IMG/VR virus record: IMGVR_UViG_3300007735_000759
Coordinates: 1-57,043 of that record
Length of the DNA: 57,043 nucleotides
From: a virus
Direction: 5' to 3' (one strand)
A program made the translations under genes and the position numbers. Below the pieces are notes generated by a model, which was not told the origin of the DNA, did not search any database, and saw only the letters and a program-made list of their open reading frames with translations. This document shows positions 1 through 57,043 of the stretch, in pieces. Position 1 is the stretch's first letter. Each line of letters starts with the position of its first letter.

Positions 1-127
1 ACGCAGAAATAACAGAGGAACCTGCACAATCTCTAGATTCTTTTAATGATTTTTTATCAAGCGAAATTAACCAAAAAATTAAAGAAATCAATGTACTCAA
101 CCACCAAAATCAAGGTTTTCAATCGGG
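1..127. repeat. terminal direct repeat, left copy (circular overlap)
   Basis: These 127 bases are identical to positions 56917-57043. The gene interrupted at the right end continues in frame through this copy, so the two ends join into a circle of 56,916 bp. A length of 127 equals a common maximum assembler k-mer, so the repeat is best read as an assembly overlap of a circular or circularly permuted genome rather than a biological terminal repeat. Confidence 0.95.
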
Positions 128-251
128 ACTAAGCGATGTTCGTGTTTCATTAAATGACGTAAAAATACGCTTTGAAGAAAAAATGAATAAAGGATTAACT
201 GCAAGTTTGGATTCCTCAAATGATAAAGGTGCAGCGGATGAACAAAACTAA
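3..251 (+). CDS. virion-region hypothetical protein, C-terminal part (wraps the circle)
   Basis: This is the 3' part of a gene that starts at 56736 and crosses the join. The reconstructed protein is 143 residues, predicted all-helical and Gln/Asn/Glu-rich, with no recognised domain. The stop at 249-251 overlaps the start of the GroES-like gene (238) by 14 nt, implying translational coupling. Its position between the small Gly/Lys-rich gene at 56326 and the GroES-like and scaffold-like genes suggests a head-assembly or minor virion role, but this is inference only. Confidence 0.8.
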   Translation, partial: AEITEEPAQSLDSFNDFLSSEINQKIKEINVLNHQNQGFQSGLSDVRVSLNDVKIRFEEKMNKGLTASLDSSNDKGAADEQN

Positions 252-669
252 TATTACAAAAGAGTATTTAGGTTTTGAAGTGCGCCCAACCGGTCATTTG
301 CTTCTTTTGATGCCAATTCGTCCGTCAGAAAAAATCGGTAGTATTTACCTACCAAGCAATACGCAAGATTCCATGCAATCGCAGCAGGAAATTTGTCTTG
401 TTTTGGCTATGGGCGACAATGCTTATAGACAAGAAGGCGTCGGAGCTGAACTTTTTGCAAACGGCCCATTTTGCCAAGTTGGGGATTGGGTAGATACTAA
501 CCAATACGAAAAGCACCCGAAAAGATGGCAGCATTTGCCAAAAATCTTATGCTATTACGTGAACGACACGCGTATTCTTGGTACTTATTCTGATGAGGAC
601 GTGGAAAAGGCATTAGGAATGAAACTTACGGCTAATGAAATCCGCGAAGAAATGAAACAAAAAGGGTAA
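238..669 (+). CDS. GroES-like co-chaperonin-type protein
   Basis: A 143-residue protein with the GroES-like pattern: an N-terminal RP.G..LLL segment, then EKIGSIYLP (roughly residues 31-39), LAMGDNAY, GPFCQVGDWV, and VNDTRILG near residue 115. In the GroES fold these form the beta-barrel and the final ILG strand. The start at 238 is chosen because AAAGGTG lies seven bases upstream and the start overlaps the previous stop; an in-frame ATG at 220 lacks a ribosome site. GroES-like proteins recur beside capsid genes in marine and environmental phages, where they are thought to help the host chaperonin fold capsid protein. Whether this one binds GroEL is unknown; the mobile loop corresponds to the SNTQDSMQSQQE region. 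Confidence 0.7.
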   Translation: MNKTNITKEYLGFEVRPTGHLLLLMPIRPSEKIGSIYLPSNTQDSMQSQQEICLVLAMGDNAYRQEGVGAELFANGPFCQVGDWVDTNQYEKHPKRWQHLPKILCYYVNDTRILGTYSDEDVEKALGMKLTANEIREEMKQKG

Positions 670-673
670 ATAA

Positions 674-1816
674 ATGACTATTGGCCAGGATGATTTGTTA
701 GAAGACAACGGACCTCTTAAATTTACTGTACCTACTGGCGAATTGATAGAGCAACCTATATCAGAAAAAGTTACAGATATTGATATATTGCAAAAAAATT
801 CAGATGAATCTATTAAAACAAATTCAAATGAGACGTCATCAAATCATCCTGGCGAGCCTAAAAAAAATAAAATTGATCGAAATACAAAGCGATTTAATGA
901 AGCTCGCTATAAAGTCAAAGTTTTTGAAGAAGAAAATATACAGCTTAAAGCAAAGTTAATAGAAGCTCAGCGTGCCTTGCAGGAAAAAGAGCGTTTAATT
1001 GAGCATGAAAAGAAAATAAGTGATGAGAATTATCAAGCATCCGTAAAACTTAGCGAAGCTAATTTAATTGAAAAAATTAAAGAAGCTAGATTAATTGGCG
1101 ATTTCGATGCTGAAATAACTTATCAGAATAGGTTAAACAAACTCATCGCTGATGAATCAACCCATCAACTTTATAGACATCAGCAGAAATTAGAAAAAGA
1201 GAAAGAGCTCGCTGAATACCCGCAAGAATCAGATATTGTTGAATATCCTGTAGGAACATCAGCTTACGATCAATCTGATAGCGATGATTATGATAATGAC
1301 AATGAGTATGATAGCGTTTTTGAAGATTGGTTAGCTCGTAATCGTTGGGCAAATCCTGACGACCCTTTGTACAATGAGGAACTTTTAAATGAAGCTTCCA
1401 TTTATGACAAACATCGCAGAAAACAACTTGCGTTAAGCGGGCAAGAATTAAATTACGCTCAGCATTTGGATGAAATAGCAAACGCCGTTAAATCTGTTTA
1501 TTTGCAAAATCAATCTGTTGCTGGAAATCCAATCCAAACTAATCAAAATATGTACAGTAGAGAGCATCGAAACATGTCAGCGCCTCAAGTCGCCGCTGTT
1601 CCCCGCAACAACATCACAGACTCTTATGCTTCTAATGAAAGAAGAGGCGGCATAGAGCGTCATTTAAATCAAGAACAGACAGAGATGTTGAAACAAAGGA
1701 TTGCAAGCGATCCAAGTAACAGTCAAACAATTACTGCAAATTTTTTAAAAGCAATAGAGCAAGTAAACAAAAGTATACAGGCGAATGAAAAATCTGTTTT
1801 TAGATTACCGGGATAA
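674..1816 (+). CDS. putative capsid scaffolding protein
   Basis: A 380-residue acidic protein. Residues ~1-75 are low-complexity and polar, ~75-185 form a long charged coiled coil, ~195-215 are Asp-rich, and then a WLARNRWANPDDPLY block matches a pattern common in phage scaffolds (a short W-x-W helix followed by an 'aia..y..l...G' helix). The C-terminus is Gln/Asn-rich with basic residues that could contact capsid. It lies five bases after the GroES-like gene in the head module and upstream of the capsid gene. I see no catalytic motif. Alternative: a minor structural protein with a coiled coil. Confidence 0.6.
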   Translation: MTIGQDDLLEDNGPLKFTVPTGELIEQPISEKVTDIDILQKNSDESIKTNSNETSSNHPGEPKKNKIDRNTKRFNEARYKVKVFEEENIQLKAKLIEAQRALQEKERLIEHEKKISDENYQASVKLSEANLIEKIKEARLIGDFDAEITYQNRLNKLIADESTHQLYRHQQKLEKEKELAEYPQESDIVEYPVGTSAYDQSDSDDYDNDNEYDSVFEDWLARNRWANPDDPLYNEELLNEASIYDKHRRKQLALSGQELNYAQHLDEIANAVKSVYLQNQSVAGNPIQTNQNMYSREHRNMSAPQVAAVPRNNITDSYASNERRGGIERHLNQEQTEMLKQRIASDPSNSQTITANFLKAIEQVNKSIQANEKSVFRLPG

Positions 1817-1819
1817 ATT

Positions 1820-2416
1820 ATGACATACGATCGCAGCGAAGCAGCCCGCAGAGGCCATTTAAATAAAAAAATTAGAAGGGAAAATGAAATGTCAATTAAA
1901 GAAAATCAATCCCAAATTCCTGACGATCTTAATCTAAAAGCTACTATTGAAAATGCTTTGGCAAATAGACGCGATCCATTTTCTATTATGGAAGACAGAA
2001 GAGAGCCTCGTGATCCCGTTTCGTATTTAGGTTTTGTTAGTATGAATTTGCCTCCTGAATATATTGCCGCAAATCCTCAATATGATTTTTGCATGGTTAA
2101 TTATAGATCTATGAATGAAAATTTTCCTCAAAAAATTGATGAGGCTTTACAATTAGGTTATGTGCCAATCGAATGTGACGAACATCCTTCCCTCGGAAAG
2201 AACATGACTTTAAATCTTTTTGGAAATGCCGATAATGATAATTATTACAGAAAAAACGGTCATATTGGAATGAAAAGGTTGAAAAGCACAACAGCGGCTC
2301 TTGATTTGCATTTTGCTAAAATCGCAAGGGATGAAGAAAATGCAATAAAAACATTTAGCCAAGAAAAAAGCAATGCAGAATTATATACATCAGTTGATGA
2401 TAGGCGTCATTATTAA
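1820..2416 (+). CDS. head-module hypothetical protein
   Basis: A 198-residue protein with no family I recognise. The N-terminal ~30 residues are basic (RRGHLNKKIRR), followed by an acidic linker and a globular part containing DPVSYLGFVSMNLPPEY and LGYVPIECDEHP. It follows the scaffold-like gene by three bases and is the last + strand gene before the inverted cassette. The first ATG has little ribosome-site support, whereas an in-frame ATG at 1889 has AGAAGGG ahead of it, so the real product may start there (~175 residues). A minor head protein is plausible from context only. Confidence 0.6.
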   Translation: MTYDRSEAARRGHLNKKIRRENEMSIKENQSQIPDDLNLKATIENALANRRDPFSIMEDRREPRDPVSYLGFVSMNLPPEYIAANPQYDFCMVNYRSMNENFPQKIDEALQLGYVPIECDEHPSLGKNMTLNLFGNADNDNYYRKNGHIGMKRLKSTTAALDLHFAKIARDEENAIKTFSQEKSNAELYTSVDDRRHY

Positions 2417-2420
2417 TAAA

Positions 2421-2448
2421 ACGCCCCTACTATTTATAACAAGGGCGT
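2421..2448. terminator. hairpin between convergent genes
   Basis: ACGCCC pairs with GGGCGT around a 16-base AT loop, directly after the stop at 2416. Read on the minus strand it is followed by a T-rich stretch, so it may end the reversed cassette at 2474-4123; on the plus strand it has no U-tract. Confidence 0.5.
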
Positions 2449-2473
2449 GTTCTTGGAGGAACCTGATTGTATT

Positions 2474-3076
2474 TTAACTCTTTTTATAAAGAAGATAACG
2501 GGACATTCCTGTTCTAAAGAAATCATAGAAATCATAGATATTTTCTTGAACAGTTAAAGTGTTTGGGATATTGTCTTTTAAATTATCTTGTAGACAGCAT
2601 AATGTTTCTACCAATGAATTATTACGAATCCCATCAACAATAACACATGATGCGTTTGAAAAGGTGTGCATAATATCCTCTACAGAGCAATCAAACAAAG
2701 ACAATTCGCCCCTTAAGTCATAAAAAGCCCTACAGAGATCCAGGCCTGGAACCGTAGCATTGCAGGGAACAGGAATATGAGGAAAATCATGTTCATGATG
2801 GCGTTGCAACTTCATTACAATACTATAAATTCCTACCCCTACTGCCGTCACAGCTGCTGTTGTGCCGACTACACCCATCCAAAATCTAGGTTTTCTATAA
2901 AAAGGAACAGCTATTGGTGCTAATGGCTCCGCTCTTTCCATCTCTAGCGCAACATGAGTTCTGGCTGGAGGTGTGAGCGGATGAGTTTCTTTTTCATCCA
3001 TCGCCAATACATTAACAGTTTTTAAAAGACTACATATAATCAATATGTATTTTAATTTTTTAATTGTTTTTGTCAT
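2474..3076 (-). CDS. secreted/membrane protein of the reversed cassette
   Basis: A 200-residue protein with an N-terminal signal peptide (basic start, then ILIICSLLKTVNVLAMD with likely cleavage after LA), a Pro/Glu-rich stretch, and a transmembrane segment at about residues 66-88 (FWMGVVGTTAAVTAVGVGIY) preceded by APLAPIAVPFYRKPR. The C-terminal domain has six cysteines and would be extracytoplasmic or cytoplasmic depending on cleavage. AAAGGAAAGAG lies just before the ATG. It is the last gene of a four-gene reversed unit. The layout (signal, APL-x-PI box, aromatic residue, transmembrane helix) resembles the product at 28929-29237. No known family recognised; superinfection exclusion or a host-envelope role is possible. 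Confidence 0.7.
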   Translation of the reverse strand: MTKTIKKLKYILIICSLLKTVNVLAMDEKETHPLTPPARTHVALEMERAEPLAPIAVPFYRKPRFWMGVVGTTAAVTAVGVGIYSIVMKLQRHHEHDFPHIPVPCNATVPGLDLCRAFYDLRGELSLFDCSVEDIMHTFSNASCVIVDGIRNNSLVETLCCLQDNLKDNIPNTLTVQENIYDFYDFFRTGMSRYLLYKKS

Positions 3077-3097
3077 TTTCTCTTTCCTTTAGGTTTT

Positions 3098-3586
3098 TTA
3101 ATAAAATGTAAATCTTAATAAAGAAGGAAGCTCTATCCCGGAGCCCTCTTTAAATTTAGCTAAACGCCTTTCAATTAACGGCGCTTCTAAATTTAATAAA
3201 TGCTGTGAATTTGTTTTTATTTCCGCCAAAGGAACCCCTTTGATAACTGAAAAATCTTCTAAAGAAGTAACGATAAATTCCTTGAAATATTTCAAATATT
3301 CCAAAATATATTTACTTTGATAAAGAGAGTTTCCAGTTGGTATAATAACTTCAAAGTATCCTAAATCTTTCATAAATTCATGAGTAGCTATTATCTTATG
3401 AGTAATTATACGCTCTGGCCTCTCTTCAGCTATCGGACTTAATCTCATCTTTGCTCCTGCTAAAACTGATATCTCACTTTTCCTTACCGAAGATGCCCTA
3501 CCGTTCGTCTGAGGTGGCTCCGTTGGATCTGTTGCATAAATACTAAGAGTACTCATTATTAAAAAAGTCACCGCTTTAATTTGCAT
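3098..3586 (-). CDS. secreted hypothetical protein of the reversed cassette
   Basis: A 162-residue protein starting with MQIKAVTFLIMSTLSIYATD, a typical signal peptide with cleavage after YA. The mature part has a Pro/Ser/Thr-rich linker then an alpha/beta-looking domain with no motif I recognise. The ATG at 3586 is chosen because it overlaps the stop of the preceding gene (ATGCAAATTAA) and follows GAGGGG; a longer reading from 3640 would put extra residues before the signal peptide. Its neighbours and promoter mark it as part of a host-facing, moron-like unit. Confidence 0.65.
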   Translation of the reverse strand: MQIKAVTFLIMSTLSIYATDPTEPPQTNGRASSVRKSEISVLAGAKMRLSPIAEERPERIITHKIIATHEFMKDLGYFEVIIPTGNSLYQSKYILEYLKYFKEFIVTSLEDFSVIKGVPLAEIKTNSQHLLNLEAPLIERRLAKFKEGSGIELPSLLRFTFY

Positions 3587-3860
3587 GATTAGTAAGCCCC
3601 TCAAGTTTTTTAACAAGATGTTTGAATCTATTTTCAGCATCTTCTTTCAATCTTGTCGAGATAAAGCCGCAATTAGGTAATTTTTCTGACATATCTGTGA
3701 TTTTTATAATATTCAAAATGTCTTCTTGGATTCCATCGAGACTTTCTTGAATTAATTTTAAATTATATAGGATTTTTTGATTAATTTCTGATTGCTCTAA
3801 TTTCTCTAAACATTCATCTATTTCTAATAACTTCTCTACATCATAAGCAAAATTTTTCAT
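3576..3860 (-). CDS. small helical hypothetical protein of the reversed cassette
   Basis: 94 residues, Glu/Leu/Ile-rich and predicted all-helical with heptad-like spacing, with no signal peptide. The start overlaps the previous stop (ATGA at 3857-3860) and the end overlaps the next start, so it is translationally coupled on both sides. No family recognised. As the only apparently cytoplasmic protein among three exported ones it could be a chaperone or partner for them, but the sequence does not show this. Confidence 0.65.
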   Translation of the reverse strand: MKNFAYDVEKLLEIDECLEKLEQSEINQKILYNLKLIQESLDGIQEDILNIIKITDMSEKLPNCGFISTRLKEDAENRFKHLVKKLEGLTNHAN

Positions 3861-4123
3861 TTCTTACGAACTCCTTGCGGTGATTTTTTAATTATAGAAA
3901 AAAGTGATTTTCCTTTTTCGCTTTCCTGTAAGATTCTATCTACAATTAGATTTTCATATTTATCGAGAAAACCATGAAAAGAATCATCTGGAGCAACTGA
4001 GATTGGACGCGATGGCGAGCCTGCCGGCGTTCTGGCCCCCTCCCTGGCTATGTCATAATCACCTGTACAGGCAAGAGAAGATATAACAGAAATCCCCCCT
4101 ATAAAAATTAACTTAATTAACAC
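3857..4123 (-). CDS. small secreted protein or lipoprotein, first gene of reversed cassette
   Basis: 88 residues from a GTG start. AAGGAGGA at 4131-4138 (minus strand) lies seven bases before this GTG, the strongest ribosome site seen in the window, and the upstream ATGs at 4147 and 4156 fall before or within the predicted transcription start and -10 box, so GTG at 4123 is preferred. The N-terminus LIKLIFIGGISVISSLAC is a signal peptide with a Cys that could be lipidated, although the lipobox is imperfect. The rest is polar. The SD is exactly complementary to the UCCUCCUU loop of the RNA candidate at 45831-45944. Confidence 0.7.
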   Translation of the reverse strand: MLIKLIFIGGISVISSLACTGDYDIAREGARTPAGSPSRPISVAPDDSFHGFLDKYENLIVDRILQESEKGKSLFSIIKKSPQGVRKK

Positions 4124-4155
4124 TAGTAACTCCTCCTTTTGTGTCATACAACCCA

Positions 4156-4184
4156 TTTATATAAGGTTGTTTAACACATGTAAA
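4156..4184 (-). promoter_or_regulatory. sigma70-type promoter of the reversed cassette
   Basis: On the minus strand TTTACA (4179-4184) is separated by 17 bases from TATAAA (4156-4161). Transcription would begin near 4149, about 26 bases before the GTG start at 4123. An ACAACC/GGTTGT inverted repeat (about 4149-4171) overlaps the -10 region and could be an operator. Confidence 0.65.
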
Positions 4185-4211
4185 GAGATTTTTTAAATAT
4201 AAGATATTTTC

Positions 4212-4415
4212 TTATTTGTTTTTTAGCTCTGCATCCGGACTTTCAATCTTACTTCGCATCCATTCTTCAATCTCACTTGAAAGCCAGCCAACAGTATTCT
4301 GACTAATCTTACGTCGTGCAGGAAATTTCCCTGCTTTTTCCAATCTCCATCTTGTACATCTGCTTAAACCTGTAATATTTTTGCATTCAGGTTCGCGAAT
4401 AAATTTTAATGTCAT
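4212..4415 (-). CDS. AlpA-family helix-turn-helix regulator
   Basis: 67 residues with the AlpA/MerR-like layout: an N-terminal ECKNITGLSRCTRWRLEKAGKFP helix-turn-helix region with the G-K-F-P wing, then VGWLSSEIEEWM matching the 'W...I..W' end of AlpA proteins. AGGAG lies six bases before the ATG. It sits just upstream of the cassette promoter on the same strand and faces the capsid-operon leader, so it may control either. A second AlpA-like gene is at 55905-56135. AlpA proteins commonly act as small transcriptional activators or excision regulators in mobile elements. Confidence 0.75.
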   Translation of the reverse strand: MTLKFIREPECKNITGLSRCTRWRLEKAGKFPARRKISQNTVGWLSSEIEEWMRSKIESPDAELKNK

Positions 4416-4890
4416 TTAATACTCCTATTTAACCATTTCAGTTTCGCTCAACGGTATAAGCTGGCTTGATATGCATAGGGAAGGCATATAAATATAACTG
4501 ATGCAATTGCGCGACTCATTAGCTGTTTTCTACATATATGTTTCGGCTATAAACGCATATACAGACTGGCTTTATGGGCAAAAATGATAATTGAAAAAAA
4601 TGGAAAAATTAATTACTTTTCCAGACGGCGACAATCTGTCACCTACTGACAAACCCGAATTCGGTTACGGATTTGCGCAGATACTGTGTACCCTAAAAAT
4701 TAATCATTGATTTTTAATAAAATTTTAAATAAAATGAATTTATGCGTAAGTAAGAGCGCATTTACCAGGCATTTTGCCTTGGGTCTTATTCTTATTCAGT
4801 AAAAAGGTATGGAATCCTTCTTTACTTTCCCGTCCAAGCGACGTGGCACCTTTTCCACAAAAAATTAACTAATTTAAATGGAGTCCTCTT
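4416..4890. promoter_or_regulatory. 475-bp regulatory gap before the capsid operon
   Basis: No gene is supported here. It holds the 16-bp late motif at 4712-4727, dyads near 4630-4670 (GACAATCTGTC and AACCCGAATTCGGTT), a hairpin AGGCA-TTT-TGCCT near 4770 within what would be the capsid mRNA leader, and TTTTCCACA at 4851-4859, which fits the degenerate DnaA-box consensus TTWTNCACA. The gap separates the divergent AlpA gene and capsid genes, so it is probably the control region for both. Confidence 0.5.
4712..4727 (+). promoter_or_regulatory. 16-bp late motif, copy 1
   Basis: TTTTAATAAAATTTTA, identical to copies at 50089-50104 and 56295-56310, all on the + strand and all upstream of late gene blocks. 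It lies 163 bases before the first head gene. A phage- or host-recognised late promoter element is the simplest reading. Confidence 0.5.
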
Positions 4891-5604
4891 ATGTCTTATG
4901 GCAAAAATGGGCCACAAGGTGCAGTTGTCACAAAGTCTATTACTGGCGCACCTTGGACAGGCCAAGAAAACCCTTATCCTATTATTTCAGGTTATAGCAA
5001 CAATATTTTCAAAGGCGACTTAGTTGCAATTAAAGCCTTAACAGATCCTTCCACAGGCCTAACAGCTAATGTATTGGTAAATTATTGGGATTTAGTAACG
5101 GGTCAAAATCCGGCGAATGAAACTGTTGTAGCGGTAGGCGTTTTTAACGGTTGCGATTACGTTTCTCAAGATCAGACACAAATTGGAAATGCGCTCCCCG
5201 GTAGATCTTTTTGGCCGGCAGGCACCCTTACACAAGGGAATCAACCCGCGACAGCTTATGTAATCGATGATCCTAATGCTGTAGTCAATATCCAGGTAGG
5301 CGGCACGACTTCCGCAGGTATTAACAGCACCGCCGCGACTGCTGCAATGGCAGGAAAATTAATTGCCGTTAATTATCTTACAGATCCAACCAATCCAGGT
5401 CTTGTTTTAGGCAATTTTTCAAACGGCATGTCTTTGATGTTTGCAGACGCAACGCAAGTTGGACAACCAGGCGGGGGAGCTTATCGACCTTTGATGATTC
5501 AACGCTTAGTTGCCGCTGAAAACAACGAATGGGGCATTCCGTTTAACAACGTTGAATGCATTATCGCAAACCACATGTACCGCTTATCTTCACTTGGCTT
5601 ATAG
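4891..5604 (+). CDS. putative capsid decoration/head protein
   Basis: A 237-residue beta-rich protein. The N-terminus (GAPWTGQENPYPI.SGYSNNIFKGDLV) and VGVFNGCDYVS...W.AGT...ATAYVIDDPNAV match a common small head protein encoded directly upstream of the major capsid gene in many podophages; these are usually called decoration or coat proteins. GGAGT precedes the ATG at a normal distance. It is the first gene of the capsid block and ends 11 bases before the capsid gene. Assignment rests on pattern memory and position. Confidence 0.6.
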   Translation: MSYGKNGPQGAVVTKSITGAPWTGQENPYPIISGYSNNIFKGDLVAIKALTDPSTGLTANVLVNYWDLVTGQNPANETVVAVGVFNGCDYVSQDQTQIGNALPGRSFWPAGTLTQGNQPATAYVIDDPNAVVNIQVGGTTSAGINSTAATAAMAGKLIAVNYLTDPTNPGLVLGNFSNGMSLMFADATQVGQPGGGAYRPLMIQRLVAAENNEWGIPFNNVECIIANHMYRLSSLGL

Positions 5605-5615
5605 GAGTTATTTAA

Positions 5616-6524
5616 ATGACTATTACACGCTCATATATAAATAGTACGCTCCTGCCAACCGCGTACGAATTATTTATCGATTTTAACACATTCCCGGATT
5701 TATGGCATCCTATCTACCGGCAGAATTCCTCAGATATGGCAATTGAAATTGTCCAGGAAATGAGAGGGTTACCGGCAGGTCAACTTAAGCTGGACGGCGG
5801 CCCAATTGCATCCGCAGACTTCGGGGATAGCTACAAAAGTAATTACATTAACCAGTACTACGGAATTTCTTTTGAAATAACCCGTGGCGCAGTCCGTGAC
5901 AACCAATATAAGAAACAATTCCCTCAACACGTCAAGCAAATGCGCAAATCGATGACTGAGGTTAAAAACGTTAACGCAATGAGGTTGTTTAACAACGGGT
6001 TTAATGCTAAATCAACCGGCTCAGATTTGCAACCACTTTTTTCGACTCAGCACCCTAACGTACAAGGGCCTCTTGCAAATACCTTTACAAATAACGTTCA
6101 GTTTTCTGAAAAAGCGCTTGAAGATGCAGTCACCATTATTACATCTCAATGGCGCACAAACTCAGGTCATTTAGGTTTTTACAAGCCAAAAAGTGTTCTT
6201 GTTCCGGCGCAGCGCCAATTTGATGCAATTCGAGTTTTACAATCCGATTATCAATCAAATAGCGCAAACAATGCTGTAAATGCTCTTAAAACCGGCGGAT
6301 TTATGCCAAAAGGACATCTGGTAAATCCGTATTTAAGCAATCCCTACAACTGGTTTGTTTTAACGGATTACGAAGAATACGGTTTTAACTATTTCCTTAA
6401 TGAACCTTTGGAATTCGATATTTCGAGCGATAACAGAACATACAACACTGTTTGCTCGTGTATAGAACGTTATGTGCATGGATATACAAACTGGCGCGGT
6501 GCTTTTGGCGCAAGAGGTTATTAG
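5616..6524 (+). CDS. major capsid protein (HK97-fold, Mu gpT-like)
   Basis: 302 residues. The order of motifs fits the HK97-fold capsid family of Mu gpT type: YGISFEITRGAVRDNQY (~residues 89-105), an alpha-helical spine with MRLFNNGF, then LFSTQHP (~141), VLVPAQRQFDAIRVL (~196), and a C-terminal NPYLSNPYNWFVLT region. No long delta domain is visible, consistent with a separate scaffold gene (674-1816). AGGAG is seven bases before ATG. The protein would form the icosahedral shell together with the preceding decoration-like product. Confidence 0.8.
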   Translation: MTITRSYINSTLLPTAYELFIDFNTFPDLWHPIYRQNSSDMAIEIVQEMRGLPAGQLKLDGGPIASADFGDSYKSNYINQYYGISFEITRGAVRDNQYKKQFPQHVKQMRKSMTEVKNVNAMRLFNNGFNAKSTGSDLQPLFSTQHPNVQGPLANTFTNNVQFSEKALEDAVTIITSQWRTNSGHLGFYKPKSVLVPAQRQFDAIRVLQSDYQSNSANNAVNALKTGGFMPKGHLVNPYLSNPYNWFVLTDYEEYGFNYFLNEPLEFDISSDNRTYNTVCSCIERYVHGYTNWRGAFGARGY

Positions 6525-6535
6525 GAGTATTAAAA

Positions 6536-7507
6536 ATGCCTTCAACAAATGGTTCTTATGGAACTTATGTTTCCGACGGGTTAAGAACAGGGCCTTTATT
6601 CCCAGGTTCTACTATTTCTAATCCAGCAACAAATGCAATCTACAGCAGCCCTAACTTTAAGTTTGGGCCTGGAGTTTTGCAGGCCAATAATTACATGTAC
6701 ACAATCACTCCTTACGCTACGGCACCAGGAAATGTGGTTGCTACCATGACCCCTGGAGGGGCAGGGGCACTACCTCTTAATTCAGCAGGACTTGTTCAAA
6801 ACAGTTGCGTGACTTATTTGGGAGATCCTCAGTCTCAACAGGCTTATATACAGTTTGACTGGCCTAGAACATTGTCGGTGACGACTGGCGCGGGTATTGC
6901 CGCCAATACAAACATTACGTTTTTTGGGTATGATTATTGGGGCTGGCCAATGCAGGCTAGCATATTAAATCTTTCTTCAAGCGCGACAGCAAACGTATAC
7001 AAAGCATTTTCTTATATTACTCAAGTTTATATAAGTCAAGCACCAGGCACAACTATTACAGTACAGGCAGCTAATGCGTTCGGTTTGCCTTATGTTTTAA
7101 GTGATGTAGGCGCAGTTTATTGTTTTGGATGGAATGGAACATCATATTTGACGTTTGGAGGAGGGGTAACACCTTCTGTAAATCCTCCCCCAGCAAACAT
7201 ATTAATCGGTGCGGCAGATGCAAGTGTACCTTCCCCAACAACAAGAGATGTGCGCGGTTTAGCCGTTGCTCCGTCTGCGCCCGACGCGGTGAAAACATTA
7301 TATTTTGGGTATTATGTGGAAGGTAATGATGTTTGGTTTGACCAGCAAAATGATTTTTATAGGGCACAAGCACAAGCGTTAAATACTCCTTATCCGGGCG
7401 TATGGGAGGCCGGTTTGGATAGCAGCGGCAATAGATTACCAATCCAGCCGTTAACAAGCCAGGGGCTGTATGGTTTACCTCAATATTATACGGGAGTGCC
7501 TGCTTAA
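6536..7507 (+). CDS. virion-associated hypothetical protein
   Basis: 323 residues, Gly/Ala/Asn/Thr-rich and apparently all-beta, without a recognised domain. The ATG at 6536 has AGGAG upstream and lies 11 bases after the capsid stop; a longer in-frame reading from 6452 would overlap the capsid gene and lacks a ribosome site. Its stop overlaps the next ATG (TAATG). Conserved-looking features include aromatic pairs (FGYDYWGW, YFGYYVEGNDVWF) typical of virion beta proteins. Likely a head or neck structural protein. Confidence 0.7.
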   Translation: MPSTNGSYGTYVSDGLRTGPLFPGSTISNPATNAIYSSPNFKFGPGVLQANNYMYTITPYATAPGNVVATMTPGGAGALPLNSAGLVQNSCVTYLGDPQSQQAYIQFDWPRTLSVTTGAGIAANTNITFFGYDYWGWPMQASILNLSSSATANVYKAFSYITQVYISQAPGTTITVQAANAFGLPYVLSDVGAVYCFGWNGTSYLTFGGGVTPSVNPPPANILIGAADASVPSPTTRDVRGLAVAPSAPDAVKTLYFGYYVEGNDVWFDQQNDFYRAQAQALNTPYPGVWEAGLDSSGNRLPIQPLTSQGLYGLPQYYTGVPA

Positions 7508-8445
7508 TGAGGCCTTATACCTATACATGGCTTCCTGCCACAGGAAATGAGTATACGATTGCAGGGGATCAAGCAACGACAACGGGGGTTCAGTCCCCAA
7601 CAGGCGATGGGACATCTTATTGGGATATCCCCTTAAACTCAAACATCTTGACGTCGCTGCCTCAAATCCCCTTTTTGCCGTTTAATCAGACAAAGCCATG
7701 GATAGTTGGTTATTATGCAGGATATACTTTTCAAAGCATCCCCCCTCAAGATAATGGAAACAACTTTGCTTATCGCTCTGTTTTAATCCAATCCGATGTA
7801 GCACCTGCTGACATTGATAGCATTACGGTTAATGGAATTGGGCTTACTTTAAATGTGACAGCTGGTGCGTCACCTTTTAATAAAAACCCGGCGACTTGCA
7901 CTCTTTCTAACCCTATCAACGCTGTAATTAGTGAGGATGTGACATTAGCAGGAGGAGGCCCTACTTATTCCGTCAAGACCGTAACATATTTTCAAACAAT
8001 TAATTATATTAGAGTTGTTTTAAAATCGGGCGCTCAAGGTACGTTTTGGGTTGGTTATGGCGATGAAGGAATTACCGACCCTATTATTTTAGATACTAAT
8101 AAGAAAGTATTTAATACAACAGCTCAAGTTCTTGCGAGTGGCACAGCTTCGGGGGCAAATTATACGGTCTGGCAGTCTGCGACAGATATCGCAAGGCCAG
8201 AATCATCTGCTGGAAGTCAGCAATTCTTTTTCAATCCTCTTGTAGGTTTCTATTACGGAGATTCAGCAATCGCCTATGCAGATCCCACCCATGGGAACAC
8301 GTCGGCGGATAACGGCAATCTCGTTAATAACAGTGATTCAGCGTGGGATACTGGTAACGCTCCTATGACAACTGTGTGGATGCATGTTTTAAACAACACC
8401 ACAGAAACATTCAACTTCACCTTTATCCAAGAGAGTAAGTTCTGA
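7507..8445 (+). CDS. virion-associated hypothetical protein
   Basis: 312 residues, beta-rich, with many Thr/Asn/Gly and aromatic residues (WIVGYYAGYTF, FWVGYGDEGITDP, FFFNPLVGFYYG). It starts on the previous stop codon and ends on the next start (TGATG), so the three genes 6536, 7507 and 8445 are translationally coupled. No domain recognised. A structural role in the head or tail is inferred from position between the capsid and the adaptor genes. Confidence 0.7.
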   Translation: MRPYTYTWLPATGNEYTIAGDQATTTGVQSPTGDGTSYWDIPLNSNILTSLPQIPFLPFNQTKPWIVGYYAGYTFQSIPPQDNGNNFAYRSVLIQSDVAPADIDSITVNGIGLTLNVTAGASPFNKNPATCTLSNPINAVISEDVTLAGGGPTYSVKTVTYFQTINYIRVVLKSGAQGTFWVGYGDEGITDPIILDTNKKVFNTTAQVLASGTASGANYTVWQSATDIARPESSAGSQQFFFNPLVGFYYGDSAIAYADPTHGNTSADNGNLVNNSDSAWDTGNAPMTTVWMHVLNNTTETFNFTFIQESKF

Positions 8446-9731
8446 TGAAAAATAAAGGCGCATCCAGTATTGATATTTTGAACATGTATTCCGGTGATTC
8501 TGACAATTCTTGCCAGAAAAAAGCTATGGGCGGCAAAATCTCCCCTCCAAAGCTCATGTCGCCTCTTGATAAGAGAATGACTCAAAACAAAATTATGAAT
8601 TCGGTAGGAAAGCCCTCTCGTGCGCGTAAATTTAGTGAAGGCGGTAGCGTTGATAAATGGATGCAAGATGTCCACCCTAAAAAAGGTGCTCTTCATAAGC
8701 AATTAAACATACCTGAAGATAAGAAGATTCCTACAAAAACTTTAGAAAAAGCTGCTCATTCATCCAAACCGTTACTCGAAAAAAGAGCTAACTTAGCATT
8801 GCGTTATCGAGGAAAGAAAAATGGCGGCGAAATTAAAAAATATGAAGTTGGCGGTCAAATTCTTGGCAATTTAGGCAAAGCGAATGAGGCAGAAGACGCT
8901 TATTACAATTCTTTAGCGAGCCATGACCCAAATGAACGATATACAGATATCGATAAATCTTCTTTAGCAGGATCTGCAAATCGTTATTACGACAATTATA
9001 ACGGGAAAGACCCGAATGCTGCGACAAATTTTGGAAAACAATATCAGTCTGATTACACCAAATTCGTCGGTGCAGATAATTCGAAAAGCCAAGGAATTCT
9101 AAATCAACCGCAAACAGTAGCACCGGGGCAGTCTAACGGCATTGATTACAATGCTATGCGCGCTCGCTTGCAGGCAAAAGGACAAGGCCAAACGTTAGCC
9201 CCTGTTGACAGAAGAAGTGATGCATACAAGGCAGAAATGGCAACAAGAGGAAACGCCTATAGAGACCAATCAATGGCAGAAACTCAAGCTGCTAAAAGAC
9301 GCTCAGGGGCCTTTCATCAAGAAATGCATGATCAGCGCAATGCTTACAACGCTAACAATGCGTTTAATGAAATGGCTAAGCACGGTTATCAGCAAGATGC
9401 AAATGGTAATTTCAAAAGAAGTATGTGGGATACCATGAAAGACGAAAACCCAGGATTAATGAAAGCGATGAGCTTTGTGCCGGGCGTGAATCAAGCAGGC
9501 AAAGCCATGGTTGATGCCGTTGAAAAGAAAGACCCTATGGGCATGGCCCAAGCAGGAATGCAAGCATTTAATGCAGGTAAAGGAACAGCAGACACAGCGA
9601 ATGGATACCTGGATAAAGGTCAAGGATATCTTAACAAGGCTAAAGGAATGATGGGCCGAAAAGCAGGCGGCGAAATCAAAAAGCCTGAAAAACGAGTCAT
9701 TAGTAAGAGATTTCATCGCAGGAGTCAATAA
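8445..9731 (+). CDS. Gly/Lys-motif virion protein
   Basis: 428 residues, highly polar, helical and Asn/Gln/Lys-rich. The N-terminus (SSIDILNMYSGDSDN...KKAMGGKI) closely resembles the N-terminus of the small protein at 56326. Short GG-x-I/V-K boxes recur (MGGKISPP, NGGEIKKYEVGG, AGGEIKKPEK). The middle has degenerate R-x-x-A-Y/F repeats (residues ~245-310). Such low-complexity basic proteins are frequent among podophage internal virion proteins. TGATG coupling to the previous gene. Function unknown; DNA or inner-capsid association is plausible. Confidence 0.6.
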   Translation: MKNKGASSIDILNMYSGDSDNSCQKKAMGGKISPPKLMSPLDKRMTQNKIMNSVGKPSRARKFSEGGSVDKWMQDVHPKKGALHKQLNIPEDKKIPTKTLEKAAHSSKPLLEKRANLALRYRGKKNGGEIKKYEVGGQILGNLGKANEAEDAYYNSLASHDPNERYTDIDKSSLAGSANRYYDNYNGKDPNAATNFGKQYQSDYTKFVGADNSKSQGILNQPQTVAPGQSNGIDYNAMRARLQAKGQGQTLAPVDRRSDAYKAEMATRGNAYRDQSMAETQAAKRRSGAFHQEMHDQRNAYNANNAFNEMAKHGYQQDANGNFKRSMWDTMKDENPGLMKAMSFVPGVNQAGKAMVDAVEKKDPMGMAQAGMQAFNAGKGTADTANGYLDKGQGYLNKAKGMMGRKAGGEIKKPEKRVISKRFHRRSQ

Positions 9732-10823
9732 ATGGTTATTGACCCCAATGCTCTCAGTAATTCATACAGCTTTGGTAAAAATGCAAAACTTGATGAACTA
9801 ATTATCGAGGCATATCGAAATATCGGAATACCTTTAAATTTGCAGTCAGCAGAACAATTTGATTCCGCTGTTTATTCGGCAAATTTAGAACTTTCTACAT
9901 GGCCATCAAAAGGATTAAACCTTTTTTTGGTACAACCCATGATGGTATCGATTAACGCCGGTCAATCGTACTATCAATTGCCGGATTACGTACTTAGGAT
10001 TTTATATAATGAGTGCGTAATCTTACAGCCTATTCGTTTGAATCAAAACGGTACGGCGTTTTCGTCAGCTGGCGGAAACCCAAATAACTGCTTTGACCCA
10101 ACTCAAACGGCCGGCTGTACTCAAACAACACCGAACGGCTCAATAGGTTATGACTATGGAATGGGTATTACTAACAGTATTTTGTACGTGGGGGTCAGTT
10201 CTCTTAACCAAACTGATTATGCAATAGCAATTGACTGCTCAAATAATGGCACAGAGTGGCAACAAGTTTATTTGTCCCCGAAAACAACTTTTTATCCCTC
10301 TGTGACACAATGGTTTGTTTTGCAAGTTTCCCCGTCCGCCCAATATTGGCGGATTCGAGAAACGGGCGGCAACACTCTGGCGATTAATCAGATTTATTTT
10401 TCAGTCTCCAATTTAGCTGCACCCAACAGAACAATTGGGGCAATTTCTCGTTCTCAATATATGGCGATGCAAACCACAACTGCCATTGGGACAGCTATTA
10501 CAGGTTATTATCTAAATTTAATCAATCCTCCTGTTTTGGTGATCTATCCTCAGCCCATACAAGACGGATTTAATCTTCTATTCAATACAGATTGCTACCC
10601 GCCTGATGTTGTTTATTTGTTCCAAAGAACACCGGTGCCTCAAAACTTTTTAGATGCATTGATGCGCGGCATAGCATACCGACTTAGCACAAAATATAAA
10701 CCCGAAAAAGTTGCAGAATGCGCTCAATTGGCGGCAGAAGCTTATGATTTGGCAGGACGTTCTAATTACGAAAATGTGCCTATTAATTTCATGCCCAATA
10801 TTTCAGCATTTGGAGTGAATTAA
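9732..10823 (+). CDS. head-tail connector/tail accessory protein (P22 gp4-like pattern)
   Basis: 363 residues. The pattern LIIEAYRNIGIP...A...ANLELSTWPSKGLNLFLVQ...INAGQSYYQLPDYVLRI, then IGAISRSQYMAM...GYYLNLINPPVLVIYPQP, is the signature of phage neck proteins that follow the portal in podophage tails (P22 gp4 and related accessory factors). It begins at the base after the previous stop. The central insert (residues ~100-220) resembles a small beta-sandwich (carbohydrate-binding-like) domain. It would attach the tail machine to the portal. Confidence 0.55.
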   Translation: MVIDPNALSNSYSFGKNAKLDELIIEAYRNIGIPLNLQSAEQFDSAVYSANLELSTWPSKGLNLFLVQPMMVSINAGQSYYQLPDYVLRILYNECVILQPIRLNQNGTAFSSAGGNPNNCFDPTQTAGCTQTTPNGSIGYDYGMGITNSILYVGVSSLNQTDYAIAIDCSNNGTEWQQVYLSPKTTFYPSVTQWFVLQVSPSAQYWRIRETGGNTLAINQIYFSVSNLAAPNRTIGAISRSQYMAMQTTTAIGTAITGYYLNLINPPVLVIYPQPIQDGFNLLFNTDCYPPDVVYLFQRTPVPQNFLDALMRGIAYRLSTKYKPEKVAECAQLAAEAYDLAGRSNYENVPINFMPNISAFGVN

Positions 10824-11380
10824 TGAGAGCTGCATTTTATATAGGAAAATACTTAAGGCCGTCCTTTCAAAACCCATCTCCTTATGGTCGGTGCGACTAT
10901 TCAGGTCTTTTATGCCAATTAAAGGATTTAGTGCCGCAATTCCAATATAACGCGACGGGCTTATATGACACAGGCTTAAGGGTCAATTATCGGTTCTTAG
11001 ATAAGCCTAATATGACAAATTTAATGCCGCCGATTAAAATGGATCCGGAACCTGTCATATTGGGCCGCCCCGGCCCCACTACAATAACGCCGCAGATACA
11101 AGCTCAAACGTATGACGTTAGTGGCGATCAAGATTTTGCTCTCGATCAAGAGCAGTTTAATTATAACAATTTTTTGTTTACTGGAACGCTCACCGGGCCA
11201 GTAACCATCATAATACCCGCTCTATTTAACGAATTTAACGTCTTAAATCAAACAGAAGGCGACTATCCGTTAACAATTCAAATCGAAAATATCAGCAATT
11301 CAATTTTAGAACTCCCTGTAGGTCAATCTCTTTATTTGACAAATACAAATAGTTCTTTGTTAGTAACCAACCCTACTTAA
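10823..11380 (+). CDS. hypothetical virion protein
   Basis: 185 residues beginning on the previous stop (TAATG). The N-terminal half is Pro/aromatic-rich with VPQFQYNATGLYDTG and a proline-rich linker (MDPEPVILGRPGP); the C-terminal half looks like a small beta domain (TGPVTIIIPALF.EFN..NQTEGDYPLTIQI) resembling the fibre-cap beta motifs in 11393 and 15133. No known family. Probably a fibre adaptor or baseplate-like small component, from context. Confidence 0.55.
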   Translation: MRAAFYIGKYLRPSFQNPSPYGRCDYSGLLCQLKDLVPQFQYNATGLYDTGLRVNYRFLDKPNMTNLMPPIKMDPEPVILGRPGPTTITPQIQAQTYDVSGDQDFALDQEQFNYNNFLFTGTLTGPVTIIIPALFNEFNVLNQTEGDYPLTIQIENISNSILELPVGQSLYLTNTNSSLLVTNPT

Positions 11381-11392
11381 GGAGTTTTTAAA

Positions 11393-14197
11393 ATGGCAGT
11401 TATTGTTACGCAGCAAGGTAGTGATTTATCCATTCAGCAAAATTTAGTGGGAGATGGCACTAGTCTTGTTGTTTCTTATGGGACTCCTACCGCTACTCAA
11501 TGCAGAATAGGACTTACACCAAGCTCAAACTTGGCTGAGCTTGCAGCAATGACCGGAGGAGGTATTGTTGTCAGAAGTAATAGTACCGGTTCCATGAATC
11601 TGTGTACATTTTACTCATCTGACAGTTCTATCAGCATTAATTTCAATTCAACCCAAGCTAATTTCCAATTGGGCTCTACATTAACCGGGACTTACACGTT
11701 CTCTAATGCAATTACGTTACCCGTAAATTCGCTAGCTTTATCTGCCTTGTCAACAACTGGTTCTACCTCCGGCTATGTTTTAACTTCTAATGGCTCCGGC
11801 GTCGCGCCAACGTGGCAAGCAGCAGGTGGTGGCGGAGGCGGCGGCCTTACCAGTGTGGGATTAGGCGAGGTTTCCGGGGGGACTAATTTTGATTTTACAA
11901 ATAACCCACTAACGTCTAACGGAACTATCACGCTTGATATAGCGGTAGGTGGGTTGCCTTTATCAAGAATTGCTCAAGCTGGCGCAACTACAGGGCAAAT
12001 ATTAGCGTGGAGCGGTAGCGCGTGGACGCCTACAAGCGCAAGCGCATCTTCAATTGCTGTTGTGGCCCCCGGCTTATCTTCTACAACCGTAACGGGAATT
12101 ACTTTTACAGGTTCCGGAGTTACGGGAAGTGCAGCTGGTGGAATCGCAACAATTAATATCCCGGGAGGAGGGAGCGGCAGTGGGTTAACTAGTGTTGAGT
12201 TAGGCAATGAGGACGGAACAGAAACGATTTTAACGTTTACAAATAATCCCTTAACGTCTAACGGAACTATTGGAATTGGTTTTGCTGAAAATTCCCTGCC
12301 CCTTAGTAAATTAAAACAAACAGCAGCGACAGATGGTCAAGTTATGGCTTGGGATGCGGGGGCTACAAGCTGGAATCCTGCTAACTGGTCAGACATTCCT
12401 GCCGCCGGCAACGTAACAATCCCTATTGGGAGTTATATTGATTACGGAACAATTGCAATCAAACAAGTCCTTAATCTTCAATATTTACAAACTTATACTG
12501 GATCAAATGGAAGCGGTGCTATTTATGATAGTCAATTTTATCCAATTGGTGGTTTTGGAGGAACAGCAGGGCAGATTTTAAGCCTTGTAGCACCAGCTGC
12601 ATTTGGTTCGCCTGGAACTCCACAAGTTTTAGGCTGGATTGACAAAGGTGCTTCTACAATAAGTGTAACAGCCCCAGGACTAAGCGCAACCCCGGTAGGC
12701 AGCATCACATTTTCTGGTTCCGGTGTAACTGGAACGGCCGCAGCTGGCGTAGCCACAATTACAATTCCAGGCGGTGGGGGAGGTGGTGCTGTTTCAAGCG
12801 TTAGCGCAAGCGGAGGAACATCTGTTATTAACCCAACCACGGGCGCTGTTGTCTTACAAATGGATTTGCCCCTTTATGCCAATATTGAGAACCAAAACTT
12901 CTTTATTGGTGGAAATGTTGGGCCAATAGGAGACGGGAATTTCTTTGTTAATGGAGTTGGCGCACCTTCAAGCGCGACTTCGGCAACAGCAAACAATACA
13001 TCATTTGGTTCTTATGCATTACATGATATTGGCGCAGCTTCTAACAACACAGCCTTTGGTTTTAGCGCGCTTTACGGCGCAACAACAGCAACAAATAATA
13101 CAGCAGTCGGTTCTAACGCTTTAGTAAACGTGACCACAGGAAGCCATAACACGGCTCTTGGATATAGCGCAGGGCCTAATGCAAACGTGATTACGTCTCG
13201 ATGTACCTATTTAGGAAGCTCCTCTGAAACAACAACGACGGGAATATTTAATTCGGCTGCAATTGGATACAACAGCGTAGTAAACTCAAGCAACGCAACC
13301 GTGTTAGGGGACTGGACAAACCCCATGGAGGTTGTTGTTGGGGCAGCCACATCACTCGGCATGGAAACCCAAGCTGGTTATTATTCACTGTTAAGTCTTA
13401 GAAATGCCCAGAACTCAGGAATCTATCTTGATAACTCAACGGGCTTATCAAGCGCCCAATATGCCCAAATCCCGGGCACAGGTCTTTTGACCCAGCTTGT
13501 TGGAAATAATTTAATATTTATGAATACTGAGGGCTATGTTAGTCGAATGGCGACATATGCGAACGACTCTGACGCGTTCCCTAATGTTTATGCTCCTCCT
13601 GCAAACTCGTTGCTTGTGGGGAACTCCAATACAATCGGCACAACATCCCCCTCAAGTGGACGAGATTTTCTTGTTCTCACTCCGCCTGCAAGCTCATCCG
13701 GTTTACCAACCGGAGCCACCGGGCTTTTAGGGTATTCTCCCGCAGAAGGCACAACCTGGTTCTCTAGTGCCCCCGCTTTAGCGGCTTCTTTTTTGGCATT
13801 CGGTACAGATATAGCAACCCCCGTTGCCCCCGTCCAGCACGTTTCTTATATTGCGACTCCAGATCCAGAAGCTTTAGGGAACCCAACATTTTTCACTCTT
13901 CCCTCTGATTTTGCTGTGGGCTCCAGTTTTCGCGTCATCGGCAGTAATCCTTACGGATGGATTATCTCGACAGCAATTCCTGCTTCTGTAGCTCAACGCA
14001 TTGTTTTCGGTAACAGAATTGTTTCTAGCACTCTTTCTTCAGTGGCGGCGATTCAAACCGACCCTAACGCAGTTTATCCATCCCCTACAGGATATGTAGG
14101 AGATTGGGCCGAGCTAGTTTATACGACTGAAGAAGAAGATGGAACACAAGTTTGGACTGTTATGTCTCCTTGTAACTTAGACATGTTCCAATCTTAA
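11393..14197 (+). CDS. large tail fibre with repeats and a YadA-head-like segment
   Basis: 934 residues. Residues ~146-330 and ~420-470 hold repeated modules (GLTSV.LG...FTNNPLTSNGTI...LPLS...Q.AAT.GQ..AW and APGLS.T.V..ITF.GSGVTG.A...ATI.IPGGG). Residues ~520-640 carry NNTAFG.SAL / NNTAVGSNAL / HNTALGYSAG repeats like the left-handed beta-roll of YadA-type adhesin heads and many phage fibres. The C-terminus (~820-934) is a beta domain similar to the small protein at 15133. It would form a trimeric receptor-binding fibre. GGAG precedes the ATG. Confidence 0.75.
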   Translation: MAVIVTQQGSDLSIQQNLVGDGTSLVVSYGTPTATQCRIGLTPSSNLAELAAMTGGGIVVRSNSTGSMNLCTFYSSDSSISINFNSTQANFQLGSTLTGTYTFSNAITLPVNSLALSALSTTGSTSGYVLTSNGSGVAPTWQAAGGGGGGGLTSVGLGEVSGGTNFDFTNNPLTSNGTITLDIAVGGLPLSRIAQAGATTGQILAWSGSAWTPTSASASSIAVVAPGLSSTTVTGITFTGSGVTGSAAGGIATINIPGGGSGSGLTSVELGNEDGTETILTFTNNPLTSNGTIGIGFAENSLPLSKLKQTAATDGQVMAWDAGATSWNPANWSDIPAAGNVTIPIGSYIDYGTIAIKQVLNLQYLQTYTGSNGSGAIYDSQFYPIGGFGGTAGQILSLVAPAAFGSPGTPQVLGWIDKGASTISVTAPGLSATPVGSITFSGSGVTGTAAAGVATITIPGGGGGGAVSSVSASGGTSVINPTTGAVVLQMDLPLYANIENQNFFIGGNVGPIGDGNFFVNGVGAPSSATSATANNTSFGSYALHDIGAASNNTAFGFSALYGATTATNNTAVGSNALVNVTTGSHNTALGYSAGPNANVITSRCTYLGSSSETTTTGIFNSAAIGYNSVVNSSNATVLGDWTNPMEVVVGAATSLGMETQAGYYSLLSLRNAQNSGIYLDNSTGLSSAQYAQIPGTGLLTQLVGNNLIFMNTEGYVSRMATYANDSDAFPNVYAPPANSLLVGNSNTIGTTSPSSGRDFLVLTPPASSSGLPTGATGLLGYSPAEGTTWFSSAPALAASFLAFGTDIATPVAPVQHVSYIATPDPEALGNPTFFTLPSDFAVGSSFRVIGSNPYGWIISTAIPASVAQRIVFGNRIVSSTLSSVAAIQTDPNAVYPSPTGYVGDWAELVYTTEEEDGTQVWTVMSPCNLDMFQS

Positions 14198-14205
14198 CCA
14201 ATTTG

Positions 14206-14230
14206 AACTTGTAAGAAATACTTACAAGTT
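14206..14230 (+). terminator. hairpin after the large fibre gene
   Basis: AACTTGTAAG pairs perfectly with CTTACAAGTT around AAATA nine bases after the fibre stop. It is followed by a second short hairpin (TACGAG/CTCGTA) but no clear U-tract, so it may attenuate or process the mRNA rather than terminate it. The remainder of the 138-bp gap holds a G-rich stretch near 14280 and AAAGGAT before the next gene. Confidence 0.5.
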
Positions 14231-14335
14231 ACGAGCTACCTCGTAGATCTGACTTAAAGACCCGGATTTACGAGGATAGGGGGGAGGGGACGCCTTCCCT
14301 TTATTACAAACGTCTTTATATAAAGGATATTTATT

Positions 14336-15076
14336 ATGGCTTTACAAAACCCTCTTAACTCGCCCGTCTTTGCAAATGTGGCATCTATTACTTCCGGTAA
14401 CGTACTTGTCGGTAACGGTACAGATCCTGTAACTTCTGTAGCTCAAGTTCCTGTAAGTAACGGTGGTAGCGGTGCAGCCTCCCTTACCGATCATGGTGTT
14501 TTGGTAGGTAGCGGGACAGATCCTTTTACAGCGCTTACGGTTGGTGCAAACGGGGAAATTCTGCTTGGCTCTACAGGTGCTGACCCAGTCTTTGGAGTAT
14601 TAGGAACAGCAGTTGGCTGCGGTTTAACTAAGACAACAGGAGCGGGGTCTTTAAGTCTTGCCGTTAATCTGACCGCAGGCTCTGGCATCACATTAACCCC
14701 AAGCGGCGCAGATACCTCTATCGAGATTTCCGCTTCTTCTGTTCCTGATTTGTCATTAGTTGCAGTAACAAGCGGCTCCTCCGCAACAGCTGTGGCGGGA
14801 AATCGTTATTCCGTTCAAACTGGCGCAGCCTATGCATATACATTGCCAGCAACAGGTATTCTTAATGCTCAATTCGCATTCTTAAATACAACAGCTTCCA
14901 GCTTGTTTTCTGTTGCCCCTGCCGCAGGTGGCTCTGTCTTGATTGGCGCAACTTCCAGTGCGACAGGATTTGATTCGACAGAATTAGGTGATGGCTTAAC
15001 TCTCGTTTGCGTTGTTGCTGGTGCAGCCCCTGTTTATCAGGCAGTTGCTTTCAACGGTAACTATAACGTTATTTAA
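14336..15076 (+). CDS. fibre protein with GGSG-GVLVGSG repeats
   Basis: 246 residues, Ala/Gly/Ser/Thr-rich. Repeats of the type VSNGGSGAASLTDHGVLVGSG and GANGEILLGSTGADPVFG (residues ~38-90) are widespread in large-phage fibres and structural beta-prism stalks. The C-terminal ~110 residues (SVQTGAAYAYTLPATG...) look like a beta tip. AAAGGAT precedes the ATG. It is separated by hairpins on both sides, so its expression may be set independently of the surrounding genes. Confidence 0.7.
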   Translation: MALQNPLNSPVFANVASITSGNVLVGNGTDPVTSVAQVPVSNGGSGAASLTDHGVLVGSGTDPFTALTVGANGEILLGSTGADPVFGVLGTAVGCGLTKTTGAGSLSLAVNLTAGSGITLTPSGADTSIEISASSVPDLSLVAVTSGSSATAVAGNRYSVQTGAAYAYTLPATGILNAQFAFLNTTASSLFSVAPAAGGSVLIGATSSATGFDSTELGDGLTLVCVVAGAAPVYQAVAFNGNYNVI

Positions 15077-15085
15077 GTTAGCTAA

Positions 15086-15116
15086 AAGAAGGGGTTTTAA
15101 CACCCCTTCTTCTTCT
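15086..15116 (+). terminator. intrinsic terminator
   Basis: AAGAAGGGGT pairs with ACCCCTTCTT around a six-base loop and runs into TTCTTCT, ten bases after the fibre stop at 15076. This is a good rho-independent form, though partial read-through is needed for downstream genes unless they have their own promoter. Confidence 0.7.
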
Positions 15117-15132
15117 AAAAAAAGAGGTATAA

Positions 15133-15537
15133 ATGGGACAAAATTCTATAAATCTGCCTACTGAAAATATTAATTACGTGAATTTTGGGACTTCTACGGC
15201 AGGCGGCTTTATTTATGCCAAAGATGTCTATTACACCACGGCAGGTGAAGGAATCGCGACTTTTTACATTCCTTTGAGTTCAGGCATCCAAGCAGGACAA
15301 TCTTTCCAAGTCATTTCGGGTGACCCCGCCGGTTGGCAACTTGTACCCGACACCGGGCAATTAATTAGATGGATAGATTCAGCCGGCGTCATGCATGCAG
15401 CAGATGGGACAGCCAATCAAAAAGTTTCATCCAATGGGTTAACGTCTCAAGTCACTTCGACATCCGCGACAGTTATGTATGTGGGCGGGGATGTTTTTAT
15501 TATCACAAGCTATACAGGCATCTTAACGGTTGCTTAA
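15133..15537 (+). CDS. small fibre-tip-like beta protein
   Basis: 134 residues, all-beta by composition. GIATFYIPLSSGIQAGQSFQVISGDPAGW aligns by eye with FFTLPSDFAVGSSFRVIGSNPYGW at the C-terminus of the 934-residue fibre (11393-14197), so it is a stand-alone version of that cap domain. It lies between fibre genes and the adaptor gene. Likely a fibre cap, decoration or exchangeable tip. GAGGT is seven bases before ATG. Confidence 0.6.
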   Translation: MGQNSINLPTENINYVNFGTSTAGGFIYAKDVYYTTAGEGIATFYIPLSSGIQAGQSFQVISGDPAGWQLVPDTGQLIRWIDSAGVMHAADGTANQKVSSNGLTSQVTSTSATVMYVGGDVFIITSYTGILTVA

Positions 15538-15548
15538 AGGTATCATGA

Positions 15549-16196
15549 ATGGTTTTTGTTCTCACCAGCACATCAATAAAACAAGAGCTTATTTCTTATT
15601 TTAAAAGAAATGATACTGATTTTTTAACCAGTATTCCTTTTTTTATTATGTTAGGAGAACGCAGAGTCGCGACAGATTTAAAAATTTTAGGAACAAAAAC
15701 ATTTATAGACGGTAATTTAACGCCGGGGAATCCACGCCTGCAAAAAGATGTTCGCTGGCTTAATAACGCATCTTGTGAGATTGGGGTTATAAACCCTGAT
15801 TTTGACCCCAATAACTTTACAACAAAAAAGAAAATTCTAGAATGCTCTTATTTATGGGGAGATTCTTATTGGCCAAATCCCACAATTACAGGGGAACCCA
15901 AATATTACGCAGATCAAACTTACTTTGAATGGGTTTTTTATCCCACTCCTGATCTTGCGTATCCCTACAGAATAGGATTCTTTCAATTCCCTAATTTTAT
16001 TGATGACACGGAACAATCAAACTGGTTTACGGCGTTTGCTCCCCATGTTTTATGGAGCGCTATTTGTTTGGAAACGGCCATTTATCTTGAAGACGGCCCT
16101 CGCATTCCTATTTGGGAAGCTCAATACCAAAAAGACATCGCATCACTAACGACAGAAGACAAGCAACGTATGTATGACGAATATAGCGTGAGGTAA
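15549..16196 (+). CDS. phage head-tail adaptor protein
   Basis: 215 residues. LISYFKRNDTDFLTSIPFFIMLGERRVATDLKI, then PKYYADQTYFEWVFYPTPDLAYPYRIGFFQFP, and NWFTAFAPHVLWSAICLETAIYLED followed by an acidic/basic C-terminal helix match the adaptor family (SU10 adaptor type) that docks onto the portal. AAAGGT precedes the ATG at 15549 by seven bases; an ATG at 15545 is in another frame. Its position amid fibre genes is a little unusual but typical for podophage tail clusters. Confidence 0.7.
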   Translation: MVFVLTSTSIKQELISYFKRNDTDFLTSIPFFIMLGERRVATDLKILGTKTFIDGNLTPGNPRLQKDVRWLNNASCEIGVINPDFDPNNFTTKKKILECSYLWGDSYWPNPTITGEPKYYADQTYFEWVFYPTPDLAYPYRIGFFQFPNFIDDTEQSNWFTAFAPHVLWSAICLETAIYLEDGPRIPIWEAQYQKDIASLTTEDKQRMYDEYSVR

Positions 16197-16198
16197 TT

Positions 16199-18487
16199 AT
16201 GGCAACATATTCTTTTAATCAAGGTTCAGTCCAAACCGCTTTTCCGTCGTATATAAATTATGACTTTAGTGTAATTGACCCCCCTCCGGTATTACTCCCC
16301 CCTAGTTATTTGGTGTCTGGAATTGTGCAATTAAATTGGCCGATTGCTTTTCAAACGTCTCAAAACGTTGTTGCCAGTTTTATCAATGTCACAGGCGTAA
16401 ATGTAACGACGCCCGCGGGTTTTATTTTACCCGACTCAACCCAAGTATCGGTCGGGACAGCTTTTGTTATTCAAAATATCTCTAATGTTAACATCCAGAT
16501 TTACCTAAACGATGGCACCACATTATTCAAAACTATTGCAGCAGGCGCCGTTTATCAATTTGTTTTGAATGATAATTCAACATCTGATGGAGACTATTAT
16601 TGGTTTCAATCTGGAGCGGCAGTCTCCCAACAAGACGCTGATGCTTTAGCGGGGATGGGTTTGATTGCGTCAGATAATGCAAAATTGAATACCAATTTCC
16701 CTGTTTTAGTTTTAGATCCTAGCGTTGCCCCCGTTTATGATATTACCGAATCGAGTAGAGCACAATTATTGGTATGGCCCGCTGATGCGCCTGCAATAAC
16801 GTTTAATCTGCCTTCTTTAGGGGACACATGGGGCGATGGATTTTATTTCGCAATTAATAATTTAAGTACAGCATCCATTACTTTAAATCCAGTCGCTGAT
16901 GCGGGAACAACAAGCCAAGTTTTACATGGCCAAACTTTTTATATTTCCATAGATGAATTTGGTGATTGGTATACGGTTGGCAAGGGTAATGATCTTTTTT
17001 TTAATTATACATCTAACTCACAAAACATTTCATCTCCCGGCCCTTTCCCGGTAACAGTTGATTTAACTGAAGGGCTGGAAGGCAATTCAATGATTAGATT
17101 AGTCGGAACATTGCTTGGTGATACGATATTTAGATTCCCGGCCACGCCTTTTGTTTGGTACGTGAATAATCAAACAACCGGAGATTTTACAGTCACATTA
17201 AGCTGTGAAGTGCCTTCTACTAATACTTACCTAATACCGCAGGGGCAACAATTAATTGTTGAATTTGATGATGCAGAGTTTTACAGCGTCCCGTCCACTC
17301 TTCCCTCTCAACAAAAAATAATTTTTGCTAATGGTTCCGCTGCCAATCCTTCAATTACATTCGCAAGCGATCAGCACACGGGAGCTTATTTAAGAGGCCA
17401 AAACATGGCCATTACCCAAAATAGCAATGAAGTCGTCGATTTTGAAAGCGATGCGGGAGTTTCTGTTTTTAACGTCCCAACATCTTATAGGCTCAGATTA
17501 TTAACCCCTAATACGTCAATAGACGTAAATACGGCCGAAATTGGAGGAACGCAAACAACCACATTAAAAACAACTGATGGTGCAATAAGTTTTTTGTGGA
17601 ATACAAACTCAGCGACATTATTTACAGATACCACACTTGTTTCAGAGCCGGTTACTTTTGCCGCTTATGATGACACCCAAACTAACCTTGCCAATCTGGC
17701 ATTTCAAAGCAGCGGCACATCTTTTTACTCTTTAAGTTTCCAAGTAGGTAAATCAACAAGTTTGTGCACTTCTAATTTTTGGGGAAACGTTACAATTAAC
17801 GGGAATGAAACAGTCACAGGTAATTTGACAGTAAACGGCACAATTACAGGGGGAGGTCTCCCAACATACCCCCTTTCGTTTGTAAATGGCGGAACTAGCC
17901 AAGCTTCTCAACCCGCGGCAATTAAAGCGCTGATAAATTTTACTTCTCAAGGCCAAATGATTTATGCGTCCGATGGTACGGGGACCGTAGGATACGTTAC
18001 GCCAACCGCCGTAGCGGGTCGTACCATGGTAACGACAAGAAATTCAACTGCACAAGCTCCTTCTTGGGTAGGGAAAAGTTTATTGCAAGTGCAAACAGGA
18101 GGCACTTTTTCAACTACCGAAAGTTTTTCAAGTGGCACTGTTTTGACGGGTTCAACTCTTACAATAACCCCAACGTATCAAAATAGTAATATTTACCTTA
18201 CTTTTACTTGTGTGGATTTTTCAGCAAGCGATAATACAACTTATCCTAGTGTAAATTTGGAAGTCACAACAAATGGCGGCGGCAGCTGGACATCTATTTT
18301 AACTCCGGCCTTTTTTGGACGTTTTGTCGGAGCCACCTCTCCTGCATGCTGTTCTTTTAACTTTATCTATTCTCCTAATATTACATCCGTAGTTCAGTTT
18401 AGACTAGTCTTGTCAAACAGTGCAGGCGGTCAAACTGTTACTTTGCAAAATGCAAACTTTATAGCTTTTGAGTTAGGGGGCATGTAA
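16199..18487 (+). CDS. tail fibre / receptor-binding protein
   Basis: 762 residues, beta-rich. The first ~550 residues contain several similar beta domains (for example ITFNLPSLGDTWGDGFYFAINN and PVTFAAYDDTQTNLANLAF). FVNGGTSQASQPAAIKALI and SQGQMIYASDGTGTVGYV (~565-600) are fibre stalk repeats. The last ~140 residues end in FIAFELGGM and contain NLEVTTNGGGSWTSI, a beta-sandwich tip seen on many phage fibres. It begins two bases after the adaptor stop and touches the nozzle gene. Likely the main host-binding fibre or a partner of the 934-residue fibre. Confidence 0.7.
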   Translation: MATYSFNQGSVQTAFPSYINYDFSVIDPPPVLLPPSYLVSGIVQLNWPIAFQTSQNVVASFINVTGVNVTTPAGFILPDSTQVSVGTAFVIQNISNVNIQIYLNDGTTLFKTIAAGAVYQFVLNDNSTSDGDYYWFQSGAAVSQQDADALAGMGLIASDNAKLNTNFPVLVLDPSVAPVYDITESSRAQLLVWPADAPAITFNLPSLGDTWGDGFYFAINNLSTASITLNPVADAGTTSQVLHGQTFYISIDEFGDWYTVGKGNDLFFNYTSNSQNISSPGPFPVTVDLTEGLEGNSMIRLVGTLLGDTIFRFPATPFVWYVNNQTTGDFTVTLSCEVPSTNTYLIPQGQQLIVEFDDAEFYSVPSTLPSQQKIIFANGSAANPSITFASDQHTGAYLRGQNMAITQNSNEVVDFESDAGVSVFNVPTSYRLRLLTPNTSIDVNTAEIGGTQTTTLKTTDGAISFLWNTNSATLFTDTTLVSEPVTFAAYDDTQTNLANLAFQSSGTSFYSLSFQVGKSTSLCTSNFWGNVTINGNETVTGNLTVNGTITGGGLPTYPLSFVNGGTSQASQPAAIKALINFTSQGQMIYASDGTGTVGYVTPTAVAGRTMVTTRNSTAQAPSWVGKSLLQVQTGGTFSTTESFSSGTVLTGSTLTITPTYQNSNIYLTFTCVDFSASDNTTYPSVNLEVTTNGGGSWTSILTPAFFGRFVGATSPACCSFNFIYSPNITSVVQFRLVLSNSAGGQTVTLQNANFIAFELGGM

Positions 18488-20320
18488 ATGAAACTCATTG
18501 TAATCCCTCTCATTTCCGCACCAGGAATTCAACGGGATGGCACCCCTTATTTATCAAAATCATGTATAGATGGCCAATGGGTTCGATGGTATCAAGGTGT
18601 CCCCAGAAAGATTGGCGGCTATGTGTTAAAAGGGTCAGGTATTACAAATTCAACTTTGTATCCTAACGAAAATTACCCAGGTCTAAATCCAAATTTGGAA
18701 GAAGGATTTGAGATTACAAACACAATTTATTCCGTTGTGCAATCGGATGATACTGTGGACGTTTATTTTGGCAAACCTAGCACGCTGTCTTATATTGACT
18801 ACGACCAAAATAATAATGCGATCGGAGTTGAGCAAGACAGAACCCCCCTTTTAAGCAGTGAGCCGGCTTCTGATCCCCCTGGCAGTGATGGCGGATTTGT
18901 GCCAAACCCCAATAACTCATGGACACTTGATTTAGTTACAGTCAATCAAACAACTGGAGATTCTCAAGGAAATGCTACTTATATTATTGCTCACCCTGCT
19001 TTGAATCGGATTAATATAGCTAACCAAATTCCGTCAACCGTTTTTTATGGCCAAACCTATTCAACGGCACGCTTGCAACCTATTAAATGGGTGGCATATG
19101 AGGATAACCCGGCAGATCCACCAACTCCGCCTCTTATTCCTATCCCAGATCTAAATGACACCCCCGTGCAAGTAAGCGGAGGCGTCGTATTCCTTAATCC
19201 CATCACTGTTTTTTATGGGAATAATGGTATTATTTATTTTTCAGACCCTCAAGTAAGAATAATTCCTAACGGATCAGAGCTGGACATTACAATCACCCCT
19301 CCCTCTCAAATTTGGTACGGGAATTCAGTTTCGTTAACAAATACCAAAATTGTAAAATGCATTCCTTACCGCGGCGCAAATGCAAATGCCGCCGGAGGTA
19401 ATAGCCCATCTATGCTGGTTTGGTCAATCAATGCCTTGTTAAAAGCTAACTATGTCCCCTCTTATACAGATTCCGCAGGGCTTGAAATAGATGCGACATT
19501 TACCCCTCAAATCATCCAATCGGGGATTAGTATTTTATCCGCAAAGTCAATTGTTGAATATAACAATATAGTTTACTGGATTGGCGACAATCATTTCTAT
19601 TATTACAACGGAATTGTAAATAAAATAGAAAACACGATGAATACTGATTATTTCTTTAATGGGTTAAATGCTGCTTATAAAGGCCTTGTTTTTGCTTACG
19701 CGAATCCTCGCTATGATGAAATTTGGTTCTATTATCCTCGTGATGGCGCAACTGTTTGCAATGCAGCCGTTGTTTATAATGTTAAAGGTGAATTTTGGTT
19801 TGATGCATTTAGCAGTCGATCAGCTGCTCATATTCCGGTCACTTTTGAGCGTCCTATTTTAGCCTCCAGTGAATTAGAAAATCTTTTCAATATAGGCATT
19901 AACAAAAATGCTTATCCAATTTGGCTTCATGAAAAGGGATTAAACAAAGTAAAAGGAGCATCTCAATACGCCATTCAATCTTATTTCCAAACTCATTTAA
20001 TCGATTTGTTTTCGAATGATCCTGAAAACAACAATTTTTTAAAAACAAGAAGATTAGAACTTGATTTAATTCAGTCAGGGCCTATGACGGTAAGTATTTA
20101 TAATTATCTGAGGCCAAGATCTAGTCCTATTATAGGTGGCCCTTATTTATTTTTTTCAAGTGACGCTGCTGTTGAAGACATAACCTCTCAAGGATCTTTG
20201 GTTAGTTTTCGTTTTGAAAGTAACACTGCGGTCGGCGATACGGATGCACCTATACCAGGAGGATACTACCAATTTGGTAAAACGCTTTTAAATTATACGG
20301 TTGGGGACGAAAGAAAATAA
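18488..20320 (+). CDS. tail nozzle-like protein (P22 gp10-type pattern)
   Basis: 610 residues. The start (IPLISAPGIQRDGTPYLSKSCIDGQWVRWYQGVPRKIGGY) and later NPRYDEIWFYYPRDGATVCNAAVVYNV.GEFWFDAF belong to the common podophage family that builds the distal tail tube or nozzle (P22 gp10-like, beta-propeller-type). It is adjacent to adaptor and fibre genes and overlaps the next start by one base. I am confident it is a tail protein and less sure of the exact homology. Confidence 0.65.
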   Translation: MKLIVIPLISAPGIQRDGTPYLSKSCIDGQWVRWYQGVPRKIGGYVLKGSGITNSTLYPNENYPGLNPNLEEGFEITNTIYSVVQSDDTVDVYFGKPSTLSYIDYDQNNNAIGVEQDRTPLLSSEPASDPPGSDGGFVPNPNNSWTLDLVTVNQTTGDSQGNATYIIAHPALNRINIANQIPSTVFYGQTYSTARLQPIKWVAYEDNPADPPTPPLIPIPDLNDTPVQVSGGVVFLNPITVFYGNNGIIYFSDPQVRIIPNGSELDITITPPSQIWYGNSVSLTNTKIVKCIPYRGANANAAGGNSPSMLVWSINALLKANYVPSYTDSAGLEIDATFTPQIIQSGISILSAKSIVEYNNIVYWIGDNHFYYYNGIVNKIENTMNTDYFFNGLNAAYKGLVFAYANPRYDEIWFYYPRDGATVCNAAVVYNVKGEFWFDAFSSRSAAHIPVTFERPILASSELENLFNIGINKNAYPIWLHEKGLNKVKGASQYAIQSYFQTHLIDLFSNDPENNNFLKTRRLELDLIQSGPMTVSIYNYLRPRSSPIIGGPYLFFSSDAAVEDITSQGSLVSFRFESNTAVGDTDAPIPGGYYQFGKTLLNYTVGDERK

Positions 20321-20568
20321 TGAGTGATTTTCTATACCCAATAAAAATTGATTTTGTTGAATGGGCTTCGCAAATTCGAATTTTGGCACCCAATTACAGT
20401 TTCCCTAACCCGGAGAAAGAAGAAGATTGGAGAGATTGGGCGGCACAAGTTATTAACTCAAATTCTTTATCACAAATCCCCATTCCAACAAAGCAAATTT
20501 ATCCCGAAACAGAAGATTGGAGAAAGTGGGCGGCTTTCTTGCTCGGAACAATAACCAACTCATCTTAA
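20320..20568 (+). CDS. small repeat protein with W-x-x-WA boxes
   Basis: 82 residues with three related boxes: FVEWASQI, EEDWRDWAAQVI and TEDWRKWAAFLL, separated by proline-containing linkers of ~30 residues. Small proteins with spaced W..W(A) motifs occur next to tail genes in podophages; the aromatic ladder suggests they clamp onto a larger tail protein. It starts on the last base of the nozzle gene (AATGA), indicating coupling. Confidence 0.65.
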   Translation: MSDFLYPIKIDFVEWASQIRILAPNYSFPNPEKEEDWRDWAAQVINSNSLSQIPIPTKQIYPETEDWRKWAAFLLGTITNSS

Positions 20569-20624
20569 ATGGTGCAATTAATTTAAATTTTAGTTAAAAT
20601 TAGATATAATTTAGGAGACTTTTA

Positions 20625-21767
20625 ATGTATCAATATCCCGACCAAAACCAACAACCTGCATCCCCTGCAAGCTCACCATATGGCCCTCCTCCTCAACCCG
20701 CAGCTTCTGCAGATATGTCACAGCCGATGCAACAAGAAAACCCGCAAAGTTTTTCTCATGGGGGAATGCCTTCTTTAAATTTTAATCACGGAGGAATGGC
20801 ACATTTATCCAAGCCCCATAGATTGGGAAGTATGATTGATGTTCATGCTAACAAAAAAGAATTAGATGTCTTGGATTATCTGCAAGGCAAGAAAATGGTA
20901 GATCGTAGAACCGGTCATCGTATTTATCCTGGTCTAGAACATATGGTAAGCAATCCTCATTTCAGAGAAACAGTTCATGGACATTTTAAAGATCATCTGG
21001 CTACAGGCGGTCATGTGGCTCATCAAGAAGCAGGCCAACATATGCATGCGCTTGCAAGAAATGGAAGGTTTGGCGACACAGAAATTGCCAAGATAGGCCC
21101 GCATTTGCACGTATTGTTAAATCATATGGCAGGTCACGTAACCCATAACCCGCATGACGGCCATCCTGAATATTGGTCATTAGGCGGCGCATTTGGGAGC
21201 CTTTGGAATACTTTAAAGGGCGTTGGAACTTCTGTAGGTAACAAAGCTAGAGCAGTAGGAAGATCTATCGCCGGAGCTGCACCGGGAGCCGCTAGAAGCG
21301 TTGCCTCTAATCTAGCCCCTATGGCCGCTGAGAAATTAGGCCAACGGTTCGGCGGCAATACTGGCGCACAAATTGGCAATCAATTGGGATCTATGGCTGG
21401 AAAAGCATTAGCCCCCACCGGTCCAATGACGCCTATGCAAGAAGCATTGTCCAAAGGGTTTACGCGCGCGGGTTCCGGTTTAATGGCTGGAGAAGGAGCA
21501 AGAAGTGCTATTGGCGAAGGATTGCATACAGCAGGAAGTACAGCGGAAAGCGGGCCATTAAGCTCAGGTGTAGCAAGACTCGGCCAAGGGTTAGGGTCCG
21601 GGCAAAGCCCAATGGATGCGATTAAAGCGGGTGCTAATGAAACATTGAATCAAGGCGCAAAGCAAATGTATGGCGTAAATTCTGCTCGTGAAGCTATTGC
21701 CCCCGCATTATCGGACGCAGCCCGTGGGATTGTAAATGGGCTTATGCCGCAAGATCAGCCTGCATAA
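20625..21767 (+). CDS. putative internal virion (ejection) protein, His/Gly-rich
   Basis: 380 residues. The N-terminus is Pro/Gln-rich followed by HGGMPSLNFNHGGMAHLSKPH; the middle is unusually His-rich (about residues 70-180); the C-terminal ~190 residues are Gly/Ala-rich with glycine-zipper-like spacing (GNTGAQIGNQLGSMAGKAL), compatible with membrane insertion. TAGGAG precedes the ATG. First of four large consecutive proteins resembling ejection proteins; it shares a G(Q/K)SPMD box with 21824. Confidence 0.55.
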   Translation: MYQYPDQNQQPASPASSPYGPPPQPAASADMSQPMQQENPQSFSHGGMPSLNFNHGGMAHLSKPHRLGSMIDVHANKKELDVLDYLQGKKMVDRRTGHRIYPGLEHMVSNPHFRETVHGHFKDHLATGGHVAHQEAGQHMHALARNGRFGDTEIAKIGPHLHVLLNHMAGHVTHNPHDGHPEYWSLGGAFGSLWNTLKGVGTSVGNKARAVGRSIAGAAPGAARSVASNLAPMAAEKLGQRFGGNTGAQIGNQLGSMAGKALAPTGPMTPMQEALSKGFTRAGSGLMAGEGARSAIGEGLHTAGSTAESGPLSSGVARLGQGLGSGQSPMDAIKAGANETLNQGAKQMYGVNSAREAIAPALSDAARGIVNGLMPQDQPA

Positions 21768-21777
21768 GGAAAGTTCC

Positions 21778-21802
21778 AGTTGTACGAAAAAATCGTACAA
21801 CT
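21778..21802. terminator. perfect hairpin between ejection-type genes
   Basis: AGTTGTACGA pairs with TCGTACAACT around AAAAA, a 10-bp perfect stem ten bases after the stop at 21767. No U-tract follows. It may stabilise or process the late mRNA, or bind a protein as a 25-bp dyad. Confidence 0.45.
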
Positions 21803-21823
21803 CAACAATAGAAAGGTTTTCTG

Positions 21824-23602
21824 ATGGCTCGCAATATGGAAGCTAGAATATCGAGGCAATTGCAAAATTTGCCTCCTCCTCCTCCTTGGGTGCAAGAAAT
21901 CCAGAAGGCACGCCCCGATTTGTTTTTATGCCATATGCAAACAGATGAGCTGGAGGCATTGGATAATATGCAGCACGGGCCGTCTTTGGATGATGCCACA
22001 GGTATTAGAGAATATTCGCAATTAGAGCCTGTTATAGACAATCCTGAAGTTCAGGAAATTCTAATGACTATTTTTAATGATTTGAGCGACGATGGTGAAT
22101 TAGAGCCGGCTCTAGAAGCTGAATATCAAGAAGCCAAAAAAATATCTTTACCTTATCGGGAAACCCCTATTGAGAAAACGAAAGCAGTTGATAATCTAGA
22201 GGAAACCGGTAGAAATGGAGACAATAAATTTGCATTTTTACCAAAAAACCTTATTTTCTTTCTTTGGGATTTAAGAGGCGGCCCGGAGAATATTACTTTT
22301 AATCCAGAGACGGGGTTACCGGAATTCTTTTTCAAAGCTATTCGAAATATAATATCTGCTCCGATTAATGCAATTAATAAAATTACAGGCACAAAAATTG
22401 GCAGCGAGACTCTTCGTATTGGTGGTACATTAATTGGAGCGCTTTATGGCGGCCCTATGGGCGCTGGTTTGGGAAATGCTGCGGCGAGTTGGGCAACTGG
22501 AAAATCCCCAATGGATTCTTTGTGGTCAGGTGCCAAAAATTATGGTTTAGCTTCGGGAATCCAGGCAGCAGGGAATGCCGCTGGACTGTCGCCCCAAGGA
22601 GCTATGTTTGGGGGGCAAGGATATGGCTTTGAAGGAAAATTAGGTGCTTCGCTGCCCTCTTGGGCCGGTGGGAATGCACAGGCAACAACTACGGCGGCAG
22701 AATCATTAGCGCCGGCAGCTACAGGAGGGGCCAAAACAACTGTAGCCGCTACAAACGCTACGAATGCAGCGAAAGAAGGTGCAAAAGGTCTTGGTTTTTG
22801 GAATACGATAGGGGAAATAGCAGGTCATAAGGCCTTTTTACCGGCAACTATGGCAGCGTCTACAGCACTTTCTTATTTGGGACAAAAACAGACCGACAAG
22901 AAACAAAGACAGAAAGATCTTGAAAAAGAAGAAAAATTTCAAAGAAATCAAGAACGATTAGGCGTCTATGATCCTCTTGTTAAAAAAAGAATGAGTTATC
23001 GCCAAAATCCGCTTTACGAAGAGAACAGGGCCTCAGGTCGCTATGACCAGCCAATGTATCTTTATGAAGAACAACCTTTTAAAAAAGGCGGAAAAATAAA
23101 AAAACCAAAAAGATATAACCATGGCGGCCATGTTTTAAATTCAGCCTCTGAGGGTAAACTTATTGAAGGGCCGGGAGATGGGCAAGCTGACAAAATCCAA
23201 ACGCATATTCCTGCGGATTCTTACATTATTGACGCTACTACGGTTGCTCATTTGGGCAATGGAAGTTCTGAAAACGGCGGCGAGCGTATAAAAGAAGCCT
23301 TTACTATTTTAAAAAACAAAACCCCTCCTGATTTAATCAATCATTTAGAAAAATATTTTAATACAAATAGCCCCCAAACCCCTGTTTATTTATCAAATCG
23401 AGAGTGGGGAGAAGGTCCCGTTGGTATAGCTGTGACAGGATATCATAAGGGCGCAAAGACTATAGATCAGATGATTAAACAAGGCGCTAAAACCATGAAA
23501 TCAATGGTGCATGCTGTCCGTAAAGATAAAGCTAGAAATGGCTTGGGATTGCCACCCCCTGCTAAGCATCCTTTAGAATATATGAAATTGAATGAGAAAT
23601 AA
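21824..23602 (+). CDS. putative internal virion protein with glycine zipper
   Basis: 592 residues. An acidic N-terminus, a glycine-zipper stretch at ~200-235 (IGGTLIGALYGGPMGAG), an Ala/Thr-rich part, a charged helix (~360-385), then FKKGGKIKKPKRYNHGGHV and GPGDGQADKIQTHIPADSYIIDATTVAHLG (~445-480), a phage motif (GPG.G.SD.IP..I..GE.VI.A..V..LG) found in podophage virion proteins. AAAGG is close to the ATG. Probably ejected with the DNA or lining the portal; function inferred from family resemblance. Confidence 0.6.
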   Translation: MARNMEARISRQLQNLPPPPPWVQEIQKARPDLFLCHMQTDELEALDNMQHGPSLDDATGIREYSQLEPVIDNPEVQEILMTIFNDLSDDGELEPALEAEYQEAKKISLPYRETPIEKTKAVDNLEETGRNGDNKFAFLPKNLIFFLWDLRGGPENITFNPETGLPEFFFKAIRNIISAPINAINKITGTKIGSETLRIGGTLIGALYGGPMGAGLGNAAASWATGKSPMDSLWSGAKNYGLASGIQAAGNAAGLSPQGAMFGGQGYGFEGKLGASLPSWAGGNAQATTTAAESLAPAATGGAKTTVAATNATNAAKEGAKGLGFWNTIGEIAGHKAFLPATMAASTALSYLGQKQTDKKQRQKDLEKEEKFQRNQERLGVYDPLVKKRMSYRQNPLYEENRASGRYDQPMYLYEEQPFKKGGKIKKPKRYNHGGHVLNSASEGKLIEGPGDGQADKIQTHIPADSYIIDATTVAHLGNGSSENGGERIKEAFTILKNKTPPDLINHLEKYFNTNSPQTPVYLSNREWGEGPVGIAVTGYHKGAKTIDQMIKQGAKTMKSMVHAVRKDKARNGLGLPPPAKHPLEYMKLNEK

Positions 23603-23605
23603 GCC

Positions 23606-25828
23606 ATGACAAAATATGCTAACGCAGACCAAACCATTGGAGAGAATGCGCCCCTATATCACAGGCAGGCCCAAAAAGATGTTTTAGAGAAAGCATTTAG
23701 AGCATTTAGCCCCGAATATGTGCCTTATCTTAAAGAGCGTGTAGCCCCACGTCAGCGTGAACATGAATTAGCCAATACACGCTTGATGGATGAAGTCAAA
23801 AGACGTTCTTTAAATGATCAATTTCATTTAGCCACAAAAGAAATCGATGCGGCGAGCAAAACCAAAGGGCATGAAGAAGCATTTTCGCTTTTAAAGGGCA
23901 TGGTTGAGCGCCCGGAAGAACTTATACATAAATTTTACAATAAGTTTGATAAAGATGTTTTAAATACAATTGAAGACGATAGACAAGAGCAATGGTTTAG
24001 AAGAATTGCACCTTCTTTAACAGGGCAATCTATAGAGCGCGGCACTTTTGGCAGCCCCTCCTATAGACGCATGATGCAGAAAGCTTCTAACGACTATAGA
24101 ATTGCGCTCGATAGAGAAAAAACAAAATTTAAACAAGACCAATTTAATGAGTCAATCCGCCACGCAGCGGCGCATACAGGGCAAGCCGCTAATGCAGCCA
24201 GCTTAGGCCTGGCTAATACCATGCAAGAACGGCAAAGTCGAATGAACCTTGCAGATCAAAGAATGAGAACGGACGCATCAAAATCTGCTCAAGAGCTAGC
24301 GTTATCCTCTGCACTGTCTTCTGAAGGCGCAGCAAAGCAAGCGCAAGAACAAGAAAAATTAAACAGAGAATATGAACGCTTTTTAGAAGGTCAAGAACAT
24401 CCTTTAAGAATGGCAGAAAGACAAGCCGCCATAGTTGCTGGTGCCCCACAGCTAGGAAGAGACGTGAGAGTGGCAGTCGCAAGTCCTAGCGGCGCCCCAT
24501 TAAACCCGTTAGCAGCAAGCGCCAGCACTTTAGCAAGTTTAGCAGGTGCTATGAGAGAGAACGCAGGCAAGAAAAAAGGCGGCAAGATTGAACACCCGTT
24601 AACATATAAAAAAGGTGGAAAAGTTAAAAAATTTGCTGAAGGGGGCGACGTTAACCCTTATTCTTTGCCAGATTCAGAGAATGCCGCTATGAATACGCCC
24701 GAAATGACTGAATTAAGAGGAATGGGGGCAGAAAAAAGCAAACAACGCGATCCCATAGCCGAATACCTGATGTCAATGGGCGCAACTATGGCAGCCTCTC
24801 ATAAAGAAGGGCCATGGGCATCGTTAGGCCACGGGCAGCGGGCAGGTCTTGAAGCAAAAAATAAGGCTATGGATACCAATGATGTTAATAAAGAAAGGCA
24901 AGTAAAATTACTTGAGGCTATCCAAAACACAAGATCAAGAACACAGGAATTATTAGCCGATTATCAATGGAAACGAGAGCAGCTGAAAAATCAAAAAGAA
25001 GTAGATGCATCCAATATCAATTTGCACAATGCCCATGCAGATTATTATAAGGCCCAAACCGCTGCGCTGCCGGAAAAGATGGAAATGAAAACATCTAAAA
25101 AATTTTTATATGACCAAGAAGGTAAGCCATACGCGCCGAGAACAGAAGCAACAAATAAGAGAATGGCTGAAATTTTAAATGCGGTGAGAGACACATCAAA
25201 AGGAATTAATTTATTAACGGATGCTGCAATAGCAACAGCAAATGCGGATACCGGCCCATGGAAAGGTTGGCTGCTAAACCCAGAAAAATACATTAACTCA
25301 AAACTTCCAAATATTGGAAAAGCGATTGTGCAGGGGATGTCAGGGGGACTAGAAGAATTATTAGAAGCTCAACAGAAACAAGAAAAATATGTAGGACATG
25401 CAACAAATGCAGGAAAATTAAGAACAAACATGGGCTTAAGGCAAAATCAAGCCAGTAAAATGAGCGTAGAAGCTCCAAGGCCAGTAAATAAAAATAATTA
25501 TAAATCAAGTATTGAAACTGAATTAGAAACATTAAATGATTTGTACGATATGGCTGTTATAGAAGGCTCTGATCCTGAGGAAAGAACTTTTATTAGAAAA
25601 AAGATTCAAGAAGCGGAAACACGTAAAGCATTGGCAATAGAGGCATTTGGAAGAAGACCCAATCAAAACCCAAAAGTCAAAAAGCTTTCTGAGCAAATCG
25701 GCGAAATATTGCCGGGCACTCAGCCGCAAGAATCTGAATCACAAGATGAAAGAGCACAATTGCAGCAAAATATTCAGGCGTTGACAGAAAAAAGAAACGC
25801 ACTTTTAGCGCAAAAAGGAGCGTCTTAA
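23606..25828 (+). CDS. putative internal virion protein, long helical
   Basis: 740 residues, mostly helical and charged. Residues ~1-280 are Gln/Glu/Lys/Arg-rich; an Ala/Ser-rich patch (~290-325) precedes KKKGGKIEHPLTYKKGGKVKKFAEGGDV, the strongest Gly/Lys motif cluster in the window; then further helices with YLMSMGATMAASHKEGPWASLGHGQRAG, a block seen in podophage virion proteins. Starts three bases after the previous stop. An ejection or inner-core protein is the best guess. No enzymatic motif seen. Confidence 0.55.
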   Translation: MTKYANADQTIGENAPLYHRQAQKDVLEKAFRAFSPEYVPYLKERVAPRQREHELANTRLMDEVKRRSLNDQFHLATKEIDAASKTKGHEEAFSLLKGMVERPEELIHKFYNKFDKDVLNTIEDDRQEQWFRRIAPSLTGQSIERGTFGSPSYRRMMQKASNDYRIALDREKTKFKQDQFNESIRHAAAHTGQAANAASLGLANTMQERQSRMNLADQRMRTDASKSAQELALSSALSSEGAAKQAQEQEKLNREYERFLEGQEHPLRMAERQAAIVAGAPQLGRDVRVAVASPSGAPLNPLAASASTLASLAGAMRENAGKKKGGKIEHPLTYKKGGKVKKFAEGGDVNPYSLPDSENAAMNTPEMTELRGMGAEKSKQRDPIAEYLMSMGATMAASHKEGPWASLGHGQRAGLEAKNKAMDTNDVNKERQVKLLEAIQNTRSRTQELLADYQWKREQLKNQKEVDASNINLHNAHADYYKAQTAALPEKMEMKTSKKFLYDQEGKPYAPRTEATNKRMAEILNAVRDTSKGINLLTDAAIATANADTGPWKGWLLNPEKYINSKLPNIGKAIVQGMSGGLEELLEAQQKQEKYVGHATNAGKLRTNMGLRQNQASKMSVEAPRPVNKNNYKSSIETELETLNDLYDMAVIEGSDPEERTFIRKKIQEAETRKALAIEAFGRRPNQNPKVKKLSEQIGEILPGTQPQESESQDERAQLQQNIQALTEKRNALLAQKGAS

Positions 25829-25829
25829 A

Positions 25830-28067
25830 ATGTCAGACATTCAAGATTTGCGCAATCAAGAAGCTGCTTTACTTGCCGAAATAGAAGCTTTGAGCAATAA
25901 TGCAGACCAACCTAATTCAAAACCAAATTTAACGGTAGATCAGTTAAGAGAACAAGAAGATAGGTTAAAAAAAGAAGTGAGTTCATTAGAAGGTAATTCA
26001 GATATTTCTCAAAATGAATTTCAACGTTTAATGAAAACAGATCCCGAATTTAGGGAATCAATAGAAAATACCAAAAGAACTTTGAAAGTTGGCGCGAGAT
26101 CTGTAGGTAGTAATCTTATAGGAGGAGCCGCAGAATTGGCTATGTTAGCTCCCAATTTAGCAGGAATGTTACACGGGCGCCCTTGGGTGTCCCCTATTGC
26201 CGCAGCTGAAAAACTTTTTCCGGAAGATTGGGCGCCTAAAACTACGGGTGAAAGGACTACATCAACAGTAGCAGGTCTTATGACACCTACGCACATAGGT
26301 AAAGTTGTTTCCAAAATCCCAGAAATTACAAAGAAAATAGCCCCAACCGTATCGAATTATGTAGGAAAATTTGCAAGAGAATTACCGTCCTCTGTAAGTA
26401 AAGGATTTAAAAAAATAGGGAATGCTATAGCGAATGAATCTCCTGCTGCATTGGCAAAGACGCTCCCAGCTGGCTTAGCAGGCCATATTGCGATTGAGAA
26501 TGATGCAGGCCCTGTAGGTGCTATTGCAGCGTCCTTAGCAACAGGTGTCCCCGTCAATTATGTATCATCAAAAGTAGCAGGAATCCCAAAAACAATAGGA
26601 AATTGGAAAAAAAACGCAGCATTAAACGATTTAGACGTACAGAGAGATCTTATTAATCAAGAAAGCAAGAGAGTTTTTAATAAGCGAGTTATTTCACCCC
26701 AAGAATTTGGGAATGAAGTTCAGGGCGTCACTCAAGAGTACGCCAAAAAGCAAAGTAAAAATTTTCAAAAAGAGTATGGGCCTATAGTTAAAGATTTAAC
26801 AGAAACCCCACGTCTTAAACTTGATAATGTTATAGATAAATGGACGGCTCCCCTTCATTCAAAAGAAAATTTGTTAGAAAAAAATATTTATTTAAAATCT
26901 CCTGAAGGCCAAGATTTTTTACGATTAATTAATGTTAAAAAAGGCACTAATTATGAAAATTTAGAGCATCAAGTTTTATCTAAATTATTTCAAAAATCGT
27001 TAGAAGGAGAGACAGGACGTAATGTGACTGACTCAACAAAAAAACAAGCGAGAACTGTCAGTATTTTTGATTTAAGCCCTCAATCTATTCTTGAAAGAGA
27101 TCCTGTATTATCTAAAATTTTATCAAAATCCACAAAAGATACTTTTGCTGAAAACTTTAATTATTACAAAAATGTAATTTCAAATCCTGCATCTGAGCAA
27201 AAAGAGTTAAACAATGCACGTCGTTTTTTTAACACATTACAAAACAACAGAACAGAAATAGACGCTTATAAAAATGCAGCAACAATTAGACAAATGAGTA
27301 TTGAAAACGCCTCAAAGGCAAAATATCACGGCTTGCCAAGCTCTGAGCAAAGAAAACATTCAAACGAGGCTTACGTATTAAAGCAAGAATTATTACACCC
27401 TGAATTAGAAAAAGTTAGCCTGGAAACTTCTAAGGCATTAAAAAAGGCAGATAAAGAGAATCAATTTTGGCAAAAAAGAAAACATATGGTTGAATCTCTT
27501 ATCGGCAAAGAAAATATGACTCCGGAACAAACCCAAAAAGCCGTTTTGTCTGATTTTGGAGAAGGTTCTTATCATTTAAAATTTACAAAAGGCATAGCCG
27601 GGGAAAAAGCATCAAAAATTGCTGAAGGTGCATTACATGTTCTAGGAAGAGAAGGAGAGGGGGCAAATATTGTTAATTTATATAAAGAATATAAAAAATT
27701 ACCAAAAGAGGACGCACGCATATTTTGGCTTGGTTTAACTCAGGAAACAAAAGATAAAGTGAAAGAATCTTTTGATTTTATTGACAAATTAAATGCAAGA
27801 AACATTTCCAGGAAAAAAGAAGTTAATCCCGTTGAGTGGTATGTTAAAACACCAACTCTTAGCTGGAGCAAAAGGATTAAGAAACAATTATTAAAAGCAA
27901 CTTCAGCTAATAAATACTCTAAACCCGCAGGCATGAGAGTATTAAAAGAACATTTGTTAATGCCTTCAAATTTACCGAGCCCTGCATGGAAAACAACAAA
28001 AGAGAACATAAGTCAATTGCCTAGACTTGTTGCAAAACAAGAAGCAAGGCGCACATCTAAAGAGTAG
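25830..28067 (+). CDS. putative internal virion protein, last of late operon
   Basis: 745 residues, helical. An N-terminal coiled coil (~1-50), a hydrophobic Gly/Ala section ~80-130 (GARSVGSNLIGGAAELAMLAPNLAGML) and ~205-240 (AALAKTLPAGLAGHIA...), followed by a long charged helical body. AAAGGAG lies seven bases before ATG. As the last gene of the + strand late block it ends 14 bases before paired TTTTCCACA/TGTGGAAAA sequences. Amphipathic segments suggest membrane interaction during DNA entry (inference). Confidence 0.55.
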   Translation: MSDIQDLRNQEAALLAEIEALSNNADQPNSKPNLTVDQLREQEDRLKKEVSSLEGNSDISQNEFQRLMKTDPEFRESIENTKRTLKVGARSVGSNLIGGAAELAMLAPNLAGMLHGRPWVSPIAAAEKLFPEDWAPKTTGERTTSTVAGLMTPTHIGKVVSKIPEITKKIAPTVSNYVGKFARELPSSVSKGFKKIGNAIANESPAALAKTLPAGLAGHIAIENDAGPVGAIAASLATGVPVNYVSSKVAGIPKTIGNWKKNAALNDLDVQRDLINQESKRVFNKRVISPQEFGNEVQGVTQEYAKKQSKNFQKEYGPIVKDLTETPRLKLDNVIDKWTAPLHSKENLLEKNIYLKSPEGQDFLRLINVKKGTNYENLEHQVLSKLFQKSLEGETGRNVTDSTKKQARTVSIFDLSPQSILERDPVLSKILSKSTKDTFAENFNYYKNVISNPASEQKELNNARRFFNTLQNNRTEIDAYKNAATIRQMSIENASKAKYHGLPSSEQRKHSNEAYVLKQELLHPELEKVSLETSKALKKADKENQFWQKRKHMVESLIGKENMTPEQTQKAVLSDFGEGSYHLKFTKGIAGEKASKIAEGALHVLGREGEGANIVNLYKEYKKLPKEDARIFWLGLTQETKDKVKESFDFIDKLNARNISRKKEVNPVEWYVKTPTLSWSKRIKKQLLKATSANKYSKPAGMRVLKEHLLMPSNLPSPAWKTTKENISQLPRLVAKQEARRTSKE

Positions 28068-28080
28068 CAACGCAAATTAA

Positions 28081-28120
28081 CTTTTCCACAAAATCTGTTA
28101 ATAACCCTGTGGAAAAAAGA
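28081..28120. promoter_or_regulatory. inverted DnaA-box-like pair between convergent genes
   Basis: TTTTCCACA (28082-28090) and its inverse TGTGGAAAA (28108-28116) both fit the DnaA consensus TTWTNCACA and can form a ~9-10-bp hairpin. They sit in the only gap between the convergent late operon and the gene at 28181. Either a terminator or a DnaA-responsive site; the same 9-mer occurs at 4851-4859. Confidence 0.4.
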
Positions 28121-28180
28121 TTAACAAAGACGAGAAAGCTTTTATATATAATCCGCCAAGCCAATTTGTTTAATTTTTAA

Positions 28181-28474
28181 TCATCGTAAATTTTCAATAG
28201 CTTCTTCAAGTTCTTGATCGTGCTCATCATGGTTATTATCCTGAGGTACAGAATCGTCATCTTCCGGAATAATTCCTTCTTTGATATAAGCCTCCAATTC
28301 ATTGGCAAGCTTAAAAAGATCTGTATATGTGCGAACATTCCAGCCCTCATTTAGCGTGCTGCTACTCAAAGGCCATCTTGGATTTACATGGGCAAAGTCC
28401 CCGGGGAATGGATGGCTGGAGCAGGTAAACAAGCGAATCGCATAATCAAGGGCAACTTGACGGGTATTGGACAT
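28181..28474 (-). CDS. hypothetical acidic protein
   Basis: 97 residues. The N-terminal half contains Cys and Pro-rich FTCSSHPFPGDFAHVNPRWP; the last ~30 residues are strongly acidic (EDDDSVPQDNNHDEHDQELEE). The acidic tail could mimic DNA or bind a basic partner. It is divergent from the gene at 28522, with 47 bases between them. No family recognised. Confidence 0.55.
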   Translation of the reverse strand: MSNTRQVALDYAIRLFTCSSHPFPGDFAHVNPRWPLSSSTLNEGWNVRTYTDLFKLANELEAYIKEGIIPEDDDSVPQDNNHDEHDQELEEAIENLR

Positions 28475-28521
28475 GTGTTATGATATTCCCATAATTAGAT
28501 TAATTTAAAGATATCACCTTT

Positions 28522-28893
28522 ATGCGATTTGGCCAGAGAAAAATCAAAACAGAAATTGTAAATTTTGATAAACAAAAAGTGTTGCAAGAAATTCAGGAAA
28601 TTTTAAAGAAACCAAATTATTCGGGATGGGTCATTGTGGAAGGCCAAAAAATTTGCGATTTACTTTTAATTAAAAATACAAAACAAGTTGTTGAAAAAGT
28701 ATTTAATCAAAATAATACAGCTACATATTCAACCACAGAGCAAAAAACGTTTCAAATTGTTGTCGCCATCGATATATTAAAATCTAATGAAGCCCCTTCG
28801 TCTCGTACCATAAGCTTATTAAAAAAAATGACAACAATTCATTATATAGCCGACAATTCTAAAAATATTGAAAATTTCTTGCAAAGAATATGA
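28522..28893 (+). CDS. hypothetical protein
   Basis: 123 residues, lysine-rich, with alternating predicted helices and strands and no recognised motif. The N-terminal MRFGQRKIKTEI is basic. A weak ribosome site precedes the ATG. TATAAT immediately after the stop (28894-28899) may be the -10 of the next gene's promoter. Early or lysis-region gene by position. Confidence 0.55.
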   Translation: MRFGQRKIKTEIVNFDKQKVLQEIQEILKKPNYSGWVIVEGQKICDLLLIKNTKQVVEKVFNQNNTATYSTTEQKTFQIVVAIDILKSNEAPSSRTISLLKKMTTIHYIADNSKNIENFLQRI

Positions 28894-28928
28894 TATAATA
28901 TATTTAGATTCTATGTGGAGCGTAATAG

Positions 28929-29237
28929 ATGAAATATTTTTTACTCTTAATGGTCGCTGTTACCTTTTTGCATGCAATGGAAGCAGGAGAGGACGTTACT
29001 AATAGTAGCCCCATATCCGCTTCAAGATCTCATCAATACGTACAATTAATAAATGTCGATACATTGCAAATTCGTGATATCGAGCGGCTTCAACGCGCCC
29101 CTCTAATCCCCATCAAAACTTCTATTTGGTGTGATACAAATTTTTACTGGAAACTATTAGCTTTAGCTGGCGTAGGAGGGGTTATTTCACTTGTTTCTAT
29201 AATGTTGAAATATCCGTGTGAATGTAAATGCCCATAA
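28929..29237 (+). CDS. signal-peptide membrane protein
   Basis: 102 residues: a signal peptide KYFLLLMVAVTFLHAME with likely cleavage after HA, a polar Ser/Gln part, then RAPLIPIKT...WCDTNFYWKLLALAGVGGVISLVSIML, a transmembrane helix (~75-95), and a Cys-rich tail CECKCP. The layout mirrors the larger cassette protein at 2474-3076. GTGGAGCG precedes the ATG. It overlaps the following 53-residue membrane gene by ten bases, next to the endolysin, so a lysis accessory (spanin-like or antiholin) is possible. Confidence 0.65.
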   Translation: MKYFLLLMVAVTFLHAMEAGEDVTNSSPISASRSHQYVQLINVDTLQIRDIERLQRAPLIPIKTSIWCDTNFYWKLLALAGVGGVISLVSIMLKYPCECKCP

Positions 29238-29389
29238 AATTTATTAAAATTATTATATTGGGCATCGCTCTTTTAATTTTATGTTTAGCAATTTTTGAAG
29301 ATGTTTTTAAAGACGGGGAAATAAGCCCGACATGGTCATCAATGGCCGTGATTGGGGCCTTAATAACTGCTGTAAGTTTAGTAAAGTAA
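29228..29389 (+). CDS. small two-helix membrane protein, holin candidate
   Basis: 53 residues starting inside the end of the previous gene (ATG at 29228, coupled). It has two hydrophobic segments, FIKIIILGIALLILCLAIF (~5-23) and MAVIGALITAVSLV (~39-52), joined by an acidic turn EDVFKDGEISPTW. Size, two helices and position beside the endolysin fit a class II holin. The gene points toward the endolysin from the opposite strand. Confidence that it is expressed is moderate; the holin role is inferred. Confidence 0.5.
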   Translation: MPIKFIKIIILGIALLILCLAIFEDVFKDGEISPTWSSMAVIGALITAVSLVK

Positions 29390-29422
29390 TTAGAATATCA
29401 TAAGTGCTTGCGGCACAGATAA

Positions 29423-30031
29423 CTATTCCCCAGCAATTAATCGATTAACGCGTCGAATCCATCCCCTACCATATCTATCAAAATTCTTAAATTCGCTATA
29501 TTTACTACAAATATTCGCAATTAAAATTGATGACATTAGGCCAACATTTTCTAAATCAACATAAGCATTTGCAGCACCCATTGTCCTTACCCCACAAACT
29601 CCGTCAACAACTAACATCTCACCGCCTATACCGGTGAATGTATCATAATCATTAAATGTTTTTTGCAAAACTTTGATCGTTTGTTGCGGAGTCGAATTAT
29701 ACAAAAAGCCAAAAAATTGAACGTAAAATAAAATTGCGCTGCTAAAATCAGCCCCGTCTTCATAGTGTTCTTTATCCTCCTCATAGTATTCGATGCACTC
29801 GGTGTTTAGTCTGCCAAAAAGACCAAAATATGGATTAAAATAATTTTCTACAAAAATTTTTTTAGCATCATCTTTTGTGAGATTTTTAATATCAACATGA
29901 GGGTAAGAGCGCTTTGATATCCCGTATTTAGTTTCTCCGCCAGGATCATTCGGATCATTTACATAACCGCCTTCAACGACTAAAAGACGTTCCCAAACCT
30001 TATCAATTATAATGTCGCGATCATCATCCAT
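29423..30031 (-). CDS. endolysin, glycoside hydrolase 108 type
   Basis: 202 residues. The N-terminus has VEGGYVNDPNDPGGETKYGISKRSYP with the catalytic Glu of the GH108 (ZliS-like) family, then LTKDDAKKIFVENYF. The C-terminal half ends in ..FDRYGRGWIRRVNRL, as in the peptidoglycan-binding PG_binding_3 domain. No signal peptide, so a holin is expected. An insertion around residues 75-100 (Glu/Tyr-rich) lengthens it relative to typical members of ~170-180 residues. Its start overlaps the stop of the 59-residue gene upstream. Confidence 0.85.
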   Translation of the reverse strand: MDDDRDIIIDKVWERLLVVEGGYVNDPNDPGGETKYGISKRSYPHVDIKNLTKDDAKKIFVENYFNPYFGLFGRLNTECIEYYEEDKEHYEDGADFSSAILFYVQFFGFLYNSTPQQTIKVLQKTFNDYDTFTGIGGEMLVVDGVCGVRTMGAANAYVDLENVGLMSSILIANICSKYSEFKNFDRYGRGWIRRVNRLIAGE

Positions 30032-30203
30032 TTTGCTTTTCTCTTTTCTTCGCCAAACGTTTTTCTTTGCGCGCCTTTGCTAAATGAGGCAAGTACCATT
30101 CTTTGTTTTCGTTATACCATTTTTGATATCGCTCTTTTTCTTTTTGTTGATTTTTCTCACGATACTTTTTTTGAGAAATTTTCTTTCTTTCTTTCGCGTC
30201 CAT
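30024..30203 (-). CDS. small Lys-rich protein coupled to the endolysin
   Basis: 59 residues, about one third Lys/Arg, with KKYREKNQQKEKERYQKWYNENKEWY resembling the basic helical leader found in small phage proteins and ahead of some HNH nucleases; no nuclease motif is present. AGAGGA is five bases before the ATG and its TGA overlaps the endolysin start, so the two are translationally coupled. A nucleic-acid-binding or regulatory role for lysis timing is possible. Confidence 0.55.
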   Translation of the reverse strand: MDAKERKKISQKKYREKNQQKEKERYQKWYNENKEWYLPHLAKARKEKRLAKKREKQNG

Positions 30204-30223
30204 AAAATCCTCTTGAAAAAAAT

Positions 30224-30253
30224 ATTATACAACAACCCTTTACTGGTGGACAA
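30224..30253 (-). promoter_or_regulatory. sigma70-type promoter of the endolysin unit
   Basis: On the minus strand TTGTCC (30248-30253), an 18-base spacer and TATAAT (30224-30229). The transcript would begin near 30217, just before the 59-residue gene at 30203. Confidence 0.55.
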
Positions 30254-30321
30254 TGTTTTAATTATAGGTTAAGGTTGTATGATCATTTTTATTAGCTCTT
30301 AGATAAAGAAGGATATTTATT

Positions 30322-31233
30322 TTGTTGACAAAAAAACAACTGGAAGCACGCAAAAATGGCATAGGTGGGAGTGATATTGCGAAAATTTTAGGGGAGTCGT
30401 CATATGGGGGGCCTCTGGATTTATATCATGAGAAATTAAATGATTTTACTGAAGAATCAAATGATGAAAACATCCCGGCAGAGATTGGGAATGAACTAGA
30501 AGCTTATTTGAGCAAGAAATACACTCAACGAACAGGCAAAAAAGTTTTTGTTGTTGATACAATATATCACAAAGAATTTCCGTTTTTATTTGCTAATGTG
30601 GATGGGGTTATTGAGGACAATGGCATTTTAGAATGCAAATGTGCAACACATAGGCAGTTTGTAAAATGGGGTGAAGAAGGCACTTTTGATATTCCAGACC
30701 CGTATAAATTGCAAGTAGCTTACTACGCATCAATTACAGGTGCCCCGTACGTTGATATTATTGTCAATTTTGGGAACCTTAATATAAACATTTATCGGTA
30801 TGAAAGAAATTTAAAGTTTGAAGAAATTATTGTTAAAAAAGCTAAAGATTTTTGGTTAAATCATGTAATTCCAAGAATACCCCCAGAACCCTTAACGCCC
30901 CAAGAAACATTTAGGAATTACGGAGTATTACAAACACATAAAGACAGCATTAAGCAAATTGACGGTGTTCACTATTCTTCTTACGAAAAACTTGTTTATC
31001 TAACAAAACAAAAAAAAGAATTGGATGAAAAGATAGAACAAGAAAAAGCTAAATTATGTCTTTTTTTGAAAGAAAATGAAGTTCTCGTTGATTCAGGAGA
31101 TAAAGTCTTAGCAACATATAAAGGTTATCAGACAGAAAGATTCGATACAAAATTGTTTAAAGAGAAGGAGCCGTTGCAATACAGAGAATATTTAAAAAAA
31201 ACAAATACAAGAAAGTTTTTAATAAAGGAATAA
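30322..31233 (+). CDS. YqaJ-type viral recombinase / exonuclease
   Basis: 303 residues from a TTG start with AGAAGGA eight bases upstream. The N-terminal ARKNGIGGSDIAKILG and PAEIGNELEAYL, FANVDGVIEDNGILECKCA (the D..G(I/V)LE.K core of the PD-(D/E)XK nuclease, ~residues 90-110) and KLQVAYY (~130) are diagnostic of the YqaJ/lambda-exo family. The C-terminal ~80 residues are a charged helical tail. It would degrade duplex ends for annealing-based recombination together with the likely annealing protein at 31981. First gene of the recombination operon. Confidence 0.85.
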   Translation: MLTKKQLEARKNGIGGSDIAKILGESSYGGPLDLYHEKLNDFTEESNDENIPAEIGNELEAYLSKKYTQRTGKKVFVVDTIYHKEFPFLFANVDGVIEDNGILECKCATHRQFVKWGEEGTFDIPDPYKLQVAYYASITGAPYVDIIVNFGNLNINIYRYERNLKFEEIIVKKAKDFWLNHVIPRIPPEPLTPQETFRNYGVLQTHKDSIKQIDGVHYSSYEKLVYLTKQKKELDEKIEQEKAKLCLFLKENEVLVDSGDKVLATYKGYQTERFDTKLFKEKEPLQYREYLKKTNTRKFLIKE

Positions 31234-31242
31234 TTGAAACAG

Positions 31243-31470
31243 ATGATTAGTGAAGAAAAACTCAGATTAATACACGCAGAATTATCACAAATTCTGAAAG
31301 GGCAAGATATATTTATTGTTTTGGAAGCCTTGAGGCAATTGACTATAGGCATCTTTGATTGCGTTAAAGAAGAAGCATCTTCGGAAGTTTTTGATTTTAT
31401 ATATATTAGATTTTATCAAAAATTAAAGAACTATGAGAAATTCAACGGAGAGGCATTTAATGAAAGATAA
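31243..31470 (+). CDS. small helical protein A between recombination genes
   Basis: 75 residues, all-helical. The ATG at 31243 is preferred over a TTG at 31234, which is only four bases after AAAGGA; the spacing is imperfect either way. Similar in length and pattern (IL.G...., then ..K.E......F....Y.KL) to the next two small genes, hinting at three diverged tandem copies. Unknown function; it lies in the recombination operon. Confidence 0.55.
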   Translation: MISEEKLRLIHAELSQILKGQDIFIVLEALRQLTIGIFDCVKEEASSEVFDFIYIRFYQKLKNYEKFNGEAFNER

Positions 31471-31684
31471 TTTTGGAGTGTCTGTAATAATAGCTTCAGG
31501 AATGGTAACAATTTTAAACGGTTTAAAATTCCCAGTAGGTTTAGCAATTATAGATTGTTTGTTGGAGAGTGCTTTCAGACAATTAAAGGAAGAACTGCCA
31601 GCATCTGAATATGAAGAATATAAAAAAGATTTTATTAACAAATTATTTGACGCTGAATTTATAAAAAAAATGGAAAAGAAATAA
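31460..31684 (+). CDS. small helical protein B between recombination genes
   Basis: 74 residues from ATG 31460, with GGAGAGG upstream and an 11-base overlap with the previous stop. The pattern FGVSVIIASGMVTILNGLKFPVG then LKEELPASEYEEYKKDFINKL resembles its neighbours A and C. No signal peptide; the hydrophobic first helix could be buried. Function unknown. Confidence 0.55.
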   Translation: MKDNFGVSVIIASGMVTILNGLKFPVGLAIIDCLLESAFRQLKEELPASEYEEYKKDFINKLFDAEFIKKMEKK

Positions 31685-31719
31685 ATTTACATTAAAAGAA
31701 AGGAATTATAGGTAATAAG

Positions 31720-31956
31720 ATGCAGCCATTCGACACAAAACAGAAAACAATAATATGCGAGATATTGGATTTATTAGATGGATTAGCAAATAACGATTGT
31801 GAAAATATTATTTGTGCGATAATAACATCAATTTATGGAGGTTTAAAAGATTCAGGACAGGAAGAAATCGCAGAATATTATTTTGAAGTAATGATAAAAA
31901 AAATTAATTATCTTTATGAAAACAGAGATCGTTTAGATAAAACAGAGATCGTTTAG
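31720..31956 (+). CDS. small helical protein C between recombination genes
   Basis: 78 residues. ILDLLDGLANNDCENIICAIITSIYGGLKDSGQEEIAEYYFEVMIKKI aligns loosely with proteins A and B. The last residues (RDRLDKTEIV) come from a 20-bp tandem duplication at 31921-31960; because 20 is not a multiple of three, the second copy is read in a new frame and stops early. Without it the frame would continue LEKTEEREDNDGK into the next gene's start. So the C-terminus is recently altered. Confidence 0.55.
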   Translation: MQPFDTKQKTIICEILDLLDGLANNDCENIICAIITSIYGGLKDSGQEEIAEYYFEVMIKKINYLYENRDRLDKTEIV

Positions 31957-31960
31957 AGAA
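31921..31960 (+). repeat. 20-bp tandem duplication
   Basis: AACAGAGATCGTTTAGATAA is followed directly by AACAGAGATCGTTTAGAGAA, differing by one base. It covers the end of the preceding small gene and changes its reading frame. Confidence 0.9.
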
Positions 31961-31980
31961 AACGGAAGAGAGAGAAGATA

Positions 31981-32796
31981 ATGATGGAAAATAACGCAAT
32001 TGAAAAAAGACAGGATAATAATCAAAATAAATTAGACGCGCCTATTATGAAAGTAGATGCAGCAATTGATACGCAAATTATGACAGCTAAATCATTTCCT
32101 CGTGATTTGAAAAAATGTATGAAAAATATTATAGATGCGGCGACATCTGATAATGAGATTGCTGAAACATGTTTTTATGTGCTCCCCCCAAAAAAAGGAC
32201 AACAAGAATCAATTAAAGGCGCTTCAATTAGGTTAGCAGAAATTTGTTTTTCTTTTTGGGGGAATATCAGAGGAGGAACAAGAGTAATTAAAAATGATGG
32301 CCGTCATGTTATAGTAGAAGGCTACGCTTGGGATTTAGAAGAAAATGCATACACATCACTTGAGATTATAAAAAGTATAAGAGACAGAAATGGAGAGACA
32401 TACTCTCCTTCAATGCAGGCAATAACAATAAGCGCGGCGTCTGCTATTGCCTTTCGAAATGCAATTTTTAAAGTTATACCGTTTGTTTTTGTTGAAAAAG
32501 CTTATAAAAAATGTATGGAAATAACCCAAAATGAAAATGAATTTAACAAAAGAAGATCAAAAACATTTGAAAGAATGATTGAGTTAGGAGTTAACAAGGA
32601 AATTATCCTTGATTTCTACAAAATAAAAACCATCGATGAAATAACGCCCGATCAGTTGACAGAAATTATAGGCATCGGTACTTCAATAAAAGAAGGCTAT
32701 ATTAAAAAAGAAGAAGCTTTTTGTTTTGATGCTAAAACTGGTGAAGTTTATGCAAGATTAGAAGATCGGTTAATCGAAACGGAAAATAAGGAATAA
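31981..32796 (+). CDS. likely single-strand annealing protein partner of YqaJ
   Basis: 271 residues. IKGASIRLAEICFSFWGNIRGGTRVI (~65-90), VEGYAWDLEENAYTSLEIIKSI (~101-122) and AASAIAFRNAIFKVIP (~144-160) form a widespread phage family almost always beside YqaJ- or lambda-type exonucleases and presumed to be a RecT/Rad52-class annealing protein. The C-terminal ~80 residues (FERMIELGVNKEIILDFYKI) form a small helical domain also typical of that family. GAGAGAAG precedes the ATG. Biochemical proof for the family is not something I can cite, so the function is inferred from the pairing. Confidence 0.65.
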   Translation: MMENNAIEKRQDNNQNKLDAPIMKVDAAIDTQIMTAKSFPRDLKKCMKNIIDAATSDNEIAETCFYVLPPKKGQQESIKGASIRLAEICFSFWGNIRGGTRVIKNDGRHVIVEGYAWDLEENAYTSLEIIKSIRDRNGETYSPSMQAITISAASAIAFRNAIFKVIPFVFVEKAYKKCMEITQNENEFNKRRSKTFERMIELGVNKEIILDFYKIKTIDEITPDQLTEIIGIGTSIKEGYIKKEEAFCFDAKTGEVYARLEDRLIETENKE

Positions 32797-32864
32797 TTTG
32801 TGTTATTAGGTTTTAAAATAAAAAACGCCGTTATTCCTGATAGATACCTTTGAGTTAACACAAA
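32797..32864. repeat. inverted repeat after the annealing gene
   Basis: TTTGTGTTA (32797-32805) and TAACACAAA (32856-32864) pair around a 50-base AT-rich loop. The 32797-33228 gap, apart from the small gene at 32916, holds this and a second CACAAA-containing inverted repeat at 33116. Confidence 0.5.
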
Positions 32865-32915
32865 TGGATAAGAATTTTTATAAAAATTTTATAAAAGAAC
32901 GGATAGATTAAAAAA

Positions 32916-33088
32916 ATGCTTGAAGATAAACATAGGTTAACAATTATTATTTGCACAATAATATGTCTTTTTTTATAGTATTAGCCTCAATAGCAAATGG
33001 GTTTGTTAACAGACTTGATAGTCAAAATGACAGACTTATTAAATTAGAAACTCAAATGGAATATTTAATTTCTAAAAATATTGATTAA
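32916..33088 (+). CDS. small membrane protein split at a -1 slippery site
   Basis: The first frame reads MLEDKHRLTIIICTIICLFL and meets TAG at 32976. The last two codons before it form T-TTT-TTA (32969-32975), a canonical -1 slip heptamer. Slipping back one base gives a continuous 57-residue product: a single transmembrane helix (~8-28) followed by a charged amphipathic helix RLDSQNDRLIKLETQMEYLI. Without shifting, a separate 41-residue frame could start at ATG 32963. Programmed frameshift, overlapping genes, or a disabled gene are the options; a downstream stimulatory structure is not evident except the inverted repeat at 33116. Confidence 0.4.
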
Positions 33089-33115
33089 TGAAAATATTTA
33101 TTTTATAATAAAATT

Positions 33116-33188
33116 ATCACAAAGACAAACTCCTTAATCATAACTTTATAAATTTCCGTTAGAGAAGTTAAAAAGTTGTCTTTGTGAT
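33116..33188. repeat. 13-bp inverted repeat, 47-base loop
   Basis: ATCACAAAGACAA (33116-33128) and TTGTCTTTGTGAT (33176-33188) are perfectly complementary, with an inner TAACTT/AAGTTA pairing. It lies 41 bases before the gene at 33229. A cruciform, operator pair or leader structure. Confidence 0.6.
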
Positions 33189-33228
33189 TCATTAATCCCA
33201 AACCTAAATAAAGAAGTTTCATTAAAAA

Positions 33229-34080
33229 ATGGTTAGTAGCATGTACGAAAAAACAAAGTTAGATGATTATGGCATCTTAGAAACATTTTCAATTGTGAAA
33301 ATAGGGACTTATTTCGGAGTATTAGAGGGGGTGACACAACACTACCCCCTCAACACCCTTTCGTCTTATGCGAAAATGCTAAATACGATGCAAAAAGATA
33401 ATCTTTTTGTATACATATATGTGCACCAAAAAAAAGGTAGTCAGAAAATCCCAAATCTTAATAAAAACATTGTTATATCAAATGATCCTTTTCATTTTTT
33501 CTTAATGGATGAAATGGAAAACGGTTTTAAAAATCGCAAGCTACCCCTAAGTCAAAGTGAAAAAACAAAATTTTGTAGATTTTTGTCAGATTTTATTACA
33601 ATTGAGAAAAAAATACCTACAATAAAAGATTTTACCCCCGGCTCAATGCTTTTAATTTGCAAGAAAAACGAAGACTGGACATTGGAAATTAAAAGAAACT
33701 ATGAAAAGTTTTATTACAGTGTGTTAGCAATTGAGGGGAGACCCGAACGTTGGTATTCTGATAATAGGGAAAATTTAATCCATAAGATAAAAGTCTGGAT
33801 AACAGAAGGTGTAATTGATTCTAATTTAGATGATAAAGATGTACGCCCAATATTAAGATTGTTAAAATATTTTGTAGATTACGATTATGAACAAGATAAA
33901 GATGAAGCTGTAGCAAAAGAATATTTTACAGAGAAAGAAATTGATCATCTAAACAAAGTAATAGATAGGTGGGCAAATGGTGATAAAAGGTATGCACCTG
34001 AACGTTTTGTTCATAGCTTAAAACCTGTCTTAAAAGAAATGATAAAAGAAATAAAAATTGGCAGTCTAGATGATGACTAA
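33229..34080 (+). CDS. hypothetical protein
   Basis: 283 residues, Lys/Asp/Tyr-rich and soluble, with no domain recognised. Features: LETFSIVKIGTYFGVLEG near the N-terminus, TPGSMLLICKKNEDWTLEIKRNYE in the middle and an acidic C-terminus with several long helices. The ATG at 33229 and one at 33241 are both possible, each with weak ribosome sites. Its stop overlaps the following small membrane gene, so they form an operon with the HTH gene at 34236. Confidence 0.6.
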   Translation: MVSSMYEKTKLDDYGILETFSIVKIGTYFGVLEGVTQHYPLNTLSSYAKMLNTMQKDNLFVYIYVHQKKGSQKIPNLNKNIVISNDPFHFFLMDEMENGFKNRKLPLSQSEKTKFCRFLSDFITIEKKIPTIKDFTPGSMLLICKKNEDWTLEIKRNYEKFYYSVLAIEGRPERWYSDNRENLIHKIKVWITEGVIDSNLDDKDVRPILRLLKYFVDYDYEQDKDEAVAKEYFTEKEIDHLNKVIDRWANGDKRYAPERFVHSLKPVLKEMIKEIKIGSLDDD

Positions 34081-34243
34081 ACAATTCCCCATATCTTCCT
34101 TTATTGTACTAATTACATTAGTAAATTTATTTTTCATTTTTGTAAATTACATAATGAACTCGTATACTCACGACATTGTTTCAGAAACAATGTCGATTAT
34201 CAAAGAAGAAATTGCAGCGAGTCACGAGATTAATAATGAGTAA
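34070..34243 (+). CDS. small single-helix membrane protein
   Basis: 57 residues (ATG at 34070 or 34073) overlapping the previous stop. A transmembrane helix at ~9-28 (SFIVLITLVNLFFIFVNYI) is followed by an amphipathic acidic helix. Same architecture as the frameshifted product at 32916. Its stop overlaps the start of the HTH gene by eight bases. Possibly a membrane anchor or antiholin-like protein; nothing shows function. Confidence 0.5.
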   Translation: MMTKQFPISSFIVLITLVNLFFIFVNYIMNSYTHDIVSETMSIIKEEIAASHEINNE

Positions 34244-34601
34244 AATTTACATCTCAACATTACGTCCCAACAAAAACAGAAGACTCCCCTATGCAGAATT
34301 AGTAAAAGATGTAGCTTTGTATCCTGTGTCAACAAACAGGGAGAGAGGGGAGCGTTTGGGGCAATTGGGTGCCGACATTATTTTTCACATGCTTAAAAGA
34401 TTAAATATGAAATCTCAGGCCTCCGTTGGGAGACCTTTAAAATTAACCGAAGAGCAAGTAACAAAATACGTTATGCAGAATCCCCATTTTAAATTATTTG
34501 ACATGTCTAAGTATTTTAATTGCTCAATGACGGCGTGCTGGAACGCCCTAAAGAGAAATGGTATTGTAAAAAAATACACAGGAATACAAGTAAAAGAATA
34601 A
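34236..34601 (+). CDS. helix-turn-helix protein resembling an IS630-type transposase N-terminus
   Basis: 121 residues. LPYAELVKDVALYPVS... followed by ASVGRPLKLTEEQVTKYVMQNPHFKLFDMSKYFNCSMTACWNALKRNGIVKKYT is the double HTH layout of IS630/Tc1-like transposase N-termini (second HTH at ~68-118). No DDE catalytic domain follows, so it is either a domesticated DNA-binding regulator or a transposase remnant. Starts at ATG 34236, overlapping the previous stop; an in-frame ATG at 34176 lies inside that gene. Confidence 0.6.
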   Translation: MSKIYISTLRPNKNRRLPYAELVKDVALYPVSTNRERGERLGQLGADIIFHMLKRLNMKSQASVGRPLKLTEEQVTKYVMQNPHFKLFDMSKYFNCSMTACWNALKRNGIVKKYTGIQVKE

Positions 34602-34609
34602 ATTTAAAA

Positions 34610-35116
34610 ATGGATTCTATAATTTTCCCTCTTTGCGTTTTTATTTCAGTTTGGGCCATGGTAGGGCTGGTTCAAATCTTAATCTGGATAAAAAATAAGA
34701 AAACCCAAAAATCGATAGAAACATACATTGAATCAATAAAGTCTATTTATATTCCTTTTAAAGGCGCCGTTAAATTTATGTTTAATTCAGGTTATTATGA
34801 ATATAATGAGCAGGATTTAATGAACCAATTAGAAAGGATTACGCCAGAAGCTTATTATAGGCAATTATTAATTATTAAAATTAAAAAAAAAGAGATTTGC
34901 TTATATGCAAGAAAAATCAATGGTCCTAATTCCGAAATGCAAAAAATAGACGTGAATCAATTTAAAAAACTTTACCTAGAAACAGATTGTAATTTTCTGT
35001 CAACCCCCATTTACAGTCAAGATCGAGAAAATGTCTATACTGATTTAAGTTTTGAGGAAAATGAATTAAATTTGTTATTGGAAAATTTAAAAAAAACAAA
35101 CAACACGAATGTCTAG
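34610..35116 (+). CDS. membrane-anchored hypothetical protein
   Basis: 168 residues from ATG 34610. A transmembrane helix at ~3-25 (IIFPLCVFISVWAMVGLVQILIWI), then a basic stretch NKKTQKS and a ~140-residue cytoplasmic domain of mixed structure. A longer in-frame reading from 34520 would overlap the HTH gene and begin with no ribosome site. No family recognised. The last gene of the + strand early unit, followed by a long hairpin. Confidence 0.55.
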   Translation: MDSIIFPLCVFISVWAMVGLVQILIWIKNKKTQKSIETYIESIKSIYIPFKGAVKFMFNSGYYEYNEQDLMNQLERITPEAYYRQLLIIKIKKKEICLYARKINGPNSEMQKIDVNQFKKLYLETDCNFLSTPIYSQDRENVYTDLSFEENELNLLLENLKKTNNTNV

Positions 35117-35120
35117 AAAA

Positions 35121-35158
35121 AATGATCCCCACTAAAATGCGATTTTAGTGATATCATT
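35121..35158. terminator. long hairpin between convergent units
   Basis: AATGAT...CACTAAAAT-GCG-ATTTTAGTG...ATCATT: a perfect 9-bp inner stem with a 3-base loop and a 6-bp outer stem. It lies between the + gene ending at 35116 and the - unit ending at 35214, so it probably ends one or both transcripts. Confidence 0.55.
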
Positions 35159-35213
35159 AATCTTTAAAAATTACATCACCAAAATGACATTTGTGATTTT
35201 TGTGAATAAAATA

Positions 35214-35518
35214 TTATCTACCTATAATAATAACGGCATATTTATACCAATTTATTTCTTTTGATTTTCTAACTTTTTCGTCATAGACATCTTTATCAAA
35301 AGATCCATATAAGCTACGTGTTGCAATACTTATCAAAAAATCACAATCCTCTGAACTTAAATTAAACAAATTTAAATCTTTTCCTTTAACAGTTACATTT
35401 AAAGGTTCCTCAGGATAAAAATACTTATTTTCAACCGACACTGAAGTTTCATTTTTTTTTGATATTGTGAATCAATTGTAGCAAGAATTTTCATTAGATC
35501 ATTATTTAGGGAGTTCAT
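35214..35518 (-). CDS. hypothetical protein split at an A9 tract
   Basis: A start at 35518, directly after the previous stop, reads MNSLNNDLMKILATIDSQYQKK into a run of nine A (35452-35460 on the opposite strand) and then stops early in that frame. One base back, the frame continues NETSVSVENKYFYPEEPLN... to the stop at 35214. The joined product is about 101 residues, soluble and acidic. Slippage of polymerase or ribosome on A9, or a homopolymer assembly error, would join them. If not joined, the second part could start at GTG 35441 (75 residues). Confidence 0.45.
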
Positions 35519-35520
35519 AA

Positions 35521-36009
35521 TTAATCTTTACTTAAATAATCAAAAATTATTCTTGCAGTTGCGTAATCAGTAGAAAAATCACCTGTTTTATAATACTGAA
35601 GCATATATTCAAATGCTTCTTTTTTGGTAATCGTAGAACTTGGAGAAATTTCTTGTATTTTAAGCTCCTCCACCATCATCTCGTCAGAGATATGCTCTTC
35701 TCTTTGTGTGATTGGAAGATTATTAATATTAGGCACCGATATTTGATTTAAAAATTCACGAGTAAGTTTTTCTTGTGATAAACTTAGTGTTTTTCGTTCT
35801 CTAGCAAGTCGCCGCCCTTCTTTTAATTTAGCTAAATGCTCAGGAGATAACGTTTTTTTAGTTTTTTGCTCAATTGTCATTTCATTTTTCTCATTCATCT
35901 TTTTTTTATAAGCGTTCCATATTGCCTCGGCCCATCCCCCCAAATCGCAGTCTCTATAGACTATTTTATACATAGGAAGTAAAGTATGGTAGTTGTCCGA
36001 CGTAGCCAT
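35521..36009 (-). CDS. hypothetical protein, Lys/Glu-rich
   Basis: 162 residues. A short N-terminal globular segment (MYKIVYRDCDLGGWAEAIWNAY) is followed by a highly charged linker (KKTLSPEHLAKLKEGRRLARERK) and a C-terminal helical domain with an acidic run. The KLKEGRRLARERK segment resembles basic DNA- or RNA-binding regions. Three bases separate it from the upstream gene's stop. No family recognised. Confidence 0.55.
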   Translation of the reverse strand: MATSDNYHTLLPMYKIVYRDCDLGGWAEAIWNAYKKKMNEKNEMTIEQKTKKTLSPEHLAKLKEGRRLARERKTLSLSQEKLTREFLNQISVPNINNLPITQREEHISDEMMVEELKIQEISPSSTITKKEAFEYMLQYYKTGDFSTDYATARIIFDYLSKD

Positions 36010-36012
36010 ACG

Positions 36013-36444
36013 TTATTTTCTTAACCCTGGTTTTAATTCGTCTATCTTCTGTTTCAATTTTTTAATGAGCTGTTGTTCTTTTGTCTGTTCTGGCCCTGAT
36101 TCAGGGAATTCTTTTATATATAAATTTTCTGAATGAGGACGGAACAATCCTTTGCGATCGTTTATCCTAAATAAAGCGAAAGGCGTATTAATTAAGCGGT
36201 CTGTTAAATACATTTTAAGATCTTTTTTTGATATTTCAAATCTTTTTAATTTTGCAAGGGTTTCCCATAATAAATTATGAACCTCTGTTTTTTCCAGAAA
36301 TCCCCTATCAGAAACAAAGAACATCTCTTGATCCTCATCTTTCCTTTCTTTTTTTACAAACAAAATCAAATCATCTGTTGGGAAAAGCGAGGAATTATCA
36401 AGTATTTCAGGGTAATTATATATTGCGGTCATATTAATAAGCAT
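36013..36444 (-). CDS. hypothetical protein
   Basis: 143 residues of mixed structure. Conserved-looking features are PTDDLILFVKKERKDED, VSDRGFLEKTEVHNLLWETLAKLKRFEISKKDLKMYLTDRL and a C-terminal Lys/Gln-rich helix. GAGGAAAAAT precedes the ATG, and the gene follows the upstream stop directly. No domain recognised. Part of a closely packed minus-strand unit from 39.5 to 35.2 kb. Confidence 0.55.
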   Translation of the reverse strand: MLINMTAIYNYPEILDNSSLFPTDDLILFVKKERKDEDQEMFFVSDRGFLEKTEVHNLLWETLAKLKRFEISKKDLKMYLTDRLINTPFALFRINDRKGLFRPHSENLYIKEFPESGPEQTKEQQLIKKLKQKIDELKPGLRK

Positions 36445-36446
36445 GG

Positions 36447-36737
36447 CTATTTTTCCTCTTTTTCGTTAGCTTTATCAAGCATTTCAGGAAAATTAAATTT
36501 ATTTCTTACATTAATAAGATGCGCAATAACATCCGTAGCCTTTCCATTTAATTCTGAAGAATATTTATTAAATGTTCCCTCTAAGAATCCTTTAAAATAT
36601 TCGTTTACAGCTAAACATTCGCCAACAAATTTCTTTAAATCTTCTATTTCTTCGTTTTTTTCTTTTATTAAAGCGCGAAGCTCTTTAATTAGTTTTTGAT
36701 CCTCAGAAAGAGGGATTGTTTCTTTCCATTCACTCAA
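36447..36737 (-). CDS. small coiled-coil hypothetical protein
   Basis: About 96 residues, strongly helical: SEDQKLIKELRALIKEKNEEIEDLKKFVGE forms a coiled coil (~12-40). AGGCGG lies eight bases before TTG 36737, which is therefore preferred; a GTG at 36746 is too close to the ribosome site. It abuts the next gene. Possible multimerisation partner; function unknown. Confidence 0.5.
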   Translation of the reverse strand: MSEWKETIPLSEDQKLIKELRALIKEKNEEIEDLKKFVGECLAVNEYFKGFLEGTFNKYSSELNGKATDVIAHLINVRNKFNFPEMLDKANEKEEK

Positions 36738-36749
36738 AATATACACCGC

Positions 36750-36845
36750 CTAAATATCAATTTTTTGTTTTTTAATCATACGGATTGACACCCCTACTGT
36801 AATTAACAAAAGAGCTGAAAGCAACCATAATGATGCAGCGAGCAT
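36750..36845 (-). CDS. tiny single-helix membrane peptide
   Basis: 31 residues: MLAASLWLLSALLLITVGVS, a transmembrane helix, followed by a basic tail RMIKKQKIDI. AAGGTG lies five bases before the ATG. One of several micro-proteins in this minus-strand unit; phage micro-membrane proteins often act in lysis control or superinfection exclusion. Confidence 0.4.
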   Translation of the reverse strand: MLAASLWLLSALLLITVGVSIRMIKKQKIDI

Positions 36846-36905
36846 AAAGACACCTTAAAAAAATAGTGATGATGAAAATGGATGTAAGTGTTATTTATAA
36901 ACTTT

Positions 36906-37007
36906 TTATTGTATAACAAACAACACCCATAAAGATAATATGCTAAAAGCAAATATAAATGCAAGTACATTTCTATACTTTTTTTCTGGCCATGCCGTTT
37001 TATTCAT
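36906..37007 (-). CDS. tiny single-helix membrane peptide
   Basis: 33 residues: a polar start MNKTAWPEKKYRN then a transmembrane helix VLAFIFAFSILSLWVLFVI. GGGAG is eight bases before the ATG. It lies between the 31-residue peptide and the gene at 37032 in the same direction. Confidence 0.4.
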   Translation of the reverse strand: MNKTAWPEKKYRNVLAFIFAFSILSLWVLFVIQ

Positions 37008-37031
37008 AAAAGTTACTCCCGTTTTTAATAT

Positions 37032-37337
37032 TTATCTTTTAATAAGAACTGGTAATTTTTTTGGGTCACCTCCGCTTTCAACATATTCTATAACTTCTTT
37101 TATAGAATGAGATTCAAAACTCCTACATTTATCGTCCGTGCAATGCCATTGTTTGTTATGACGGCGAATGAATGCAAATGACTGTCGATCATTGCCTTGA
37201 TTATTTAAAGAAAAATAATCTAAATTATCAATTCTATTCAAAACAGTCTCAAAATAATCTAAAACGTCCGTTTTATCTGTTAATTTATCTAAAGGGACGG
37301 TTGATTTAATCTTCTTTTTTTTGAAAAACGGTAACAT
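37032..37337 (-). CDS. hypothetical protein
   Basis: 101 residues, soluble and charged. LDYFETVLNRIDNLDYFSLNNQGNDRQSFAFIRRHNKQWHCTDDKCRSFESHSIKEVIEYVESGG suggests a small alpha/beta domain; the single CTDDKC pair could bind metal, but a full zinc site is not evident. GGAGGAG-like sequence precedes the ATG. Two bases separate it from the upstream gene. Confidence 0.5.
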   Translation of the reverse strand: MLPFFKKKKIKSTVPLDKLTDKTDVLDYFETVLNRIDNLDYFSLNNQGNDRQSFAFIRRHNKQWHCTDDKCRSFESHSIKEVIEYVESGGDPKKLPVLIKR

Positions 37338-37339
37338 AC

Positions 37340-37861
37340 TTACTCCTCCTGTTTATTACCAAGTACCAATCCTTTGTATCCTGTGTGAATAAAAAGACAT
37401 TCCTCACCATTAGCGTAAATAGCTATTAACAGCTCCCCTGTTCTTGGGGTAAAAAAATGATAATCCATTTGGCCGTCATAACATATATTTACTTGACCTT
37501 TTTTAACCATTTGCAAAAGACTGTTATAATAAAAATCTAATTCGTTATCTTCTGAGTTAATGATCTTTTCGTAATTACTTAAATTAAGCGTTATGCTTTT
37601 AGATGGCTTTTTATTTGATATCTTTTCCTCAGGGGATGGAGGTAATTGAGAGACATAAACGAAAAGTTTTCTAAGCACATACACAAAGAAAAAAGACAGA
37701 TATGCCACCCTAATTCCAAAATGAATTTTTGAAAAATGAGTTTTTAGCAAAAGATGACTCAATATCATTGTGAGGGATGAAAGAAACAACAACACTTCTC
37801 CATACCAATCATCCAAAAAATAAAAAAATTTCTTATTAATTATATTAATTAAATTAATCAT
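37340..37861 (-). CDS. two-helix membrane protein
   Basis: 173 residues. Transmembrane segments at ~16-35 (WYGEVLLFLSSLTMILSHLLL) and ~46-66 (FGIRVAYLSFFFVYVLRKLFVYV), then a Pro/Ser linker and a ~90-residue cytoplasmic domain. Its ATG overlaps the stop of the 55-residue upstream gene. No family recognised. Confidence 0.55.
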   Translation of the reverse strand: MINLINIINKKFFYFLDDWYGEVLLFLSSLTMILSHLLLKTHFSKIHFGIRVAYLSFFFVYVLRKLFVYVSQLPPSPEEKISNKKPSKSITLNLSNYEKIINSEDNELDFYYNSLLQMVKKGQVNICYDGQMDYHFFTPRTGELLIAIYANGEECLFIHTGYKGLVLGNKQEE

Positions 37862-38021
37862 AAAACCCCAACCAAAACAAACTCCCCGCGTGATAGAGAA
37901 AACTTAAAAAAGTTATTTCAAAAAAAGATGAAGATCTTTTATGGATTTTCTTCATAAGTAATTGTGAAAGGGAAAAGGTAATAGAAGAAAAAAGACAATA
38001 TAAAAAAAAGGAAAAAAGCAT
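37854..38021 (-). CDS. small two-helix membrane protein
   Basis: 55 residues: a hydrophobic FSFFLYCLFSSITFSLSQLL, a basic loop MKKIHKRS, and a second hydrophobic region FFEITFLSFLYHAGSLFWLGF. It begins three bases after the upstream stop at 38025 and overlaps the next gene by eight bases. The packing supports expression; the ribosome site is weak. Function unknown. Confidence 0.4.
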   Translation of the reverse strand: MLFSFFLYCLFSSITFSLSQLLMKKIHKRSSSFFEITFLSFLYHAGSLFWLGFYD

Positions 38022-38024
38022 TTT

Positions 38025-38246
38025 CTATTTCTTTTCTTTATGCGGAGTAAGCCCTTCATAATAAGGGCATTCAGGATTTAATATTAAATAAAAATCCTCT
38101 TGTATTTTTTTAAATTCCTGTAATGTTTTAACAGATATAAAACAATTCAAACCTAAACCTATAATTGTTATTAGTAACGCAACCTTTGCCACAACATCAA
38201 AATTATTCATAATACTACACACAAAAAAAGGAAACTGCTTGATCAT
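38025..38246 (-). CDS. small membrane protein
   Basis: About 73 residues from ATG 38246, or ~61 from ATG 38210; a TTG at 38327 overlapping the previous gene is also possible. None has a clear ribosome site. The core NNFDVVAKVALLITIIGLGLNCFISV is a transmembrane helix followed by a charged cytoplasmic tail ending CPYYEGLTPHKEKK. Confidence 0.4.
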   Translation of the reverse strand: MIKQFPFFVCSIMNNFDVVAKVALLITIIGLGLNCFISVKTLQEFKKIQEDFYLILNPECPYYEGLTPHKEKK

Positions 38247-38292
38247 TAGCACGTATTGTAATTTAAAAAAAGAAGAAATATCGGCATTTTTT

Positions 38293-38541
38293 CTAAAAGA
38301 AATAGAATTTTTTAAAAATGCAGGCAATTAAAAGAGAAATTATCGCGCTCGCTGCTGTACCAATAATAGTTATCAACGTTGAATATTGCATTTTACCATT
38401 ACTTTTAATATGCACAAACTGATATAGTTTGCGAAATAAAGAACTTTCCAAGAACCAATATAAACCATACATTACAATAAACAACATGAACCCACAAAAG
38501 CACACCAGGAAAATAAGAATAAGGAATTGAATTTCAATCAT
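38293..38541 (-). CDS. small two-helix membrane protein
   Basis: 82 residues: IQFLILIFLVCFCGFMLFIVMYGLYWFL (~4-31) and STLITIIGTAASAIISLLIACIF (~55-77), joined by a basic loop. The upstream 77-bp gap (38542-38618) holds only a possible 19-residue hydrophobic peptide that I do not call. No family recognised. Confidence 0.45.
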   Translation of the reverse strand: MIEIQFLILIFLVCFCGFMLFIVMYGLYWFLESSLFRKLYQFVHIKSNGKMQYSTLITIIGTAASAIISLLIACIFKKFYFF

Positions 38542-38618
38542 TTAAAGAAAAAAGCCCAAATTACAAGCATTTGAAAAAGCATTAAAAAAATTATCAAAGA
38601 AAATCATTCTTTATCCAT

Positions 38619-38912
38619 TTAAAATAAACTCAAAATCTCATCAAGAAATCTTATAGCCCCATATACAGCAACTGGTGTAAGAATTACAATAATTCTTTCG
38701 TATTCCGAATTTGTCCTTTTCAACATCTTTGTTATCTCGTTCAGTTTATTACAATAGTCTATTAACTGCTCATAAGTTACATCAACATACTCACCTTTAT
38801 ATTCTTTTTTTAAATATTTTTCATCCCGAACTTTCCTATATCGAGGCTCAAGAGAATAAATATTGTCCTTTACATGGATGTAATCTTTATTGTTGGCTCG
38901 TGTTTTTTTCAT
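38619..38912 (-). CDS. tail-anchored small protein
   Basis: 97 residues: a basic, Tyr-rich N-terminal half (KVRDEKYLKKEYKGEYVDVTYEQLIDYCNKL), a helix, and a C-terminal hydrophobic segment IIVILTPVAVYGAIRFLDEIL compatible with tail anchoring. It overlaps the upstream gene by 26 bases. Unknown function. Confidence 0.5.
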   Translation of the reverse strand: MKKTRANNKDYIHVKDNIYSLEPRYRKVRDEKYLKKEYKGEYVDVTYEQLIDYCNKLNEITKMLKRTNSEYERIIVILTPVAVYGAIRFLDEILSLF

Positions 38913-39300
38913 AATAGTAAAACTCTTTCAGGTTATAATTAAAATAAGAAGGGTTCCCTTCAATTAAATCTTGAATAATTAAATCTTGAGCTGCCTCTTT
39001 GGTTAAAAGCAATTCGGACCCTTCTTTTTTTGATTTAATCCGGTTATATCCGATACGATAATCTTCTATTGCCCATGGCTGTAAAATTTCTTTAAATTGC
39101 TTTAACGTGATTTCGATTTGTTCATATCGATAACAGGGCAACGAGTTGTTATAACGTTTTGTTAGAATCTCTTTAAATAATTGAATGCGATATCTTAGCC
39201 GCTTTCTTATTTCAAATAATTCGGAAATCACTAGCTCAAAATAAGCAAGTAGCAAACTTGTAACAAGAAAAACAAAACATATAATAAATTTTTCACCCAT
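38887..39300 (-). CDS. membrane-anchored hypothetical protein
   Basis: 137 residues from ATG 39300, which overlaps the previous stop (ATGGGTGA); an ATG at 39309 is too close to the ribosome site. A transmembrane helix at ~4-26 (FIICFVFLVTSLLLAYFEL) precedes a basic helical domain and a Tyr-rich C-terminus. No family recognised. Confidence 0.5.
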   Translation of the reverse strand: MGEKFIICFVFLVTSLLLAYFELVISELFEIRKRLRYRIQLFKEILTKRYNNSLPCYRYEQIEITLKQFKEILQPWAIEDYRIGYNRIKSKKEGSELLLTKEAAQDLIIQDLIEGNPSYFNYNLKEFYYYEKNTSQQ

Positions 39301-39520
39301 ACCAAACATCTTTCAGTGCGATTGAATCTTTTATTAACTTTTTGGGATCTGTTAATCTTTTCCCAGAAGAAAGGCCTGTTTTATTTTTATTAGATTTTTT
39401 ATAACCATTCAACCGCAGCTGTTCTCTAGCTTCTCTTTCTTGAGGTGTTAAGTTGGCATAATATTCTTTCATTTTTCCAGATAATTTTTTACGAACTTCT
39501 AAAGAATGTCGATAAGTCAT
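39293..39520 (-). CDS. small basic protein
   Basis: About 75 residues from ATG 39520 (MTYRHSLEVRKKLSGKMKEYYANLTPQEREAREQL), rich in Lys/Arg. The N-terminal half resembles the basic, helical region of small phage homing-type or HNH-associated proteins (KLS..MKEYYANLTPEE), with no catalytic residues. A longer reading to 39574 would overlap the divergent methyltransferase start. First gene of the minus-strand micro-protein unit. Confidence 0.5.
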   Translation of the reverse strand: MTYRHSLEVRKKLSGKMKEYYANLTPQEREAREQLRLNGYKKSNKNKTGLSSGKRLTDPKKLIKDSIALKDVWYG

Positions 39521-39563
39521 ATGATCAATATCAATAATATTGTATATTTTTAATATAAATACC

Positions 39564-40838
39564 ATGAAAGCCAAAAACTGTCAAACGGATAAGTGCGAAA
39601 GTTATGAGATTATGACAGCAAAACAAAAACTGGAACTTACGTGGATTGGGAAAGATCAGCGGCCTAAGCTGGAACCAAGAATCTTATTAGAAAATAAAGA
39701 AAAATCTTACCATGCAAAGCATCGGGTTACTGAAAATGACGTTTTTGATAATAAGCTGATCTTTGGTGACAACTTACTGGCACTTAAAGCACTTGAACAG
39801 GACTATACTGGCAAAGTTAAGTGTGTCTTTATTGATCCACCCTACAATACCGGTTCTGCTTTTCAACATTATGATGACGGTCTAGAACATTCCATCTGGC
39901 TTGGTTTGATGCGTGATCGACTAGAAATTATCCGAAAACTTATATCAGATGATGGTTCTTTATGGATAACCATAGATGATAATGAAGCACATTATTTGAA
40001 AGTGCTGTGTGATGAAGTTTTTGGGAGGGACAACTTTGTAGCAAATGTAGTATGGCAGAAAAAATACACTACTGCCAACGATTCAAAGGGCATCCCAGCG
40101 TCGCACGATCACATTTTAGTCTATCAGAAATCCCATGTTTTTGAGAGAGGCTTATTTCCCAGAACTGAAAAACAAAATGATTTTTATAAGTATGATGATT
40201 ATGACGGAAGAGGAGCTTATCGTACAGATAATGTACTTGTAAAAAGTTTTTCTCAAACAGGTGTATTTCCAATAACTAATCCTAATACAAGTCGCATTTA
40301 TATGCCACCAGAAGGAAGGTGTTGGAGAACAAATGAGAAAACTATGCAAAAATGGCTTGTTGAAAATCGGATATATTTTGGAAAGGATGGAAAAGGAGCT
40401 CCACAACTTAAAAGATACCTAAATGAAGTTAAACAAGGAATAGTACCGAATACGTGGTGGTCATTTGATGAAGCAGGACATAACGATCAAGCAAAAAAAG
40501 AACTGCAAAAATTGTTTACTAAGGACATTTTTGATACTCCAAAACCTGAGAAACTTCTCTATCGTATTTTAACCCTTGCTACTAATTCTGGTGACCTTGT
40601 TCTTGATTCTTTCGCTGGTTCTGGTACCACAGGTGCTGTGGCTCATAAAATGGGGCGTCGATGGATTATGATAGAGCTTGGCGATCATTGCCACACACAT
40701 ATTATTCCAAGGCTTCAAAGAGTGATTGGCGGCGATGATAAAGGTGGTGTGACTGAAATTACGGGTTGGAAAGGCGGGGGCGGTTTTCGTTATTATGCTT
40801 TGGCACCATCCTTACTTGAAAAAGATAAAGCCAAATGA
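39564..40838 (+). CDS. DNA methyltransferase, N4/N6 beta class (orphan)
   Basis: About 424 residues (start at 39564, or at 39612 where the family usually begins MTAKQKLELTWIGK; ribosome sites are weak for both). Motif IV DPPYNTG is at ~92-98 of the longest reading, and motif I DSFAGSGTTGAVA comes late (~residue 355-365), the beta-class order shared with type III Mod subunits. NKLIFGDNLLALK is the usual N-terminal motif. It would methylate adenine N6 or cytosine N4. No restriction subunit is adjacent, so protection from host restriction is likely. Confidence 0.85.
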   Translation: MKAKNCQTDKCESYEIMTAKQKLELTWIGKDQRPKLEPRILLENKEKSYHAKHRVTENDVFDNKLIFGDNLLALKALEQDYTGKVKCVFIDPPYNTGSAFQHYDDGLEHSIWLGLMRDRLEIIRKLISDDGSLWITIDDNEAHYLKVLCDEVFGRDNFVANVVWQKKYTTANDSKGIPASHDHILVYQKSHVFERGLFPRTEKQNDFYKYDDYDGRGAYRTDNVLVKSFSQTGVFPITNPNTSRIYMPPEGRCWRTNEKTMQKWLVENRIYFGKDGKGAPQLKRYLNEVKQGIVPNTWWSFDEAGHNDQAKKELQKLFTKDIFDTPKPEKLLYRILTLATNSGDLVLDSFAGSGTTGAVAHKMGRRWIMIELGDHCHTHIIPRLQRVIGGDDKGGVTEITGWKGGGGFRYYALAPSLLEKDKAK

Positions 40839-40895
40839 TCACAAATTGTGACCGGTTGAAAACTGATTGCAGAGGATAAGGAAAAGTAAAAGAGA

Positions 40896-41810
40896 ATGAC
40901 CAAACATTACAAATTTATCGATTTATTTGCTGGTATAGGCGGGTTTCATTATGCTTTTCATGAGCTTGGCGCAGAATGTGTCTTTGCCTCTGAAATAGAC
41001 CCCTACGCTCGTAAAAGTTACGAAGCTAATTTAAAGAAATTATCACCCGAGTTATTTGCTTCAGATAAGTTTAATGACGATATTTTAAAAATTGCTTATG
41101 AAAATATAGATAAAGAAATTCCCGATTTTGATATTTTATGCGCTGGCTTTCCATGCCAACCGTTTAGTCAGGCAGGACTTAAGCGCGGCTTCAAAGAAGG
41201 AAAAGATTTTCGTGGCAACATGTTTTTTAAAATACGAGACATAATAAAAGTTAAAAGGCCGAAAGCTATATTTCTTGAAAATGTCAGGCATCTTTTAAAA
41301 CATGACAATGGTCAAACATTTTCGATTATAAAAGATACCATAGAAAAAGAGTTAGATTATGAGTTTCATTATGAAATAGTAAAGGCTTGCGATTATGGGC
41401 TCCCTCAACATAGGCCACGGGTATTTATGGTGGGTTTCAGAAAGGATTGTAAGTATAAGCTTCCGTTCAAGATTCCTGAGAAAATACCTTTGAATATGAC
41501 TATGTCCGATATATTCGGAGGTGAATGCAATAAAAAAATCGGTTATACATTACGAGTATGTGGCAGAAATTCCAGTATTTATGATAGAAGAAATTGGGAT
41601 TCTTACTTAGTAAACAATCAGCATGTGCGCCTAACTCCTAAAGAGGGGCTTATTATGCAGGGTTTCCCTAAAAATTTTAACTTTCCCGTATCACAGACTC
41701 AAGCAATGAAACAGCTCGGTAACAGCGTTGCCGTTAATGCTGTACGAGCCTATGCTGAAGCTATTATAGAAAGACTCAATTATGAGATAAAAACCGACAA
41801 AATTTCTTAG
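40896..41810 (+). CDS. cytosine-C5 DNA methyltransferase (orphan)
   Basis: 304 residues with all core motifs in order: I FIDLFAGIGGFHYAF (7-21), IV GFPCQPFSQAG with the catalytic Cys at ~87, VI ENVRHLL (~128), VIII YGLPQHRPRVFMVGF (~162), and IX-X RLTPKEGLIMQGFP and QLGNSVAVNAV. The target-recognition region between VIII and IX is short. No cognate endonuclease is present; paired with the previous methyltransferase it would modify the phage genome against restriction. It converges on the Panacea unit with 27 bases between. Confidence 0.9.
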   Translation: MTKHYKFIDLFAGIGGFHYAFHELGAECVFASEIDPYARKSYEANLKKLSPELFASDKFNDDILKIAYENIDKEIPDFDILCAGFPCQPFSQAGLKRGFKEGKDFRGNMFFKIRDIIKVKRPKAIFLENVRHLLKHDNGQTFSIIKDTIEKELDYEFHYEIVKACDYGLPQHRPRVFMVGFRKDCKYKLPFKIPEKIPLNMTMSDIFGGECNKKIGYTLRVCGRNSSIYDRRNWDSYLVNNQHVRLTPKEGLIMQGFPKNFNFPVSQTQAMKQLGNSVAVNAVRAYAEAIIERLNYEIKTDKIS

Positions 41811-41837
41811 GAACAAATTCCTTATAAATTTGATTTT

Positions 41838-42242
41838 TCAGGAAAGCTCTAACCCAAAAGTAATATTAGTCCAATCCCTGACAAATCCCATCAAAGCAAA
41901 ATCACTTACTTTCATTGCCGCCTTAGGGCAAAGATTATAACATTGACAAAATTTTTCAAAATTAGGGCTATCTCTTTGAGGAATAGATTTCGTAAATAAA
42001 GATAAATCAATATCTAAATAATAACTTCTTGAAATATCATAAGGATAAAAACCATTACAGCCACGCGCAACAGCTTCTTTATACTGGTGACTATTCCAAA
42101 AATAACATAATTTATATATATCATAATCTGCTCTCGCCAATTCACCTATATTAAACTTCTTTTTTGTTCCACCAGTTCGGGAAGGATGTTGCCAAAACAT
42201 AAACAAGCGTTTTGGCTCTATGATATTTTTAATAAAAGTCAT
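41838..42242 (-). CDS. possible toxin-partner protein with RLFMFWQHP start
   Basis: 134 residues from ATG 42242, which overlaps the Panacea stop; an ATG at 42260 is less likely. The start PKRLFMFWQHPSRTGG, then FNIGELAR, Y.LCYFWNS, A.ARGCNGFYPYDIS.SYYLD..LSLF..SIPQRDSPNFEKF matches short proteins I associate with the consensus 'RLFLAWQ.P..r.w..vG.L......Y.F.Y..Ga..A...GF.p....' of unknown biochemical role. As the gene after two antitoxin-type Panacea genes it is the natural toxin or effector candidate of the locus. Confidence 0.5.
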   Translation of the reverse strand: MTFIKNIIEPKRLFMFWQHPSRTGGTKKKFNIGELARADYDIYKLCYFWNSHQYKEAVARGCNGFYPYDISRSYYLDIDLSLFTKSIPQRDSPNFEKFCQCYNLCPKAAMKVSDFALMGFVRDWTNITFGLELS

Positions 42243-42558
42243 TGTGATAACCAAATCCAATTAAATCATCGTATTTATCATTAATAAACAAAATTTCCGG
42301 TGTTATTAAATAAGGATCTAAATAGTAAAACACGTTTTGGATTGGTCGGCCGTGAAAACATTTTAACTTTAAATAAAGAGATTTTAACATAGGCCCACAT
42401 GCCCAAGCTTGAAAATCCTCGTCAATTAAAGGTCCATTTTTGTTATCTAGATAAAATAAATGGAGTAAATGCAATAATGCGTTCAGTTTATCGAGGTTAA
42501 TAGTCCAATTACTAAGACGACAGACTTCATATGCCGCTTCTTGCGCTGTAATAGTCAT
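42229..42558 (-). CDS. Panacea (DUF4065/SocA-like) protein, short subtype A
   Basis: 109 residues. MTITAQEAAYEVCRLSNWTINLDKLNALLHLLHLFY, PLIDEDFQAWACGPMLKSLY give the DUF4065/Panacea core (K..LL...H....G..L....F.AW..GP....LY). It is clearly paralogous to 54827-55294 but ends ~45 residues earlier, so the C-terminal helices are missing. AGAGGA precedes the ATG. It is flanked by the other Panacea gene upstream and the candidate effector downstream. Panacea domains are known as promiscuous antitoxins. Confidence 0.75.
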   Translation of the reverse strand: MTITAQEAAYEVCRLSNWTINLDKLNALLHLLHLFYLDNKNGPLIDEDFQAWACGPMLKSLYLKLKCFHGRPIQNVFYYLDPYLITPEILFINDKYDDLIGFGYHNDFY

Positions 42559-43110
42559 TTAATATCCTCTTTGCTCTTCTAATAATTTTTTGAAGTAATT
42601 TTTTATATCTTGATTGCTAATTTCTTTTCCTCTAACAATTCCTTCTTGTTTGGCGATTTTAATAGCCTTTCTCCAAGGATTGTCTGGGTCATCATAACAA
42701 ACCATTTGTGAAAGTTGAATGGCGTCAAACTTAGAATACTTTACCCACACCTCTTCTAATAAATTTCTCGCTTTTTTATCGGTAGGCGAAATATCACGAG
42801 GTTCAATTTTAAAACCAGGCGAGTTTTTTGATATAATGATTTCTCTCATCAAGTAATTCTTTGAGATGGGGTTACTGCCAAATCCTTTAAATTCATGATA
42901 AATGGAAGCACACACTGGCCCGTATTCCCATGCTTGAAATGGTTCGTTTATAAGAGGTAGCACTTCATCTTCGTTTTTATTAAATGCCATATGCCAGCCA
43001 TTTGCAAAATACACAAGTTTTTGCAAGCTCAAAGGCGTAAGTGCGGGGCCTTGTTCCCAAGATTTTCGTAAAAAGTAATTAGCAATAGCTCCTGGGCTAT
43101 AATTTTTCAT
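42559..43110 (-). CDS. Panacea (DUF4065/SocA-like) protein, subtype B
   Basis: 183 residues. YSPGAIANYFLRKS...LTPLSLQKLVYFANGWHMA, LINEPFQAWEYGPVCASIYHEFKGFGSNPI (~58-87) and a C-terminal LSQMVCYDDPDNPWRKA match SocA-type DUF4065 proteins along their full length, including the D/E-x-x-N-PW box. It is paralogous to 55260-55754. No ribosome site is obvious. In the SocAB pair SocA brings a toxin to ClpXP; other Panacea proteins neutralise diverse toxins. Likely an anti-toxin, anti-defence or addiction component. Confidence 0.85.
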   Translation of the reverse strand: MKNYSPGAIANYFLRKSWEQGPALTPLSLQKLVYFANGWHMAFNKNEDEVLPLINEPFQAWEYGPVCASIYHEFKGFGSNPISKNYLMREIIISKNSPGFKIEPRDISPTDKKARNLLEEVWVKYSKFDAIQLSQMVCYDDPDNPWRKAIKIAKQEGIVRGKEISNQDIKNYFKKLLEEQRGY

Positions 43111-43191
43111 GTTATTTGACGGTCATTTGATAAAAGTTCTTATATATGCCTACTAAACCTTAAAAAACTGTTGATTTCTCTTGATTTGCAG

Positions 43192-43234
43192 AAAAAATCT
43201 TATTTGATGCTCATTTGCTCATCTAAGATTTTTT
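43192..43234 (-). terminator. terminator after the DnaB gene
   Basis: On the minus strand AAAAAATCTTA and TAAGATTTTTT pair perfectly (11 bp) around 21 bases, just after the DnaB stop and before the Panacea unit. The stem carries its own U-run, so it likely separates the replication genes from the Panacea genes. Confidence 0.6.
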
Positions 43235-43239
43235 TATCT

Positions 43240-44607
43240 CTACTCAAAATAATCCATATTTCTAAAAACGGTCAATTCTTTGTCGAAAAATACTGGCACC
43301 TCCCCGGTTCCGCCATACCTATTTTTTGCAATAATAATGAGGTTTTTGCCGCCATTTTCTGTATTTATACATATATCTTTCCCGGCTTCTTTTTTTCGAG
43401 CAGGGTAATAATCGTCCCGATGAACAAACATGACAACGTCAGCGTCTTGCTCAATGCTACCTGAATCTCGTAGGTCAGATAGTTGAGGGTATTTGCTATC
43501 ACGCTGCTCAACGGCGCGTGACAACTGGCAAAGAACCAAAATAGGCAAGTTCAAGTCCTTCGCTAAAGCCTTAAGGGCGCCAGAGACGAGCGTGGTTTTT
43601 TCATAAAGCGACGAGCTTTTGCGATCTTCATTGATTAATCCTAAATAATCGATTACAATAAAATCAAGATCGTATTCTTTTTTCATTAAAAGGCACCGTT
43701 CTTTTATTTGCGATATTGTTGCCGATCGCTGATCTATATACAATTTTGCGCGACTGGAATCGTACCTTTCCAAAAGATCAAGATCAAGCTCCGAACTGGT
43801 GCCCATATGCAACCGTGCGCTAGGAACGCATATTTCGGCCGCCAGCACCCTTTGTGCTAAATCCTGGCTAGACATCTCCAAACTCAAGAAAAGCGTTCTA
43901 GCCCCCTTTAATGAGGCATTAAACGCTATGTTAACTGCCAAGGTAGTCTTTCCCATTCCGGGACGACCTGCCAAAATGTAGAGATGGGAGTTGGAAAAAC
44001 CACCTCTCAAAAACCTATCAAGCCTTATGAAACCTGTCTTCACGCCTACGGATTCGTTGTTTAAAACTCGTTTTTTCCGTTCAATCGCATCAGCCAAAAT
44101 TTCTTTGTGCAATTCTTGCAATGTTTTGATTGCCGAAATTGGAGCAGCCGATAACTCAAGCAACTGACCGTGTTCTTCCACTCGCCGAGAGTATTCTAGA
44201 ATAATTTTTTCAGAAGAAAAACCGCCTTCTTTGGCAATTTCTAAATCGTCAAGAAATTGTTGTTCTCGCCAGAAAACATAGTTTTCAAGCAAATATTTTT
44301 GAATTTTTTTAAACTCAGCAATGTTTTCTTCTTGGTTTTTTTTGATAACCAAAACACTATCGGTCATGATCTCAACCAGAAAATCACGCTCTGATTGAGT
44401 TAGCAAAAACTTAAGATTTTCCAAGGTTACAGACTCACCCGAGTCTTTCAGTTTTCGAAAAATTGCTAAAAATTTGCGTAGCAAAAAAGAAGAAATATGA
44501 TATTCTTTCAAGAACAAATGAGATAACAAACTATCATCGTCAATTAAAAATGTAATAATTGATTCTTCTAATTCTTTTCTTAATTCAAAATTTAAATTTT
44601 TATTCAT
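43240..44607 (-). CDS. dnaB: replicative DNA helicase DnaB
   Basis: 455 residues, the usual length. The N-terminal helical domain is followed by a RecA-like motor: Walker A GRPGMGKTT (~214-222), LSLEMSSQDLAQR (H1a), Walker B DFIVIDYLGLI (~317-327), H3 LVLCQLSR, and SDLRDSGSIEQDADVVMFVHRDDYY (H4). It unwinds DNA at the fork as a hexamer. It overlaps the preceding initiator by eight bases, which likely loads it. The N-terminus diverges from host DnaB (LFLKEYHISSFLLR), consistent with phage origin. Confidence 0.92.
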   Translation of the reverse strand: MNKNLNFELRKELEESIITFLIDDDSLLSHLFLKEYHISSFLLRKFLAIFRKLKDSGESVTLENLKFLLTQSERDFLVEIMTDSVLVIKKNQEENIAEFKKIQKYLLENYVFWREQQFLDDLEIAKEGGFSSEKIILEYSRRVEEHGQLLELSAAPISAIKTLQELHKEILADAIERKKRVLNNESVGVKTGFIRLDRFLRGGFSNSHLYILAGRPGMGKTTLAVNIAFNASLKGARTLFLSLEMSSQDLAQRVLAAEICVPSARLHMGTSSELDLDLLERYDSSRAKLYIDQRSATISQIKERCLLMKKEYDLDFIVIDYLGLINEDRKSSSLYEKTTLVSGALKALAKDLNLPILVLCQLSRAVEQRDSKYPQLSDLRDSGSIEQDADVVMFVHRDDYYPARKKEAGKDICINTENGGKNLIIIAKNRYGGTGEVPVFFDKELTVFRNMDYFE

Positions 44608-45682
44608 AATTTGAAATTACCTCCCAAGGATTTTCGCCCACAAGAGGAAAACCGTTTGTCATGCAATGATCAATCCCCCCAGCACGGTCTACCAAGCGTC
44701 GATACCGAGTATTGGGGTTTTTTATAAGCTCTAAAAAGCGGGGATAATCCGTTAAATCCATGATGACCTCATCTGATTTTTTGCTCCCGGGTTGAGGGGA
44801 ATGATAGATTTTTGGGGCCTTTGACACCCAATGTGTCCATGCTCTCTCCCATCCAGCCTGTGATTTGGACGGTTTGTTTTTGGGTTTTGCTTCTTCTGCC
44901 CACCAACCCGTAAAGTTGTCAAAAATCACCCGAATCCATGTCGGGTCAATCTCATGCGTCACCGCAATCGATTTCATTCGCAGGTTTAGCCGCAGCTGAT
45001 CCGCTGTGAATTTCTCAACCACTTGCCGAGAAAAAGGCTGTTTGGCTGTTAGGTTGCCAACGGCAACGGTGGAAGGCTGTTTAATTTCCCTTTCAACTCG
45101 TGAACGTTTGGATAGGGTATTTTGTATTTTTGTTACCTCAGGGGAGTGTAAACGAACCCTCTTATTTTTGTCATTCGATTCGTCAGAATCGGAATGTGAA
45201 GATATAGATAAATTAATATCTGTAGTAGTCTCTGTAGTATATGGTCCCTTTCGGCCCATACAAACGGTCCCTTTCGGCCCATACAAACGGTCCCTTTCGG
45301 CCCGTTTTGTTGGACACTTTTTCTCCTCATTTTCACCAGAAATTCCCTGAAATTTAATTACAATATCTTGTAACTTAGTTTCGTTAATGATGTAGTGTGA
45401 TTTTGGAGGCAATCCTTTTTTAACAATTGAAATTAACCCTAACTCCCGTAATTTATTTTTAGCTGTTTTTATTTCCTTGGAAGTCAAGCCGGTCTCACTC
45501 TCTAAATCGGCATTGGTTTTATAAAATTCTTTTTCTTCCATTTTTTTGTACCAGTACATAATTTGAGAAAGTAAAATACCGCATGTTACAGAGCCTGTGA
45601 TTTTTGTGTAAATCGGGTAATAAGCTATGCAATTTTTGGCGGAATTAACGTCAATCATCTTCAAACTTTCATCGGTTTTCAT
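44600..45682 (-). CDS. replication initiator-like protein (winged helix, contains iterons)
   Basis: 360 residues. Residues ~8-110 form a winged-helix domain: AYYPIYTKITGSVTCGILLSQIMYWYKK...FYKTNADLESETGLTSKEIKTAKNKLRELGLI, as in phage replisome-organiser/RepA-N-like proteins. A Ser/Asp/Lys linker (~150-200) is followed by a C-terminal domain (W..VIFDNFTGWWAEE....WERAWTHWVSKAP), as in phage primosomal DnaT-like or helicase-loader partners. The linker is encoded by the 23-bp iterons at 45243-45303. Directly upstream of dnaB, as lambda O is of P. It likely binds the origin and loads DnaB. Confidence 0.7.
   Translation of the reverse strand: MKTDESLKMIDVNSAKNCIAYYPIYTKITGSVTCGILLSQIMYWYKKMEEKEFYKTNADLESETGLTSKEIKTAKNKLRELGLISIVKKGLPPKSHYIINETKLQDIVIKFQGISGENEEKKCPTKRAERDRLYGPKGTVCMGRKGPYTTETTTDINLSISSHSDSDESNDKNKRVRLHSPEVTKIQNTLSKRSRVEREIKQPSTVAVGNLTAKQPFSRQVVEKFTADQLRLNLRMKSIAVTHEIDPTWIRVIFDNFTGWWAEEAKPKNKPSKSQAGWERAWTHWVSKAPKIYHSPQPGSKKSDEVIMDLTDYPRFLELIKNPNTRYRRLVDRAGGIDHCMTNGFPLVGENPWEVISNYE
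45187..45303. repeat. three 23-bp iterons and AT-rich flank: candidate origin
   Basis: A 23-bp unit beginning GGTCCCTTTCGGCCC is tandemly repeated at 45243, 45266 and 45289 (the third copy is 15 bp). Since 23 is not a multiple of three, the same DNA is translated in three frames (RDRLY, KGTVCM, RKGPYT), so conservation must be at the DNA level. The 55 bases before it (45187-45242) are AT-rich with an AGATAT/ATATCT dyad, fit for unwinding. The arrangement mirrors lambda ori inside gene O. Confidence 0.65.
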
Positions 45683-45701
45683 TCTTTAATTTTTTGTTAT
45701 T

Positions 45702-45717
45702 TTTTAGTAAAATTTTA
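45702..45717 (+). promoter_or_regulatory. late-type motif variant
   Basis: TTTTAGTAAAATTTTA differs by one base from the three identical 16-mers at 4712, 50089 and 56295. It lies upstream of the RNA candidate and the nuclease-SSB genes. Confidence 0.35.
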
Positions 45718-45796
45718 TATAAATTAAGGCGGTGCTGTTTTAAATAAAAAGGAAAAATAAATTGTTGGGTGGATATCAACTTTTGTTGATTTATTA

Positions 45797-45825
45797 TTGA
45801 CAGACGCCATATATAGCAATATAGT
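45797..45825 (+). promoter_or_regulatory. sigma70-type promoter for the small RNA candidate
   Basis: TTGACA (45797-45802), a 17-base spacer and TATAGT (45820-45825): a near-consensus promoter. Transcription would begin at about 45831-45833. The dyad at 45775-45790 lies directly upstream and could be an activator or repressor site. Confidence 0.7.
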
Positions 45826-45830
45826 CTTAT

Positions 45831-45944
45831 GCAAAGACATAAATCCTCCTTCTAACTTGGTTTATGTTAAGGTATAAATTCTGATAAAATTTATACCTCG
45901 TTTTTAAAGTCCCTTAGTTTTCCACGTTCTAAGGGACTTTTTTT
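45831..45944 (+). ncRNA. candidate small RNA with anti-Shine-Dalgarno loop
   Basis: About 114 nt from the promoter start to a U-tract. Stem 1 ACATAAA/TTTATGT (45837-45867) exposes a 17-base loop beginning TCCTCCTT; stem 2 AGGTATAAATT/AATTTATACCT (45870-45898) is perfect; stem 3 AAAGTCCCTTAG/CTAAGGGACTTT (45906-45940) followed by TTTT is a textbook intrinsic terminator. No start codon with a ribosome site or protein frame is supported. A C-rich loop complementary to ribosome sites is typical of trans-acting small RNAs. The best matching SD seen is AAGGAGGA at 4131-4138 (minus). Confidence 0.6.
45906..45944 (+). terminator. strong intrinsic terminator
   Basis: A perfect 12-bp stem AAAGTCCCTTAG/CTAAGGGACTTT with an 11-base loop and seven consecutive T at the 3' side. 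The A-rich 5' side gives some bidirectional potential, but the U-tract favours the + strand. Confidence 0.85.
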
Positions 45945-46130
45945 GTAACAATATTTCCAATAGTTAGCATTTCTTTTTTAGCTATTCAAGAACAATAGTT
46001 AAAATTTTTTCTGAGTTGCAAAAAATGCATGGCTAAGATTTTTTTTATATTTGCTACTTGAAAATATTTTTTAATTATGTCATTTTAATTAAGGGTTAAA
46101 CTCGCTTTTTTGGTTTTTAGTGTTTTCTGA

Positions 46131-46184
46131 AAAAGTACTCCTCCTTGCACCTTTTGAAATGCTCTGGTACTTTTAAAAGGTGCA
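46131..46184 (+). promoter_or_regulatory. leader with two mutually exclusive hairpins
   Basis: AAAAGTAC (46131-46138) pairs with GTACTTTT (46167-46174); TGCACCTTTT (46146-46155) pairs with AAAAGGTGCA (46175-46184). The pairings interleave, and because the two right arms touch with no linker they cannot easily form together. The second hairpin hides AAAAGG, the likely ribosome site of the nuclease gene at 46193, while the first leaves it free. The region also carries TCCTCCTT (46139-46146). A translation or termination switch is possible. Confidence 0.45.
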
Positions 46185-46192
46185 TTTATTTT

Positions 46193-46609
46193 ATGAATCA
46201 ATCTCTACATTTTTATCTCCTCCACAATTCCGTATTTAAAGGCACTTTGAAATGCGAAGACTTGCTTGCGTATCAACTTGCTACTTATTTGCGCGAACAA
46301 TCCCTTGCAAACAAATTGCCTTTTGTCTGGTTCCACGTGGCCAATGAATTTGCTTCTAGAAATAAAACATTTGGGGCTAAATTATCGGCGCAAGGTCGTT
46401 TGACGGGTGTAGCTGATTATATTTTTTTGGGAAAGAATAAATGCTTTGCATTAGAGTTAAAATATGCAAAAGGTAAACAATCAGAATCTCAAAAATCTTT
46501 TGAAAACTGGTGTAAAAGCCTTGACGTTCCTTATTTTGTTGCGTATTCTTTAAATGAATCTATTAATTATATTAAGAATATGACAGATTATGAGTTACAG
46601 TGTAAATAA
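46193..46609 (+). CDS. VRR-NUC family nuclease
   Basis: 138 residues from ATG 46193; a TTG at 46145 lies inside the leader hairpin and is rejected. FVWFHVANEF (~46-55), GRLTGVADYIFL (~70-81), CFALELKYAKGKQSESQKSFENW (~86-108) carry the E, D and E-x-K of the VRR-NUC PD-(D/E)XK fold. Phage members act as Holliday-junction or flap nucleases, here possibly resolving replication or packaging intermediates. The stop overlaps the SSB start by 20 bases. Confidence 0.8.
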   Translation: MNQSLHFYLLHNSVFKGTLKCEDLLAYQLATYLREQSLANKLPFVWFHVANEFASRNKTFGAKLSAQGRLTGVADYIFLGKNKCFALELKYAKGKQSESQKSFENWCKSLDVPYFVAYSLNESINYIKNMTDYELQCK

Positions 46610-46982
46610 AGCTATTTTGATTGGGAATGTTGGCCAAGATCTTCCTCACGATTCTCAAAAAAAACTTTCCTTTACTTTAGCAACAAATGAATCTTGGAAA
46701 GATAAAAATTCCGGCGAATGGAAAAATAAAGTTGAATGGCATAAAGTTGCAATTTTCAATGAAAAATTAGCGGAAATGGCGCGTGCTAATCTCAAAAAAG
46801 GCTCTCGCGTTTATGTTGAAGGTCAAATTCGAAATAATGAATATGAAGATAAGTTTGGCAACAAGAAAACATCAGTAGAAATAGTTGTCTCTCCTTATCA
46901 AGGCACATTGATATTTTTAGATTCAAAGTCTGAATCACAAACACAACCTAAAAAACAAAATAACGACGATTGGTACGCGTAA
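46590..46982 (+). CDS. ssb: single-stranded DNA-binding protein
   Basis: 130 residues with an OB fold: VNKAILIGNVGQD, FTLATNESWKDKNSGEWKNKVEWHKVAIFNEKLAE, LKKGSRVYVEGQIR. These are near-universal SSB motifs. The C-terminal tail is short and ends NNDDWYA instead of DDDIPF, keeping the acidic-aromatic character for partner docking. It is co-translated with the nuclease and lies near the initiator and DnaB, so it likely coats the lagging strand and serves recombination. Confidence 0.92.
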   Translation: MSYSVNKAILIGNVGQDLPHDSQKKLSFTLATNESWKDKNSGEWKNKVEWHKVAIFNEKLAEMARANLKKGSRVYVEGQIRNNEYEDKFGNKKTSVEIVVSPYQGTLIFLDSKSESQTQPKKQNNDDWYA

Positions 46983-47035
46983 GATATTAAATTCCATAAA
47001 CGCTATTTACCATAATCGCTTTAAAAGTCATGCGC

Positions 47036-47311
47036 ATGAAAATTAAAGGTCGTCCTACTTGGTTATTTGGGATAGTAGCTATTATTATACTTTCTGCTGT
47101 AGGTAAATATGATTTTTTACATACTCAACTTTGGCCATGGGATATAATAAAATGGTTGGTTGTCCCTTTTTTCTTTTTAACGTTAATAAATCTTTGCGCT
47201 AAAAAATATCAAGAAATAGATGATTTAAAGGGAATTATTCAACAGAGGAAGAATAAGGATAAAGTTGTTTTACAAATTGAAGCATTCCTAAAGAAATGTG
47301 AGCATTTATAA
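47036..47311 (+). CDS. two-helix membrane protein
   Basis: 91 residues from ATG 47036 (an ATG at 47030 adds two residues). Helices at ~9-25 (LFGIVAIIILSAVGKY) and ~37-55 (IIKWLVVPFFFLTLINLCA) are followed by a charged coiled-coil-like tail. It follows SSB by ~50 bases and overlaps the next gene. No family recognised. Confidence 0.55.
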   Translation: MKIKGRPTWLFGIVAIIILSAVGKYDFLHTQLWPWDIIKWLVVPFFFLTLINLCAKKYQEIDDLKGIIQQRKNKDKVVLQIEAFLKKCEHL

Positions 47312-47531
47312 TGCTCATGGTTGGGTAAATACTGGTAGCCCCCTTTATAAAGAATCTCTTGAGATTTTAGAAAACAATCCAGCTGTTTCAAAAGAAGATG
47401 TTGCAATTTTTAAAAATGATACAAGACTAATTTCCCTTTATCCTGGGCATCGTCCTAATGCCGGTAAAGCGAGAATTCTGTTTTTGAATGATATAATAAT
47501 TAATTTTAGCGCAATTAAATCTCAGTTATAG
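47298..47531 (+). CDS. small hypothetical protein
   Basis: 77 residues from GTG 47298, overlapping the previous stop by 14 bases. SPLYKESLEILENNPAVSKEDVAIFKNDTRLISLYPGHRPNAGKARILFLND looks globular but matches no family I know. Overlap coupling is the main evidence for expression. Confidence 0.5.
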   Translation: MSIYNAHGWVNTGSPLYKESLEILENNPAVSKEDVAIFKNDTRLISLYPGHRPNAGKARILFLNDIIINFSAIKSQL

Positions 47532-47591
47532 ATTTCCTTCACAAACACCATTCTACCTAAAGTTTCTTGATCTTTTTTTGTAAGCGTTAAA

Positions 47592-47665
47592 ATAGAAATC
47601 CTACAGAATATCCCTCTTTGGTATTAATCATGGTGTATGGATGTTCAATCCTGTAGAATCTCTAT
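47592..47665 (-). terminator. 18-bp stem between convergent units, wobble-paired on the minus RNA
   Basis: Arms at 47592-47609 and 47648-47665 pair at all 18 positions on the minus-strand RNA if three G-U wobbles are allowed, but have three A-C mismatches on the plus strand. It lies just beyond the stop of the minus-strand unit ending at 47688 and is followed there by TTTTAAC, fitting a terminator or stable 3' end. Confidence 0.55.
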
Positions 47666-47687
47666 CTTTCTAAAAGTAAAACAAATT

Positions 47688-47981
47688 TTAATGCAAATCA
47701 ACCTTAGACCCGCATAATTTCTTTATTTTTTTAAAACGGTTTTCGTCGAATAAGAGTGACTCTATTTCTTTAAAGATGTCTATTTTAAAATCTTCTGCAT
47801 TGAACATTGGATCTAAATTTATTCGAACAAAGCACGTTATGTAAAACATTAATACAGCAACCCCTGCTACTGACGCATTTTCTCTTTGTAGTATTTCTCG
47901 TAAATCGTCCATTGCTATCTGGATTTCTTCTTTTTGTTTTTCTGATAATTGTTTCAATGCTTCTGGTATCCAATCTTCCAT
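47688..47981 (-). CDS. small helical hypothetical protein
   Basis: 97 residues, mostly helical: an acidic and basic helix (ALKQLSEKQKEEIQIAMDDLREIL), a hydrophobic helix ASVAGVAVLMFYITCFV (~39-55), then a charged end. The hydrophobic helix could be membrane-spanning or buried. Last gene of the pentapeptide-repeat-like unit, five bases after the previous stop. No family recognised. Confidence 0.55.
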   Translation of the reverse strand: MEDWIPEALKQLSEKQKEEIQIAMDDLREILQRENASVAGVAVLMFYITCFVRINLDPMFNAEDFKIDIFKEIESLLFDENRFKKIKKLCGSKVDLH

Positions 47982-47986
47982 TTTGT

Positions 47987-48799
47987 TTATTTCTTAATAA
48001 TAATTCCGTTTATTTGCTCTTTAGTTAACAGGGGCATTTCTTTCGAGAATTCTTTGTTAAAAACAGTATTACTGAAAATAGCTTTATGATACGTGTTGTC
48101 ATTAAAATCACATGTAGACAAATCATTGTTAGTAAAATCCATTACATCAAAATAACACATTCTATAATCGTTGTATTTATTTTCCCCAAAAAACATTGCG
48201 CAGTCCAGCTCGCACATAAAAAAAGAGCAGGACGTTGTATCTGGAAAATCGCAATTGGTTAATGAGCAGTGTATAAAATTGTTATGATCTAAGTATTCAG
48301 GTAATTGCGAAAGATCAATATTACATTCTACAAAACTATTTGAAATAATTGCCGAAGGGGCAATTTCAAATGGCTTATCCTCATAATTATTGCGCCTAAA
48401 AAGTATTGGGCACTCTCGAAAATAACAATTAATAATTTCTGAATCTGAAATATTACTTAATATAATATCAGTCTCTAAAAAACTGCATTTTCTGAATGCC
48501 ATTTTCTCTGAATAGTTTGCAAAAAGTAATGGTTGGAAAAGTTTGCATTTTTCAAAAACGACATTATCAAATGTATTCCCATTGTAAAAATAAAACCGAC
48601 TTTTTCTTATATTGCAATTATAAAATTTAGAATAAGATAAGTCTTCCTTTAACTCACAGTTATTAAACCTGCATTTAATAAATTTCGAACCCTCTAAATT
48701 TTCTTTAAAATTGCAATTTATAAATTCTACGTTTTTAAAGACATCTTGTTCACCTGGTTTCCCATATATGTCTTGATTTTCTATTTTTTTATATCCCAT
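47987..48799 (-). CDS. pentapeptide-repeat-like protein, copy 1
   Basis: 270 residues with repeated short units of the form (F/I)-x-x-C-x-(F/L) such as VEFINCNFKENLEGSKFIKCRFNNCELKEDL and YFRECPILF, giving a right-handed quadrilateral beta-helix like pentapeptide-repeat proteins (Qnr/MfpA class), with many Cys at inward positions. The N- and C-terminal thirds are almost identical to copy 2 (49104-49973), including 61 identical bases at 48049-48109. DNA-mimic inhibition of gyrase is one known role of the class; not shown here. Confidence 0.65.
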   Translation of the reverse strand: MGYKKIENQDIYGKPGEQDVFKNVEFINCNFKENLEGSKFIKCRFNNCELKEDLSYSKFYNCNIRKSRFYFYNGNTFDNVVFEKCKLFQPLLFANYSEKMAFRKCSFLETDIILSNISDSEIINCYFRECPILFRRNNYEDKPFEIAPSAIISNSFVECNIDLSQLPEYLDHNNFIHCSLTNCDFPDTTSCSFFMCELDCAMFFGENKYNDYRMCYFDVMDFTNNDLSTCDFNDNTYHKAIFSNTVFNKEFSKEMPLLTKEQINGIIIKK

Positions 48800-48813
48800 T
48801 TTTTACTCTTTTT

Positions 48814-49098
48814 CTAACCAACAATTAAGTTTTTGTTTTTATTTGTTTGAATTTTTATGGCGTCCTTTAAACAAAATGATAAATGAGGAATGTCATCTAT
48901 TATGAATTTATTTTCATGATTGGGATCTTCTTTAATTCTGTATTTAGCCAACATCTCATTGTAATACTCCTCAAAATTACCTTTATAACTGCATCTTAAA
49001 TCACATTCTATTTGTTTGGTCACTTGATTATAAACAATTGCCCTATTAAGTATAGTTGCGTGAGCCTTTTTTATTAACTCAAATTCGCTCTTTTCCAT
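48814..49098 (-). CDS. small hypothetical protein between duplicated genes
   Basis: 94 residues, mixed structure: ELIKKAHATILNRAIVYN, IECDLRCSYKGNFEEYYNEMLAKYRIKEDPN and a C-terminal FCLKDAIKIQTNKNKNLIVG. It sits between the two pentapeptide-like copies, with 14 and five bases to its neighbours. No family recognised; no equivalent follows copy 1 at matching sequence. Confidence 0.55.
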   Translation of the reverse strand: MEKSEFELIKKAHATILNRAIVYNQVTKQIECDLRCSYKGNFEEYYNEMLAKYRIKEDPNHENKFIIDDIPHLSFCLKDAIKIQTNKNKNLIVG

Positions 49099-49103
49099 TT
49101 TCT

Positions 49104-49973
49104 TTATTCCTTAATAATAATTCCGTTTATTTGCTTTTCTGTTAACAAAAGAATTTCTCTCGAGGATTCTTTGTTAAAAACAGTATTACTGAAAATAGCT
49201 TTATGATACGTGTTGTCATTAAAATCGCATGTGGACAAATCTTTGTTAGTAAAGTCGGAGCTTTCAAAATTGCACATCCTATAATCGTTGTATTGACTTT
49301 CTTCTGAAAAAATTATTTTTGGCATGTCGCACATAGTAAAGGAGCAGCTTTGTGTGCCCGTAAGTTGACAGGTATCTAATGAACAGTGTATGAAGTTGTT
49401 GTGCTCTAAGTATTCAGGAAATTGTGAATAATTAAAATCACATTCTACAAAATTATTTGAAATAATTGCCGAAGGGGCAATTTCAAATGGCTTATCCTCA
49501 TCATTATTGTGCGTGAAAAGTATTTTGCACTCTCGGAAATAACAATTAATAATTTCTGAATCTGAAATGTCTCGTAATTCAATATCGGTCTCTAAAAACT
49601 TGCATTCAGAAAATGCAACATTCTTTGAATAATTTGTTTCAATTAATAAGTCGGAAAATTTACATTTTTCAAAAACGATATTATCGAAATTATTTCCTTC
49701 GCAACAATAAAGCCGACTTCTTCCTATATTGCATTTATAAAATTCAGAATTGGCTAAGTCTGTATCTAAATTACACTTATCAAAAAAACATGTTGTAAAT
49801 TTTGAGCCCTCTAAATCTTTTAAAAACATACAATTATTAAACCTGCATTTAATAAATTCCGAACCTTCTAAATTTTCTTTAAAATTGCAATTTATAAATT
49901 CTACGTTTTCAAAGATATCTTGTTTACCTGATTTCCCATGTATGTCTTGGTTTTCTATTTTTTTATATTCCAT
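49104..49973 (-). CDS. pentapeptide-repeat-like protein, copy 2
   Basis: 289 residues, one coil longer than copy 1: an extra CRFNNCMFLKDLEGSKFTTCFFDKCNLDTDL section sits in the N-terminal third (~residues 45-75). Otherwise the same beta-helix repeats and the same C-terminal DLSTCDFNDNTYHKAIFSNTVFNKE. First gene of a four-gene minus unit. The palindrome GACAC-TTTT-GTGTC at ~50023-50036, about 50 bases upstream, is a candidate operator. Confidence 0.65.
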   Translation of the reverse strand: MEYKKIENQDIHGKSGKQDIFENVEFINCNFKENLEGSEFIKCRFNNCMFLKDLEGSKFTTCFFDKCNLDTDLANSEFYKCNIGRSRLYCCEGNNFDNIVFEKCKFSDLLIETNYSKNVAFSECKFLETDIELRDISDSEIINCYFRECKILFTHNNDEDKPFEIAPSAIISNNFVECDFNYSQFPEYLEHNNFIHCSLDTCQLTGTQSCSFTMCDMPKIIFSEESQYNDYRMCNFESSDFTNKDLSTCDFNDNTYHKAIFSNTVFNKESSREILLLTEKQINGIIIKE

Positions 49974-50183
49974 TTTTAAATCCTTAATATGTTTTGTTTT
50001 ACTAAACTTAATTTATCCGCTTGACACTTTTGTGTCGAGTTGAAAACTCTTTAATTTTTCTCTTTTTCCATGCATAAAAACGTGCTATTTTTAATAAAAT
50101 TTTAGTATATTTTTAATATTGTGGAATTCGGGATAGCCGAAAATTACCGCTTTTAAAATATGGTCTTTTGTAAAAGGTTGAAG
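49974..50183. promoter_or_regulatory. divergent control region before the terminase genes
   Basis: No gene is supported. It contains the GACAC/GTGTC palindrome near 50023-50036, the exact 16-bp late motif at 50089-50104 and a short TTCGG/CCGAA hairpin near 50130, followed by the terminase small-subunit start. It probably drives both the pentapeptide unit (minus) and the packaging block (plus). Confidence 0.5.
50089..50104 (+). promoter_or_regulatory. 16-bp late motif, copy 2
   Basis: TTTTAATAAAATTTTA, 79 bases before the terminase small-subunit start, identical to copies at 4712 and 56295. It continues as GTATATTTTTAATAT, so extra promoter-like AT sequence follows. Confidence 0.5.
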
Positions 50184-50591
50184 ATGGCTGATAGAGATGA
50201 AAAAGGCTGGTTTTTACCAGGAAACCAAATCGCAAAAATGAAAAGGAAAGACACACCGAATATTCTCGCTCTGCAAGATAAAGTTGTGTTTGAAAAACTT
50301 GCTGATTGGGCCGAACGTAAAATCTTACAGGGCGATGAGAAATTCAATACGGCTCTTTACTTAAGTTTGGTGGGCAAATGCAATGCGGTTAAAGACTTGC
50401 CTGAGAAATTCGATTTGGGGAAAACTCAAAACTTTAAAGACATTGATGATGCTTTGGAAAAAGTTATTAAAGCTTTGGCGGATGGCGAAATAACCCATGC
50501 GGAGGCTGAATCGTTTGAAAAAAGATTGGCTTCAAAATTTTCTTTTTTACAAGCAGCATTGCAAATGCCTAAAGAAAATGTCGAATCTTGA
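50184..50591 (+). CDS. terminase small subunit-like protein
   Basis: 135 residues. The start at 50184 is chosen because AAAAGG lies six to seven bases upstream; an in-frame ATG at 50160 precedes it. EKGWFLPGNQIAKMKRKDTPNIL at the N-terminus and a helical, acidic-basic body (DIDDALEKVIKALADGEITHAEAESFEKRLASKFSFL) match the small proteins ('W.pG.s.nP.GR..' type) that precede large terminases. It ends three bases before TerL. It would recognise the packaging site. Confidence 0.65.
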   Translation: MADRDEKGWFLPGNQIAKMKRKDTPNILALQDKVVFEKLADWAERKILQGDEKFNTALYLSLVGKCNAVKDLPEKFDLGKTQNFKDIDDALEKVIKALADGEITHAEAESFEKRLASKFSFLQAALQMPKENVES

Positions 50592-50594
50592 TTT

Positions 50595-52244
50595 ATGGCA
50601 GTTTTTAAGGTTTTTAAACCTCAATACGATTCTTCGCTATTTGTCACAAAATCACAAAAAATTGTTGATGAGGCGGAGACGTTAAGCGATGATTTTTATT
50701 CTTTTGCTGCCGCCGCGTGGCCGATTGTAGAGGGTAAAGAATTAAAAAAAGCTTATTTCGTCGACGCAATTTGTTTGCATTTGGAAAGCTGTTATTACAG
50801 TTACATTAAAAACCTCATATTAAATTGCCCTCCTCGCATGGGCAAGTCTACATTAGTTTCTATTTTGTTTCATCCGTGGGTCTGGACTAAAGAACCTCAT
50901 TTAAAATTCATTTTTTCTTGTTATAACCAAGAACTGTCTCACCGCGACTCTCGAAAAGCATTACGTTTAATCCGTTCTGATTGGTATCAGCAACGGTGGG
51001 GTGATAAAGTAATCCTACAAAAAGATCTTCAAGGCGTAGGTATGTATGAAAACAAAGCGACCGGTGTTCGTTACTCAACATCTGTAGAGAGCGGCGGAAC
51101 TGGCTTTGGCTCTCATTTCTCTGTTTTCGACGATTTGAATAACATTCAACATGTTAAATCGGATGCCGATAGAAAGAACATAAACCGTTATTTTTCTGAA
51201 GTTATGACAACCCGTATTGAAGATGCTTACAGAAATTGCCGTATTATTACGCAACAACGTACGCATGTTGAAGATGTTAGCGGTTATACAATTGCTAACG
51301 ACAGGGCTGGCTCTTGGTGTGTTTTGTCGCTTCCAATGAAATACGAGACGGGCAATAAATGCACGACTTACCCTTTTGGTAATGACGAGCCTTGGGAAGA
51401 TTGGCGCACTCGCGAAGAAGAGTTATTGCACCCCGATCTTATCCCTCAGACAATGATTGATGAGTGGGAAGCTGGTTGGAATTATGATCCATATATTATT
51501 GCGGGCCAAATGCAGCAAAGACCTACGCCTTTGGGTGGTGGTTTATTAAAGGCGGATTATTTCCAAAAATGGAAAGAACCCGACTTGCCTTCGTTTAAAT
51601 ACATACTCCAAAGTTGGGACACAGCAACTACGGCTAAAGAAACTGATGGCAGTAGTTTTTCGGCTTGCACAACATGGGGTGTCTTCACCAACCGGGACGA
51701 TGAGTCATTAAACGATGTTATGCTTTTGTCGGCGTGTCAGGGTAAGTGGGATGCTCCCACACTATTTACAATGGCATTGAGGCTCTATCACAATATTTTT
51801 GATACAAATCCAGACGGCCCGGAGCTAAATAGTTCATTTAAGCCAAGTGTTGTTTTGGTTGAAAATAAAAGTAGCGGGCCTGGATTAATCCAAGTTTTGC
51901 AAAAACAAAATATTGACGTGAGAGGGTTTGAACCTCGCAAGTACGGAGACAAGACCCACCGTGTCATGATGGCTTCGCACATAATCGGCAATAAGCGTGT
52001 ATGGTTACGTACAACGAAAAGTTCTGATTATGAGGAGCTTACGGCTGAATCCGAGCTTGCTTTACGATATTTTGCAATGTTTGGCCCAACTTCCCCAAAC
52101 GATCTTACTGATACGTTAAGCCAGGCCATTATCTTTTTAGAAAAAAACAACTTATTGCTGCATTCGACTTACTGGCGACAAGCTACGTTGCCATGGCAGC
52201 AACCGAATTATACCGAATTAAAACGTTCCGATCTGATGATGTAG
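50595..52244 (+). CDS. terminase large subunit
   Basis: 549 residues. ATPase: Walker A CPPRMGKST (~78-86), Walker B FSVFDDLNN (~175-183), C-motif region CRIITQQRTH (~218). Nuclease (RNase H-like): LQSWDTA (~336) and VVLVENKSSGPGL (~411), with a C-terminal Asp region PNDLTDTLSQAI. This is the headful-type terminase family common in P22-like and environmental podophages. It pumps DNA into the procapsid through the portal encoded seven bases downstream. Confidence 0.93.
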   Translation: MAVFKVFKPQYDSSLFVTKSQKIVDEAETLSDDFYSFAAAAWPIVEGKELKKAYFVDAICLHLESCYYSYIKNLILNCPPRMGKSTLVSILFHPWVWTKEPHLKFIFSCYNQELSHRDSRKALRLIRSDWYQQRWGDKVILQKDLQGVGMYENKATGVRYSTSVESGGTGFGSHFSVFDDLNNIQHVKSDADRKNINRYFSEVMTTRIEDAYRNCRIITQQRTHVEDVSGYTIANDRAGSWCVLSLPMKYETGNKCTTYPFGNDEPWEDWRTREEELLHPDLIPQTMIDEWEAGWNYDPYIIAGQMQQRPTPLGGGLLKADYFQKWKEPDLPSFKYILQSWDTATTAKETDGSSFSACTTWGVFTNRDDESLNDVMLLSACQGKWDAPTLFTMALRLYHNIFDTNPDGPELNSSFKPSVVLVENKSSGPGLIQVLQKQNIDVRGFEPRKYGDKTHRVMMASHIIGNKRVWLRTTKSSDYEELTAESELALRYFAMFGPTSPNDLTDTLSQAIIFLEKNNLLLHSTYWRQATLPWQQPNYTELKRSDLMM

Positions 52245-52250
52245 GGGGCT

Positions 52251-54803
52251 ATGATGGGATTAAACCAGCAAATTGGTCAAGAAATTGACTTAGGTAACCA
52301 TGGTGAGAAAATTAAATTTCTTGAGGATGGCACGTCTGTCTATCTTGGTAAACAGTATCCTGTATCTTTACGTAACGGAAATGATGTTGGTTTTTATGAT
52401 AACCTAGTTGAAGAGCTAGACCCTTTTGAATTGGGCCAGATTGGTAGTACGTTATCAGACTTAATTGAAAGTGACATTGATAGCCAGAAGCCTTATCGAC
52501 AGGGCCTTGCTGACGTTATTAAATTGCTAGGTTTGTCTTTGGATAATGCAGGGTCAACGGATGGCGGCACAATAAATGTTGTTTCAACGACGCTTTTCGA
52601 AACCGTTTGTCACATTGTTGCTTCGGCGTCTAATTCACTCCTCCCCGCGCAAAACATGGCTAAGACAGTTGTATTTGGTGAGATTACAGAACAAACAGAG
52701 CAAGTGGCTAAACGCCTTGAATACTATTACGATTATTACTTTCAAGAAAAACTTAAACATTTTAGAGCTGAACAGCTACGTACCTTTATGTGGGCATGTG
52801 TAGCAGGTTGCGTCTATAAAAAAGTTCTAATTGATCCTTATCATAACAGGCCGGACTCATTGTTTATTAGACCAGGTGATTTTGTAATTAACAAGGCTTA
52901 CTCTACTCATCTTTCGTGCCCGCGCCGAACGGAAATTAAAAGGATGACAAAGCGCGAATATGATTATTTAGTGAATACAGGATTTTACACTGATAACGCT
53001 TTTTATTCCGAAAATGTAAATAGCAGCGAAACGGGACATGAAATACAAACGGAACTTGATTCAATTTCGGGTACTCAACCCAATGTTTCTTCGGATGAAT
53101 ACGACCGAAACTATGTCCTTTACGAAAGCCATGTGCATTTTCTTGTAAAAAGTGATAGAGAAAAAAATCGGTATAATTATGTATCACCTTACATAATTAC
53201 ATTAGACTCACAAACCAAAAAGGTTGTAAGAATTTGCCGAAACTGGCGGAGAGAAGATATTACTCGTGAAGAAATACAATTCTATGTAGATTACAACCTA
53301 TTGCCGTCTTTAGAAGGGGATGGTTATGGCATGATGCACTATGCAGCGGACAGCGCGGAGGCTGCAACTGCAATGAAGCGTCTGATTTTAAAGGCTACAA
53401 CCTATGCCAGTTTCCCTGGCGGAATTTATGATGCAGGAGTTAGATTAGAATCTAATAGCATTAGTCCTATGCCAGGCCAATACGTGCCATTAAATTTAGG
53501 TGGGCGCAAAGCGTCAGAGGTGCTAGAAACGCTCCCTTTCCGTGATGCCTCCGATGTTGCTATTCAATTTCAAAAAGAGATTGAGCAAACAATACGAAAC
53601 CCTAGCGACATCATTAATGACACGATTGCAGAGATGGCCCCAAGCGCACCTACTGGTTCTGTACTTGCCATTCTAGAAACGTTACAACGTGTCCCTAATT
53701 TAATCCTCCAAGGTTTCCACTCTTCATTTTCTCTAGAGTTACAGCTTTTTCAACAAAGATTTTACGAATGGTTTTCGCCTACCGAGTCGTACCCCTTTTT
53801 AGTTCCTGGCGGCGAACATGCTTTAATGAAAGAGGATTTTGGACCTAAATATAAAGTCATGGCTTCTTCAGACCCTACCATGCAAAACTCAGCATATCGA
53901 TTGATGTTGTCTGAGCTTGTTCTTGGGAAAGCTTTAGAATCGCCTGACTTACACGATCTAAGAGAATCTTATTTGTATTTTTACAAGAACTTAGGTTTAT
54001 CGCAGGAAAAAATTGACAAAATCTTACTTCCAAAACCTGAGCAGCCAGAAATGAAACCTATTGACCCTGCAACAGAAAATGCAGATTTAATAAATGGTAA
54101 AGGAGCAAAAGCTTTTGTGTTCCAAGATCATTTAGCACATATGACGGTGCATGATATAATTCTGCAAGATCCAAATCAAGACCCTGGCGTTATCGCTGCT
54201 ACTCAAGCGCATAAAAAAGAGCACGAGGGGATGCAATTCTTAGTTGAGTTGCAAACGCGCATGAATACGCCAATCCCTGAAAACGTTTCAGATTTGCAGC
54301 CGCAAGAACAAAATCAATTGGCTATCTTGCAAGCTCAAGCTGTGCAACAAATGCAAAATGCAGATGCAGAGCAAAACCCTGCACCAGAAGCCCCGATAGA
54401 TCCAGGTCGTGCGCAAATTCAAGATGCGGAAATTAAAGCTCAAACGGCTCGTGAAAATTTGCAATTCGATATGCAGAAATTAGAAATTGATGTGCAGCTG
54501 AAAGAATCCCAAAGAGATTTTGAAATGCAAAAAGTTCAATTGGAAACAGAAATAAAACATCGTGAATTAGATTTGAAAGCGCAAGAGGCTGAATCTCGAC
54601 AACTGCAAGCGACCCATGCTATGCAAATAAAAGAACTTGAGTTACAATACAAAATGAAAATCGATGATCTTAAGAATCAATTGGCAGATAAGAAAATGCA
54701 ATTAGATCAAATCAATAAAGAGAAAGATTTTGAATTAAATTCGCTTAAGGCGGGTCATGACATGGCTAATCAGCAAAATCAATTTGTAGAGCAACAGGAT
54801 TAA
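52251..54803 (+). CDS. portal protein (P22-like) with long C-terminal coiled coil
   Basis: 850 residues. GQIGSTLSDLIESDIDSQKPYRQGLADVIKLLG, DGGTINVVSTTLFETVCHIVASASNSLLPAQ, TFMWACVAGCVYKKVLIDP and GDGYGMMHYAADSAEAATAMKRLILKAT belong to podophage portals of the P22/large type. Residues ~700-835 form a long charged coiled coil (KAQTARENLQFDMQKLEIDVQ...), analogous to the P22 barrel. GGGGG lies five bases before ATG. The dodecamer would sit at the unique vertex, binding TerL and the adaptors. Confidence 0.85.
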   Translation: MMGLNQQIGQEIDLGNHGEKIKFLEDGTSVYLGKQYPVSLRNGNDVGFYDNLVEELDPFELGQIGSTLSDLIESDIDSQKPYRQGLADVIKLLGLSLDNAGSTDGGTINVVSTTLFETVCHIVASASNSLLPAQNMAKTVVFGEITEQTEQVAKRLEYYYDYYFQEKLKHFRAEQLRTFMWACVAGCVYKKVLIDPYHNRPDSLFIRPGDFVINKAYSTHLSCPRRTEIKRMTKREYDYLVNTGFYTDNAFYSENVNSSETGHEIQTELDSISGTQPNVSSDEYDRNYVLYESHVHFLVKSDREKNRYNYVSPYIITLDSQTKKVVRICRNWRREDITREEIQFYVDYNLLPSLEGDGYGMMHYAADSAEAATAMKRLILKATTYASFPGGIYDAGVRLESNSISPMPGQYVPLNLGGRKASEVLETLPFRDASDVAIQFQKEIEQTIRNPSDIINDTIAEMAPSAPTGSVLAILETLQRVPNLILQGFHSSFSLELQLFQQRFYEWFSPTESYPFLVPGGEHALMKEDFGPKYKVMASSDPTMQNSAYRLMLSELVLGKALESPDLHDLRESYLYFYKNLGLSQEKIDKILLPKPEQPEMKPIDPATENADLINGKGAKAFVFQDHLAHMTVHDIILQDPNQDPGVIAATQAHKKEHEGMQFLVELQTRMNTPIPENVSDLQPQEQNQLAILQAQAVQQMQNADAEQNPAPEAPIDPGRAQIQDAEIKAQTARENLQFDMQKLEIDVQLKESQRDFEMQKVQLETEIKHRELDLKAQEAESRQLQATHAMQIKELELQYKMKIDDLKNQLADKKMQLDQINKEKDFELNSLKAGHDMANQQNQFVEQQD

Positions 54804-54826
54804 CGGATAAATGGAAAGAGAACATA

Positions 54827-55294
54827 ATGACTATTTCTTCATTAGACGCCGCCAAACAAATGTGTGAATTGAGCAATTGGACTCTAACCCATCTCAAATT
54901 GCAGAAGCTTCTTTATTTAGCCCATATGGTGCATTTGGGTCGAACGGGGAAGCCTTTAATAAGTGAAAATTTTGAAGCTTGGACATATGGGCCAATTATT
55001 CCTTCTTTATATAAAAAATTAGGTTTTTTTGGAAATTCAGAAATTAAAAATATTTTTCATATGGTAAATTCACCTTCTTCTCATGATGAAATTATTAAAA
55101 GTATATATGATTTTTTTGGGAAAAAAGAATCGTGGGAGCTATCAAGATTAACCCGTTCTCTAAAGGGAGCGTGGGTGAAAAATTATAATTTAGACTGCCA
55201 AAGAATAATCCCAAATTCTGATATTTTAGAAGAGTACAAAAAAAGACAGATAAAGAAAGATGAACAAAATGTACACGCCTCAACATGTCACTAA
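54827..55294 (+). CDS. Panacea (DUF4065) protein, subtype A, full length
   Basis: 155 residues. CELSNWTLTHLKLQKLLYLAHMVHLGRTGKPLISENFEAWTYGPIIPSLYKKL (~12-64) is the core Panacea motif; the C-terminal half (ELSRLTRSLKGAWVKNYN) has the L..L.....AW box. It is paralogous to the shorter 42229-42558 gene. It lies directly after the portal gene in the late operon and overlaps the next Panacea gene by 35 bases, so both would be made late with virion proteins. Antitoxin-like; no adjacent toxin seen. Confidence 0.8.
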   Translation: MTISSLDAAKQMCELSNWTLTHLKLQKLLYLAHMVHLGRTGKPLISENFEAWTYGPIIPSLYKKLGFFGNSEIKNIFHMVNSPSSHDEIIKSIYDFFGKKESWELSRLTRSLKGAWVKNYNLDCQRIIPNSDILEEYKKRQIKKDEQNVHASTCH

Positions 55295-55754
55295 TTTCAT
55301 TCTTGAAAAAGCAGAAAGAGAAAGGCTGTCTATTACCCCGGTAAAGTTGTTTAAGCTAGTGTACTTGATATATGGATGGGTGTTAGCTGTTTTAGATAAG
55401 CGTTTGTTTGATGAACCGATCCAAGCATGGAAATTAGGCCCTGTTGTTCCTTCTTTATATCACGAATTTAAAAGATTCGGTGAGAATCCAATTACTGAAA
55501 AATCGGTATACATGGACGAAGAAAGCCAAGTTTCTTATCCCTTTTTAAACGTTGATGAATCAACTGCTATGGTGATGACTAAAGCCTGGGAGGTATATAG
55601 TCCTTTCGCCGCCTCTGCATTGGTTAATAAAACGCATGAGCCAGGAAATCCCTGGTTTAAATATTATACGAAAGAAGAAAAACACATTCTTATTCCTGAT
55701 GAAGAAATTAAGGAGTATTTTGTAAAAAAGATTAGTAGATATGTTGACTGTTAA
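55260..55754 (+). CDS. Panacea (DUF4065) protein, subtype B
   Basis: 164 residues. YTPQHVTNFILEKAER..LSITPVKLFKLVYLIYGWVLA, FDEPIQAWKLGPVVPSLYHEFKRFGENPI and KTHEPGNPWFKYY match 42559-43110 along the length. The start at 55260 overlaps the previous gene and gives an N-terminus like that of its paralogue; an ATG at 55269 is possible. With subtype A it repeats the two-member arrangement seen at 42-43 kb, here in the opposite gene order. Confidence 0.8.
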   Translation: MNKMYTPQHVTNFILEKAERERLSITPVKLFKLVYLIYGWVLAVLDKRLFDEPIQAWKLGPVVPSLYHEFKRFGENPITEKSVYMDEESQVSYPFLNVDESTAMVMTKAWEVYSPFAASALVNKTHEPGNPWFKYYTKEEKHILIPDEEIKEYFVKKISRYVDC

Positions 55755-55781
55755 CCATTTTGCTAACGTCAGCAAAATGGT
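55754..55781. terminator. perfect 11-bp hairpin after the Panacea pair
   Basis: ACCATTTTGCT pairs with AGCAAAATGGT around AACGTC, starting at the last base of the stop codon. Followed by GTTTCTAATTT, so it is a reasonable terminator for the packaging/Panacea block. Resembles the palindrome at 55850-55877. Confidence 0.6.
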
Positions 55782-55827
55782 GTTTCTAATTTCAATTCGC
55801 GGCAAATTGTCACGATCTTATTTTCTT

Positions 55828-55901
55828 AAAATAGTCGAAATGGCTGACTACCATTTTCGTGACGTTACGGAAATGGTCATTGGTAGCTTGCTGACTATTT
55901 T
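55828..55901. repeat. nested palindrome related to the preceding hairpin
   Basis: The inner ACCATTTTCGT-GACGTT-ACGGAAATGGT (55850-55877, one G-U pair) resembles 55754-55781 base for base at most positions. The outer arms AAAATAGTC and GACTATTTT (55828-55836, 55893-55901) enclose it. It lies just past the 3' end of the AlpA-like gene at 55905. Repeated hairpins between convergent genes may act as terminators or protein-binding sites. Confidence 0.5.
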
Positions 55902-55904
55902 CAG

Positions 55905-56135
55905 TTATTCGATTTTTTCGAATAACTCAATTTCCTTTTCATTTGAAGGTGATTTGTTTAAAAGTTTTTTAATATCTTCAGCGCGCCATACTATAATTCT
56001 TGAGCTGAATTTGACTGGCTTAGGAAAAAGACCCGTTTTTACGCCTTTTAACCATGTAGTTCTGCCAACTGGGATAATTTTTAAAACAGAACGAAGAGAT
56101 AGCAATTTATTTTCTGACAGAAAATCTGGGTTCAT
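55905..56135 (-). CDS. AlpA-family helix-turn-helix regulator
   Basis: 76 residues: LLSLRSVLKIIPVGRTTWLKGVKTGLFPKPVKFSSRIIVWRAEDIKKLLNK is a clear AlpA pattern (V...IPVGR.T...V..G.FP.P.K......W...DI..L). GGAG lies before the ATG. It is reversed inside the late region between packaging and head-assembly genes, like the AlpA gene at 4212. The two may regulate late blocks; both lie near copies of the 16-bp motif. Confidence 0.8.
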   Translation of the reverse strand: MNPDFLSENKLLSLRSVLKIIPVGRTTWLKGVKTGLFPKPVKFSSRIIVWRAEDIKKLLNKSPSNEKEIELFEKIE

Positions 56136-56325
56136 TAAAAAAACTCCTATTAAGATTAATATTTATTAACGAACAGTATCACACTTTGTGAAATTCTAAG
56201 ACAAATAAATTAAAGAATTTTAAAATGTCAATCGATCTTATCCGCTCTAGGTAGCTATCTTATTGCGCCCCTTCTCTCAATCGTATATAATTAATTTTAA
56301 TAAAATTTTATCAAACGAGAGCGCT
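56136..56325. promoter_or_regulatory. divergent gap with late motif copy 3
   Basis: AT-rich 190-bp gap between the divergent AlpA gene and the small Gly/Lys gene. The exact motif TTTTAATAAAATTTTA lies at 56295-56310 on the + strand, only 15 bases before ATG 56326. No open frame or clear hairpin is seen. Confidence 0.5.
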
Positions 56326-56619
56326 ATGAAAAAGTGTAACATGAGCACAATTGAGATTCTTACTAAGCACGGGGGCGAGTCTGATCATAAAGCTGCCGGG
56401 GGTATGATGAAAATGATGCCGTCCGCTAACTTTAAAACAGGCGGTGTAGCAAAGAAAGCTGCTGGGGGAGGTATCGGAGGTCATGAAAAAGAACGTCGGG
56501 AAAAAATGGATTCTGGCAAGAAAATGTTTAGAAAAGAGGGTGGTACCATCCCTCTGCCTCATAAAGGCGAGAAAATTGCAACCATGATGAAAGTAAGAAA
56601 AGACACAGGGAAACTGTAA
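56326..56619 (+). CDS. small Gly/Lys-rich virion-type protein
   Basis: 97 residues (ATG 56326; alternative ATG 56341). STIEILTKHGGESDHKAAGGMMK resembles the start of the 428-residue protein at 8445 (SSIDILNMYSGDSDN..KKAMGGK). It then has FKTGGVAKKAAGGG and RKEGGTIPLPHKGEKIA, the same GG-x-I/V boxes as several virion proteins here. Very basic, so DNA or capsid-interior contact is plausible. First gene after the late motif, preceding the gene that crosses the join. Confidence 0.6.
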   Translation: MKKCNMSTIEILTKHGGESDHKAAGGMMKMMPSANFKTGGVAKKAAGGGIGGHEKERREKMDSGKKMFRKEGGTIPLPHKGEKIATMMKVRKDTGKL

Positions 56620-56735
56620 TAAAATTATATTTGATTTATCTAAAATTTTAAATTAATATTGTTTTAGGAAGTCAGTTATTCTCTTTCGGGCTTCCTACTA
56701 CAGGTCTTTAACTTTTTCATTATACAGGTCTTTTT

Positions 56736-57043
56736 ATGAATTTCATTGATGAATACCAAAAGTCAATTGCGTCTGCTATTCAAGATCAGATGCAACCACT
56801 AGCACGCAATTTGCTAGATGCAAGATTTACAACACTTGAGCAAACGCAAACAGCGTCAGGGTCATTTAATGCTTTAAAATTTGTTTTAGAATCATGGGCA
56901 GATTTAATTAAAAGATACGCAGAAATAACAGAGGAACCTGCACAATCTCTAGATTCTTTTAATGATTTTTTATCAAGCGAAATTAACCAAAAAATTAAAG
57001 AAATCAATGTACTCAACCACCAAAATCAAGGTTTTCAATCGGG
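56736..57043 (+). CDS. virion-region hypothetical protein, N-terminal part (wraps the circle)
   Basis: ATG 56736 with AGGT upstream begins a helical Gln-rich protein (MNFIDEYQKSIASAIQDQMQ...). The frame runs off the window end and continues in the left copy of the terminal repeat to a stop at 251, giving 143 residues in the closed circle. An 11-base direct repeat TACAGGTCTTT precedes the start (about 56700 and 56723). Confidence 0.8.
   Translation, partial: MNFIDEYQKSIASAIQDQMQPLARNLLDARFTTLEQTQTASGSFNALKFVLESWADLIKRYAEITEEPAQSLDSFNDFLSSEINQKIKEINVLNHQNQGFQS
56917..57043. repeat. terminal direct repeat, right copy
   Basis: Identical to positions 1-127; see the left copy. It should be removed when the genome is circularised. 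Confidence 0.95.

Follow-up and report, generated by a model that had tools for sequence, protein, structure and literature searches.

The small RNA predicted at 45831-45944 probably belongs to the replication-initiator operon as an antisense RNA encoded in cis, of the OOP/CopA/sar kind, and would lower the expression of a leader ORF and of the O-like gene on the opposite strand. Our analysis suggests that its most likely target is the replication gene of the phage itself and not an operon elsewhere in the genome. An earlier note on this DNA had described a phage RNA regulator acting in trans on a distant cassette; its observation was partly confirmed, and its interpretation is partly supported and is redirected here to a target in cis. 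The octamer complementary to Shine-Dalgarno sequences has a local explanation: it is antisense to a very strong ribosome-binding site (RBS) that lies in cis, immediately upstream of the O-like gene. The window, i.e. the whole stretch of DNA analysed, is a virus record of 57,043 bases with a G+C content of ~37%. The RNA region lies between the minus-strand O-like gene and a divergent plus-strand nuclease-SSB operon, and the features found there are as follows.

43240-44607, minus strand: DnaB-like helicase, downstream of O (phrog_19, E 2.7e-75)
44600-45682, minus strand: O-like replication initiator (phrog_9773, E 2e-29)
45243-45311, minus strand: three 23-bp iterons (direct repeats) inside O, likely origin
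45724-45840, minus strand: leader ORF of 38 aa, MSLHKTILLYMASVNNKSTKVDIHPTIYFSFLFKTAPP, directly upstream of the O-like gene
45775-45790, no strand assigned: dyad ATCAACTTTTGTTGAT, ATCAAC-TTTT-GTTGAT, upstream of the -35 element
45797-45825, plus strand: sigma-70-type promoter TTGACA-17-TATAGT (pO-like), 11/12 consensus matches
45831-45944, plus strand: predicted small antisense RNA, ~110-115 nt (~114), start placed by the spacing from the -10 element
45836-45868, plus strand: hairpin 1, with UCCUU of UCCUCCUU in the loop
45844-45851, plus strand: UCCUCCUU, exact complement of the minus-strand Shine-Dalgarno sequence AAGGAGGA
45844-45851, minus strand: Shine-Dalgarno sequence AAGGAGGA of the leader ORF, -11.7 kcal/mol
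45870-45898, plus strand: hairpin 2, 11-bp perfect stem and 7-nt loop
45906-45946, plus strand: intrinsic terminator, 12-bp stem (perfect arms 45906-45917 and 45929-45940) and T-run
45958-46001, minus strand: two TAACTATTG elements at a distance of 35 bp, lying upstream of the O leader and without a further exact copy in the window
46193-46982, plus strand: operon for a nuclease-like protein and SSB, divergent from O

Comparison with the lambda annotation, in which four iterons are recorded inside O, revealed the lambda O/ori layout in the window: an O-like initiator, a DnaB helicase and frame-shifting iterons within the O gene. The third iteron copy matches over its first 15 bp and has diverged over its last 8 bp. 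Since the iteron period cannot be divided by three, each copy is translated in a different frame, a sign that selection acts on the DNA as iterons; they likely form a lambda-style origin. Elsewhere in the window, four proteins of the SocA/Panacea kind (Pfam PF13274 or phrog_1281) occur in two pairs, at 42229-43110 on the minus strand and at 54827-55754 on the plus strand. Panacea domains are known as antitoxins.

Analysis of the plus strand revealed the near-consensus promoter of the earlier note exactly as it had been described, and this promoter is one of three in the window with 11 of 12 matches. Units consisting of a promoter (>=10/12) and a terminator within 160 nt were counted against a background of 60 dinucleotide shuffles. 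The whole window contains a single such unit, at this RNA, and shuffles give 0.05 per window. The 114-nt RNA folds with a minimum free energy of -33.4 kcal/mol against -14.9 +/- 2.9 kcal/mol for shuffles (z -6.3). The single unit and the fold together give good support, as a prediction from sequence, to a small RNA gene of the phage next to its replication region. The terminator is as strong as had been claimed; the three stem-loops counted in addition to it are two stem-loops and the terminator hairpin, three in all. The octamer had been placed in the first loop, where in fact UCCUU alone is found, the preceding CC being paired with GG and the first U being bulged. Searching Rfam gave no family above the gathering threshold; the best hit, PyrR, scored 25.4 bits (E 0.29) against a threshold of 54.

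The strand of the RNA is indicated by two details. On the minus strand the terminator stem is followed by TTTAAAAA with no T-run, and the terminator therefore looks one-directional. At the base of hairpin 1, one G-U pair can form in the plus-strand RNA only, the minus strand having an A-C mismatch at that place. Both details fit a plus-strand RNA with a minus-strand target. Upstream of the promoter, the dyad proposed to control the RNA is real, but the rest of the window shows no enrichment of the pattern (4 matches vs 3.55 expected), so the dyad gives no evidence of an operator. A LexA box has been reported for lambda pO; none was seen by eye at the antisense promoter of this phage.

The absence of a coding frame, as first reported, is true of the plus strand. 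The minus strand reads AAGGAGGA-TTT-ATG (in the mRNA AAGGAGGA-UUU-AUG) followed by the 38-aa ORF, and its Shine-Dalgarno sequence lies exactly opposite UCCUCCUU. The RNA ends at its own terminator upstream of the leader RBS and is thus the perfect complement of the leader Shine-Dalgarno sequence, the start codon and the 5' leader upstream of it. When 68 start regions were scored against the 16S anti-Shine-Dalgarno sequence, the leader was found to have the strongest site (-11.7 kcal/mol), while the start of O, without a Shine-Dalgarno sequence of its own, was tied for the weakest (+1.7 kcal/mol). A strong-RBS leader ORF before a weak-RBS initiator, the combination looked for as a sign of a CopA/Inc-type system, is therefore present here (rank 1 of 68 vs tied last), and the RNA is complementary to the DNA upstream of O, where such systems have the leader of the initiator mRNA. 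Counting both strands, a window of this kind should contain AAGGAGG followed by ATG 0.7 times by chance, which corresponds to a probability of ~7e-4 that it is placed by chance opposite a 114-nt RNA. The codon usage of the leader ORF beats that of 97% of stop-free shuffles, and its chance of staying open is 0.08; translation of the 38-aa ORF has modest support. The ORF had no match in PHROGs.

The RNA might instead be the attenuated 5' leader of the nuclease-SSB operon, with most transcripts stopping at 45944 and read-through feeding the genes at 46193-46982. Its promoter has the strand and direction of that operon and is the strongest of the intergenic region, and a hairpin at 46147-46183 holds the Shine-Dalgarno region of the nuclease gene, which makes RNA control plausible there. 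We consider attenuation unlikely, however, since 250 nt separate the terminator from the gene, neither a plus-strand leader peptide with a Shine-Dalgarno sequence nor an alternative antiterminator helix was seen, and the strong RBS on the other strand is left unexplained.

The end of this intergenic region deserves separate description. A 14-bp hairpin with one G-U pair (plus strand, 46146-46184, z -3.05) lies just upstream of the nuclease ATG at 46193, and the AAAAGG Shine-Dalgarno sequence of the nuclease gene sits in its 3' arm. An alternative pairing of AAAAGTAC with GTACTTTT could form a pseudoknot with this hairpin, which may serve in translational control of the nuclease-SSB operon. A second TCCTCCTT at 46139-46146 was considered as an RBS and rejected, as its minus-strand complement is not followed by a start codon.

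A further possibility is a type I toxin-antitoxin pair independent of O, in which the 38-aa ORF would encode a toxic small protein and the RNA would be the antitoxin. Such pairs usually have an antisense RNA over the Shine-Dalgarno sequence and the start codon region of a small ORF, and the small ORF here has a strong Shine-Dalgarno sequence. Most type I toxins have a hydrophobic segment of ~20 residues, yet none was found on reading the 38-aa sequence by eye, so that the ORF does not look like a small hydrophobic single-span toxin. Together with the lack of a PHROGs match and a position directly before O that favours a role in replication, this makes the toxin-antitoxin reading improbable.

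It could also be argued that the RNA itself matters little and that the promoter acts through convergent transcription, by interference or by origin activation, as proposed for lambda pO. In lambda, a mutation in pO alters replication and extra OOP RNA does not (PMC3985674), and the geometry here is comparable. Two structured hairpins, a dedicated strong terminator and exact coverage of an RBS would nevertheless be unneeded for interference alone, and we give little credence to convergent transcription as the whole explanation.

The trans-acting role proposed earlier fared worst. The site at 4131-4138 had been given as the best match of the octamer; a perfect match exists on the strand opposite the RNA itself, and AAGGAGGA also occurs at minus 46146 and minus 21887. 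Duplex energies were calculated for the RNA body against all start regions in the window, ignoring accessibility. The antisense leader duplex has -115 kcal/mol, a value that follows from complementarity, and the best others have -30.3 kcal/mol and then -26.4 kcal/mol, the last at the start of the 4.1-kb cassette, third in the window. The best non-cis target of shuffled RNA reaches -29.8 +/- 2.4 kcal/mol, so pairing at the cassette start is weaker than the best of shuffled RNA and the proposed cassette link is unsupported; distal pairing better than chance was not found. That the UCCUCCUU region pairs with the Shine-Dalgarno sequence of another mRNA, of phage or host, such as that at 4131-4138, is very improbable: part of the octamer does lie in a loop and AAGGAGGA at minus 4131-4138 does precede an in-frame GTG start (cassette 2474-4156), but complementarity there is limited to eight contiguous bases and the octamer is already accounted for by the local RBS. 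Where a candidate small RNA appears to carry an 'anti-SD loop', the opposite strand should be examined first.

Under the favoured reading, a cis-encoded antisense RNA of the initiator operon, leader and O would lie on one minus-strand mRNA, and O, having no Shine-Dalgarno sequence, would rely on translation of the leader or on the integrity of the mRNA. The UCCUU loop of hairpin 1 would seed pairing, after which the RNA would cover the leader RBS. Blocked translation, cleavage by RNase III or convergent transcription would then reduce the expression of O. More phage copies would yield more antisense RNA, and replication from the origin within the O gene would be restrained in copy number or in timing. 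While the anatomy and the complementarity are read directly from the DNA, we infer that the RNA is transcribed, that one transcript spans leader and O, that O depends on the leader and that the RNA represses.

The O mRNA is the weakest step of this mechanism. Two observations count against the antisense reading at this step: the gap of 41 nt between the leader stop and the O start is long for tight coupling, and no minus-strand sigma-70 promoter upstream of the leader was better than 8/12. The TAACTATTG pair might act as a control element for the transcript of the O leader on the minus strand. An AT-rich repeated element, TAAAATTTTAYTAAAAA, is present at minus 45717, after the leader and directly before O; it could provide O with a promoter of its own, in which case the leader would be outside the O mRNA. 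Copies of TAAAATTTTAYTAAAAA were observed on the minus strand at 4727, 45717, 50104 and 56310, and three of these sites lie in intergenic regions between divergent genes. With at most three mismatches, 10 matches were found vs 1.5 expected, and the recurring motif may serve the phage as a promoter or as a binding site.

Close relatives of this phage were not found by blastn against phages, by tblastn with O against phages and plasmids, or by protein and exact DNA pattern scans of IMG/VR and GTDB; these searches gave distant relatives only, sharing the O N-terminal domain, DnaB or TerL. Alignment of O homologues yielded 86 loci sharing the N-terminal domain, with 43 upstream regions after dereplication. 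An antisense promoter with a terminator upstream of O was found in three of the 43 (the window, L030 and L097) and in none of 860 shuffles, by consensus scans of a kind whose promoter step missed lambda's own pO. Inspection showed the same layout in L073, and a weaker form of it in the group L021, L023 and L085. In L030, a prophage of Nicoletella semolina, the predicted antisense RNA (~4657-4765) covers the RBS of a small ORF that precedes O and contains ACCUCCUU opposite AAGGAGGT of that ORF. It is opposite AAGGAGGTATGTTTG at the start of this 81-aa ORF directly before O, and so it also carries CCUCCUU.

As in the window, the units of L030 and of L097/L073 have an antisense promoter within the small gene before O and a terminator upstream of the start of that gene; they differ in being shorter (~45-80 nt) and in having simple terminator hairpins and other small genes, and they too are predictions from sequence. 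These results support recurrence of the antisense arrangement upstream of O across loci, which does not imply homology. It is possible that the L030, L097 and L073 units are unannotated OOP-like RNAs in Pasteurellaceae-type prophages. If the antisense reading of the window is true, control of phage replication by antisense RNAs that overlie the gene immediately preceding O may recur and be mostly missing from annotations. Against the antisense reading, the nearest relatives of the O protein (L040-L047, 43-52% identity) are without the antisense unit, and several of them carry a terminator just before O instead. The pre-O terminators of L042-L047 were rejected as evidence for an antisense RNA, being on the sense strand after a ParB-like gene. 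In L042-L049, which are AT-rich viral contigs, a conserved GC-rich hairpin with a T-run, GTGCAGAT...GTCTGCACCTTTTTTT, was observed ~20 nt before the O start, likewise after the ParB-like gene.

Among known systems, lambda OOP/pO is similar in having a small terminated antisense RNA just upstream of O, transcribed away from it, and iterons within O; the lambda OOP region folds as a hairpin and a terminator at this place. In the window, too, an antisense promoter next to O points away from it and transcription would run to an intrinsic terminator, and the O-type initiator has iterons in its gene. The target of OOP as an antisense RNA is cII, and replication is influenced by the activity of pO, probably via convergent transcription (PMC3985674, PMC5869508). 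In contrast to OOP, which pairs with the 3' part of cII and whose promoter pO adjoins the O start, the present RNA covers the 5' RBS of a 38-aa ORF and its promoter lies 143-115 bp from O. Complementarity to a cII 3' end was not found, there being no cII between the divergent operon and O, nor was sequence similarity found between this RNA and lambda OOP/pO. As its target is not cII, the RNA would be OOP/CopA-like in its working and not a strict OOP. Phage antisense RNAs directed against translation initiation are also exemplified by P22 sar and P1/P7 c4, with c4 acting around the ribosome-binding site (PMC12197685); unlike the present RNA, their target is the antirepressor gene ant and not a replication initiator.

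Plasmids provide the precedent for the leader. CopA acts over tap/repA of plasmid R1 (IncFII) (PMC5883639), and RNAI (Inc RNA) of the I-complex plasmids is a structured antisense RNA opposite the initiator mRNA leader (PMC10724649). The arrangement here is alike in placing a structured antisense RNA opposite a presumed initiator mRNA leader with a small leader ORF; it differs in that the protein and origin are of the phage lambda type, that the RNA covers the leader RBS itself and that coupling to O is presumed, across a gap of 41 nt. The fuller proposal, a plasmid-style copy-number control of phage O in which the antisense RNA occludes the RBS of a leader peptide to whose translation an SD-less O is coupled, with equivalent unannotated RNAs upstream of O in some Pasteurellaceae prophages, is offered tentatively. 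If it is true, two textbook systems, lambda OOP/pO and plasmid CopA/tap, would be joined in one phage replication module.
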